IMG/VR virus record: IMGVR_UViG_3300046535_001273
Span: 1-36,631 of that record
Reading direction: 5' to 3' (one strand)
From: a virus
Length of the DNA: 36,631 nt
Shown: positions 1 through 36,631 of the stretch, in pieces
How positions within the stretch are numbered: the stretch's first letter is position 1
Layout of the letters: each line of letters opens with the position of its first letter
Position numbers and translations under genes: made by a program
The notes under the pieces: model-generated
Told to the model about the DNA's origin: nothing
What the model saw: only the letters and a program-made list of their open reading frames with translations
Database searches by the model: none

Positions 1-14
1 AGCCATTTGATTAG
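1..14 (+). CDS. 3' end of the small membrane protein gene at 36270 (duplicate)
   Basis: These bases encode the last residues (PFD) and the TAG stop of the gene whose full copy is 36270-36515. The fragment exists only because the window ends overlap. Confidence 0.8.
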
Positions 15-126
15 GCGGGAGGAGCGCGTGGGCGCGGGGACGATCATGGTCATCCTGCTGATTGTGCTGGCCGCTGGTTACGCGGGGCTTCTCGTTTTGG
101 CAAGGGGTTTGCCGTGTAGCGTGGAG
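1..126. repeat. Left copy of the end overlap (direct repeat with 36502-36627)
   Basis: Bases 1-126 are identical, in the same orientation, to 36502-36627. The sequence therefore closes on itself: the window is a circularly permuted genome, a genome with terminal redundancy, or an assembly overlap. The identity stops at 126/127, inside the loop of the first hairpin element, and the last four bases of the window (aagc) do not match bases 127-130. Confidence 0.95.
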
Positions 127-183
127 TGCGCTCACATGCAAACCCCTTGCCAAACCCGCGCCATGAGGAGGAGGGGAAAGTGA
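28..183 (+). CDS. Small membrane protein, possible holin (51 aa)
   Basis: A GTG start follows a strong ribosome site (GGGAGGAG, 17-24). The protein has one hydrophobic segment at about residues 6-24 (MVILLIVLAAGYAGLLVL), followed by a short Cys-rich and basic tail. The next gene overlaps its stop (GTGA). A one-segment membrane protein upstream of an endolysin suggests a holin or other lysis helper, but there is no family match I can name. The tail from about residue 24 is encoded by hairpin element H1, so the native C-terminus may have been replaced or extended by it. The gene starts again at 36529 in the right end copy. Confidence 0.65.
   Translation: MGAGTIMVILLIVLAAGYAGLLVLARGLPCSVECAHMQTPCQTRAMRRRGK
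96..154 (+). repeat. Hairpin element H1
   Basis: The outer arms TTTGGCAAGGGGTTTGC (96-112) and 138-154 are perfect reverse complements over 17 bp. The 25-nt centre (113-137) runs C-GTGT-A, GCG, a 7-nt loop TGGAGTG, CGC, T-C-ACAT. It can pair GTGT with ACAT, A with T and GCG with CGC, leaving one unpaired C on each side. The element lies in the 3' part of the small membrane gene. There is no U-tract, so it does not look like a terminator. The right end copy of the genome stops at the centre of this loop. Confidence 0.9.
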
Positions 184-566
184 ACACAAGGCAGATTCCG
201 AACGTCGGCGCTGACCCGGACGAGGGCGTCTCACCGCCGTATCGCCCCTCGGGGCCGCTGGCGAGAAACATGCCGCGGCCGCTGCCATCACCGCCGCCGC
301 CGGCCGGCTGGCGCGAGCATCAACGGGTGATCGCCGCGGGCCCCTGGGCGACGATGCTCTGGTGGTATGCCTGCGATCTGGTGCGGGAACGCGGCGGCGG
401 GGCGACGATCAGCATGCGGGACCTGAAGCGCCTGCTCGATTGGGACGAGATCGGCCGCAAAGCAAAAACGGTGATCGACGCGGGCATCGACGCGGGCTTC
501 TTTGCGCGCACTCAGGACTCAATCGTTGTGTACATGGATGCGCTCGACGAGCGGCGAGGTGGATGA
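180..566 (+). CDS. Hypothetical protein of the lysis region (128 aa)
   Basis: The GTG start overlaps the previous stop (GTGA) and follows a strong AGGAGGAGGGG ribosome site. The N-terminal third is Pro-rich and probably disordered (PRPLPSPPPPAGW). The C-terminal half (about residues 55-128) looks like a small helical, winged-helix-like fold: a helix around WATMLWWYACDLV, then MRDLKRLLDW, then KAKTVIDAGIDAGFF and a strand DSIVVYMD. That could bind DNA, but I do not recognise the family. It lies between the putative holin and the endolysin. An in-frame start at 126 would lie inside H1 and is less likely. Confidence 0.65.
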   Translation: MNTRQIPNVGADPDEGVSPPYRPSGPLARNMPRPLPSPPPPAGWREHQRVIAAGPWATMLWWYACDLVRERGGGATISMRDLKRLLDWDEIGRKAKTVIDAGIDAGFFARTQDSIVVYMDALDERRGG

Positions 567-587
567 TGCGTGTCGGCAGGTGAAAAG

Positions 588-618
588 CCCGTAGCGTGGC
601 GCTGAGCGCGTGTACGGG
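588..618 (+). other. Hairpin in the 141-base gap before the endolysin
   Basis: CCCGTA (588-593) pairs with TACGGG (613-618), and an inner GCGC-TGA-GCGC (599-609) can fold within it. It sits in the untranslated stretch 567-707 upstream of the endolysin and could act as a leader structure. It has no U-tract, and its stem does not match the H1-H5 family. No promoter was recognised in this gap. Confidence 0.45.
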
Positions 619-707
619 TATTGTGAGCGAGCGGCGGCGATCCGGGCGGGTGTCTCCACTCTTCCCCGACTCGACCCGGATTGCTGTCGCCAACAATGGA
701 GAACCTG

Positions 708-2012
708 ATGCAGACGACGCTTGACCGCGCTTCCTATAATTTCACTGCGCTGAGCGCGGACCAATACGAGGCAATCGTCGACGCCGGCGACATGGGCCTT
801 GAGTCGCCGATGCACGGGCAGGAGAACTATCAGGGGCTCATGGCCGCCGCGAAAGGGATCGATGCCGACCCGCGCGTGCTCCTGTCAGGGCTTTTATTCG
901 AAGGGCACATGGGGGCAGACCCAAATCTTGTCGCCGCCTCGGCGAATAATTTGAGCGGCATCAAGTGGGCGGGGCAGCGCAGCGCCACCGACTCCGGCAT
1001 CCCCGCTGATACCGGCGGCACCTACGCGGCCTTCGCGACCCTGAGCGCGTTCTTCGGCGAATACGCGCGGACGCTGGTCAACGAGTACATCGGCCCGTAC
1101 TTCAACGCTGGCGATATGGCCAATGCATGGAGCGTCTACATTCAGGGCAGGCCGAACAGCGGGCACGGCCAGGAGCGCGTCGATCAATGGGCGTACTATC
1201 GGGATCACTATCCACCCCGTGACACACCCGGCCCTGTCAGCGGCGTCTACGGCGCAGACCTGATCGCCTTGTTGCACACGCAGATCGGCCACCCCTACAG
1301 CGGCGACTACGACAGCCGAAACGGAAGCCATGCATGGAGCTATTGGTGCAGGGCCGCCGTCGAATCAACCGGGCGCAACGCCGGACTAGAGGTTGTGGCG
1401 CACACCAGCGCGCTTGCAGCCCAACAGGCAGCGGCAGCACAAGGTTTGCTCAACACGCGGGACGAGCCGGAGCATGGCGCGGTCGTCCAGTTCGACACCC
1501 GATTCTATTCGCCTGATGGGCATACGGGGTATTGGGACGAGGATGAAGGAATGCTCCTCGGCACATTGACGGACGGGACGGGCATCGGCTACCGCCCGTG
1601 GGGACCGGGGACGTACGGATACGCGGGGTGGTATCGGCTGCCCGGAGTGTTGGCGCCACGCCGGGATGCGACGGGGATACCGCCGCCGATCCCCTCACCG
1701 GACGATAACTACGTCATCCCGCTCAATCCCTATAATGAGTCGATCACCGATCCCAACCTCCGGATCGGCGTCGGCGGCGGCATCAAGGCAAAGTGGCAGC
1801 AGACACCCGATCCGCTCACGATTTGGGGATTTCCCGTCGCCAATGAGACGCAAGCCCTTGTGACGGAAGCGGACGGGATGACGGTGCAGCAGCGGACGAT
1901 TCAGCGGTTTGAGCGGGTGACCGTCCTGGTCCAACCGGAGCATCAAGGGACCGCATGGGAGATTGTGTTTGCATTACGAGGACAGACAATCACGGAGCTG
2001 ATCGTCAACTGA
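708..2012 (+). CDS. Endolysin: glucosaminidase plus NlpC/P60-like peptidase plus cell-wall domain
   Basis: A modular peptidoglycan hydrolase of 434 aa. Residues about 40-165 resemble a glucosaminidase (LytG/FlgJ type): LLFEGHMG with a candidate catalytic Glu65, then NNLSGIKW and the YAAFATLSAFFGEYARTL helix. Residues about 180-310 resemble an NlpC/P60 or CHAP Cys-His peptidase, with Cys214 in SYWCRAAVES and His272 in GHTGYW. After a Pro-rich linker (about 315-330) comes a C-terminal module (about 355-434) with WQQ, WGFPV, QRFERV and PEHQGT, a pattern I associate with secreted Chloroflexota proteins and which may bind the wall. ATG 708 was chosen for the TGGAGA site six bases upstream; ATG 696 and TTG 681 are alternatives. 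There is no signal peptide, so it presumably needs a holin. Confidence 0.88.
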   Translation: MQTTLDRASYNFTALSADQYEAIVDAGDMGLESPMHGQENYQGLMAAAKGIDADPRVLLSGLLFEGHMGADPNLVAASANNLSGIKWAGQRSATDSGIPADTGGTYAAFATLSAFFGEYARTLVNEYIGPYFNAGDMANAWSVYIQGRPNSGHGQERVDQWAYYRDHYPPRDTPGPVSGVYGADLIALLHTQIGHPYSGDYDSRNGSHAWSYWCRAAVESTGRNAGLEVVAHTSALAAQQAAAAQGLLNTRDEPEHGAVVQFDTRFYSPDGHTGYWDEDEGMLLGTLTDGTGIGYRPWGPGTYGYAGWYRLPGVLAPRRDATGIPPPIPSPDDNYVIPLNPYNESITDPNLRIGVGGGIKAKWQQTPDPLTIWGFPVANETQALVTEADGMTVQQRTIQRFERVTVLVQPEHQGTAWEIVFALRGQTITELIVN

Positions 2013-2038
2013 ACATTCCTCCCCCACCCCTTTACTCT

Positions 2039-2074
2039 GCCCCATTCCCTGTCGCGGGGGGTGGGGCGCTTCTT
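2039..2074 (+). terminator. Terminator after the lysis operon
   Basis: GCCCCA (2039-2044) pairs with TGGGGC (2062-2067), with further C/G pairing inside (CCC with GGG), followed by the T-rich GCTTCTTT. It lies between the convergent endolysin gene and the minus-strand operon and may serve both. Confidence 0.55.
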
Positions 2075-2083
2075 TGTGCCCGC

Positions 2084-2611
2084 TCAGGACGATTCGCCGC
2101 CCTCCGTGGGTGGGGCGGGCGAGACGGACAGGCCGGGGTTGGGCACGACGGGCGAGACGGGCAGGCCGGGGTTGGGCACGGGACTGGCGGCACGGAGAGA
2201 CCTGAAATCGCTGCGGCGCACGATCACTCGCGGCGAGCCGTATACCGGCCAGCGAAGCACCACATCATCATCCGTCACGCCCCTGTTGCTCCAAAGCAAC
2301 TCATTCGCGTAGCGCAGGAAGGGGATGAGTGCCGCCGTCAACCCCGTCTCCCGTGCCGGTGTGGGCGCGGGGATGGCGGTCAGGGCGGCACGAGCGCGCA
2401 TGCCGAAGCGTTTCTTGTCGCTATCCCAATCGGTGAAGGAACACCCGTTGTCATCTTCTGCGTAGAACTGCAACGCTGCCGTCAACCCCGCCACCTGCTC
2501 ACGCAGGCTGGCGACCCCATCAAAAAGCGCGAAAATGTCATCGGCGTATTCCGACTCGCGCCCCGATCCACCGCGCCAGAGATTTGCCAGGTTTCGCAGT
2601 CGTTCACTCAT
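2084..2611 (-). CDS. Hypothetical protein with C-terminal Pro-rich repeats (175 aa)
   Basis: Last gene of the leftward operon; its ATG overlaps the upstream stop (ATGA). The N-terminal half is helical, with a possible short coiled coil (about 25-50, SLREQVAGLTAALQFYAEDD), resembling many phage accessory proteins of unknown role. The C-terminus carries two copies of PNPGLxVSP encoded by a 33-base tandem repeat. The family is not recognised. Convergence with the endolysin gene places it at the end of its transcript. Confidence 0.7.
   Translation of the reverse strand: MSERLRNLANLWRGGSGRESEYADDIFALFDGVASLREQVAGLTAALQFYAEDDNGCSFTDWDSDKKRFGMRARAALTAIPAPTPARETGLTAALIPFLRYANELLWSNRGVTDDDVVLRWPVYGSPRVIVRRSDFRSLRAASPVPNPGLPVSPVVPNPGLSVSPAPPTEGGESS
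2117..2179. repeat. 33-bp tandem repeat (about two units)
   Basis: Unit 1 (2117-2149) is repeated from 2150 with one substitution in the first 30 bases. It encodes the repeated PNPGLxVSP near the C-terminus of the minus-strand gene 2084-2611. The unit length is a multiple of three, so copy number can change without altering the frame. Confidence 0.85.
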
Positions 2612-2991
2612 CCCTGCTCCTCCTTTGGCATGACGATTGGCACCACCCCCGCCGCCTTCAACCGCTCCCGGTCGCGGAACTTCGCTTCCTCGTTGATGGT
2701 GGCGGGGTCGGGTGCGGTGGTGGCCGCCTCTCGCGCCACCCTTATCATCGCGTCTAACTCAATCAGCCGCGCTTCCCACACGGCATCCACGATGATTTCG
2801 GCGCCTTCATCGTTCCAGAACGCCTCGCCATTTGCGTACCTGCCGTACAGGTATTCCACCTTCTCACGGATGTGGGCGAACCACTGCTCCGCTATCCGCA
2901 TCTCCGCACCCGTAATCGCGCCCTCACCCACAGCGGTCAGGAGCGCGGCGGTGATGATCTCTTGTGGGGTGCGCTGGGGGTCAAGGGACAT
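2608..2991 (-). CDS. Hypothetical protein (127 aa)
   Basis: The start at 2991 (MSLDPQR) follows a strong GAGGAGG site six bases upstream; an in-frame start at 3006 has no such site. It is a soluble, acidic, mainly helical protein (EIITAALLTAVGEGAITGAEMRIAEQW, then YLYGRYANGEAFWNDEGAE) without a motif I can name. It overlaps its upstream neighbour by 11 bases and its downstream neighbour by four (ATGA), so the three are probably translationally coupled. Confidence 0.7.
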   Translation of the reverse strand: MSLDPQRTPQEIITAALLTAVGEGAITGAEMRIAEQWFAHIREKVEYLYGRYANGEAFWNDEGAEIIVDAVWEARLIELDAMIRVAREAATTAPDPATINEEAKFRDRERLKAAGVVPIVMPKEEQG

Positions 2992-3166
2992 CAGGTGCCT
3001 CCTCATCGTCCGCGTGCCCGTACGGTGCTAGTGCCTCGATGATCCGGTCATTGATCCCCGCCAGGATGCCCGCGACGTTCTCAATCCGATCCGTCTCAGC
3101 GGCGATGATGGCGCGGCACAGGTCGTCGGAGATGTCACACAGCAGGCGTTGCGTTTCCGGGCTCAT
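2981..3166 (-). CDS. Small hypothetical protein (61 aa)
   Basis: ATG at 3166, seven bases after GAGGGG. The protein is short, helical and acidic (CDISDDLCRAIIAAETDRIENVAGILAGINDRIIEAL), with no recognisable family. It overlaps both neighbours in the operon, which supports its being a real coupled gene. Confidence 0.6.
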   Translation of the reverse strand: MSPETQRLLCDISDDLCRAIIAAETDRIENVAGILAGINDRIIEALAPYGHADDEEAPDVP

Positions 3167-3464
3167 CGCTCATCCCCTCGCGCTTCGCACGCGTCTCTCG
3201 AAACACGTGCATCATCTTTGCGGTGGATGCATCGTCCATGTCGAAGACGTCGTGGCAGGCGTCCCAGATCACCCCGTCATAATCGGCAGCGGCGGCTGCG
3301 TCGAGCAGGTTGTATGCGAGGGCGCGGGCATCCGTGGGCGTAATGTCAACCGATTCGGCGCGAAAGGTAACGGAGACGAGCGGTCGCCGCGATCGCGCTC
3401 CGAACATGCTTGTGACAAAGAATATCCCGCGTACGTCTTCCGCCTCGCGTTCGTTGGTGCTCAT
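3135..3464 (-). CDS. Hypothetical protein (109 aa)
   Basis: ATG at 3464 after a GGAGG site. The N-terminal half looks beta-rich (GIFFVTSMF, RRPLVSVTFRAESVDI), followed by helices (TDARALAYNLLDAAAAADYDGVIWDACHD). The phrase with DARALAYNLLDAA is a common pattern in small phage and actinobacterial proteins of unknown role. No catalytic motif is seen. Confidence 0.65.
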   Translation of the reverse strand: MSTNEREAEDVRGIFFVTSMFGARSRRPLVSVTFRAESVDITPTDARALAYNLLDAAAAADYDGVIWDACHDVFDMDDASTAKMMHVFRETRAKREGMSDEPGNATPAV

Positions 3465-3533
3465 GCTGATACCTCCATCCTTCGCCCCTTCTCCCGGTCG
3501 CGCGGGGGGGGGCTTTATTGATTTCTGCTCTTG

Positions 3534-3983
3534 TCAGCGTTGATACGTGACCACAATCGTCGTCTTCCTCGCCACGCCACCGATCCCCGGTGTGATCCGG
3601 TTGATACCGAGCGTGAGCACCGTATTGCGGATGTTCTTCGCAACCGCAGTGCGCGTGACGCCTGCGGATTGACTGACGACGACCCAGCCTTGAGACGCCA
3701 GTTTGCGCAGGTCGCGCTCGAATTCATCGGCACTCCGGTATTCACGCACCATCGTTTGCGTCGGGCGAGCGGCCGGATGAGTAACCTGGAACGGCTGGGG
3801 CTGGGGCTGGGGTGTGGCCGGCTGCCACGTGACCCAGAGCGAGCCGTCGGGGTTGCGCTGAGCGTGAGCGGCGTACCAGCCGTACTGGTTCATGATGGCC
3901 GCGTGCGCGGCACACGACGCGTCGTTTGGATAGCGGTGCGTCACGTGGCTCGGAGGCAGTGCGAAAGGCGATAGCTGCGACAT
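3534..3983 (-). CDS. Hypothetical protein with DUF4177-like C-terminus (149 aa)
   Basis: ATG at 3983 after AAAGGAA. The N-terminal part is rich in aromatic and polar residues, then a Pro/Gln linker (QPATPQPQPQPFQ). The C-terminal part has the pattern EFERDLRKLASQGWVVVSQS ... TIVVTYQR, like small domains in which a helix, the GW turn and two strands recur (DUF4177-like). Its function is unknown. The 48-base gap upstream (3984-4031) holds no feature beyond the ribosome site. Confidence 0.7.
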   Translation of the reverse strand: MSQLSPFALPPSHVTHRYPNDASCAAHAAIMNQYGWYAAHAQRNPDGSLWVTWQPATPQPQPQPFQVTHPAARPTQTMVREYRSADEFERDLRKLASQGWVVVSQSAGVTRTAVAKNIRNTVLTLGINRITPGIGGVARKTTIVVTYQR

Positions 3984-4031
3984 GAGATGATTCCTTTCAA
4001 AATAAGCGGGATGTTCGCGCTTACTATACGG

Positions 4032-4289
4032 TCAATCGGCGCCGCGGGTGCAAACCGGAAAGTCGCGGTCGTCCGGGGGCTCGCTGCCGTGCTGGGCGAT
4101 CGCCGCGTCCAGCACGGCCTCACGCTGCTTGTATGTCAGATGCTCGAAGCACGCGGTGTCCTCGATGGCGATGCCGCCCGTCCAGCCGCCGAAGATGCCC
4201 ACCGAGTAGTCGGCTTCTTCCCAGACGAGCACGACGGTTAGCAAGCGGCCGCATCGTGGACATTCGACAAGTTCGGTATCGTCGTTCAT
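4032..4289 (-). CDS. Small zinc-ribbon-like hypothetical protein (85 aa)
   Basis: ATG 4289 overlaps the upstream stop (ATGA). The N-terminus has one CPRCG knuckle (residues about 9-13). Further cysteines occur in ACFEH and PVCTRG, so a metal site is possible but incomplete by the usual CxxC...CxxC rule. No function can be assigned. The overlap indicates coupling with the WYL-like protein. Confidence 0.65.
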   Translation of the reverse strand: MNDDTELVECPRCGRLLTVVLVWEEADYSVGIFGGWTGGIAIEDTACFEHLTYKQREAVLDAAIAQHGSEPPDDRDFPVCTRGAD

Positions 4290-4543
4290 GCCGCCACCCC
4301 CGCCACCGGCAGCACGTGCCAGCCCGCGATGCGATCGACCCGCAAGGTGATCTTCGTATTCCGCAATGAGTCCCAAGAATAGAGGCAGTCGGCGCCGGCG
4401 TTCGTCGTGTGCAGCGCCTGCGGCAAGATCACCCGCGCCTTCGGCGTGATGCCCTTGGTGCGGTAGGTGACGACGAGCGCGCCCCGGGTGTTGATCGCCT
4501 TGTGCAGATCGGTGTAAAGCCGTACCGTGTCGCTGGTGCTCAT
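4286..4543 (-). CDS. WYL-like small protein (85 aa)
   Basis: First gene of the leftward operon. ATG 4543 follows AGAGGTAAG. Residues about 12-75 follow the order of a WYL-type domain: HKAINTRGALVVTYRTKG, then RVILPQAL, then an SLRNTKITLRVDRIAGWHVL strand pair ending in the typical Arg-containing FRLDRI-like motif. WYL domains often sense ligands or nucleic acid and control defence or repair genes, but usually sit next to an HTH domain, which is missing here. It is transcribed from P1-minus (4636-4664). The assignment is by pattern only. Confidence 0.6.
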   Translation of the reverse strand: MSTSDTVRLYTDLHKAINTRGALVVTYRTKGITPKARVILPQALHTTNAGADCLYSWDSLRNTKITLRVDRIAGWHVLPVAGVAA

Positions 4544-4566
4544 GAGACTTACCTCTCTGAGTGCTT

Positions 4567-4599
4567 GCCCGGCAACTGTCTAATCCACGGTTGCCGGGC
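4567..4599 (-). other. Leader hairpin of the leftward operon
   Basis: GCCCGGCAAC (4567-4576) and GTTGCCGGGC (4590-4599) are perfect 10-bp complements around a 13-nt loop. It lies in the 5' untranslated region between P1-minus and the 4543 start. It could attenuate or stabilise that transcript. Read rightwards it is followed by TTTCGCGTCTT, only a weak terminator tail. Confidence 0.65.
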
Positions 4600-4624
4600 T
4601 TTCGCGTCTTGGGGACCGTTCCCC

Positions 4625-4653
4625 TTGACATGGATAGAATATCACGGTATCGT
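4625..4653 (+). promoter_or_regulatory. Promoter P1-plus (rightward)
   Basis: TTGACA (4625-4630), a 17-base spacer, TATCGT (4648-4653). It points into the minus-strand DUF2283/DUF4258 genes, so its RNA would be antisense to them until the plus-strand gene at 5333. The operator at 4642-4655 covers its -10. Confidence 0.55.
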
Positions 4654-4664
4654 GAAATTGTCAA
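4636..4664 (-). promoter_or_regulatory. Promoter P1-minus for the leftward operon
   Basis: On the minus strand: TTGACA (4664-4659), exact 17-base spacer (4658-4642), TATTCT (4641-4636). This is a near-consensus sigma70 promoter. The expected start near 4629 gives a leader of about 85 bases before the 4543 ATG. Confidence 0.8.
4642..4655. promoter_or_regulatory. Operator O1, TCACGGTATCGTGA
   Basis: Palindrome TCACG-N4-CGTGA, identical to O2 at 5265-5278. It lies within the spacer of P1-minus and over the -10 of P1-plus, so one bound protein could block both promoters. Confidence 0.75.
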
Positions 4665-4685
4665 GCGTTTGGACGATAATGCGAA

Positions 4686-4718
4686 CACGAAAAACCCGCC
4701 GTCTGGGGAAACGGCGGG
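4686..4718 (-). terminator. Terminator of the DUF4258/DUF2283 operon
   Basis: CCCGCCGT (4695-4702) pairs with ACGGCGGG (4711-4718) around an 8-nt loop. Read leftwards, the stem is followed by TTTTTCG. It lies 20 bases beyond the stop of the DUF2283 gene and isolates that operon from the P1 region. Confidence 0.85.
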
Positions 4719-4738
4719 CGATGGGGAAAGGGAACGGG

Positions 4739-5005
4739 TTAGGCGAATATCTTGAAGCGTTGCCCTTCAAGCAGCCGCTCAACGGTCTCGCGCTCAGGCA
4801 CATCGTCCAGATGCAGCCCGAGGTCGGTATTCCAGAACTCAACGCCGACGGGGTTGCCATCCGCATCGTAGTCAATATTGCGCGACCACTCGACGCGGGA
4901 TTCCGTGCGCGCCACACGCTCAAAGTCCCGCAGGTAGATGTAGAGCGCGTGGGAATCGGGGTCATACTCAAGTCGTGGCATCGGCATCACCATCAATCGA
5001 ACCAT
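4739..5005 (-). CDS. DUF2283 family protein (possible antitoxin partner)
   Basis: The core (about residues 10-75) has the DUF2283 pattern: LEYDPDSHALYIYL, a conserved polar strand, then NIDYDADGNPVGVEFWN. Members are small beta proteins often encoded beside a DUF4258 partner; the pair is widely suspected to be toxin-antitoxin-like. Here it follows the DUF4258 gene and overlaps it by 13 bases. Start 5005 is assumed; in-frame ATGs closer to the domain (MVMPMP) are alternatives. Confidence 0.82.
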   Translation of the reverse strand: MVRLMVMPMPRLEYDPDSHALYIYLRDFERVARTESRVEWSRNIDYDADGNPVGVEFWNTDLGLHLDDVPERETVERLLEGQRFKIFA

Positions 5006-5208
5006 ACGGTAATCACGTGCGGAGGATGAGACTCCTTGCGGATCACCACCGTTACCAGCAAGTCACCGACCATCGCGCGATAGATCGGGTTATCGTCGGC
5101 GTCACGTCCGGGCTTGCGTGAGCGGCGAAGCACTGCCTCAATATCGGATTCACCCAGCCCACGCTGTGAGAGACGCCTGCGTGCGTGGGCCGAAAGTGTG
5201 ATCCGCAT
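4993..5208 (-). CDS. DUF4258 family protein (possible toxin)
   Basis: The sequence RITLSAHARRRLSQRGL ... DIEAVLRRSRKPGRD ... YRAMVGDLLVTVVIRK ... VITVWFD matches DUF4258: a His-Ala-Arg-Arg start, a helix, then beta strands. That fold resembles RelE-like toxins, but toxicity is inferred. ATG 5208 is preferred because GGGGGA lies upstream; GTG 5232 is also in frame. It is the first gene after P2-minus. Together with DUF2283 it forms a two-gene operon with its own promoter, operator and terminator. Confidence 0.82.
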   Translation of the reverse strand: MRITLSAHARRRLSQRGLGESDIEAVLRRSRKPGRDADDNPIYRAMVGDLLVTVVIRKESHPPHVITVWFD

Positions 5209-5247
5209 TCCCGCATTCCCCCAGTGTACCACCGTGTCAAGCGCCTC

Positions 5248-5276
5248 TTGACAATCTCAGTATATCACGGTATCGT
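5248..5276 (+). promoter_or_regulatory. Promoter P2-plus for the rightward operon
   Basis: TTGACA (5248-5253), 17-base spacer, TATCGT (5271-5276), the same -35, spacing and -10 as P1-plus. It would transcribe the operon beginning at 5333. Confidence 0.65.
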
Positions 5277-5287
5277 GAAATTCACAA
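5259..5287 (-). promoter_or_regulatory. Promoter P2-minus for the DUF4258/DUF2283 pair
   Basis: On the minus strand: TTGTGA (5287-5282), 17-base spacer holding the operator, TATACT (5264-5259). It overlaps P2-plus back to back, so the two should compete. Confidence 0.75.
5265..5278. promoter_or_regulatory. Operator O2, TCACGGTATCGTGA
   Basis: Identical to O1; the surrounding TATCACGGTATCGTGAAATT is shared by both regions. It fills the P2-minus spacer and covers the P2-plus -10. Confidence 0.75.
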
Positions 5288-5307
5288 GGGTTTCACCTTG
5301 GCGATTT

Positions 5308-5321
5308 TCACGATAAAGTGA
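5308..5321. promoter_or_regulatory. Operator-like site O3, TCACGATAAAGTGA
   Basis: The same TCACG-N4-CGTGA palindrome with one mismatch in the right arm, 11 bases upstream of the 5333 start and overlapping its ribosome-site region. It may add autoregulation of the rightward operon. Confidence 0.5.
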
Positions 5322-5332
5322 GAGGCGATGCA

Positions 5333-5593
5333 ATGGTGGTCGCAGTCCGACAACACAGACCAAAGATACGGGAGCTCATGAAGGGCTACCTCACCCTTAC
5401 GGAGATGGCAAAGAAATATGGCCTCACGGATGGTTCTGCCTTACGGCACGCCATCAAGCGGGGCATTCTGCCTGCGGAGATCGCGGGCAAAACCTACTTC
5501 GTAACGGAAGAGGATGCAGCGGCATACGCGGAGCAGCATCTCCGCCGGCGTGGTCCGAAGGGGCCGCGAGAGTTGAAGGATGGTGACGAATGA
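5333..5593 (+). CDS. Helix-turn-helix DNA-binding protein (excisionase/HTH_17-like, 86 aa)
   Basis: Residues about 15-55 carry a MerR/excisionase-like HTH: YLTLTEMAKKYGLTDGSALRHAIKRGILPAEIAGKTYFVTEEDAAAY has the order helix, turn, recognition helix, wing (GKTYFV) and the usual closing DAxxY. The start ATG 5333 follows AGAGG; GTG 5318 is also in frame. It is the first gene behind P2-plus and O2/O3, so it is one candidate for binding the shared operator. A basic tail (HLRRRGPKGPRELK) follows the HTH. Confidence 0.75.
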   Translation: MVVAVRQHRPKIRELMKGYLTLTEMAKKYGLTDGSALRHAIKRGILPAEIAGKTYFVTEEDAAAYAEQHLRRRGPKGPRELKDGDE

Positions 5594-5910
5594 ACGGGCC
5601 ACATTTTGTCTATCGTTATTTCGGCACACAAGACGAGGTTTTGTACATTGGTGTGACAAAGAATCCGCGCCAACGATTCTCTGAGCATGCTCGCACGCCC
5701 TGGGGGAGGGAGAAAGAGCGCATCACCACGGTTGCGTTCGCCATCCGTGAGGATGCAGAGCGAGAGGAGCGACGTGCTATCGCTGAGGAGCATCCAAAAT
5801 ATAATCAATGGTGTAATCCCGGTTATACCTGGGAAACAGATTTCAGGCGCGAGCACCGCGCCGGCGAGGGCAGACCGGGCCGGCGCACAAAACCACAGGA
5901 GCCAAAGTGA
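5590..5910 (+). CDS. GIY-YIG endonuclease domain protein (106 aa)
   Basis: The ATG overlaps the preceding stop (ATGA). It is a stand-alone GIY-YIG domain: FVYRYF (motif 1), LYIGVTKNPRQRFSEH (motif 2 with the conserved Arg and His), then a helix with AEREERRAIAEEHPKYN containing the Glu and the PxYN ending. Such proteins cut DNA as homing, repair or host-DNA-degrading nucleases. No DNA-binding domain is attached, so the target is unknown. Confidence 0.85.
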   Translation: MNGPHFVYRYFGTQDEVLYIGVTKNPRQRFSEHARTPWGREKERITTVAFAIREDAEREERRAIAEEHPKYNQWCNPGYTWETDFRREHRAGEGRPGRRTKPQEPK

Positions 5911-6125
5911 AACCAGCGACGGGAACTGAACTGCCACCACGCACGTTCGCATGCCGTCGGCCAGAGGGGAGCCGCTACTACTCGCTGCGCATCTCCGCGG
6001 GCGGTCACCATATCCAGACGGTGGTCCTCACTGCTGAGGAAGTGCGTTCCTGCGCAGAGACGCTGCTGGGGGCGCTCGGCTGGACGCTCATGCCTGCGCA
6101 CCCCAACCCACCGGAGCCGCAATGA
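5907..6125 (+). CDS. Small hypothetical protein (72 aa)
   Basis: The GTG start overlaps the TGA of the nuclease gene. Strands YYSLRISAGGHHIQTVVLTAEEVRSCAETLL suggest a small beta-beta-alpha protein. No family is recognised. Tight overlaps on both sides support a coupled gene. Confidence 0.55.
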   Translation: MKPATGTELPPRTFACRRPEGSRYYSLRISAGGHHIQTVVLTAEEVRSCAETLLGALGWTLMPAHPNPPEPQ

Positions 6126-6403
6126 TCGCACTCGCCGCCCTGACCGCCATCCTCCAGCGCCACGATCCTGCCCATGTCGCCTGGGTCGGTGACGATGAAT
6201 ACGACATCGAGTCCATCGCGATTCTCGAACGCCTCAGCGACACGATGGAGGCTCCCGAGGTGGCGGCGTTGGTGCATGACGTGTTTGTGCGGACGTTTCA
6301 TCCATCGATGGTGCCAGCGGCGGATGATGCGCTGTGGCGGGAGATCGCGGGGGAGATTATGGGCTTTATCGGCGATAACCACGACCGCACCGGTGCCCGG
6401 TGA
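6122..6403 (+). CDS. Hypothetical protein (93 aa)
   Basis: The ATG overlaps the previous stop (ATGA). Acidic and helical, with WVGDDEYDIESIAILERLSD and VHDVFVRTFHP segments; no family is recognised. Its 3' end overlaps the opposite-strand XRE remnant (6298-6582), suggesting that a rearrangement joined the two. Confidence 0.55.
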   Translation: MIALAALTAILQRHDPAHVAWVGDDEYDIESIAILERLSDTMEAPEVAALVHDVFVRTFHPSMVPAADDALWREIAGEIMGFIGDNHDRTGAR

Positions 6404-6582
6404 CAATGCGGAGTGGCGGAGAGCGCGTGGTCCTCGGGCTTGCTCGTGCCGCGCATCCACTTACTGACGCTCGCGCCCTTCAGTGTGCCGCCGGACGCAC
6501 GCACAAAATCGGCTTGTTTCCAACCTCGCTCGTGCAGTCGATCCCGTAACCAGAGTTCAAAAGGTTGCACCGTTGCTTGCAC
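6298..6582 (-). pseudogene. Remnant of an XRE-type repressor gene
   Basis: Read leftwards, the frame gives FELWLRDRLHERGWKQADF ... SVSKWMRGTSKPED, a clear XRE helix-turn-helix with its recognition helix. The helices that should follow are missing; instead the frame runs on as unrelated sequence and stops inside the coding region of the plus-strand gene 6122-6403. GTG 6582, preceded by a G-rich run, is the likeliest start, and an ATG at about 6650 is also in frame. It faces the intact XRE gene at 6680, as a cI gene faces cro, so I read it as the decayed half of a lysogeny switch. A very short functional protein cannot be excluded. Confidence 0.45.
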
Positions 6583-6619
6583 CGTCGTACCCCCCCGTAG
6601 AGTCGATTCTACCGGAGTG

Positions 6620-6648
6620 TTGACAAAAACCTGAACAAGTTCTATCAT
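6620..6648 (+). promoter_or_regulatory. Promoter P3 for the XRE gene and early operon
   Basis: TTGACA (6620-6625), 17-base spacer, TATCAT (6643-6648). The palindrome GAACAAGTTC (6633-6642) fills the downstream part of the spacer and is a likely operator. The ATG at 6680 follows 32 bases later with GGAGG between. Confidence 0.8.
6633..6642. promoter_or_regulatory. Operator-like palindrome GAACAAGTTC in P3
   Basis: GAAC-AA-GTTC, perfectly symmetric and next to the -10 of P3. It differs from O1-O3, implying a separate regulator; the XRE protein at 6680 is the natural candidate. Confidence 0.5.
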
Positions 6649-6679
6649 CGTGCTCATACTCACTACTGGAGGAAAGAGT

Positions 6680-6931
6680 ATGCGGTATCGGGTGACACAT
6701 CTCTGGGACGTGCTAAAGGCGCAAGAGCGATCGCTCGCATGGCTCTCGCGCAAGACGGGCTATTCCACGCAATACCTATCCCTGCTGAAAAAAGGTCAAC
6801 GTGAGCGCGTATCAGCGGAGTTCGTGTCTGCGGTGTGCACAGCACTCGGATTACCCCTCTCCGCTCTTTTTATGCCCGTGACTTCTACTGAAGTAGATGA
6901 AATCGTTACTCAAGTGGAGGTAGCCGACTGA
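6680..6931 (+). CDS. XRE-family transcriptional regulator (Cro/CI-like, 83 aa)
   Basis: ATG 6680 follows GGAGG. Residues about 5-65 are a typical five-helix XRE domain: LWDVLKAQERSLAWLSRKTG, YSTQYLSLLKKGQ (recognition helix), then AEFVSAVCTALGLPLSALF. The C-terminal tail is short and acidic, so it lacks a dimerisation or cleavage domain and is more Cro-like than CI-like. It is the first gene behind P3. Confidence 0.85.
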   Translation: MRYRVTHLWDVLKAQERSLAWLSRKTGYSTQYLSLLKKGQRERVSAEFVSAVCTALGLPLSALFMPVTSTEVDEIVTQVEVAD

Positions 6932-7167
6932 TGCCACGCCCGCACCGCATCCCCGCCAATGAGCGGATCGCGCTCGACCTCCCGGAGGCGGCCGCGGCGT
7001 TATCGATCAGTCTGGGCACGCTCATGACGATGGTCGACGCGGGCGAGGTGCCGGTGACGCGGGTGCATGGGATGAAGCGCATCATGCTCGACGACCTGCG
7101 CACCTATTGCCTCCAGAACCGTGATCCGATGCCACTGCCGTATGCCAGGAAAGGACGGATCGCATGA
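6931..7167 (+). CDS. Excisionase-like HTH protein (78 aa)
   Basis: The ATG overlaps the previous stop (TGATG). Residues about 12-60 form an excisionase/HTH_17-like domain: IALDLPEAAAALSISLGTLMTMVDAGEVPVTRVHGMKRIMLDDLRTY, with the turn, a short wing and the closing DLxxY. It probably binds DNA. No integrase was found, so a role in early gene control is likelier than excision. Confidence 0.75.
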   Translation: MPRPHRIPANERIALDLPEAAAALSISLGTLMTMVDAGEVPVTRVHGMKRIMLDDLRTYCLQNRDPMPLPYARKGRIA

Positions 7168-7257
7168 TCGCTCGTGCCATCCACTATGAAGGTATCCCAG
7201 AAGCATGCCTGGAGGACGGAATATTTTACAAATGTCCCGCGAAGGGGGGTGAGGGGG

Positions 7258-7476
7258 ATGGACGGGAAACTGATTCGCGAGGGCGACCTGGTGAATCTGC
7301 TGATGGACTTCAACGCGCGCCTGATGCGGCGAAACCTCGAGGACCAGCGCGAGTTGCGACGGTTGACGTCGCTGGCGCTCGAGCTGGAACAGCGCCGGCG
7401 CAAACGTGGCAATGGCCCAGGAGTGCCAATCGGCGTGCCGACAGCAGACGGGCAAACGTCTGAGGCGGCTGAGTGA
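7258..7476 (+). CDS. Small hypothetical protein (72 aa)
   Basis: ATG 7258 follows a G-rich site (GGGGTGAGGGGG). Residues 10-45 form a charged helix (LLMDFNARLMRRNLEDQRELRRLTSLALELEQRRRKR) that could be a coiled coil. Family unknown. An upstream start at 7174 in this frame would give 100 aa without a clear ribosome site, and a frame opening at 7164 competes with it; the stretch 7168-7257 otherwise holds nothing I recognise. Confidence 0.5.
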   Translation: MDGKLIREGDLVNLLMDFNARLMRRNLEDQRELRRLTSLALELEQRRRKRGNGPGVPIGVPTADGQTSEAAE

Positions 7477-7505
7477 GCTGGAACTGGCTAAGGAGAGTAT
7501 GACAC

Positions 7506-7712
7506 ATGGGGACATCACTGGTCAAGGATCCAATCATTGACCCTGCGGCGGAGCGCGCGCTTGCGTGGGTACGGCTGCTTGCCCCGCGCACCCCAGAGGA
7601 GGCCGCAATGGCACGGCGGATTGCGGGGGCCTCGCGGCATATCTGGGCGTTCCGCCTCCAGCTCACCATCGAGGAGCGCATGGCCTGGTACCGCGCGTGG
7701 GGCTCACGATGA
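7506..7712 (+). CDS. Small hypothetical protein (68 aa)
   Basis: ATG 7506, preceded by AAGGAGAG; ATG 7500 is in the same frame. Helical (ERALAWVRLLAPRTPEEAAMARRIAGASRHIWAFRLQLTIEERMAWY). No known family. Its stop overlaps the next start (ATGA). Confidence 0.6.
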   Translation: MGTSLVKDPIIDPAAERALAWVRLLAPRTPEEAAMARRIAGASRHIWAFRLQLTIEERMAWYRAWGSR

Positions 7713-8509
7713 GCAGCAAAGAGCGCCAACGACCCGGACATCAGGACGCGATCGCCATCCGCCGCGCCGTCGCGTACCTGGAAAAGCTCGGGCGCCTGGA
7801 CGAGTTGCAAAGTGCGGTCGGGACGGACATCGCGGGGATCCTCGACGAGGTGCTGACGACAGGCGCGGTGGTCAGGGTCAGGATCGCTAACCGCGGCAAT
7901 CCTGGCGTGATGCTACCTCCGGTCCGTCGCCGCAGCGATGACGCCTGGACGGAGGCTATGGACGAGCAAATGCGCGTGCGCTACTACGAGCGTGGGCAGA
8001 CGTTTCCCCAGATCGCGGAAGCGATGGGGCGCTCGGCCGAGGCGTGTCGGACACGGGCGCGGCGGCTGGGCTGGGAAGCGAGTTACGAACTGACGCGCTG
8101 GACCGATGCCGAGGATGAGGCGCTCGCGGCGCTCGTGGCGGCGAAGGTCGGGTCGAAGCGGATCGCGGCGGAGGTCGGGCGCTCGCTCCAGGCGGTACTC
8201 CATCGCATGCGGCATCTGCAACTGACTGGTGCGATCGCCACCGAGAAGTCGCATCACGCCTACACCGTGGCGGAAATGGACGCGCTCAGGACCCAGTGGG
8301 AGGCAGGAGTGCGCATCCGTGAGATTGCCGCCGCGCTCGGCCGGAGCGAGGGCAGCGTCACCCACCAGGCGCGCCGCATCGGTCTCACGGGCACACGGAC
8401 GCCACCGCTGCCGGTCTACAACACCCGTCCCTACCGCAACCTGACCGCAATCGGCCGGGTGGCGGAGCGCCGGAAGCTCGCGCGGCTCGCGGAACGGAGA
8501 GAGGCATGA
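7709..8509 (+). CDS. DNA-binding protein with three SANT/Myb-like repeats (266 aa)
   Basis: The ATG overlaps the previous stop. Three similar helical repeats are seen: about 76-122 (DDAWTEAMDEQMRV ... QIAEAMGRSAEACRTRARRL), 130-172 (RWTDAEDEALAALV ... RIAAEVGRSLQAVLHRMRHL) and 184-227 (YTVAEMDALRTQW ... EIAAALGRSEGSVTHQARRI). Each has the Myb/SANT order of an aromatic start, an acidic helix, an xxIAxxxGRS turn and an Arg-rich recognition helix. The N-terminal 70 residues are a separate helical region. It probably binds DNA as an early regulator or recombination accessory. It lies two genes upstream of bet. Confidence 0.72.
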   Translation: MSSKERQRPGHQDAIAIRRAVAYLEKLGRLDELQSAVGTDIAGILDEVLTTGAVVRVRIANRGNPGVMLPPVRRRSDDAWTEAMDEQMRVRYYERGQTFPQIAEAMGRSAEACRTRARRLGWEASYELTRWTDAEDEALAALVAAKVGSKRIAAEVGRSLQAVLHRMRHLQLTGAIATEKSHHAYTVAEMDALRTQWEAGVRIREIAAALGRSEGSVTHQARRIGLTGTRTPPLPVYNTRPYRNLTAIGRVAERRKLARLAERREA

Positions 8510-8754
8510 CGGACGAGAAACGGCCGATTTACCTGGGAAGTCCTGACTGGGAAGCGGAGCCCGAGCAAGCGGTCGCGCTGGCGCGCATGGAGCGACTTGC
8601 CGAGGTGCGCATTGCGGTGGGCGAGTTGGAAGTCGCGCGCTACGAGGCCGAGGAGTTGGAAAGCCGGTTGCATGTGACCGGCTGTAACGGTACACGGCAA
8701 CCGGCTTTCCAAAAGAGCAGATTGATGATGAAGAAGGACACAGATGGCAAGTAA
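8506..8754 (+). CDS. Hypothetical protein containing hairpin element H2 (82 aa)
   Basis: The ATG overlaps the previous stop (ATGA). Residues 1-50 are acidic and helical (ARMERLAEVRIAVGELEVARYEAEELES). Residues about 51-69 are encoded by H2 (LHVTGCNGTRQPAF), then comes a short basic tail. The frame is open through the element, so the hairpin is read as protein. H2 probably changed the native C-terminus. The stop lies 10 bases inside the bet gene. Confidence 0.6.
   Translation: MTDEKRPIYLGSPDWEAEPEQAVALARMERLAEVRIAVGELEVARYEAEELESRLHVTGCNGTRQPAFQKSRLMMKKDTDGK
8656..8712 (-). repeat. Hairpin element H2
   Basis: The outer arms TTGGAAAGCCGGTTGC (8656-8671) and 8697-8712 are perfectly complementary over 16 bp. 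In H1 orientation (minus strand) the 25-nt centre reads C-GTGT-A, CCG, loop TTACAGC, CGG, T-C-ACAT. Both outer stem and inner stem (CCG/CGG instead of GCG/CGC) differ from H1 yet still pair. It lies in frame in the 8506 gene, 32 bases before bet. Confidence 0.9.
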
Positions 8755-9634
8755 CGGCAACGCGGTCGCACTGCGGCCGGTAATGGAAATCACGTCTGAG
8801 GAGCGGTTCACGCACGAGGACATCGAACTTGTGAGGGCGACGGTATGCAAAGGCGCGAGCGATGCGGAGTTGCGCCTGTTCTTGAATCAATGCGTGCGCA
8901 CGGGACTGGATCCGCTCGCCCGTCAGATCTACTCAATCCCACGTGGCAACGGCAGAACGATCCAGACGGGCATTGACGGCTATCGCCTGATCGCGCAGCG
9001 CACGGGCGAGTACGCGGGCAGTGACGACGCCATCTATGACGCGGAGACCGAGAACCACCCGAACCGCGCCACGGTGACGGTCTGGCGACTCGTGGAGGGC
9101 GTGCCGCGGGCCTTCACGGCGACGGCGCGCTGGTCGGAGTACAAACCAGAGTTGGGAGATCAGATGTGGCAGAAGATGCCGTACCTGATGATCGCAAAGT
9201 GCGCGGAGGCGCTGGCACTGCGGAAGGCATTCCCGCAGGAACTGTCCGGCATCTACACCGATGCGGAGATGGATCAGGCGACGACGGTGGACGGCACAGC
9301 GCGGGAAATCCGCACGGGCGCGATTCCGGTGCGGGTGCCGCGGCCGCCGGTGGGTGGTTCCTCACGGTCACAACTCCGTGAAACAGTCGCCAATCGTCCC
9401 GCGCCCGCCATCAGGGCGACGATCGCGCCAACGCCGGCGTTAGGCGATGAGGACGACGACGTGCTGCGCGACGAACTGCGGGAGTTGGGGACGCGGGGGT
9501 TCGACCTCGAGCGGTTCTTATCGGGACGGAACAAGGAGTTGGACGACCTGACACGCGAGGAGTTGGCGGGCATTCTGCCGACGGCGCGGGGCGTGGTGCA
9601 GAAGCGGGTGGAGCGACTGTCGCAGCAAGCGTAA
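8744..9634 (+). CDS. bet: Bet/RecT-family single-strand annealing protein (296 aa)
   Basis: Matches the phage recombination protein Bet family: CVRTGLDPLARQIYSIPRG, GIDGYRLIAQRTGEYAGSDD, then ATVTVWRL, RAFTATARWSEY, QMWQKMPYLMIAKCAEALAL and RKAFPQELSGIYTDAEMDQA are all characteristic. It anneals complementary single strands during phage recombination and is usually paired with an exonuclease; here the nearest candidate is the VRR-NUC protein at 11641. The C-terminal third is a charged linker plus a small helical domain. ATG 8744 overlaps the end of the previous gene and follows GAAGAAGGA. Confidence 0.92.
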   Translation: MASNGNAVALRPVMEITSEERFTHEDIELVRATVCKGASDAELRLFLNQCVRTGLDPLARQIYSIPRGNGRTIQTGIDGYRLIAQRTGEYAGSDDAIYDAETENHPNRATVTVWRLVEGVPRAFTATARWSEYKPELGDQMWQKMPYLMIAKCAEALALRKAFPQELSGIYTDAEMDQATTVDGTAREIRTGAIPVRVPRPPVGGSSRSQLRETVANRPAPAIRATIAPTPALGDEDDDVLRDELRELGTRGFDLERFLSGRNKELDDLTREELAGILPTARGVVQKRVERLSQQA

Positions 9635-9645
9635 GGGGCGGACGG

Positions 9646-9677
9646 AGCGGGCGCGGGTAGCGTGCCCGCTTTTCTTT
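9646..9677 (+). terminator. Terminator after bet
   Basis: AGCGGGC (9646-9652) pairs with GCCCGCT (9664-9670), followed by TTTCTTT. Twenty-nine bases (9647-9675) are repeated exactly at 10189-10217 after the next gene. Confidence 0.85.
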
Positions 9678-9692
9678 CCACAGGAGGCAAGG

Positions 9693-10175
9693 ATGGACCA
9701 CCTGAGCGGCGTGCCGAGTGCGGAGCGGTTTGGTGGAGACGACTGGCTGCCCGCGGACGCGATCGGGGAAATCGCGGACCGCCTGATCCAGACGGAGGAT
9801 CGGTTCGCGCATCTCAGGGACCGGACGCTCGTGTACTTCTGGAAAAAGAGGGGCGGCACGAAGGACGGGATGGCCATCCTCGGCACGTGCCTCAGGATCA
9901 CCGGTCCCTTGAAAGCCCTCGCACCGGGCGCGGATTTCTTTGTCGCCATGAGCGCCGATCAGTGGGAGTTGAACGGGATCGCGATCGGCAGCCACGAGGC
10001 GGAAGCAATCGTCAATCATGAGTTACGCCACGCGGGGATTCGCGAAGGGAAGCCCGTCATCAACCCGCACACGGCGGTCTTCTTTGTCGAGGAGATCGCG
10101 GAGTACGGACTGTTCACGCAGATGCTCCAGGCGGCAGGGACGGCCTTCCAACAGCTGGCCTTGGTTGCGGCATAG
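9693..10175 (+). CDS. Putative phage metallopeptidase (160 aa)
   Basis: ATG 9693 after AGGAGG. Residues 107-113 are NHELRHA, an HExxH zinc motif (His109, Glu110, His113). It is preceded by a domain (LVYFWKKRGGTKDGMAILG, ADFFVAMSADQWELN) that matches the putative phage metallopeptidase pattern, followed by a helix with VEEIAEYGLF in which a Glu could be the third ligand. Substrate and role are unknown. The gene is framed by two nearly identical terminators, like a cassette. Confidence 0.82.
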   Translation: MDHLSGVPSAERFGGDDWLPADAIGEIADRLIQTEDRFAHLRDRTLVYFWKKRGGTKDGMAILGTCLRITGPLKALAPGADFFVAMSADQWELNGIAIGSHEAEAIVNHELRHAGIREGKPVINPHTAVFFVEEIAEYGLFTQMLQAAGTAFQQLALVAA

Positions 10176-10188
10176 ACGACGTCATGGG

Positions 10189-10217
10189 GCGGGCGCGGGT
10201 AGCGTGCCCGCTTTTCT
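10189..10217 (+). terminator. Terminator after the metallopeptidase gene
   Basis: GCGGGC (10189-10194) pairs with GCCCGC (10206-10211), followed by TTTTCT. Identical over 29 bases to the terminator after bet. Confidence 0.85.
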
Positions 10218-10239
10218 ATCAGCATGGACGGGGGCGGGA

Positions 10240-11163
10240 ATGGCGCGGATGCCGTGGTTTCGGATGTGGTCAGAGGCGCGAAATGATGCCAAGTTGCGTC
10301 GGCTTGATGATGCTGAGTTTCGCATCTGGTTCAACCTCCTCTGCTACGCATCGGAAACGGCTGAACGTGGCGTGATACCCGCATGTAACGCCTATTTGCT
10401 TGCCGTTGAAGTGTGCAACGCCGATGTAACGCTCTTGAAACGCGCTGTATCGGACATGATGTTACTGCGACTCGTTAGCGCGCGTTGGGGGCCCGATGAG
10501 GACGATCAGGACGAGGTTGAAATCGTCTTCGAGCGTTGGGATGAGCGTCAATACGACAAGCCGTCGGACAGGCCATCAGCCGTTGCAGAGCGGGTAAAAC
10601 GCCATCGTGAGCGCTTGAAGCCAGAGGCGAGTAACGCCGATGTAACGCCACGTAACGCACAAGAGGAGATTAAGAGAAGAGAAGAGAAGAAGAGAGGAGA
10701 GGATACTCACAGATCACCCCCACCTCCCGCGCACGCGCGCGAGGCACCGACCCCCGCGGTGCGCGATGTTGTGAATGCGATCACGCATGCACTTGCGTAT
10801 GACCAGGATGCCCGACTCTCGGAGAAGGAACACGACCGCCTGATGGAGTCGGCGACACAGATCGTCGGCGCTGGCGGGACACCGGCCGAGGTGCCGGTCC
10901 GGGCGGAACGCTACGCCCGGAAATACCCGTCGATCGCGGTGACGCACGGAGGCCTCGCCGGGCACTGGGGCGAGTTGGCAGTGGAGCCAGTGGCACGCGA
11001 ATCGCCGAATGGCAGGGCATCGCCCGTCACCTTCGCGCAGCAAATCGAGGAGAACAACAAGCGGCACGATGAAGAGTTCCAGGCAGCACTGAGAGGTCAG
11101 AGCAATGCAGCAATCGGTATTTCTGGGGCAGATGAATCGACTCGCGGCCGCCTACCGGATTGA
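10240..11163 (+). CDS. Replisome organiser-like protein (307 aa)
   Basis: ATG 10240 follows GGGGCGGGA. Residues 1-120 have the pattern of phage replication-initiation N-terminal domains (WFRMWSEARNDAKLRRLDDAEFRIWFNLLCYASE ... WDERQYDKPSDRPSAVAERVKRHR). A highly charged linker follows (about 130-160, NAQEEIKRREEKKRGED), then a helical C-terminal domain. Such proteins open the origin and recruit the helicase loader. The linker DNA carries repeated GTAACGC words and a polypurine tract, so the origin may lie inside the gene. The next gene, helicase-loader-like, overlaps its 3' end by 59 bases. Confidence 0.75.
   Translation: MARMPWFRMWSEARNDAKLRRLDDAEFRIWFNLLCYASETAERGVIPACNAYLLAVEVCNADVTLLKRAVSDMMLLRLVSARWGPDEDDQDEVEIVFERWDERQYDKPSDRPSAVAERVKRHRERLKPEASNADVTPRNAQEEIKRREEKKRGEDTHRSPPPPAHAREAPTPAVRDVVNAITHALAYDQDARLSEKEHDRLMESATQIVGAGGTPAEVPVRAERYARKYPSIAVTHGGLAGHWGELAVEPVARESPNGRASPVTFAQQIEENNKRHDEEFQAALRGQSNAAIGISGADESTRGRLPD
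10385..10703 (+). other. Candidate replication origin: GTAACGC repeats and polypurine tract
   Basis: GTAACGC occurs at 10385-10391, 10426-10432, 10631-10637, 10642-10648 and 10652-10658. The last three are spaced 11 and 10 bases apart, about one helix turn, and are followed at once by an almost pure A/G tract (10660-10703). Iterons inside the initiator gene are a known phage arrangement. Part of the repetition follows from the repeated peptide NADVT, so this remains a candidate. Confidence 0.4.
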
Positions 11164-11644
11164 AGTTCCGGCGGCGACGCGGGCGGCGTACTGGACGCTG
11201 TTTGCCGCGACCGACGATCAGCGTTTTGTGGCAGCGTGTGAGCAGGCGATGCTGACCGAGCGGGCTTTTCCGATGCCGGCGGCGCTGACGGAGATCCTGA
11301 ACGGCTCGGTTGAGATCCGGCGCCGTACCGCAGTCGCGAACGGTTCGAGCAGAACGCCGCGACCGTGGACGGCGGAAGACTTCGACGTGCCGTTCGTGGC
11401 GACGCCGACGCTGTGGCGGCCCGGCTCGCGTGGACACGAGCGATGGCTGCACGCATCAGCGCGTCTGACCACGCTGCTGGAGCGTCGCCTGACGGAGCGC
11501 CTGGAGGAACTGGATCGCAATCCGAACGACGCGGATCTCGAGCGGCGCGTTCAGGTGCTGGTGCGCACGTTGGGGGAGCGGAGCACATGGCACGCGCACT
11601 TCGAGCAGACAGGGGAATCCCTGATTCCACGCGGCGCCCCGTGA
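11105..11644 (+). CDS. Helicase-loader-like protein (G39P type, 179 aa)
   Basis: The N-terminal half follows small phage helicase loaders: FLGQMNRLAAAYRIEVPAAT, AYWTLFAATDDQRFVAACEQAM, then FPMPAALTEIL, resembling the FPxxxEI signature seen in G39P-like proteins. The C-terminal half is Arg/Glu-rich and helical. Position directly after the replisome organiser supports a loader role. No replicative helicase gene was found, so the host enzyme is probably recruited. Confidence 0.6.
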   Translation: MQQSVFLGQMNRLAAAYRIEVPAATRAAYWTLFAATDDQRFVAACEQAMLTERAFPMPAALTEILNGSVEIRRRTAVANGSSRTPRPWTAEDFDVPFVATPTLWRPGSRGHERWLHASARLTTLLERRLTERLEELDRNPNDADLERRVQVLVRTLGERSTWHAHFEQTGESLIPRGAP

Positions 11645-12009
11645 CCACCGCCCGCGCCATCATCGACGCCGCCATGTCTGAGCGCGAACTGGCGACGATC
11701 TTCGAGGAGATGCTGCTGCGGGCGAGCTGGGGTTTTTATCACCCCCACGACGCGCGGCGTTCGCAGACGACGCTCGATTATGTCTGCTGGCGCGAGCGCG
11801 TGTTCTGGGCAGAACTGAAGACGCAGAAGGGGCGGCTCTCGCAGGATCGCTGGGTGAAAGATCGCTATGGGCGCATGTATTTCATCAAGGGGCAGGAAAG
11901 CGTCGTCGCCGAACTCCGCGCTGCGGGCCAGACCGTCTACATTTGGCGACCGGCCGATCTCCCGGAGATCGCGCGGGTCCTCTTCGGGGAAGGAGCGCAG
12001 GTGTTGTGA
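11641..12009 (+). CDS. VRR-NUC domain nuclease (122 aa)
   Basis: The GTG start overlaps the preceding stop (GTGA); ATG 11587 in the same frame is an alternative. The pattern is a VRR-NUC (PD-(D/E)xK) nuclease: FEEMLLRASWGFYHPHD, then TTLDYVCW, AELKTQKGRLSQD with the catalytic ExK, and LRAAGQTVYIWRPADLPEIARVL. Phage members often act in recombination or Holliday-junction processing. It may be the nuclease partner of Bet. Confidence 0.82.
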   Translation: MTTARAIIDAAMSERELATIFEEMLLRASWGFYHPHDARRSQTTLDYVCWRERVFWAELKTQKGRLSQDRWVKDRYGRMYFIKGQESVVAELRAAGQTVYIWRPADLPEIARVLFGEGAQVL

Positions 12010-12224
12010 CCGCGAACCACGAACCCCTCGTCGTCACCTCCACCGAGTTTCAACGCGCAATCGGCGAGTTGTTCACGCGGATCAGGATCGATCAGCGTCT
12101 CGTCATCGTCACCATGCACGACCGGCCAGCGCTGGTGATGATGCCCCACGCGGACTATGCGCTCTTGCGCCGCCGGCGTCAGGACGACGACGCGGCCGCG
12201 CGACTGTGGGCGGTGACGCTGTGA
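12006..12224 (+). CDS. Phd/YefM-like antitoxin, no toxin partner (72 aa)
   Basis: The GTG start overlaps the previous TGA. Residues 10-55 fit the Phd/YefM fold: VVTSTEFQRAIGELFTRIRIDQRLVIVTMHDRPALVMMPHADYALL. These antitoxins bind DNA and neutralise RelE- or Doc-type toxins. No toxin gene is adjacent, so it may neutralise a host toxin or act only as a regulator. Confidence 0.72.
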   Translation: MTANHEPLVVTSTEFQRAIGELFTRIRIDQRLVIVTMHDRPALVMMPHADYALLRRRRQDDDAAARLWAVTL

Positions 12225-12265
12225 GTATCCCTATTTCCGCACAGGATCGCTCAGGAGACGCGAAC

Positions 12266-12640
12266 ATGGCGAAAACGACCACGATTGCCTCTGACGATGC
12301 AACGGCCCGTAGCGTGGGGCTCACGGCGGTTCCTGACACGTTTGCGAACCCCGGCGTGACCTCGGTGGCCCTGACGATGCCCGACGTGCCCGGCCGCTGT
12401 CTGCTGGCTGACGACACGTGTACCTTCGACGTGCTGGCGTGGTACGGGCCGCGGCAGGAATGCGTGACGATGGAGTGGTTCGGCGCCACCGTCCGCCGTC
12501 TCACGGCGGAACCCATCACCGCAGAGGGGTTGGCGGTGGCACTCAGGGCAGCGTTTCGGGAGGCGCTGGGGGATGCGTGGGCGCGGGTCAAGATCCGCCA
12601 TCACGTGATAGACGGCGTGGAACTCGAGGTGGAAGTTTGA
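12266..12640 (+). CDS. Hypothetical protein (124 aa)
   Basis: ATG 12266 follows CAGGAGA; an in-frame GTG at 12221 overlaps the previous stop and is an alternative. The sequence is beta-rich (SVALTMPDVPGRCLLADDTCTFDVLAWYG), then EWFGATVRRL, a helix (EGLAVALRAAFREALG) and a final strand pair. I do not recognise it. Confidence 0.6.
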   Translation: MAKTTTIASDDATARSVGLTAVPDTFANPGVTSVALTMPDVPGRCLLADDTCTFDVLAWYGPRQECVTMEWFGATVRRLTAEPITAEGLAVALRAAFREALGDAWARVKIRHHVIDGVELEVEV

Positions 12641-12903
12641 AGACCTGCACGCGCTGTCACCAGGCCAAAGCCCTCGACGCCTTCCCGCCCCGGCGCACTA
12701 CCCGCGATGGCCGTGACTCCCACTGCCGCGCCTGTGCCAACGCGGCCACCCGCGCCTGGCGGGCTGCCAACCCGGAGACGATGCGGTCTGCACGCCGGCG
12801 GTGGCGTCTGGCCGATCAGCAGCGCCGTGCCGATCTGCCACGACCGCCCGTGCAGCCCCGCGTGGCGCAACGGAAGCGCCGTGCGATGCGGAAGGTGCGA
12901 TGA
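12637..12903 (+). CDS. Zinc-ribbon protein of the HNH/endonuclease VII-associated type (88 aa)
   Basis: A TTG start overlaps the preceding stop. The N-terminus CTRCHQAKALDAFPPRRTTRDGRDSHCRACANA has the CxxC-x(20s)-CxxC ribbon typical of short phage proteins next to or fused to HNH nucleases. The rest is basic (RRRWRLADQQRRADLPRPP). No HNH catalytic residues are present, so it probably binds nucleic acid. Confidence 0.65.
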   Translation: MKTCTRCHQAKALDAFPPRRTTRDGRDSHCRACANAATRAWRAANPETMRSARRRWRLADQQRRADLPRPPVQPRVAQRKRRAMRKVR

Positions 12904-12905
12904 TG

Positions 12906-12968
12906 GAGTGTTTCACGGCAGTGTTTCACTCCTGCGTTGACTGGGGTGTATGTTTCCGTGAAACACTC
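12906..12968. promoter_or_regulatory. Iterated parS-like half-sites (AGTGTTTCAC)
   Basis: GAGTGTTTCACGG (12906-12918) has a perfect inverted copy at 12956-12968, and a second direct copy of AGTGTTTCAC lies at 12920-12929, 13 bases after the first. The core TGTTTCAC equals one half of the bacterial parS consensus TGTTTCACGTGAAACA. No ParB gene is seen. The cluster lies in the leader of the 13012 gene. Confidence 0.55.
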
Positions 12969-12970
12969 GA

Positions 12971-12998
12971 TTCTGTGACAGAACGGCACATCGTGCCG
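12971..12998. promoter_or_regulatory. Palindrome TTCTGTGACAGAA and leader hairpin
   Basis: TTCTGTGACAGAA (12971-12983) is a perfect palindrome around one base. It is followed at once by CGGCAC-ATC-GTGCCG (12984-12998), a hairpin ending at the ribosome site GAGAGGAGG of the 13012 gene. The first could be an operator, the second could affect translation. Confidence 0.45.
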
Positions 12999-13011
12999 AG
13001 AGGAGGCCACG

Positions 13012-13470
13012 ATGACGGATTCCTTCCCGACGTGGAAGTTCAAGCGGATTATCGTGCTCGGTGGCATGTTTCGCGCCACCAGCGGTCCCGGTGACCGCGC
13101 GGGCGGTGACTCCTGCTTCGGCATTGCCTGGGCCGCCATCCAGCGTGCCGAACTGGGTCCGGTCGTCACCACGATGGCACGTGTGCTCGCCGACCATGCC
13201 CGCCACGGCCTCGTCACCAAGCACTTCCCCGTCTGGCTGGCAATGGAGACGGGCATCATCCTTCAGGATGGCCTCTGGCACTATGCATTCGCCAACGATC
13301 CCCGCATCGTCATGGACGATCGCCAGACCGCCCTCCTGTTCGAGATCGCCGAGTCCACCGCCCGCACCTACCGCGACGAGTTTGCCCGCGCGCTGGATCG
13401 GGAGTGGTGGATTGTCACGCGGTTCGAAGATTGGTCCACGGAGCAGGGTATTGACTTGCAGGTTTCTTAA
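13012..13470 (+). CDS. Hypothetical protein, last early gene (152 aa)
   Basis: ATG 13012 follows GAGAGGAGG. The N-terminus WKFKRIIVLGGMF looks beta-rich. The C-terminal third (ALLFEIAESTARTYRDEFARALDREWWIVTRFEDW) could be a helix-wing unit. Family unknown. Its leader is the most palindrome-rich in the window, suggesting tight control, and a terminator follows. A late-gene activator is one possibility, purely by position. Confidence 0.55.
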   Translation: MTDSFPTWKFKRIIVLGGMFRATSGPGDRAGGDSCFGIAWAAIQRAELGPVVTTMARVLADHARHGLVTKHFPVWLAMETGIILQDGLWHYAFANDPRIVMDDRQTALLFEIAESTARTYRDEFARALDREWWIVTRFEDWSTEQGIDLQVS

Positions 13471-13502
13471 GATACGCTATTCGCTAAGATGCACCAACTG
13501 TC

Positions 13503-13529
13503 CCCGGCACGCAGCCGGGTTTTGTTTTT
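13503..13529 (+). terminator. Terminator between early and late genes
   Basis: CCCGGC (13503-13508) pairs with GCCGGG (13514-13519), followed by TTTTGTTTTT. It separates the 13012 gene from the terminase genes. No clear sigma70 promoter is visible between it and 13563. Confidence 0.9.
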
Positions 13530-13562
13530 CCTCGCACAAACCCGCATTCACCGGGAGCCGTC

Positions 13563-14027
13563 ATGACACGCCGGGGCATTGCCGCGAGCCAGGTCGAGTT
13601 GCTCAAGAATGCCTTCGCCAATGGTGCGTCGATTGACGGAGCAGCGAACGCGGCGGGCGTCTCGTGGCATACCGCCGAGAAATATGCGTCGTTCCGCGAT
13701 CAATATGCGGGAATGCGCGAGGAAAAACGCCGCGAACTGATCGCCGAGACGGCTGCCGATTTCGTCCCCGCGTTGCTGCACGCAATCGGTGTCTATGTCC
13801 ACCACATCAGCGACCCGGCTGTCGTGGAACGTGCGAATGCGCAAGCAAGCGCTATCACGATCGGCACGCTCGTCGACAAGGTGCAACTGCTGACCGGTCA
13901 GGCGACGGAGCGTAGCGAGCAGGTTCACACCGATGATGTCCGCAGCCGACTTCTCGCACGCTATGACGAGTTGGCCGCCCGACGTCAGGCGCGCGGTGAT
14001 CGAGAGTCTGACGGAAGCGGAGGCTGA
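13563..14027 (+). CDS. terS: Terminase small subunit (154 aa)
   Basis: The N-terminal HTH (QVELLKNAFANGASIDGAANAAGVSWHTAEKYA) matches small terminase DNA-binding domains. It is followed by helical oligomerisation segments (EEKRRELIAETAADFVPALLHAIGVYV) and a charged tail. The subunit recognises the packaging site. The gene directly precedes and overlaps terL by about 95 bases. Confidence 0.8.
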   Translation: MTRRGIAASQVELLKNAFANGASIDGAANAAGVSWHTAEKYASFRDQYAGMREEKRRELIAETAADFVPALLHAIGVYVHHISDPAVVERANAQASAITIGTLVDKVQLLTGQATERSEQVHTDDVRSRLLARYDELAARRQARGDRESDGSGG

Positions 14028-15243
14028 AGCCCTCCTGTACGACTGGCCCGCCTACGCGCGTCCTGAGCAACTTGCTCCGCCCGGCGACTGGCAGGGCTGG
14101 CTGATTATCTCGGGCAGAGGGTGGGGCAAAACGCGAAGTGGCGCGGAATGGACCCGCAAGAGCGCGCAGCACTTCCGCCTGGTCAACATCATCGGCGCCA
14201 CCGCAGACGATGCACGCGACATCATGATCGAGGGCGAGAGTGGCATCCTCGCCATCTGCCCATCAAGCGAGCGGCCGGTCTACAAGAAATCCACACGATC
14301 GCTCGAATGGCCCAATGGGGCCAGGACGCTGATCTTCACCGCCGACGAACCGGACCGATTGCGGGGCAAGCAGCACGAACGACTCTGGGGGGACGAGGTA
14401 GGCGCCTGGCGCTATCCGGAATCATGGACGCAGGCGATGCTCGGCCTCCGCCTCGGCCCTGACCCGCGCTGGTGCGCCACGACGACACCGAAGCCGACCG
14501 CGCTCATTCGTGAACTCGTCGCCGATCCGACCGTCCACGTGACGCACGGCACCAGTTATGACAACCGGGACAACCTGGCGGCCGCGTTCTTTGCGACGAT
14601 CATTCGCCGCTATGAGGGGACGCGCCTCGGCGAGCAGGAGCTCGCAGGACGCCTGCTCACTGACACGCCCGGAGCTCTTTGGCACTACGACTCGTTCCAG
14701 CGCCGTCCCCGTAGCGAAGACTACACCCGCGTCGTCGTTGCCATCGACCCCGCCACGAGCGCGAACGAGGGCTCCGATGAGACGGGCATTATCGTCGCCG
14801 GCACGCGACCTGACGGCACGTACGACGTGATCGCGGACCGCTCCTGCAAGGCGTCACCTGACGGGTGGGCACGACGCGCGATTGCCGCCTTCGACGAGTT
14901 CGCGGCCGATCGGATCGTCGCTGAGGTCAACAACGGCGGCGACATGGTCGAGGACACACTCCGGACGCGGCGCAAGGGAATTTCGTACACGAAAGTCCAT
15001 GCATCGCGTGGGAAGGCGATCAGAGCGGCCCCGATCGCTGCCCTCTATGAGCAACGGCGCGTCTGGCATGTCGATGCTCGCGACGATGTCCGGGCGAGCC
15101 TATTCGATTTGCTCGAAGAGCAGATGACGTCATGGACGCCGGAGAGCGGCACCAGCCCCGACCGGTTAGACGCAGCGGTGTGGGCGCTCACCGAGTTGAG
15201 TGCGGGCGAGTCGCGGGAAATCACGTTCGCACTGCCGGACTGA
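13933..15243 (+). CDS. terL: Terminase large subunit (436 aa)
   Basis: Packaging motor ATPase and nuclease. Walker A is SGRGWGKTRSG (about residues 60-70), the Walker B-like motif is RLWGDEVGAW (about 151-160) and the coupling motif CATTTPKP follows. The nuclease half has VVAIDPATS (about 267-275), AEVNNGGD (about 328-335) and DRLDAAVWAL (about 411-420), the usual three acidic positions. The start lies inside terS; the whole N-terminus is needed before Walker A, so a much later start is unlikely. Confidence 0.95.
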   Translation: MMSAADFSHAMTSWPPDVRRAVIESLTEAEAEALLYDWPAYARPEQLAPPGDWQGWLIISGRGWGKTRSGAEWTRKSAQHFRLVNIIGATADDARDIMIEGESGILAICPSSERPVYKKSTRSLEWPNGARTLIFTADEPDRLRGKQHERLWGDEVGAWRYPESWTQAMLGLRLGPDPRWCATTTPKPTALIRELVADPTVHVTHGTSYDNRDNLAAAFFATIIRRYEGTRLGEQELAGRLLTDTPGALWHYDSFQRRPRSEDYTRVVVAIDPATSANEGSDETGIIVAGTRPDGTYDVIADRSCKASPDGWARRAIAAFDEFAADRIVAEVNNGGDMVEDTLRTRRKGISYTKVHASRGKAIRAAPIAALYEQRRVWHVDARDDVRASLFDLLEEQMTSWTPESGTSPDRLDAAVWALTELSAGESREITFALPD

Positions 15244-15260
15244 CCGGTCGGAGGATGCGC

Positions 15261-16712
15261 ATGGCAGAGAAAAAGCGCAGCCTCTTCTCGAAGTTCATGT
15301 TCGGCGACTTCCCACCGCCGGAAGCAAAGGCTGCCCCCGTTGCGCCGGCGGTGCCCTTCGCATCGACCGGATTCTACGGCAACTTCACCACCGGCGGCCA
15401 GATGACGGGCGGCGCGCTGCCCGTGCTGTATGCCGGGTCGCGCGTCAACTACCAGCAGTCCGTCGGCGAGCTGGAGATGTCGTCGGCGATCATGGCCTGC
15501 GTCCAGTACGTCCAGCGCGTCTTTCCCGAAGCACCGCCACGGGTCGTCAATCGGAGCGACAAGGGCGATGAGGCGATCCCGGATCATCCTGTGACGTACC
15601 TGATTGATGAGCCCAACCCCTACATGTCGTGGGAGACGGTAAGCCAGGCACTGCTGGCCGATTATAACGTCCACGGGAACGCCTACCTGCTGAAGTTCCG
15701 TAACGGGGCGGGCATTCCGGCCGAACTCTGGTACGAGCCGCAAATCTCGATTCGCCCGACCTGGGACCCGCAAGGCAGGCAGTTCCTGACTGGCTATCAG
15801 GTGTGGCGCACGGGCAAGTGGTATCCGCTGGACGATGCGGATGTGATCCACTTTCGCTGGTCGCAGGACCCACGCAATCCGCGTATGGGGGTGTCACCGC
15901 TGCGTACCGTCCTGCGGCTGGTCTACAACGATGAGGAAGCAGAAGCCTATACCGCGTCGATCCTGCACAACATGGGCTCACCCGGCGCCATCATCTCGCC
16001 GTCGGGCGACAAGACGATCACGCAAGACCAGGCACAGGCGCTGATGACGTACTTCAACTCGCGCTTTACGGGCGACGGCCGTGGTTCGACGATGGTGGCA
16101 ACGGGCGGCTTGCAGGTCGCGACGCCTTCATGGAATCCCAAAGACCTCGACCTGACGGCGATCCACTACTTCTCTGAGACGCGCATTTCCGGGCTGATGC
16201 AAGTGGCCGCGATTGTCGCGGGCCTCGGAGTCGGGTTGGAGCACGCCACCTACGCGAACTACCAGGCCGCGCGCGAAGCGACGTATAGAGGCAACATCGT
16301 TCCCACCTATACGAGCTTTGCGGACACCCTGACCCGTTCCTTGTTGCGTGATGACTTCAACGGACAGAAGGATCAGTTCGTTGAGTTCGACACGAGCAAT
16401 GTCAGCGCCTTGCAGGAGGATGCGACCGCCGTTGCCGATCGGGCGACGAAGCTCTTCACCGCGGGCATCATCGACCGTGCGGCCGCCCTGAAGATGGTTG
16501 ACCTGGAGTCAGTCCCGGCAGACGACGGTATCTACCTGCTGCCACGCGGTGCGAGCTTCAGCGACGGATCGATCGCGGAGCCCGTCAGTCCGGTAATCGA
16601 GAAGGTGAACACGGAGCCTGGTGCGACGAACATCCCGCCACCACCGACGCCGGCGACGAATGGCAATCAACCGGCCGCGGCTGCGCAGGCAGCGGTGCCC
16701 GTCACTTCGTAG
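15261..16712 (+). CDS. Portal protein, HK97 family (483 aa)
   Basis: ATG 15261 with GGAGG six bases upstream. Typical features are EMSSAIMACVQYVQRVFPEAP, YLIDEPNPYMSWETVSQALLADYNVHGNAYLLK, ADVIHFRWSQDPRNPRMGVSPLRTVLRL and NYQAAREATYRGNIVPTY. The dodecameric portal is the DNA channel and head-tail joint. The C-terminal 60 residues are Pro/Ala-rich and probably flexible. Confidence 0.94.
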   Translation: MAEKKRSLFSKFMFGDFPPPEAKAAPVAPAVPFASTGFYGNFTTGGQMTGGALPVLYAGSRVNYQQSVGELEMSSAIMACVQYVQRVFPEAPPRVVNRSDKGDEAIPDHPVTYLIDEPNPYMSWETVSQALLADYNVHGNAYLLKFRNGAGIPAELWYEPQISIRPTWDPQGRQFLTGYQVWRTGKWYPLDDADVIHFRWSQDPRNPRMGVSPLRTVLRLVYNDEEAEAYTASILHNMGSPGAIISPSGDKTITQDQAQALMTYFNSRFTGDGRGSTMVATGGLQVATPSWNPKDLDLTAIHYFSETRISGLMQVAAIVAGLGVGLEHATYANYQAAREATYRGNIVPTYTSFADTLTRSLLRDDFNGQKDQFVEFDTSNVSALQEDATAVADRATKLFTAGIIDRAAALKMVDLESVPADDGIYLLPRGASFSDGSIAEPVSPVIEKVNTEPGATNIPPPPTPATNGNQPAAAAQAAVPVTS

Positions 16713-16723
16713 GAGGACATGCC

Positions 16724-16927
16724 GTGATGCTTCCTGACCTCAGCCCCGAGGAAGAGGATGAGTGGCGACGCCTGAGCCTGGAATATTTTCTTGCTCGGGA
16801 CCGGCTTGCGGCCTTTGAGCGGCGGAATCATGGGAGCGGCTTCCATCCGTTCTCCCGGGAAATGATCGAGCGGGCAATCAGCGATGATGTGAAGCCGCTC
16901 TGGCCCGATGGCGGCCCTCAGCCGTAA
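16724..16927 (+). CDS. Small hypothetical protein (67 aa)
   Basis: GTG 16724 lies seven bases after AGGAGG; ATG 16727 is the next codon. Acidic and helical (LSPEEEDEWRRLSLEYFLARDRLAAFERRN), then FHPFSREMIERAISDDVKPLW. Such small acidic genes often follow portal genes; no function can be assigned. Confidence 0.65.
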   Translation: MMLPDLSPEEEDEWRRLSLEYFLARDRLAAFERRNHGSGFHPFSREMIERAISDDVKPLWPDGGPQP

Positions 16928-16938
16928 AGGAGTCGGCT

Positions 16939-17106
16939 ATGAAACTCACGTTGGCTGGCGTGCTGTACCTCATCGCGGCGGTGATCTTCGGGATTGGATT
17001 TTTCCTCGGTTGGGCTCCTGAGCCATACGGCGCATGGGGCGGCCGCATCCAATCGCTCGCGTTCTGTTTCGTCGCCGTGGCGTTACTGCTCACGCACACA
17101 GGCTGA
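16939..17106 (+). CDS. Small two-segment membrane protein (55 aa)
   Basis: ATG 16939 follows AAGGAG. It begins MKLTLAGVLYLIAAVIFGIG, has a hydrophobic segment at about 5-24, a short Pro/Gly loop (WAPEPYGAWGGR), and a second hydrophobic segment at about 38-52 (LAFCFVAVALLLTH). Membrane location is likely, function unknown; a second holin-like role is possible but the gene is far from the endolysin. Confidence 0.65.
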   Translation: MKLTLAGVLYLIAAVIFGIGFFLGWAPEPYGAWGGRIQSLAFCFVAVALLLTHTG

Positions 17107-17119
17107 GGGGGTCAGTGAG

Positions 17120-18256
17120 ATGAACGATACGCTCGTGATGTTCGGTGGCGCGGTCAAAGCCCTGGGCGAGGGTCGCGTCGGCGGGTATCTCATCACCTTC
17201 TCCGATGCGGCCAGCCCTGACCTCACGGGTGAGTACTTCACCAAGGACACCGACTACGACCTCGCCGACGGTGACACGCGCTCGGTCTATTACGCGCACG
17301 GACTGGACGAGCAGCTGGGCGTCACGAAGATCGGTCGCTTCACGGCCAAGACGGACGCGATCGGCATCTGGGTCGAGGCACAACTGAACCTCCGTGACGA
17401 GTACGAGAAGGCCATCGCGGGCCTCGCGGCCAAAGGGAAGTTGGGCTGGTCATCGGGTGCGCCGGCGCACCTTGTCGCACGCAAGTCCGTCGAGACAAAA
17501 GATGGCGCGACGGTGCGCGAGATCACCCACTGGCCAATAGCCGAAGCATCGCTCACACCATCTCCAGCGGAGCCGCGCAACGGTGCCATCGCCATGAAAT
17601 CCCTGCCCGCGCTGCTCGGTCTGCACCCTGCCAACCATACGAAAGCCCTGCCGTCGGGCATGTCCTACGACGATCTCCGCAGGCTCCTCCAGGACGAACT
17701 GAACGAGGATTTTCCCGACGACGATGATGATCCCAACGCATGGAGCCCGGGCCTCGTGATCCGCGACGTCTTCGACGATGCCGTGGTCTATGCAGACGAG
17801 CAAGACCTCTTCCGGCGCACCTATCAGGTGACCGCGGGCAATGACATCGTCTGGGGGCCGGAGGAGAGCGTCGTTCGCGTCACGACCTACGTCACGGCGA
17901 CCGACGTTGACGACGCCACCGAAGGTGATGCCGACATCGTGCCTGCCACGATGTCGTATGAAAGGCACCTCACAACCGCGCTTGCTGCGGTGAAAGGTGC
18001 GATAGATCGCGGCTTCGCCATCAACGAACTGCGCATCAAGTCGGGGCGTGTCTTCTCCGCAGCCAATCGCAAGAAACTGCGGGAGATGCACACCCAAATG
18101 CAGACCGCGCACGCGGCAATGGGGACGCACATCGCCACGATGCAGGCGCTCCTCAATGAGACTGAGCCCGCTGCGAAGAAGACCACCGAGGTGGAGCAAC
18201 TGTACCTCCGCATGCTCGAACGCGAGGCAGAAGCCCTCGGCGTGAAGTTCGCATAA
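17120..18256 (+). CDS. Prohead protease, possibly with C-terminal scaffold (378 aa)
   Basis: Residues 1-150 match HK97-type prohead proteases (S78): GGYLITFSDAASPDLTGEYF, His60 in YYAHGLDEQLG, IWVEAQLN, and the Ser of LGWSSGAPAH (111/112), ending with HWPIAEASLTPSPAEPRN. The protein is about twice the usual protease length. Residues about 165-270 are acidic and beta-rich, and about 280-378 form long helices (NRKKLREMHTQMQTAHAAM, VEQLYLRMLEREAEAL) resembling a coiled-coil scaffold. It probably assembles and then clears the capsid interior. Confidence 0.88.
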   Translation: MNDTLVMFGGAVKALGEGRVGGYLITFSDAASPDLTGEYFTKDTDYDLADGDTRSVYYAHGLDEQLGVTKIGRFTAKTDAIGIWVEAQLNLRDEYEKAIAGLAAKGKLGWSSGAPAHLVARKSVETKDGATVREITHWPIAEASLTPSPAEPRNGAIAMKSLPALLGLHPANHTKALPSGMSYDDLRRLLQDELNEDFPDDDDDPNAWSPGLVIRDVFDDAVVYADEQDLFRRTYQVTAGNDIVWGPEESVVRVTTYVTATDVDDATEGDADIVPATMSYERHLTTALAAVKGAIDRGFAINELRIKSGRVFSAANRKKLREMHTQMQTAHAAMGTHIATMQALLNETEPAAKKTTEVEQLYLRMLEREAEALGVKFA

Positions 18257-18274
18257 CGAAGAAAGGCAATCACC

Positions 18275-19540
18275 ATGCCGACGTTGGTTGAACTGGACCG
18301 CGAACTGCAACAGAAGCGCGGCGAACTGAAGAAACTCTTCGACGATCACCGAAAGATCGTCAATGGGTCCGAGGTTTTAGATCTCTCCGCCGACCAGGTG
18401 CAGGAAGTGCGCCGGCGTGAAGACGAACTGGCGCCAATCGCCGACGCGTACAAACAGGCGGCGGAACTCGCCGCCATTGATGAGGAGAACCGGAAGGCCC
18501 TCGGCGATCTCGGCCGCATCGTGCGTCCCGTGCCCTTCGCTGGCGGATCGGCCGATGATCCGGGTGCGACGCCGGGCAGCACGCCCGCCACGAAGTCACT
18601 CGGTGAGCGGTTCGTAGAGAGCGCGGCGTACAAGACCTGGCGCCCCGGTGGCGGCCAGCAGCAGGCATTCTTTGAGGTGCCGGAGCAACTCGGCTTCGCT
18701 GCCAAGACGACGTTCACGACGGCCGTGTCCACGCTGACGGAGTACGACCGGCAGCCGGGCATGGTGATGATCGGACAGCAGGCGCTCACGATCGCTGATC
18801 TCATCTCCCAGGGTGAGACGACGATGAATACGATCCGCTATGTCCGTGAGGACACGTACACCAATGCGGCCACGACGGTTGCTGAGGGCGGCACGAAACC
18901 GGAAGCGGCCTTCGACACCTCCGAGGTGGACGCGCCGGTGCGCAAGATCGCCGTCACTGGGAAGGTCACCGACGAGATGTTCGGCGACTTCCCGGTCATC
19001 CGCGACTACGTCAACAACCGCTTGCAGTTCATGGTCGCGCAGCAAGAGGAAGCGCAGATCCTGCTCGGTAACGGCACACCGCCGAACATCCAGGGGATCG
19101 AAACGACGTCCGGCATTCAGACGCAGGCCGCCGGGACCGACCCCCTCCCCGATGCCGTCTTCAAGGCGATCACGAAGATTGCCTCAGTCGGCTTCTTCCA
19201 GGCGGATGGTGTCGTCTTCAACCCGTTCGATTGGCAGAACGTCAAACTGCTCAAGACGGCCGATGGCATCTACATCTGGGGACATCCGGCCGATCCCGGT
19301 CCCAATCGTCTCTGGGGCTTGCCGGTGGTCGCCACGGTCGCCCAGACCCAGCACACCGCCTTTGTGGGCGCGTTCAAGCTCGGTGCCCAGGTCTTCCGCC
19401 GGCAGGGCATCACGCTGGAGACGACAAACTCTAACGTTGATGACTTCGTGAAGAACCTCATCACCATCAGGGCGGAAGAGCGTCTCGCGCTAGCAGTTTA
19501 CAGACCACTAGCTTTTTGCACAGTGACTGGTCTGCCCTAG
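18275..19540 (+). CDS. Major capsid protein, HK97 fold (421 aa)
   Basis: The N-terminal 80 residues are a charged coiled coil (VELDRELQQKRGELKKLFDD ... RRREDELAPIADAYKQAAEL), like the HK97 delta domain removed by the protease. The rest shows capsid features: VREDTYTNAATTVAEGGTKPEA, RKIAVTGKVTDEMFGDFP, VNNRLQFMVAQQEEAQILLGNG, IQGIETTSGIQ and GLPVVATVAQTQHTAFVGAF. The order protease-capsid supports the call. Confidence 0.95.
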   Translation: MPTLVELDRELQQKRGELKKLFDDHRKIVNGSEVLDLSADQVQEVRRREDELAPIADAYKQAAELAAIDEENRKALGDLGRIVRPVPFAGGSADDPGATPGSTPATKSLGERFVESAAYKTWRPGGGQQQAFFEVPEQLGFAAKTTFTTAVSTLTEYDRQPGMVMIGQQALTIADLISQGETTMNTIRYVREDTYTNAATTVAEGGTKPEAAFDTSEVDAPVRKIAVTGKVTDEMFGDFPVIRDYVNNRLQFMVAQQEEAQILLGNGTPPNIQGIETTSGIQTQAAGTDPLPDAVFKAITKIASVGFFQADGVVFNPFDWQNVKLLKTADGIYIWGHPADPGPNRLWGLPVVATVAQTQHTAFVGAFKLGAQVFRRQGITLETTNSNVDDFVKNLITIRAEERLALAVYRPLAFCTVTGLP

Positions 19541-19586
19541 TTAGTTGTGCAACGCTACGCATACTGCCTCCTGAAAGGAGTCGCGC

Positions 19587-19832
19587 ATGTCATACATGCC
19601 GCCGAACGCTAGCAACACGATGCCCGGTTCGCGCCAGCGCATGGCCGCCGGGAGTAATGCCACGCTCAGCAGCACCTCCGGTGCGGGCGCGCCAACCGTC
19701 AACGTCACTGGCCTCGGCAGCGCCACGGTCGGATCGCTGTACACGGACACGACGGCGGGCGAGCTCTACATCTGCACGGCCACCAACGGCACATCCACGA
19801 TTGTCTGGACGGTCGTTGGCACCCAAAGCTGA
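19587..19832 (+). CDS. Small structural protein, possible head decoration (81 aa)
   Basis: ATG 19587 after GAAAGGAG. The N-terminus is Ser/Asn/Gly-rich. The C-terminus GSLYTDTTAGELYICTATN ... VWTVVG is a small beta motif common in phage decoration and tail proteins. Position after the capsid gene suggests a head-surface protein. CTCCT just before the ribosome site (19568-19572) could pair with AGGAG. Confidence 0.65.
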   Translation: MSYMPPNASNTMPGSRQRMAAGSNATLSSTSGAGAPTVNVTGLGSATVGSLYTDTTAGELYICTATNGTSTIVWTVVGTQS

Positions 19833-19945
19833 TGCCGCGCCTCTGGGTGGGTCCGGGGCGTGGCGTCCGTGACCCACTCGGCAAGCACGAGCGATCACGT
19901 ACCGGCGGGTCCATCACCATCACGCAGATCACGGAGGAGACACCG

Positions 19946-20230
19946 ATGTACACGTCTGAAACCGCGATATACGCCGACAGCGAGGGCAACGTCGTCCCCG
20001 AGGACAGCCCCGACGCCGCGACCCTCGTTGTTGCCGCCGGCGGCACGATCACGGACGAGGAAGCGGCGAAGTATGGGCTGACGGACGACAGCACCGCACC
20101 GTCTGAGGGCGAAGAGGGCACCGCGTCGTCGCTGGCAGATCGTCCGGCGGCAGCTGAGGAAGCCGAGGACAAGGGGCACGCTCCTGGCGGCCCGTCCGGT
20201 CCTGCCACACCGAAGCCGACGAAGAAGTAG
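19946..20230 (+). CDS. Small acidic protein of the head-tail region (94 aa)
   Basis: ATG 19946 follows GGAGG. The N-terminus (TAIYADSEGNVVPEDSPDAATLVVAAGGTITDEEAAKYGL) is a pattern often seen just before connector genes; the C-terminal half is low-complexity Ala/Glu/Pro and ends KPTKK. Role unknown. The 113 bases before it (19833-19945) hold only the ribosome site. Confidence 0.65.
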   Translation: MYTSETAIYADSEGNVVPEDSPDAATLVVAAGGTITDEEAAKYGLTDDSTAPSEGEEGTASSLADRPAAAEEAEDKGHAPGGPSGPATPKPTKK

Positions 20231-20238
20231 GGTCTACC

Positions 20239-20781
20239 ATGTCCATCCCGACCGACGTCCACGACGCCGTTGTCGCCTTGTGCGAACCGACGCTTGACCC
20301 CGTGCTCACGGACGCGGAGATCGATTCGGCAATCCTCCGTACCATGGGCTTCCGCACGTGGACGGCGGCGACGACGTACTACCCGGATGTGCTCGTGACG
20401 CCGACCATACCCAATGGCTGGGCGTACGTGCCACTGACGCACGCACAGGGCCCGTATTGGGCCTCTTCGGACCCGGACTTCACGGGCGCTGGCTTCCCCG
20501 GTGTCTCCGGTGACACCGAGCCAACGTGGCTCATCCCCGCGAGCAGCCGCAACCCGGTGGCATACGTGCAGGACGGGACGATTACGTGGGCGGCCGCGGT
20601 GCCGACGGGCGGGCCGTACGATGTCAAGCGTGCTGCCGCTGAATGCTGGCGGGTCAAGGCCCGCAAGGCGGCGAACCGCTTCCGCGCCAGTCCGACGCAG
20701 GGCAACATGTTCGATCCCACATCGGTCTACACCCACTGTATGGAACAGGCGAACCAGCTTGAGCCGCCGGGGCTGTACTGA
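20239..20781 (+). CDS. Head-tail connector (adaptor-like, 180 aa)
   Basis: Position after the capsid genes, the length and a helical C-terminus with conserved packing (YDVKRAAAECWRVKARKAANRFRASPTQG) fit a gp6/gp15-type adaptor. A central insert (about 40-115) is rich in aromatics and prolines (YYPDVLVTPTIPNGWAYVPL), resembling small carbohydrate-binding modules. Its stop overlaps the next start. Confidence 0.65.
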   Translation: MSIPTDVHDAVVALCEPTLDPVLTDAEIDSAILRTMGFRTWTAATTYYPDVLVTPTIPNGWAYVPLTHAQGPYWASSDPDFTGAGFPGVSGDTEPTWLIPASSRNPVAYVQDGTITWAAAVPTGGPYDVKRAAAECWRVKARKAANRFRASPTQGNMFDPTSVYTHCMEQANQLEPPGLY

Positions 20782-21143
20782 TGACCGCGAACATGCCTGC
20801 GGATGCCGTCATGGTGATGCAGGTGCAGTTCAACCGCTTCTGTATCGACCGCGTCACGATTGCCCCGTTCACGGGCCGTGATCAGTTCGGTGACGATTCC
20901 TTTGGTCCGCCGGTTGACTACGACGCCCTGCTGGTGATCCGGCAAGCATCGGTGGTCAATGCGGCCGGCGAACTGCAAGGCGCACGTGGCTACGTGGTAC
21001 TGGCCTATCAACCGGACGGCACCGCACCGCGCGTCGGCGATGATGACCGGCTTAGTCTTCCCGATCAGACGACCCCGGTCATTATCGCGGTGGAGCTGGA
21101 CCTGAATGAGCCCGCGATCAGCCCCACAAAGGTCTGGTTCTGA
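20781..21143 (+). CDS. Head closure / stopper protein (120 aa)
   Basis: The ATG overlaps the previous stop. It is beta-rich, with FNRFCIDRVTIAPFTGRDQFGDDSFGPPVDYDALL ... RVGDDDRLSLPDQTTPVIIAVE, typical of head-closure proteins that deal with bases such as xxVGDxLxLPDG. It overlaps the next gene likewise. Confidence 0.75.
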   Translation: MTANMPADAVMVMQVQFNRFCIDRVTIAPFTGRDQFGDDSFGPPVDYDALLVIRQASVVNAAGELQGARGYVVLAYQPDGTAPRVGDDDRLSLPDQTTPVIIAVELDLNEPAISPTKVWF

Positions 21144-21490
21144 TGCCACTTGACCTGATCGCCTTGCACACCGTCGGCGTGCGGATCACGGACGCCGTTG
21201 CGGCAGAGGCGCACGATTCAATCCTGCTGCCTGCGCAGCAACGCATCCCCGTGGACACCGGCCGGGCACGTGCGAGCGGCCAGGTGATCACGGAGGGCAT
21301 GCAGGTGTGGGTCTCCTTCGGCCGCGACGATGATGGCGATGGCGGCGCACCCTCCAATGACTATATCGAGGAGCTTCACGAAAACGCAGAAGCGCATCAC
21401 GCACATGGGCAACCGTTCTTCCTGCGCACTGCCGCAGACGAAGCAGCATCGGGGTTTGCGGAGCGCCTGGTGCGGAGGGTGAGGATATAG
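21143..21490 (+). CDS. Tail completion / neck protein (HK97 gp10-like, 115 aa)
   Basis: The pattern IPVDTGRARASGQV ... VWVSFGRD ... DYIEELHENAEAHH ... FFLRTAADEAASGF is characteristic of HK97 gp10-like neck proteins: a VDTG turn, strands and the E-xx-H element. It probably joins connector and tail. Confidence 0.8.
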   Translation: MPLDLIALHTVGVRITDAVAAEAHDSILLPAQQRIPVDTGRARASGQVITEGMQVWVSFGRDDDGDGGAPSNDYIEELHENAEAHHAHGQPFFLRTAADEAASGFAERLVRRVRI

Positions 21491-21492
21491 CG

Positions 21493-21798
21493 ATGCCTAC
21501 CGCACCGGTGAATGGAACAGCGTCTCTTGGCGAGGACGGAGTCCTGCACATCGACATCCATGGCCCGCTGAGTGGCGACCGTGTTTTCTTCGAGGTTGGC
21601 GACGTGATCTCCGTCACCGGGGCGGGTGGAACGATCGAGGGCGTGGTCACGCCAGCATCTGAGAAAGGGTTTGCATGTGACCGCCAGAACGGTACACGGC
21701 AAACCCTTTCTCACGTACTCGCGACACACGATCCACTGTTCGTGGAATGCACGGTTGCGCTGAGTGGCTCCGTGCACACGTTCACGAGGATCGAATGA
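21493..21798 (+). CDS. Small structural-region protein containing hairpin element H3 (101 aa)
   Basis: ATG 21493, preceded by GGAGGGTGAGG. Residues 1-55 are beta-rich (GVLHIDIHGPLSGDRVFFEVGDVISVTGAGG). Residues about 57-74 are encoded by H3 (EKGFACDRQNGTRQTLS), and the rest (PLFVECTVALSGSVHTFTRIE) resumes a strand pattern. The element therefore appears to interrupt one folded domain and adds about 18 residues. Its function is unknown; it sits between neck and tail-terminator genes. Confidence 0.6.
   Translation: MPTAPVNGTASLGEDGVLHIDIHGPLSGDRVFFEVGDVISVTGAGGTIEGVVTPASEKGFACDRQNGTRQTLSHVLATHDPLFVECTVALSGSVHTFTRIE
21660..21713 (-). repeat. Hairpin element H3
   Basis: The outer arms TGAGAAAGGGTTTGC (21660-21674) and 21699-21713 pair perfectly over 15 bp. 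In H1 orientation (minus strand) the 24-nt centre is C-GTGT-A, CCG, loop TTCTGG (6 nt), CGG, T-C-ACAT. The whole element is 54 bases, 18 codons, and lies in frame within the 21493 gene. Confidence 0.9.
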
Positions 21799-22178
21799 CC
21801 ACGCTCTTACAGGATGTTGCAGCCGCCATCGCCGCTCTTGTCCCTGCCGAAACCCAAATCTTCGCGAGTAATGCGGAGCCGCCATCACCGGATAACGTCC
21901 TCACCCTCTATAACACGGGTGGGGCCGCTGGCGCGCTCACCCTCGGCGGTGATATGGCGGATGAGGAGCGCACGGTTCAGGTGCGCTTCCGCGACACCTC
22001 ACAAGGCGCGCTCCAGGGCCGCGTGGAGGCCGCGTACGGGGCGCTGAAGGGCTGGCAAAGCTACGCGCCGGCGTGGATGCGCTTCAAGGCCAGCAGTTCG
22101 CCCCTGTACGCCTACGCGAAGGATCAGGCAGGGCGTTCGATCGCGTCGTTCAATCTCACGGTGAAGGCCGGAAGGTAA
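21795..22178 (+). CDS. Tail terminator protein (127 aa)
   Basis: The ATG overlaps the previous stop (ATGA). It begins TTLLQDVAAAIAALVPAETQIFA, then LTLYNTGG ... VQVRFRDTSQGALQGRVEAAYGAL, and ends with a strand RSIASFNLTVKAGR. This is the order of tail-terminator (minor capsid) proteins, which cap the tail tube and bind the neck. Confidence 0.78.
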   Translation: MTTLLQDVAAAIAALVPAETQIFASNAEPPSPDNVLTLYNTGGAAGALTLGGDMADEERTVQVRFRDTSQGALQGRVEAAYGALKGWQSYAPAWMRFKASSSPLYAYAKDQAGRSIASFNLTVKAGR

Positions 22179-22189
22179 GGAGCATCATC

Positions 22190-22429
22190 ATGGCTGAGTC
22201 GAAGACGGAGACGAAGGCGGAAACGCGCGAAGCGAAAGCGGCCGCGGACCAGGCCGCGGAAGATCAGGCACGGGGGTACACCGCCATCGAATGGCAGGGG
22301 CAGCAGGGCTACCAAAGTCTCATCACCGGACATACCACGTTCGGCGCGGACGCGGAGGCCGAGATGATCCAGTACCACGGCTCGCTGTCGCAGGCGAGTA
22401 TCGCCGTGCCGATCCCGGATGAACAGTGA
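22190..22429 (+). CDS. Small hypothetical tail-region protein (79 aa)
   Basis: ATG 22190 after AAGGAG. The N-terminal third is Lys/Glu/Ala-rich and helical (KTETKAETREAKAAADQAAEDQ); the rest is a small mixed region (YTAIEWQGQQGYQSLITGHTTFGA). Family unknown. Confidence 0.6.
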   Translation: MAESKTETKAETREAKAAADQAAEDQARGYTAIEWQGQQGYQSLITGHTTFGADAEAEMIQYHGSLSQASIAVPIPDEQ

Positions 22430-22649
22430 ACGGACGCCTCTCACACGTGAGGAGCGCCATCGGAAGCGCGTGCGTGTCCTCGCGATTGAGTTGCGGCGGC
22501 AGTATCTCACCGCGATGAAAGCCCTCGAACGCTTCGTTGCCGAAGAGGACGCCGACGACGAAGGGACGGTTGCCATCCTCCCCGGCCATGCCGCTGACCT
22601 GCCGCAGTCGGGCAATCGCCCGCCGGCGTCACTGACAAACCACCGATAG
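22419..22649 (+). CDS. Small hypothetical tail-region protein (76 aa)
   Basis: Overlaps the previous gene by 11 bases. Basic, with a long helix (REERHRKRVRVLAIELRRQYLTAMKALERFVAEED), then a disordered tail. Family unknown. The following stretch 22650-22761 holds a possible 26-codon reading frame from ATG 22707 but no supported gene. Confidence 0.5.
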   Translation: MNSERTPLTREERHRKRVRVLAIELRRQYLTAMKALERFVAEEDADDEGTVAILPGHAADLPQSGNRPPASLTNHR

Positions 22650-22761
22650 CACGGGACCGTGCCACGCGCCATCGCGGCGCCCGCACTGCCCTAAGAGGAG
22701 CCCGCCATGTCGGCCCGCTCTTTCCGATTTGCCTTCGGGCCAATCAGAAGGAGCGCCATCC

Positions 22762-23577
22762 ATGGCCGGTCTCAACACAAATACTAATACGTCTGCAATA
22801 CTTTACGGGGCTTTGCTACAGCTCGGCAGCGGCACGTTCGGCGCGGGCGGCTCGGCCGTGCAGACGATTACCTTCTCCGGCACACCCGCGGCCGGGAGTG
22901 TCACGTTCGGTTTCTGGACCCGGCAGATCACCATCGCCACCGCGACCGGTCTGCCGCTCGGCCCAGCATTCCAGACGTTGCTCAACGCCGCGTTCGCGCC
23001 CACGTACATCAATCCGTTCACGGTTTCCCTGACGACGAACGTCTACACGATCACCGCGGCCACAAATGGGCCGTTCGCAAACATGCCGTTGCCGCTCTTC
23101 ACGACGATCGCCAATACCTCTGGGACCACGATCACCTATGCGACCACCACACCGGGGGTCACCCAGGAGACGTACGCGACGGTGAACGGCGTGGAAGTGA
23201 TGCCGTGGCCGGGTGGCGCACGCGATATTGAGACCTACATGACGCTCGATACAAGCTCCGGTCTCGCTAAGCGCAAGGTGGCGAAGTTCTTCGACAACGG
23301 CGACGTGCAGTTCACGGTCAACATGACGAACGATGCCACGCAGGATGCCGTCAGCGGCTTCCGAGGCATGTTCAACTCGACGCAGACCTTTGACTGGCGC
23401 ATCGTTGATCCGACGAAGACGGTGGGCGCCGGCATCCTCGTCCCCGGATCGACGTACTACTACAGCGCCTATTTGAGCCGGTTCCAAAGAGATGGCAATA
23501 CGCCAGATAGTCGCCAGAGATGGAATGCCACTTTGGCGATCGATGGGCCCGTGTTGGAGTTCCCACCGCTTTCCTGA
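22762..23577 (+). CDS. Major tail tube protein (271 aa)
   Basis: ATG 22762 follows AAGGAG. The C-terminal half is tail-tube-like: YMTLDTSSGLAKRKVAKFFDNGDVQFTVNM, then AVSGFRGMFNSTQTFDWRIVDP ... YYYSAYLSRFQRDG. The N-terminal part (about 20-130) is Thr/Gly-rich beta sequence that looks like an added domain. Its place just before the tail chaperones supports the call. Confidence 0.85.
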   Translation: MAGLNTNTNTSAILYGALLQLGSGTFGAGGSAVQTITFSGTPAAGSVTFGFWTRQITIATATGLPLGPAFQTLLNAAFAPTYINPFTVSLTTNVYTITAATNGPFANMPLPLFTTIANTSGTTITYATTTPGVTQETYATVNGVEVMPWPGGARDIETYMTLDTSSGLAKRKVAKFFDNGDVQFTVNMTNDATQDAVSGFRGMFNSTQTFDWRIVDPTKTVGAGILVPGSTYYYSAYLSRFQRDGNTPDSRQRWNATLAIDGPVLEFPPLS

Positions 23578-23651
23578 CGCGTGATCGAAGCGCAATGACC
23601 CTGGCTACGTGCCCGCACGCACGCCGCGTGTCCGCACAGTAAAGGAGCAGC

Positions 23652-24194
23652 ATGGCAGCGTACGATGACCCGAATGAAGCCCTCGTTGAAGCTGGCGTCC
23701 GTGAAGAAGGGTTTGCCGTGTCGCGCACTGAACGCGCACATGCAAACCCTTCTTCAGTGTCCGATGCCCCGCGTGAGGATCCTGATGCCAACGGCCGCAC
23801 GCGATACACGACGAGCGACGAGTTCTTCCGGCTCGCCGGCAAGATCGTCACCGAGGCGGTCTATGTCCCGGCGATCGACCGCACGTTGATCGTGAAGACG
23901 CTGACGGCGAAGGATGTGCAGCGGGCGCGCGACGACTGCAACGAGCGCAAGAACGGCCGCGACGTACCGCGCCGCGACCGCGACCTGCCGACGATGGTGG
24001 CGTTCTATGCGACCGTGAACAACGACGGCAGCCAGTTCTTCCAGCGCAGTCAGATCGACCGTCTGAATACCGAGGCGAGCTACGCGGCGATCCAACCGCT
24101 GGCCAAGGTCGCGCTGCGACTCGCGGGTCTCGATGACGAGGCGGAGGAGCAGGCGCGCAAGAAGGCTTTCGAGCACGGGCGGGACGACGGTTAG
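23652..24194 (+). CDS. Tail assembly chaperone gpG-like, containing hairpin element H4 (180 aa)
   Basis: ATG 23652 after AAGGAGCAGC. The core (about 55-180) contains DEFFRLAGKIVTEAVYVPAID, the DVQRARDD helix and a C-terminal RLAGLDDEAEEQARKKAF region typical of gpG-like chaperones that coat the tape measure. Residues about 17-35 come from H4 (EGFAVSRTERAHANPSS). Near its 3' end ribosomes probably shift back one base to make the longer gpGT form. Confidence 0.8.
   Translation: MAAYDDPNEALVEAGVREEGFAVSRTERAHANPSSVSDAPREDPDANGRTRYTTSDEFFRLAGKIVTEAVYVPAIDRTLIVKTLTAKDVQRARDDCNERKNGRDVPRRDRDLPTMVAFYATVNNDGSQFFQRSQIDRLNTEASYAAIQPLAKVALRLAGLDDEAEEQARKKAFEHGRDDG
23702..23756 (+). repeat. Hairpin element H4
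   Basis: The outer arms TGAAGAAGGGTTTGC (23702-23716) and 23742-23756 pair perfectly over 15 bp. The 25-nt centre is C-GTGT-C, GCG, loop CACTGAA, CGC, G-C-ACAT; the A-T pair of H1 is replaced here by C-G. It lies in the N-terminal part of the gpG-like gene, in frame. Confidence 0.9.
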
Positions 24195-24637
24195 CCGTCC
24201 GACTCGCCCGGCATTTTCGTGTTCCCGACACCGATGCCTTCCTCGCCAGCCTGACGCCGCACCAGTACGAGGAACTCTGTTTCTCATGGGAATACGACCC
24301 GCCGCTCGATGACCTACTCCGTGACCTGCTCGTGCGGCTGGGCCAGTTGCTCGCCCTGACGGTGAACATCAACACCGGCAAGGACGCGCAGAAGGCCACG
24401 CTCGAGGACTACGTCACATCGTGGGGCGAGGACTTCGCCGACGATGAGGACGATGAGGACGAGGGCAAGGACGAGACGGCGATGGTCGCAGCGGCGCTGG
24501 CCGCGAAGGATGAACTGCGTGCCGCGCTGCCGATGGGAACGCCGCCGCGACTGGCCGGTCCAATGCCGCGCAACCCGCGCGTGCGTCCGGTGCCAGCGCA
24601 CATCTTTGCTGCGTTGACGGGCCGCTCACCTGATTGA
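24137..24637 (+). CDS. gpT part of the gpGT chaperone, reached by -1 frameshift
   Basis: This frame is open from 24137 to 24637 and is -1 relative to gpG. Its first possible start codon is a GTG at 24332, yet protein-like sequence clearly begins earlier: RLAVRLARHFRVPDTDAFL and LTPHQYEELCFSWEYDPPLDDLL. That requires entry by frameshift from gpG between 24137 and its stop at 24192-24194, as in lambda gpG-T. No perfect slippery heptamer was found; G-GCT-TTC at 24164-24170 and the AAG-AAG before it are the nearest candidates. The product carries an acidic stretch (DDEDDEDEGKDE) and probably binds the tape measure. Confidence 0.75.
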   Translation, partial: RGGGAGAQEGFRARAGRRLAVRLARHFRVPDTDAFLASLTPHQYEELCFSWEYDPPLDDLLRDLLVRLGQLLALTVNINTGKDAQKATLEDYVTSWGEDFADDEDDEDEGKDETAMVAAALAAKDELRAALPMGTPPRLAGPMPRNPRVRPVPAHIFAALTGRSPD

Positions 24638-24649
24638 AAGAGGTCTCCC

Positions 24650-27600
24650 GTGGCCACGAGCCTTGGAAATCTGTCCATCGGGCTCTCAATCGGTGGCCTC
24701 GATCAGTTGGCGAATCTCGAGAACCGCCTCAATGCGCTCAACCGGATGCGCATCAACGTCGATACGTCTGCCGCGACACGCAACATCCAGGACGTCGGCA
24801 CGGCGGCAGACAAAACGGCGCGATCCCTGGAAGGGATGGCAGTCGCGGCCACCGCGGCAAAGGCGGCGGTGCTTGCGGTCGGCGTTGGCTTCGCTGCGGC
24901 GATCAAGTCTTCACTTGATTTCAATGCGTCGCTCGAGCAGAACACCGTCGCCTTCACGACGATGCTCGGTTCCGCACAGCAGGCCGCGTCCTTCCTCAAG
25001 CAGTTGCAGCAGTTCGCCGTCTCGACGCCCTTCACCTTCCCGCAGCTCGAGACCGCGTCGAAACAGATGCTGGCGTTGGGATTCAGCGCCCAGCAGATCA
25101 TCCCGATGCTCACCGATGTTGGCAATGCCGTCTCCGCGCTCGGTGGCGGCAGTGAGGTGATGAACCGCATCATCCTCGCGCTCGGGCAGATGCAGGCAAA
25201 GGGGCACGTCGCCGCGCAGGAGATGAATCAACTCGCCGAGGCGGGCATCCCGGCGTGGAAGATTCTCAGCGAGACCTTAGGTGTCACACAGGCACAGGCG
25301 CAGAAACTGGCGGAGTCCGGGCAGGTGTCGGCGAAGGTCTTCCTCGACGCCTTCCAGCAGTTCAGCAAGGCCAACTATGGCGGCCTGATGGACGCGCAGA
25401 GTAAGACCTTCCTCGGCGCGCTCTCGAATATCAAGGACGGCGTCCAGCAGTTCCTCGGCACCGCGATGCAACCCCTGTTCGAAGTCGTCCGCAACATTGC
25501 CGTGCGCCTCGGTGACCTCGCGTCGAACGGCCAGTTGCAACGGTGGGCGCTCCAGGCGCAACAGGTCGTGCGCGCCCTCATCAGCACGATGGGCGAACTG
25601 CTCGCGGTCATCGGCACGGTCGCACGCGGCATCGCCTCCGTCTTTGGCATCACCCTGCCATCGTTCAGTATCGGCGGCGCCGCCGCGACCGCTGCTGCAC
25701 CGCATGTCGCGGCGGCGGCGCCCGCGAGTACGGCCGCGACCGCGACGAATGCGGGCCAGGCGGACGCCGCGACGGCCGCGCAGCAAAACCTCGACGCGGT
25801 CAAGGGGCAGTTAGACGACCTGCGGGACAAGCAGGACGCCCTGAACGACAGCATCAAGGACACGAAGCAGCACTACGAGGACCTGATCGCGCCCGTGCAG
25901 CGACAGTTGGATGTGGTCAACAAACTCAGCGATGCCGAGAAGGCACGGCAGGTGCGACTCGACGAACTGACGGGCCAGGAAATCCAGATCAAACTGGCGA
26001 TTCCGTACGACCAGATTGCCACGCTCGACGGGCAAATCAACGAGCTCAAGCGGAAGAAAGAAGACCTCGGGCGCTTTGACGCCAGCGGCTACGATAACCT
26101 CATCCGACCCCTGCAAGCCCAAAGCGAAGCCTACAGTAAGACCATCCAGGGCATCCAGGAACAGATCGCCGCTATCGGGCAGGATCACTCGCTCGAACGG
26201 CGCATCCAGGACTTGCAGCAGATCCTCGGCGCCCCGGCGGTCGATACGCACGGATTCTCGAATCAACTGATCGGCATCCAGGCGCAGCAAGTGGCGGGTG
26301 GCAACGCGGGCGCGCTCGACGCGCAGCGCCGCGCGGTGTCGCTCCAGATGCAGGCGGCGGTCCAGGGTGACCTTGACAAGCGCTCGGCCGCGCAGACCGA
26401 GTTGCAGCAGTTGCAGGAGCGGAAGATCCTTCAAGACCGGATGGATCAGGATCACAAGGACGCGCTCGATCAACAGATCAAGGCGCAGGAGAAGCAGAAG
26501 GCCGCAGTCGACGAGCAGGCAAAGGTCTGGGAGCAGGCAAAACAGGACGCGCAGGCAGCCTTCCAGGCACAGGGACAGGCGATTGACGACCAGATCACGA
26601 AGCTGAGCCGACAGAAGGACGACCTGCTCGCGCCCTCGCAGGCAGCACTCGCTCAGGTGGACGCGGAGAAGAACATCCTCTCGCTGCAACAGCAGCAGGA
26701 CGACCTCCGGCGCAAGATGCTGGCGCAACCGCTCAAGGATCAAATCGACGCGATCAAGCAGGCCGAGCAGGACGCGCTCGACCCGCTGACGAAGCAAACC
26801 GCCGAGTATGAGAAGCAGCAACACGCGCTCGATGCCCAGGAGCGTTCGCTGCAAAAGATCGCGGCCGGCATCAAGAAGGGCGCGGACGCGGGCGGTGGTG
26901 GCGGCGGGGCGGCGGCCGACACGACACCGTTCCCGACGCTTGCGGATGTGGCGCCGGGGACCAACAAGGTTGCCGAGGCGATCGACAACGTCAACAACAA
27001 ACTGAAAGAGTTCGAGCAGTGGTGGAAGGATCACGTGACGCCGGCCTTGCAGGAGGCCCATCGCGTCCTCGTCGCAGACGTCATTCCCGCGCTCGGCCAC
27101 CTGAAGGACGCGCTCGGCGAGGCGAAGGACGCGCTCAAGGATGTCTATGACTGGCTGCAACCAAAGCTGGTCGCTGCCTTCGATGCCGTGACCGACGCGG
27201 GCAAGCGCCTGACGGACTGGTTGGGGCAGATCTTCAACCCGCTTTTGGGGGACGCGAAGAAGATCCTCGACAGCCTGATGCCCGTCCTTCAGGACCTCTC
27301 GCCACTCGTCGGCACGCAACTGAAAACGGACTTCTTTGAACTCGAGATCGTGATGACGCCCGTCGAGGTCACCCTGAAAGAGATCGGCTTCTACGCGGAC
27401 ACGGTGCTCAAACCGATCCTTGTCGGGTTGTCGGACATGATCAGCAACCAGCTGAGCGCGAACCTCACGGCGCTTCACCTGCTGCTCACGAACTTTGTCA
27501 ACCCGGCGCTCAACACGGTGGGCGATACCATCACGAAGACGGTGACCCCAGCAGTGGAGGACATCGCCACGAAGATCGATACGTTCACGACGAAACTTGG

Positions 27601-28921
27601 TGACCTGAAGAACTGGGTGGAACAGAACTGGGCTGACGTTGGCACGAAGCTGGCCGCGCCATTCACGAGCGCATGGGACAAGATCAAAGAGTTTTTCGGC
27701 AACCTGTATACCGGCGTCAAGTGGCTCGCCGATCATTTCGGGCTCTCGGCGCCGGCGGCGCCATCGTTCCTCAGTGCGGACAACGGCCAGTCGTCGGGCG
27801 GCTCGGCGGGGAGCTTCGCTCCGGCTCCGGGCGGTGGTGGTGGCACGGGGAAGGCGGCGAACGGGCTCCTCAACGCCGCCGAAGGGCACTGGTCATGGGT
27901 CGGCGAAGAAGGCCCGGAGATGATGTATGTGCCCAAGGGCTCAAGCATCCTCCCCAACCGGCTGTCAAAGGCGATGGCGGGCCATGCCGATGGCTTCAAC
28001 GTCGACGCCATTTTCAACCCACTGGGCGCGGTGGTGGCGGGCACGGCGGGGAAGTTTGTTGATGCGTTGATGGACAAACTTCCCGGCGTCGACCTTCCGG
28101 GAGTGGCGGGCGGCGGCGCGGCCATGCTCAAGGAGATCGCCACCGGACTCAAGGGGTGGCTCGCCAATGCCCCCGGCAATATCGCGCAACAAGTGACGGC
28201 GGGCGTGACGGGCGCAATGTTGAGCCCACCGATGGCGGGCGCGTTCACGCCCGGACAGGGCAACTGGCACAATCCCGTACCGGGCATCCGTGCGGTACAA
28301 GGATCCTGGACGCACGGTGGCACCCACGACCACGAGGCAGCAGTGGACTGGGCCGCGCCCTACGGCACCAGCATCCTGGCGCCGGACAGCGGCAGCGCCT
28401 ACACCGTGTGGAATGGCGATGGCCAAACGGGTCGCACGGGCGTCATCGATCACGGCAATGGTTGGCTCACCTACTACGGCCACGTGAGTGACTTCGCCAA
28501 CGGCGCATTCAATCAAGACGCGGTCGTCGGCCACACGGGCAGCCCCGAGCGCGATGGTGGCGCGGGCAGTGGCGCGCACTTGCACTTCGCGATGCGCCTC
28601 AATGGCGCGTATGAGCGTCCTGAGGACTACATCCCCGGCATCTTCGGACTGGCGGGCGGCGGCATCTCGATCGGCGGCCAGTCGCGCCTCGTCATGGTCG
28701 GTGACGGGCCAACGGGGCAGCGCGAGTTCCATACACCGGAGCCCGATTTGCGGCAGATCGTCCGCGACGAGTCCAGTGCGATGCAGATCGAATCGGGCGC
28801 ATTCACGTTCCACATCCATCCCACACCCGGCATGTCCGAGGAGCGCGTGGCGGAACTGGCGGCCGAAGCCGTCCATGACGTGATGATTCGTGGTCCGCAG
28901 CAGCGGGGGAGGGCGGCCTGA
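24650..28921 (+). CDS. Tape measure protein with M23 peptidase domain (1423 aa)
   Basis: GTG start at 24650. Residues about 84-260 match the conserved tape-measure domain (FNASLEQNTVAFTTMLGSAQ, STPFTFPQLETASKQMLALG, AAQEMNQLAEAGIPAWKILS). A hydrophobic stretch lies at 60-82. Long coiled coils rich in Gln/Asp/Lys fill about 370-780. Residues about 1204-1325 are an M23/LytM peptidase: THDHEAAVDWA gives the first His and Asp, and GAHLHFAM the HxH. It sets tail length and probably cuts peptidoglycan during DNA entry. Its length predicts a tail of roughly 200 nm by the usual 1.5 angstrom per residue rule (inference). Confidence 0.93.
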   Translation: MATSLGNLSIGLSIGGLDQLANLENRLNALNRMRINVDTSAATRNIQDVGTAADKTARSLEGMAVAATAAKAAVLAVGVGFAAAIKSSLDFNASLEQNTVAFTTMLGSAQQAASFLKQLQQFAVSTPFTFPQLETASKQMLALGFSAQQIIPMLTDVGNAVSALGGGSEVMNRIILALGQMQAKGHVAAQEMNQLAEAGIPAWKILSETLGVTQAQAQKLAESGQVSAKVFLDAFQQFSKANYGGLMDAQSKTFLGALSNIKDGVQQFLGTAMQPLFEVVRNIAVRLGDLASNGQLQRWALQAQQVVRALISTMGELLAVIGTVARGIASVFGITLPSFSIGGAAATAAAPHVAAAAPASTAATATNAGQADAATAAQQNLDAVKGQLDDLRDKQDALNDSIKDTKQHYEDLIAPVQRQLDVVNKLSDAEKARQVRLDELTGQEIQIKLAIPYDQIATLDGQINELKRKKEDLGRFDASGYDNLIRPLQAQSEAYSKTIQGIQEQIAAIGQDHSLERRIQDLQQILGAPAVDTHGFSNQLIGIQAQQVAGGNAGALDAQRRAVSLQMQAAVQGDLDKRSAAQTELQQLQERKILQDRMDQDHKDALDQQIKAQEKQKAAVDEQAKVWEQAKQDAQAAFQAQGQAIDDQITKLSRQKDDLLAPSQAALAQVDAEKNILSLQQQQDDLRRKMLAQPLKDQIDAIKQAEQDALDPLTKQTAEYEKQQHALDAQERSLQKIAAGIKKGADAGGGGGGAAADTTPFPTLADVAPGTNKVAEAIDNVNNKLKEFEQWWKDHVTPALQEAHRVLVADVIPALGHLKDALGEAKDALKDVYDWLQPKLVAAFDAVTDAGKRLTDWLGQIFNPLLGDAKKILDSLMPVLQDLSPLVGTQLKTDFFELEIVMTPVEVTLKEIGFYADTVLKPILVGLSDMISNQLSANLTALHLLLTNFVNPALNTVGDTITKTVTPAVEDIATKIDTFTTKLGDLKNWVEQNWADVGTKLAAPFTSAWDKIKEFFGNLYTGVKWLADHFGLSAPAAPSFLSADNGQSSGGSAGSFAPAPGGGGGTGKAANGLLNAAEGHWSWVGEEGPEMMYVPKGSSILPNRLSKAMAGHADGFNVDAIFNPLGAVVAGTAGKFVDALMDKLPGVDLPGVAGGGAAMLKEIATGLKGWLANAPGNIAQQVTAGVTGAMLSPPMAGAFTPGQGNWHNPVPGIRAVQGSWTHGGTHDHEAAVDWAAPYGTSILAPDSGSAYTVWNGDGQTGRTGVIDHGNGWLTYYGHVSDFANGAFNQDAVVGHTGSPERDGGAGSGAHLHFAMRLNGAYERPEDYIPGIFGLAGGGISIGGQSRLVMVGDGPTGQREFHTPEPDLRQIVRDESSAMQIESGAFTFHIHPTPGMSEERVAELAAEAVHDVMIRGPQQRGRAA

Positions 28922-30366
28922 TGAGTTTGACCTTCCCCGCCACCATCAGCTCCTCGACGCCCGATCAGTTGCGCTACGTCCGTGATGTCGCCACCGGTAC
29001 CACGCTCTATACCTTCGAGGGGGGCGAGTACGATCTTGACCTCTCGTTCGTCCGGCCGACGCAGTCGTTCCTCTTGCCCGGCAGTGACGCTCCGTACGAT
29101 CCCTTCGGCAGCGGTGGCTTCCCGCTCGATAAGCGGACGGTGCAACTGAAGTGGCTCAAACGGTACCGGGTCGGCGAGACGCACAGCAGTAACCGGATTG
29201 CGTTCCACCGCGCCATCGCCGACGGCCGACAGGTGCAACTCGTCCTGCTCGACAGTGGTGGGGCGGAGTGGATCGGACTCGCCAAAGCCACGAGTGTCCC
29301 GACACAGATTCAACCGGAAACCATGTTCAAGATGGACATGGGCGTCACGTTTGAACTGAACCCGCCCGTGTTCCGCCAACTCTATCCCCCCGGCTGGTTC
29401 TACTGGGACGCGCCCGGTATTTACTGGGACGGAGGCGTTGTCGGCTCCGTGACGATCAACACTCCCGGCGCGTACACCGTGGCTCCGACCGGCGTGACCT
29501 TCACCGGGACCACGGGTTCCGCGGCGCGTGGCGTCTTGTCATTTAGTGGCGCGGTGCCCCATGCGGGCGTGGCGAGCGTGACGATGCTCGACGCCGGCCT
29601 GTACAGCACGGCGCCGACGGGCGTGAGTTTCATTGGCGGCACCGGCACTGCCGCCACGGGGACGGTGCAAACAAGCGGCGTGTCGCCCAACATCACCGTC
29701 ACGGGCGTGACGATCACGAGCGCGGGTGATTACACAAATCCACCCGAAACCATTGCCTTCACGGGCGGCGTGCTCACGAACCGCGAAGGATCCGCTGCCA
29801 CGGGCACCGTGCAGACCGGCGGCATCGCGCCGAACATCCAGGTCACCGGTGTCACCATCACCGCGGGTGGTCTCGACTATGGCGCGGCGCCCGCGATCGC
29901 CTTCACGGGCGGCACGGGGACGGCGGCGACCGCGACGGCAACCATGGCGGCGGGCGGTGACGGCTTCCTCTGGGACTCCAATACGCTCCCGACGATCGTG
30001 CTCACGGCGGCGAGCCAGTCGCTCGTCTTCACCAATGCCGGTGATGCGCCCGAGCACGCCGCGACGATCACCGTGCGTGGCGCGTATCCCCCGTTTGACC
30101 TGCTCGTCTACGACGCTGGCGGCACGTTGCGCGGCTGGGTGACGTGGGCGGCGGGTCTGACGTCCGCGGATGTGCTGGTGATGAACAACGCCACCGGGCA
30201 AGTCACCCTCAATGGTGTGGCGGCATTTGATCCGGTGCGGTTTGTCTATCGGGGTGATAACTTCTTCGCCTTCTGGCCGGGCAACAGCACGCTCGTCGTC
30301 CAGACCGGATACAGCGGCAGTGCGACCGGGGCGCTGACGGTTGACGCGCGTAGCGCAAGGTATTGA
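28921..30366 (+). CDS. Distal tail (Dit-like) protein with beta repeats (481 aa)
   Basis: The ATG overlaps the tape measure stop. Residues 1-155 are Dit-like (YTFEGGEYDLDLSFVRPTQSFLLPG, SSNRIAFHRAIADGRQVQLVLLD, MDMGVTFELNPPVFRQ). A repeat region follows (about 175-345) with units such as VTITSAGDYTNPPETIAFTGG and AAPAIAFTGGTGTAATATAT, then a C-terminal beta domain. The same repeat type occurs in the tail glycosidase protein. The stop codon lies within the left arm of H5. Confidence 0.78.
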   Translation: MSLTFPATISSSTPDQLRYVRDVATGTTLYTFEGGEYDLDLSFVRPTQSFLLPGSDAPYDPFGSGGFPLDKRTVQLKWLKRYRVGETHSSNRIAFHRAIADGRQVQLVLLDSGGAEWIGLAKATSVPTQIQPETMFKMDMGVTFELNPPVFRQLYPPGWFYWDAPGIYWDGGVVGSVTINTPGAYTVAPTGVTFTGTTGSAARGVLSFSGAVPHAGVASVTMLDAGLYSTAPTGVSFIGGTGTAATGTVQTSGVSPNITVTGVTITSAGDYTNPPETIAFTGGVLTNREGSAATGTVQTGGIAPNIQVTGVTITAGGLDYGAAPAIAFTGGTGTAATATATMAAGGDGFLWDSNTLPTIVLTAASQSLVFTNAGDAPEHAATITVRGAYPPFDLLVYDAGGTLRGWVTWAAGLTSADVLVMNNATGQVTLNGVAAFDPVRFVYRGDNFFAFWPGNSTLVVQTGYSGSATGALTVDARSARY

Positions 30367-30419
30367 AGAAGCGTTTGCACGAGAGCGTGCAGTGCGCTTC
30401 GCGGCAAACGCTTCTTCAA
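30363..30419 (-). repeat. Hairpin element H5
   Basis: The outer arms TTGAAGAAGCGTTTGC (30363-30378) and 30404-30419 pair perfectly over 16 bp. In H1 orientation (minus strand) the 25-nt centre reads C-GCGA-A, GCG, loop CACTGCA, CGC, T-C-TCGT. The inner pairing GTGT/ACAT of the other copies is changed on both sides and kept. It overlaps the end of the Dit gene and lies just before the ribosome site of the fibre gene. Confidence 0.9.
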
Positions 30420-30434
30420 AAGGCGGTATACACT

Positions 30435-32357
30435 ATGACCCAGATCGTGGTTGCCAACCATATCGCCTACCACTCGCTTGGTTCCAGTTCGGCGCTGAAC
30501 GCCATCGTGGACGACCTCGCGGCGAAGGTGACGCAGCACACCCAGCAGGCGGATTACCTGCACCCTGACTTCACGAATGCCACCGCGATCTCCAACCCGT
30601 CGAGCCCGGGCGCCTTGTCTCTGGTCCGCCGTGACGTGAACGGGCAGGCGGGTTTTGTCGGTCTGACCGTCAGTCCCGGTGCGAACAGTAACGGCCTGCT
30701 CATCCAACTGCCCGCCGGCGTCCAGGTACCCGCCTACGCCGTCTTGACGATCCTGAAAAATGGTGGCGGGCTCGCGGCTTCCTTCGATCAGTACGGATCG
30801 CTGCTTGCCGCCAATGGTCTTTTTACGGGCAATGACACGGCGGGTGCGACGAATGCGCTCGGCGTCCGCTCCTCCGCAGCGCCCGCTGGCGATATTTTCT
30901 ATGTGGGCGACAACGGTGGCACGGCGGCGAACCGCTACCTCCGTGTCAACAGCAGCGGGCAAGTCGTCGGGCGACTGGGATGGTATGTCGGGCTGGTGGG
31001 GAGTGAACTGCTGGCCGTGGATGCCAACGGCAACATCCTCAACCGCCGCAGCCACCGCGAGTTTACCGTCACGCTTTCCCCGACCGCGCTCAGCGCGACG
31101 ATCGCCGCCGGGAACTACGTAGACATCAACGGCCTCGGCGTCAAACAATCCCTCCAAACCGTCACCCCAACGAGTCACGCAACCCTGTGGGTCTGGTGGA
31201 CGCTCTCCTATGGGATTGGTGGCACCGTCCACTTCACGGCCAATACTGCGGGCGGCAATGTGACGCAAGGGAGCGCCACAAAGGCGAACTTCCCCACCGG
31301 TGACTTACCGATTGGCTACATCCAGGTGCCGCCGAATGTGACGACGCTGGCGAACGCGGTGTTTGACGACTGGCGCGGCATGCAGACGGGCGACGGCAAC
31401 AGCGGCGCGGGCGGCGGCATGGCGACGACCGTCAGCGTCATCACCGACGTGGACGAGAGCGGCACGGAGGTGAACAGCAAGCAGCTGGCGAGCGTGGCGG
31501 CGGGGCTGAAGACGGTGGCGGGGCCGCCCGGCCTGACGGCGGCGGCGACGCTCGCGCAGCACATCCGCTCATCATTCACGGATGCCACCCACTACGACGC
31601 CGGGCTCGCGGATCGCATGACCGCCGACTTCGCGCCCTATCTGTGCGCCGAGATCACGAACAGCACGAGCACGATGAGCGTTGCGTCGAGCAGTGCCTTC
31701 CCCGGCTGGATCTCGATGGGAGGACGCTGGCGCACCAACACCGGCACACTCATCAGTCCGAGCGCCACCGGATCGGGCACGGGCGTCAAGTACCTGATCG
31801 CCGACCTGACCGTCGCGGGGCCGGGTTACGCACTCCTGATGTCCAACACCAACAGCCCGAGCGCCTTCCAGCGCACCCTCGCTTCGCAGTATTTCATCGA
31901 CGGCACGGGCTTTCAGGGGGTGCCGGACACCTCATGGCTCCAGCACATGTCCTATGGCCAGTACACGCCCCGCCTGCTGACCAGCGCGACCAATCCGAGC
32001 GCGCTCGGGGCATCGCTCCTCGCCGGGCTGACGGGCGGCCCGAGCGTCACGGTTGATGTCGGGGCGGCGAGCCTCGCCTCGTTCAAGTGGACGGTCAGCC
32101 ACAACGGCAGCGCCATCGGGCGGACGCAGTTCCAACTGATCGCGAGCGCCAACGGCGGCCCGTACAGCGCCATCTATCCCTATAGCGAGATCGAGTACCT
32201 GACCAGCGGGCAGGTCAACCGGGGCACGGCGAGCAACTCCCTCGATGTGACGCTGGCGGCGGGGCGTACCATCTTCCAGCTCGGCGGTGTCGCCGTCAGC
32301 GGCACGGGCGTCACGCCGAACGCCGCCTATCTCTTCATCACCGTCTTCGGCAGTTAG
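30435..32357 (+). CDS. Tail fibre / receptor-binding-like protein (640 aa)
   Basis: ATG 30435 follows AAGGCGG; a longer frame from TTG 30363 would begin inside H5 and is less likely. The N-terminus (HSLGSSSALNAIVDDLAAKVTQHTQQADYLHPDF) is helical and could trimerise. The middle has fibre-like beta sequence (GLTVSPGANSNGLLIQLP, FYVGDNGGTAANRYLRVNSSGQV), and the C-terminus is Gly/Ser/Thr-rich beta sequence. This is typical of host-recognition proteins; specificity cannot be inferred. Confidence 0.7.
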   Translation: MTQIVVANHIAYHSLGSSSALNAIVDDLAAKVTQHTQQADYLHPDFTNATAISNPSSPGALSLVRRDVNGQAGFVGLTVSPGANSNGLLIQLPAGVQVPAYAVLTILKNGGGLAASFDQYGSLLAANGLFTGNDTAGATNALGVRSSAAPAGDIFYVGDNGGTAANRYLRVNSSGQVVGRLGWYVGLVGSELLAVDANGNILNRRSHREFTVTLSPTALSATIAAGNYVDINGLGVKQSLQTVTPTSHATLWVWWTLSYGIGGTVHFTANTAGGNVTQGSATKANFPTGDLPIGYIQVPPNVTTLANAVFDDWRGMQTGDGNSGAGGGMATTVSVITDVDESGTEVNSKQLASVAAGLKTVAGPPGLTAAATLAQHIRSSFTDATHYDAGLADRMTADFAPYLCAEITNSTSTMSVASSSAFPGWISMGGRWRTNTGTLISPSATGSGTGVKYLIADLTVAGPGYALLMSNTNSPSAFQRTLASQYFIDGTGFQGVPDTSWLQHMSYGQYTPRLLTSATNPSALGASLLAGLTGGPSVTVDVGAASLASFKWTVSHNGSAIGRTQFQLIASANGGPYSAIYPYSEIEYLTSGQVNRGTASNSLDVTLAAGRTIFQLGGVAVSGTGVTPNAAYLFITVFGS

Positions 32358-32366
32358 CGGGACGGG

Positions 32367-32636
32367 CTATGGCGCGTACGCCTGCGTGATGGCGGCACGG
32401 AAGAGACCGAGGAGCGCGCGGTCATCATTGGTCACGGCGTGTTGCGCCAGGCGTTCCGCGCCCCGTTCGAGCGCATCGAGCATCACGGGCGCCGCCGCCA
32501 TCAGCACGGCCAGTTTGCGTGAGGCGGCCGGATCATAGCGCCCTGTCACGCCAGCGAGCGCGATCTTGTTGCCCTGTCCATCGAGGATGTCGATGTTTTG
32601 CCCGCCCTCACGGGGGCGAATCGTCCATGTCTCCAC
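32367..32636 (-). CDS. Small opposite-strand gene in the tail module (89 aa)
   Basis: GTG 32636, preceded by GAGGAG on the minus strand. The pattern ETWTIRPREGGQNIDILDGQ ... RKLAVLMAAAPVMLDALERGAERL matches a common small phage protein whose LMAAAPxxLxALE helix recurs in many genomes; its role is unknown. It ends 10 bases from the fibre gene stop, convergent with it. The only opposite-strand gene among the late genes, it looks like a moron insertion. No clear promoter is visible. Confidence 0.75.
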   Translation of the reverse strand: METWTIRPREGGQNIDILDGQGNKIALAGVTGRYDPAASRKLAVLMAAAPVMLDALERGAERLAQHAVTNDDRALLGLFRAAITQAYAP

Positions 32637-32699
32637 CGCGTTGCTCCTCTCGTGCCATCAACGTACCGCGCCACTGTATACCGCCCCGGGGGTTTTGTC

Positions 32700-32852
32700 A
32701 TGGACGAACAGCAGCCCGCCACTCCCATCGAAGAAACGCCCGCTGTCACCGTGACGATCGTCGCCGCGCTCGGCACGGGCATGGTGGCGGTGGTCGCGGA
32801 TCGCGGCGCCACCGCCACAACCCGCATCGAAATCACGGCAGGTAGCCGATGA
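32700..32852 (+). CDS. Small hypothetical protein (50 aa)
   Basis: ATG 32700, seven bases after GGGGG. The N-terminus is acidic (MDEQQPATPIEETP), then a hydrophobic strand-like stretch VTVTIVAALGTGMVAVVA. Its stop overlaps the next start (ATGA), so it is probably coupled to the glycosidase-like tail protein. Confidence 0.6.
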   Translation: MDEQQPATPIEETPAVTVTIVAALGTGMVAVVADRGATATTRIEITAGSR

Positions 32853-35800
32853 GTGCCATCGAATACGGGGCGCTGATCGGCTATTCCCCGAACCCCGGCC
32901 CGGCTGTCCCCACGAACGAAACCCTCGCCAACTTCAAGGCAAGTGTCGATGATGTCGTCTCGCGCGGTATCCGGTGGATCCGGCTCGGTCCCACCGAGGA
33001 CATCGCCAACCGCATCCTGAGCACGCCGACCAACATCGTTTGGGACACGGCGTACCAGGCGCAGATTGATGCCGCCGTTGACTACGCGCTGGCGAAGGGC
33101 CTGCGGATCGATTTCTTCATGCCGCTGCCAATCTCGTGGACGACCGGGCTGAGTCAGGCCGATTTCCTGACGATGACCGACAACTACGCGGGCGGTCTTG
33201 CCCAGCACTATGCCGGGAAAGTCTCGCTGTGGACCGTCAATAACGAGGGGAATATTGGCGATTATCGCGGCCTCGGGCGCAGCACGACAACCGCGGGCTA
33301 CCGGAGTGAGTTGGCAACGGTGCTCGCGCGTGCCCGCACCGCGATCCGCCTGTCGGATACCGCGCCGGTCACCCATGATGTCGCGTCCTCGGGTCCGGGA
33401 TCGCTCGACGATACCTCCTACACGGCACTGACCACCTTCCTCGACGTCATTGCGCCATCGATCGACGCGCTCGCACTCCATAACTACACCCTTGGCACGG
33501 CCACGGCCCTGATCAATGCGCTGCCGGGGTATCTCAGCAATCTGCAAGTCCGGTACAACCTGCCCCTGTACATCACCGAGTGCGGCGCGTTCTCGTTTGT
33601 GGCCGGCCAACCCGCATACACGGAGCAACTGCAAGCCGACTCCCTCACGGCCATGCTCCGCGCGTTCCAGCAAGCGTCGCCCCCTCCGGTCGCGATCATC
33701 CTCTACCGCCTCAAAGACCCCACTGCGGGGATTCTCTCGGTGACGCTGACCGATCAAGGGTTGTACGGCTCACCGCCGACCGGGGTCACGTTTTCGGGTG
33801 GCACCGGAGCGGGCGCGACGGGTGGCGGCACCGCCACCATCTCGACGGTGTTCAATGGCTCAACCGGCTACATCGTCACCGGGATTGCGTTGACGAATCC
33901 CGGCATGTACGCCACGCGACCGACCGTGACGTTTACCGGCGGCACGATTGGGGCGGGCCACGCGGCCGTTGCTGGCGCGAATCTCAACAACGAATACCTC
34001 GGCATCGAGAATCCGGATGGCACGACAAAACTTGGCTATCCGGCGTTCTTCGCCGCGATGGTGCCGCTCAGTACCGCGCAGCAGTATCGGCCTTATGCAC
34101 GGCCCTATTTGGTATTGTTGGATGCACAGGGCAACCGCCCCGCCGTGCTCAATGGCATCAGTCTCGATTCCGCGCTCAAGGGCGTCACGAACCTCCGCTA
34201 CACGCCCGAGGGTGGGGTGCTCGATAAACTGGGCGCGATCGCATTTGATGCGCCGGCGACGGCACCGATCAATCGCGCCATCACGCCCGGTACCCAACTG
34301 CAAGTCTATGACCCGACCGTCTTGGGACTGAATAACGCGCCGACGGTGGTGGCGTGGGGCATCTACCGGACCGGCTCGCGCACCCTGAATCGTTCGGGAA
34401 CGATGGCGACCTTCACGTTTGACGATCTCCTGCAGGAGCTCGCGCAACGCTCCGCGACCACCGGGTTTGCGACGGCCGCCGATGCAACGGGCGCTGCCAC
34501 CGAGGGCACGACCGCGATTCTCAACCGGTTGGTGTACCTGAACGTCGATACCACGTGGGCGGTGACGAATGATGTCACGGGGCTGGACGGACTCGCCTTC
34601 AGCGCGATGGGCGCCTCCATCTTTGGTGCGGCGACGAAACTCGCCAGTGAGCGGTTCGCGCATGTGAAGCGCGGCATGGCGCGGACACTGAAGTTCGGCC
34701 GGTTCGGACAACCGAGCGGCATCACGTTCCGCAAGGCCGGTGGCTCGCCGACCGCAGCGGCGAGCGATTTGACGACACGGCAGATTCCCGATGGCGGCCT
34801 GAAGTCCTCGATCGAGGCGGCGCTGGTCAATGACATCGTGCCGTTAGGTGGCGATACGGGTGTCCTGCAAGTCTCACTCCAGCCGCTCTATAACGGCAAT
34901 GGGGAAATCAATCTCGGGAACTTCTTCCCCGCGGTGGCGGGCTGGTATCAGAGCGGCCCCGTCTCGTTCACCGGCTACGATCCCGCCTATCCCCTCTACC
35001 GGCGTCCGCGTGCGGATGGCGGCGGCATTGATGGCTACGAGTACCTGATTGCCGATAGTCCGTCGATTAGCGCCTATGGCCGCCATCAAGCGCCGTTCGT
35101 GAAGTCGGACATTGTGCCGGTGAAGAATGCCGCTGGCGGCGTCTCCCCCGCCGACCGGATTGCCGCCGCCACCGTCCTCTATCAGGTCGGGGTGTCGTTT
35201 CTGAAGTGGAACGCGCAGCCGCACGAAACGATCGCCATCACGGTCCCGGCAGCGGGCGATCTGCGCGACATCGCGGGCAAGACGGCGACGGTCTGGTACA
35301 GCGATACGACCCAGGGGCTGGCGTATGACGGGACGCAGCAGTGGGTGGTGATGGAGGTGAGTCGCGCCGTCGCGAATCAACCGATGGACACGTTCACGCT
35401 CTCCTCGTCGGGCACCTACGCGCAAGAACCCGCGGCGGTGTTCAACGGGATCGTGACAGGGCTCACGAACCTGCAACTGAACCCCGTCTCCACCCGGACG
35501 CCGTACCCGGTGATCGTCTCGGATAACTGTGACAATGGCTTTCCGATCGCCGCGCCCATCCGTGGGAATACGGGCGTGCAGGGCATCCTGACCGCACGGG
35601 CGTGGCTGACGCCCTCGGCGCTCAGGACGGAAGCGACACCGGATGTGCATTCGCACGTCATCAATCCGATTGCCCATGACGTGAATCAATTGACGGTCGG
35701 CGCGACGACACGCAGCACAACCTCCGCAGCAGGCGGCTTCGTCTACAATGCGGCGGCGAGACTCGCGATCCGGCAGATCGGGAGCGCGGCGGGTCTGTAC

Positions 35801-36259
35801 CAACTCTACGAGTCGCACAGCGGCGACGACGGCTGGCTCTGGGCGGTCGGCGGCTACGACAAGGACATGCCCGTCAGCGGTCTGACGCTCTCGGTGGACA
35901 ATACGACACATTCCCACGGTATCCCCGCCCTGACGGTGACGGGCAGCACGACCCAGACCTCCGGTGGCACGGGTGGCGCGACGAAGGCCGTCACCGATCC
36001 AAACATGCTCGATCCCAAAGCAGGCATGAAGCACCAGATGTTTCCGAACGGATCTGTTCCCACCGGGCTCACCATCTGGTTCGATGGCGTCCAGGTGGCG
36101 GGGCCGGTGAATGGACCGCTCACCGTTGATCTCTATAGCTACTTCGCGGCGAGCCCGCAGGCGAATCACACCGTGGAAGGGCGGTGCGCGTCGTTGGGGC
36201 ATCTGACGCTTGAGGTGGTCGTCGAGCGCTACCAGTCGAGTATCGCTACCGGGCGGTAA
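32849..36259 (+). CDS. Tail protein with N-terminal glycosidase-like (clan GH-A) domain (1136 aa)
   Basis: Residues about 1-295 look like a TIM-barrel glycosidase: RGIRWIRLGPTEDI, VDYALAKGLRIDFFMP, Glu133 in WTVNNEGN as acid/base and Glu244 in YITECGAF as nucleophile, 111 residues apart as in clan GH-A. Residues about 304-380 hold beta repeats like those of the Dit protein (LYGSPPTGVTFSGGTGAGAT, MYATRPTVTFTGGTIGAG). The remaining 750 residues include tail-hub-like regions (RPYLVLLDAQGNRPAVLNGI, NRSGTMATFTFDDLLQEL), and near the C-terminus His-rich motifs (DVHSHVINP, TTHSHGIPA). It may degrade surface polysaccharide at the tail tip. Confidence 0.75.
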   Translation: MSAIEYGALIGYSPNPGPAVPTNETLANFKASVDDVVSRGIRWIRLGPTEDIANRILSTPTNIVWDTAYQAQIDAAVDYALAKGLRIDFFMPLPISWTTGLSQADFLTMTDNYAGGLAQHYAGKVSLWTVNNEGNIGDYRGLGRSTTTAGYRSELATVLARARTAIRLSDTAPVTHDVASSGPGSLDDTSYTALTTFLDVIAPSIDALALHNYTLGTATALINALPGYLSNLQVRYNLPLYITECGAFSFVAGQPAYTEQLQADSLTAMLRAFQQASPPPVAIILYRLKDPTAGILSVTLTDQGLYGSPPTGVTFSGGTGAGATGGGTATISTVFNGSTGYIVTGIALTNPGMYATRPTVTFTGGTIGAGHAAVAGANLNNEYLGIENPDGTTKLGYPAFFAAMVPLSTAQQYRPYARPYLVLLDAQGNRPAVLNGISLDSALKGVTNLRYTPEGGVLDKLGAIAFDAPATAPINRAITPGTQLQVYDPTVLGLNNAPTVVAWGIYRTGSRTLNRSGTMATFTFDDLLQELAQRSATTGFATAADATGAATEGTTAILNRLVYLNVDTTWAVTNDVTGLDGLAFSAMGASIFGAATKLASERFAHVKRGMARTLKFGRFGQPSGITFRKAGGSPTAAASDLTTRQIPDGGLKSSIEAALVNDIVPLGGDTGVLQVSLQPLYNGNGEINLGNFFPAVAGWYQSGPVSFTGYDPAYPLYRRPRADGGGIDGYEYLIADSPSISAYGRHQAPFVKSDIVPVKNAAGGVSPADRIAAATVLYQVGVSFLKWNAQPHETIAITVPAAGDLRDIAGKTATVWYSDTTQGLAYDGTQQWVVMEVSRAVANQPMDTFTLSSSGTYAQEPAAVFNGIVTGLTNLQLNPVSTRTPYPVIVSDNCDNGFPIAAPIRGNTGVQGILTARAWLTPSALRTEATPDVHSHVINPIAHDVNQLTVGATTRSTTSAAGGFVYNAAARLAIRQIGSAAGLYQLYESHSGDDGWLWAVGGYDKDMPVSGLTLSVDNTTHSHGIPALTVTGSTTQTSGGTGGATKAVTDPNMLDPKAGMKHQMFPNGSVPTGLTIWFDGVQVAGPVNGPLTVDLYSYFAASPQANHTVEGRCASLGHLTLEVVVERYQSSIATGR

Positions 36260-36269
36260 GGGTCGTGCA

Positions 36270-36515
36270 ATGTTCGATCGCAACACGCTGCTCTCGTTCA
36301 TCGTCTCGCTTCCCGGCATTGCGGCGTTCCTGTGGTTGTGGCGAACAACGGTGAGCAATGAGCGACGCCGGCGGCATGACCGCGACCTCATCACCCGTGC
36401 ATCGCGTCGGGTGAACTCGCATGAACGTTCCATCGCGAAGATCGAGGGGCGCGAGGTGGCCTTGCTCCACCCGTTGTATGACGACCAGGACGAGGAAGAG
36501 GAGCCATTTGATTAG
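36270..36515 (+). CDS. Small membrane protein, possible holin component (81 aa)
   Basis: ATG 36270. One hydrophobic segment (about 7-25, LLSFIVSLPGIAAFLWLW), then a basic region (NERRRRHDRDLITRASRRV), a short helix and an acidic tail (DDQDEEEEPFD). One membrane segment and a charged tail, just before another small membrane gene and the endolysin across the window junction, suggests a holin pair. Family not recognised. Confidence 0.65.
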   Translation: MFDRNTLLSFIVSLPGIAAFLWLWRTTVSNERRRRHDRDLITRASRRVNSHERSIAKIEGREVALLHPLYDDQDEEEEPFD

Positions 36516-36631
36516 GCGGGAGGAGCGCGTGGGCGCGGGGACGATCATGGTCATCCTGCTGATTGTGCTGGCCGCTGGTTACGCGGGGCTTCTCGTTTTG
36601 GCAAGGGGTTTGCCGTGTAGCGTGGAGAAGC
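36502..36631. repeat. Right copy of the end overlap
   Basis: 36502-36627 repeats 1-126 exactly. The final four bases, 36628-36631, diverge from 127-130. This copy holds the end of the 36270 gene, the start of the small membrane gene and only the left arm of the first hairpin element (36597-36613). Confidence 0.95.
36529..36631 (+). CDS. 5' part of the small membrane protein gene (duplicate of 28-183)
   Basis: Same GTG start and ribosome site as 28-183; runs off the window. The last codons differ (GAG AAG) because the final four bases do not match the left copy. Confidence 0.75.
   Translation, partial: MGAGTIMVILLIVLAAGYAGLLVLARGLPCSVEK

Follow-up and report, generated by a model that had tools for sequence, protein, structure and literature searches.

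Tail genes of the window

The DNA analysed here, referred to as the window, comprises positions 1-36,631 (36,631 bases) of IMG/VR record IMGVR_UViG_3300046535_001273, a bacterial virus for which environmental DNA is the only source. As shown in Table 1, its tail genes form a siphophage-like run, in which a tape measure gene is followed by a Dit-like gene, a gene for a 664-aa protein and a gene for an 1136-aa tip protein. The last of these is an ORF at 32849-36259 on the + strand with an ATG start, in which Glu133 lies within NNEGN and Glu244 within TECGAF, just as a preliminary description of this locus had read them. The 664-aa protein is 48% identical over 534 columns to the corresponding neighbour in a related contig, G013. 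A Pfam search with it gave no family at the cut-off, and a Glyco_hydro_123_N_2 match (E 0.014) was set aside as below the cut-off. An Arg-rich ORF of 108 aa (32519-32845) without matches was taken as a non-gene. The tip gene is followed by an ORF of 81 aa (36270-36515) whose start is hydrophobic. Far upstream, at 681-2012, lies a gene with a sub-cut-off match to a glucosaminidase (E 0.0032), which is labelled endolysin-like here. In family searches, no match covered the C-terminal part of the tip protein, residues 880-1136.

Table 1. Tail genes of the window and the modules of the tip protein
Feature	Position	Strand	Basis
Tape measure protein with M23 peptidase domain	24650..28921	+	TMP_3 (E 8.2e-31), Peptidase_M23 (E 3e-12)
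Dit-like protein with copies of a beta-repeat	28921..30366	+	SPP1_Dit (E 0.0015, below cut-off)
664-aa protein between the Dit-like and tip genes, perhaps fibre-like	30363..32357	+	fibre-like by position
GH-A-like barrel, first part of the module (residues 1-292)	32849..33724	+	AF2, Foldseek, VIA-align, homologue in G013
Glu133 codon, predicted acid/base after strand 4	33245..33247	+	AF2; kept in G013; weak GH10/GH1 alignments
Glu244 codon, predicted nucleophile in strand 7	33578..33580	+	AF2; kept in G013; weak GH1 ITE alignment
Beta-repeat insert, two units (residues ~293-378)	33725..33982	+	match to the Dit-like protein; not at this place in G013
End of the GH module (residues ~379-405)	33983..34063	+	matches G013 residues 375-397
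Tail-tip core, probable hub (residues 418-879)	34100..35485	+	26-28% identity to proteins of G005, G006, L044 and L046
C-terminal part (residues 880-1136)	35486..36256	+	sequence reading

A predicted TIM barrel at the N-terminus of the tip protein

In clan GH-A glycosidases, the acid/base Glu follows an Asn at the end of strand 4 and the nucleophile Glu lies at the end of strand 7; in these retaining enzymes the two are about 5 A from each other in a single cleft. The preliminary description had proposed that Glu133 and Glu244 take these positions in a TIM barrel. I modelled residues 1-410 with AlphaFold2 (AF2) from a two-sequence alignment of the window and G013 (mean pLDDT 50, pTM 0.55). The model has strands at residues 43-46, 86-92, 127-131, 174-179, 207-212, 240-245, and 286-288, which alternate with helices in the order of a (beta/alpha)8-type fold. 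The model does not resolve strand 1, which would lie around residues 5-12; when it is counted, Glu133 is predicted to come after strand 4 (127-131) and Glu244 to lie in strand 7 (240-245), in agreement with the proposal. The blocks 101-130, 151-180, and 191-210 reach a pLDDT of 71-89. Confidence is low at both Glu residues (pLDDT 40 for block 131-140 and 47 for block 241-250), and from residue 282 on the pLDDT is below 50, so that strand 8 is of low confidence as well.

It was found that the model resembles known glycosidases. A Foldseek search of the PDB yielded 553 matches with an E of 0.001 or less, and all 50 of the matches listed are glycosidases, which I take to belong to GH1, GH10, GH53, GH113 and similar families. 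In VIA-align, the best match has a Z of 20.2 (3.8 A over 278 residues), 997 of 998 chains reach Z>=8, and the matches listed are beta-glycosidases, GH1-like judging by their titles, although other families may be among them. In a viral library, 12 matches were found at E<=0.001, three of which are phage proteins named glycoside or glycosyl hydrolases. The others have uninformative names or are different proteins, such as methylenetetrahydrofolate reductase, that is, non-glycosidase TIM barrels with weaker E values. Since such barrels also turn up in the viral library, the fold alone is no proof of function. In summary, the N-terminus of the tip protein is predicted with moderate confidence to be a TIM barrel of clan GH-A type.

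Is the barrel also recognizable as a glycosidase from its sequence? The best family match was Pfam PF11790 (Glyco_hydro_cc) at residues 190-275, which scored 18.6 bits with the whole protein (cut-off 21), 21.3 with residues 1-290, and 22.1 with a shorter stretch. In a phmmer search of PDB sequences, a xylanase (GH10) was matched weakly at E 0.42, with Glu133 aligned to the NE of the xylanase. A two-sequence profile weakly matched a GH1 enzyme, with an E of 0.052 over its whole sequence and of 130 and 4.4 for single stretches, and with Glu133 and Glu244 aligned to its NEQN and ITEN. Neither GH5 nor GH39 was among the Pfam matches listed at E<=10, a search in which filters drop weak matches. In the search of PDB sequences, the GH39 enzyme PslG was listed with an E of 2.2. 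The barrel of G013 matched no GH family at the Pfam cut-off. At this level, support for GH families is weak, and the barrel could not be placed in any one of them.

The barrel homologue, the insert and the module borders

One homologue of the barrel is known, in G013. With the insert of the window left out, 109 of 308 aligned columns (35%) are identical between the two barrels. Conserved positions include N132-E133-G134-N135, the GDYRG run, and T243-E244; in place of His211 of the window, G013 has an Asp.

The barrel of the window is interrupted near strand 8, a poorly modelled region, by a beta-repeat insert that is not found at this place in G013. The insert matches the Dit-like protein with 41% identity in 83 columns (E 7e-7); the repeat unit occurs twice in the insert and, by pattern, three times in the Dit-like protein. 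A match of residues 292-394 to phrog_460 ('head closure') was set aside, as it covers the inserted repeat and also matches the Dit-like protein. Behind the insert, residues 377-412 were compared with G013 and matched its residues 375-397; 3 of 1000 shuffled sequences scored as high, and in the same comparison with the five barrel-less proteins 277 to 991 of 1000 did. Thus, the module consists of approximately residues 1-292 and 379-405. The domain proposed at the N-terminus by the preliminary description is there, but it extends over about residues 1-405 with an insert, instead of 1-300. The true end of the domain, the inserted repeat, and the relatives with an esterase gene instead (see below) are absent from that description.

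The barrel of G013 has about 70 extra residues after the position of strand 3, of which no further copy was found among 52 sequences compared. In a TIM barrel, the loops that follow the strands face the catalytic side. Thus, the inserts of both the window and G013 may shape substrate binding.

Relatives with the core and without the barrel

I searched for relatives of the tip protein in several ways. In 50,697 phage records, tblastn gave no match with the whole protein (E<=1e-5) or with residues 1-290 (E<=10), and blastn with 28921-36259 gave no match. Residues 401-1136 hit 14 phage records, the best only at E 0.3, and a plasmid search hit three records at E 0.1-0.8, two of which are Streptomyces glycosyl hydrolases. 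The G013 protein had no match in the phage records, and the core of L044, a locus described below, had three at E 0.8-0.9. Single-protein pattern scans found no relatives of the tip protein or of its 664-aa neighbour. A scan with the alignment of the two barrels returned G013 only from viral contigs and nothing from genome contigs, and a DNA pattern for NEGN-x-GDYRG also returned G013 only. Since these scans need near-exact short stretches, absence from them is weak evidence.

The core-holding relatives were found only via the portal and the core alignment. In IMG/VR, a portal search gave 19 loci and the Dit-like protein gave one more. The 1136-aa protein matched five of these 20 records at E<=10, one of them (G014) via the repeat only; many of the non-matching records are short fragments, so that the lack of a match carries little weight there. 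Scanning with the core alignment yielded four loci, two of them new (L044 and L046). This brings the relatives with the core to six, namely G005, G006, G012, G013, and the L044 and L046 contigs.

Only G013 has the barrel among the six. Four of the five barrel-less proteins (G005, G006, L044, and L046) align from the end of the barrel onward. The first Met of the G005, L044, and L046 proteins aligns at window residue 417. In G006, the Met at ORF residue 78 aligns there, and the preceding Arg-rich residues are probably non-coding. The G012 protein (957 aa) matches residues 511 to 1474 of the G013 protein (1479 aa) at 28% identity, and an IPT/TIG domain was detected at G013 residues 400-482 (E 2e-10). 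Thus, the G013 protein is like that of G012, extended at its N-terminus by a barrel and an IPT/TIG domain. Because relatives hold the core without the barrel, the barrel is, judging from these alignments, an optional N-terminal module of the tail-tip protein. The barrel-core fusion is known from one contig.

In its core, the window is nearest to the G005 group (26-28% identity) and G013 is nearest to G012, yet the barrel is common to the window and G013. Since the 664-aa neighbour is also nearest to that of G013, the barrel may have been transferred as part of a larger tip block. Alternatively, the distribution may have originated by loss of the barrel from an ancestor.

Is the core a tail hub?

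The preliminary description had called the protein a tail hub. That a GH-A-like barrel leads a tail-tip protein is supported by the model and by the relatives; the hub label itself is drawn from gene order and from a sub-threshold match. The tip gene lies behind the tape measure and Dit-like genes, with the 664-aa gene intervening. TIGR01665 was matched by two of five core sequences, neither of them the window's own core, with a best E of 0.03, below the cut-off. A first core alignment that included G013 was dropped, as the N-terminal part of G013 failed to align. The alignment used for folding contains five sequences, with G012 and G013 left out. The AF2 model of residues 405-874 made from it has a pLDDT of 35.6 and was treated as uninformative; a Foldseek search with it gave no match at E<=0.001. 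Searches of PHROGs, Pfam, and PDB profiles with the core gave weak and unhelpful matches only, and when the core was compared by hhalign with 38 selected proteins of four annotated phages, the probability was below 1% for all 38. The core might thus be a fibre or a spike, with the enzyme on a side appendage, as may be argued from the low model confidence, the hhalign result and the want of a hub family at cut-off. However, the position of the gene and the TIGR01665 matches speak against this, and I regard it as unlikely. The core is probably a tail hub.

Esterase genes in front of the core gene

It was revealed that in three of the six relatives, all three barrel-less, a separate SGNH/GDSL hydrolase gene lies next upstream of the core gene. 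PF13472 was found in this gene in G005 (E 5.9e-12) and G012 (E 2.4e-15), and the SGNH/GDSL gene of L044 has an E of 9.8e-13. A Pfam search with the upstream ORFs of G006 (472 aa) and L046 (153 aa) gave no match.

The portal of the window is 87% identical to that of G005, 83% to G006, 94% to G012, and 93% to G013, the last two over short stretches only. The endolysin-like protein is 91% identical to that of G005, 86% to G006, and 43% to G013. Thus, the tips differ far more than the portals.

Proposed function of the barrel

By analogy with clan GH-A enzymes, the barrel is most likely a retaining beta-glycosidase acting on a host surface glycan. Glu133 would be the proton donor and Glu244 would form the glycosyl-enzyme. 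The module, sitting on the tip and probably present in three copies, would cut capsule, exopolysaccharide or wall glycan during attachment, and the beta-repeat insert near strand 8, maybe on the catalytic face, may help hold the glycan. The computed basis is the fold type (moderate confidence), the order of the Glu residues along the strands, the module borders, and presence or absence in relatives; I infer the hub identity, the copy number, the catalysis, the glycan target, and the role of the insert. I give a probability of roughly 60% to the reading that a clan GH-A-type glycosidase module is fused in frame to a probable hub core and cuts a host surface glycan.

The barrel could instead be a glycosidase-derived adhesin that grips a host sugar and no longer cuts it. 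Receptor binding is a common role of tail tips, and the residue changed in G013, His211, is a neighbour of the active site. A TIM barrel without demonstrated activity is also described at the tip of the gene transfer agent RcGTA, in an excerpt of PMC13420450. However, the sole homologue, at 35% identity, retains both predicted catalytic Glu residues as well as the Asn that precedes Glu133, and the adhesin seems improbable to me. Less probable still is that the enzyme targets the cell wall (a peptidoglycan-linked or secondary wall glycan) for penetration, rather than capsule or exopolysaccharide: the M23 peptidase domain of the tape measure protein is another wall enzyme, but no muralytic enzyme is among the matched structures listed by Foldseek and VIA-align.

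Comparison with known tail tips

The closest precedent for the window protein is the megatron of RcGTA (Rcc01698), whose peripheral TIM barrel lies within a large tip protein and protrudes from the tail baseplate, with its function described as unknown in the excerpts of PMC13420450 and PMC8601537. The peripheral domain of the megatron is internal (residues 230-744, according to an excerpt of PMC7296036), behind iris and adhesin-like domains, whereas the barrel of the window is N-terminal, starts near residue 5, and does not share that layout. The GTA TIM family was not among the Pfam matches listed at E<=10 for the window domain. The RcGTA tailspike TspA is likewise a virion-borne baseplate enzyme and degrades biofilm (PMC13420450), but it is a separate, detachable tailspike, whereas the enzyme of the window is fused to the tip core. 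Jersey gp32 is a gpJ-like hub with an extra N-terminal globular domain (PMC13243795); unlike the barrel, the added domain is small and matches no known fold or enzyme. Among predicted structures, the barrel matches phage proteins with a GH5 or glycosyl hydrolase annotation in Pseudomonas phage POR1 (E 4.1e-7), Lactobacillus phage Bacchae (E 9.3e-7), and an uncultured Caudovirales phage (E 1.1e-7), which are 13-19% identical to it. A search of the open-access literature gave no paper joining a tail, virion or hub with a TIM barrel or GH5.

Possible exchange at the tail tip

Most descriptions of virion-borne glycan enzymes place them on tailspikes or fibres. Here, the enzyme is apparently joined to the start of the tail-tip core, and relatives whose portals are 83-94% identical over the parts compared differ in just this part. 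Tentatively, the site before the core might, in this phage group, be a swap site for enzymes that modify glycans, which holds either a GH-A module fused in frame or a free SGNH esterase gene. The barrel would be varied further by beta-rich segments of the phage, inserted near strand 8 in the window and behind strand 3 in G013. Both segments would lie on the catalytic face, and the host sugar coat that can be breached would then change at two levels. If this is true, the swap site changes the breachable sugar coat of the host while the portal and the lysis genes stay nearly constant. These relatives offer a natural comparison for the question of whether tip-mounted enzymes set host range. The window protein also offers a testable case for the TIM barrels of tail tips; for those of gene transfer agents, the function is described as unknown. 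The finding suggests that the tail tip of these phages carries exchangeable tools for passing a host's sugar coat.

Recurrence of the phage and genes around the tip gene

It was found that a second contig (L022) is 99.7–99.9% identical to the window across the tape measure protein and residues 1–333 of the Dit-like protein, where L022 stops. Thus, the phage has been found again, yet the fusion of the predicted barrel with the tip protein is known from one contig, since L022 ends within the Dit-like protein.

Two small ORFs precede the tip gene, and Pfam searches with both gave no match. The 89-residue ORF reads like a genuine small protein. In the C-terminal part of the tip protein, HxH motifs were observed, with HSH occurring twice; the C-terminal parts of the proteins of two relatives holding the tip core (G012 and G013) have HxH-like motifs resembling them, as read from sequence.

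Features of the window and its relatives
Feature	Position	Strand	Remark
ORF, 89 aa	32367-32636	-	between 664-aa gene and tip gene
ORF, 50 aa, ATG start	32700-32852		four-base overlap with tip gene start
Beta-repeat units in Dit-like protein	29449-29955		at least 3 units, by pattern
C-terminal part of tip protein	35486-36256		HxH motifs, read from sequence
DNA methylase gene	L044:5806-6564		PF01555, E 1.2e-33
Tape measure proteins with endolysin-like stretch	L039:10509-15581, L038:9229-14271, L041:3366-8408, L040:7102-10368

Tail proteins and relatives

Four relatives have tape measure proteins with an internal stretch that resembles the endolysin-like protein of the window (30–34% identity, E 1e-12 to 2e-14). 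In L044, a relative holding the tip core, the methylase gene sits between a fibre-like gene and an SGNH gene. The beta-repeat of the barrel's insert is also present in the Dit-like protein. Because these units are common to both, a single phage has two tail proteins with the beta-repeat.
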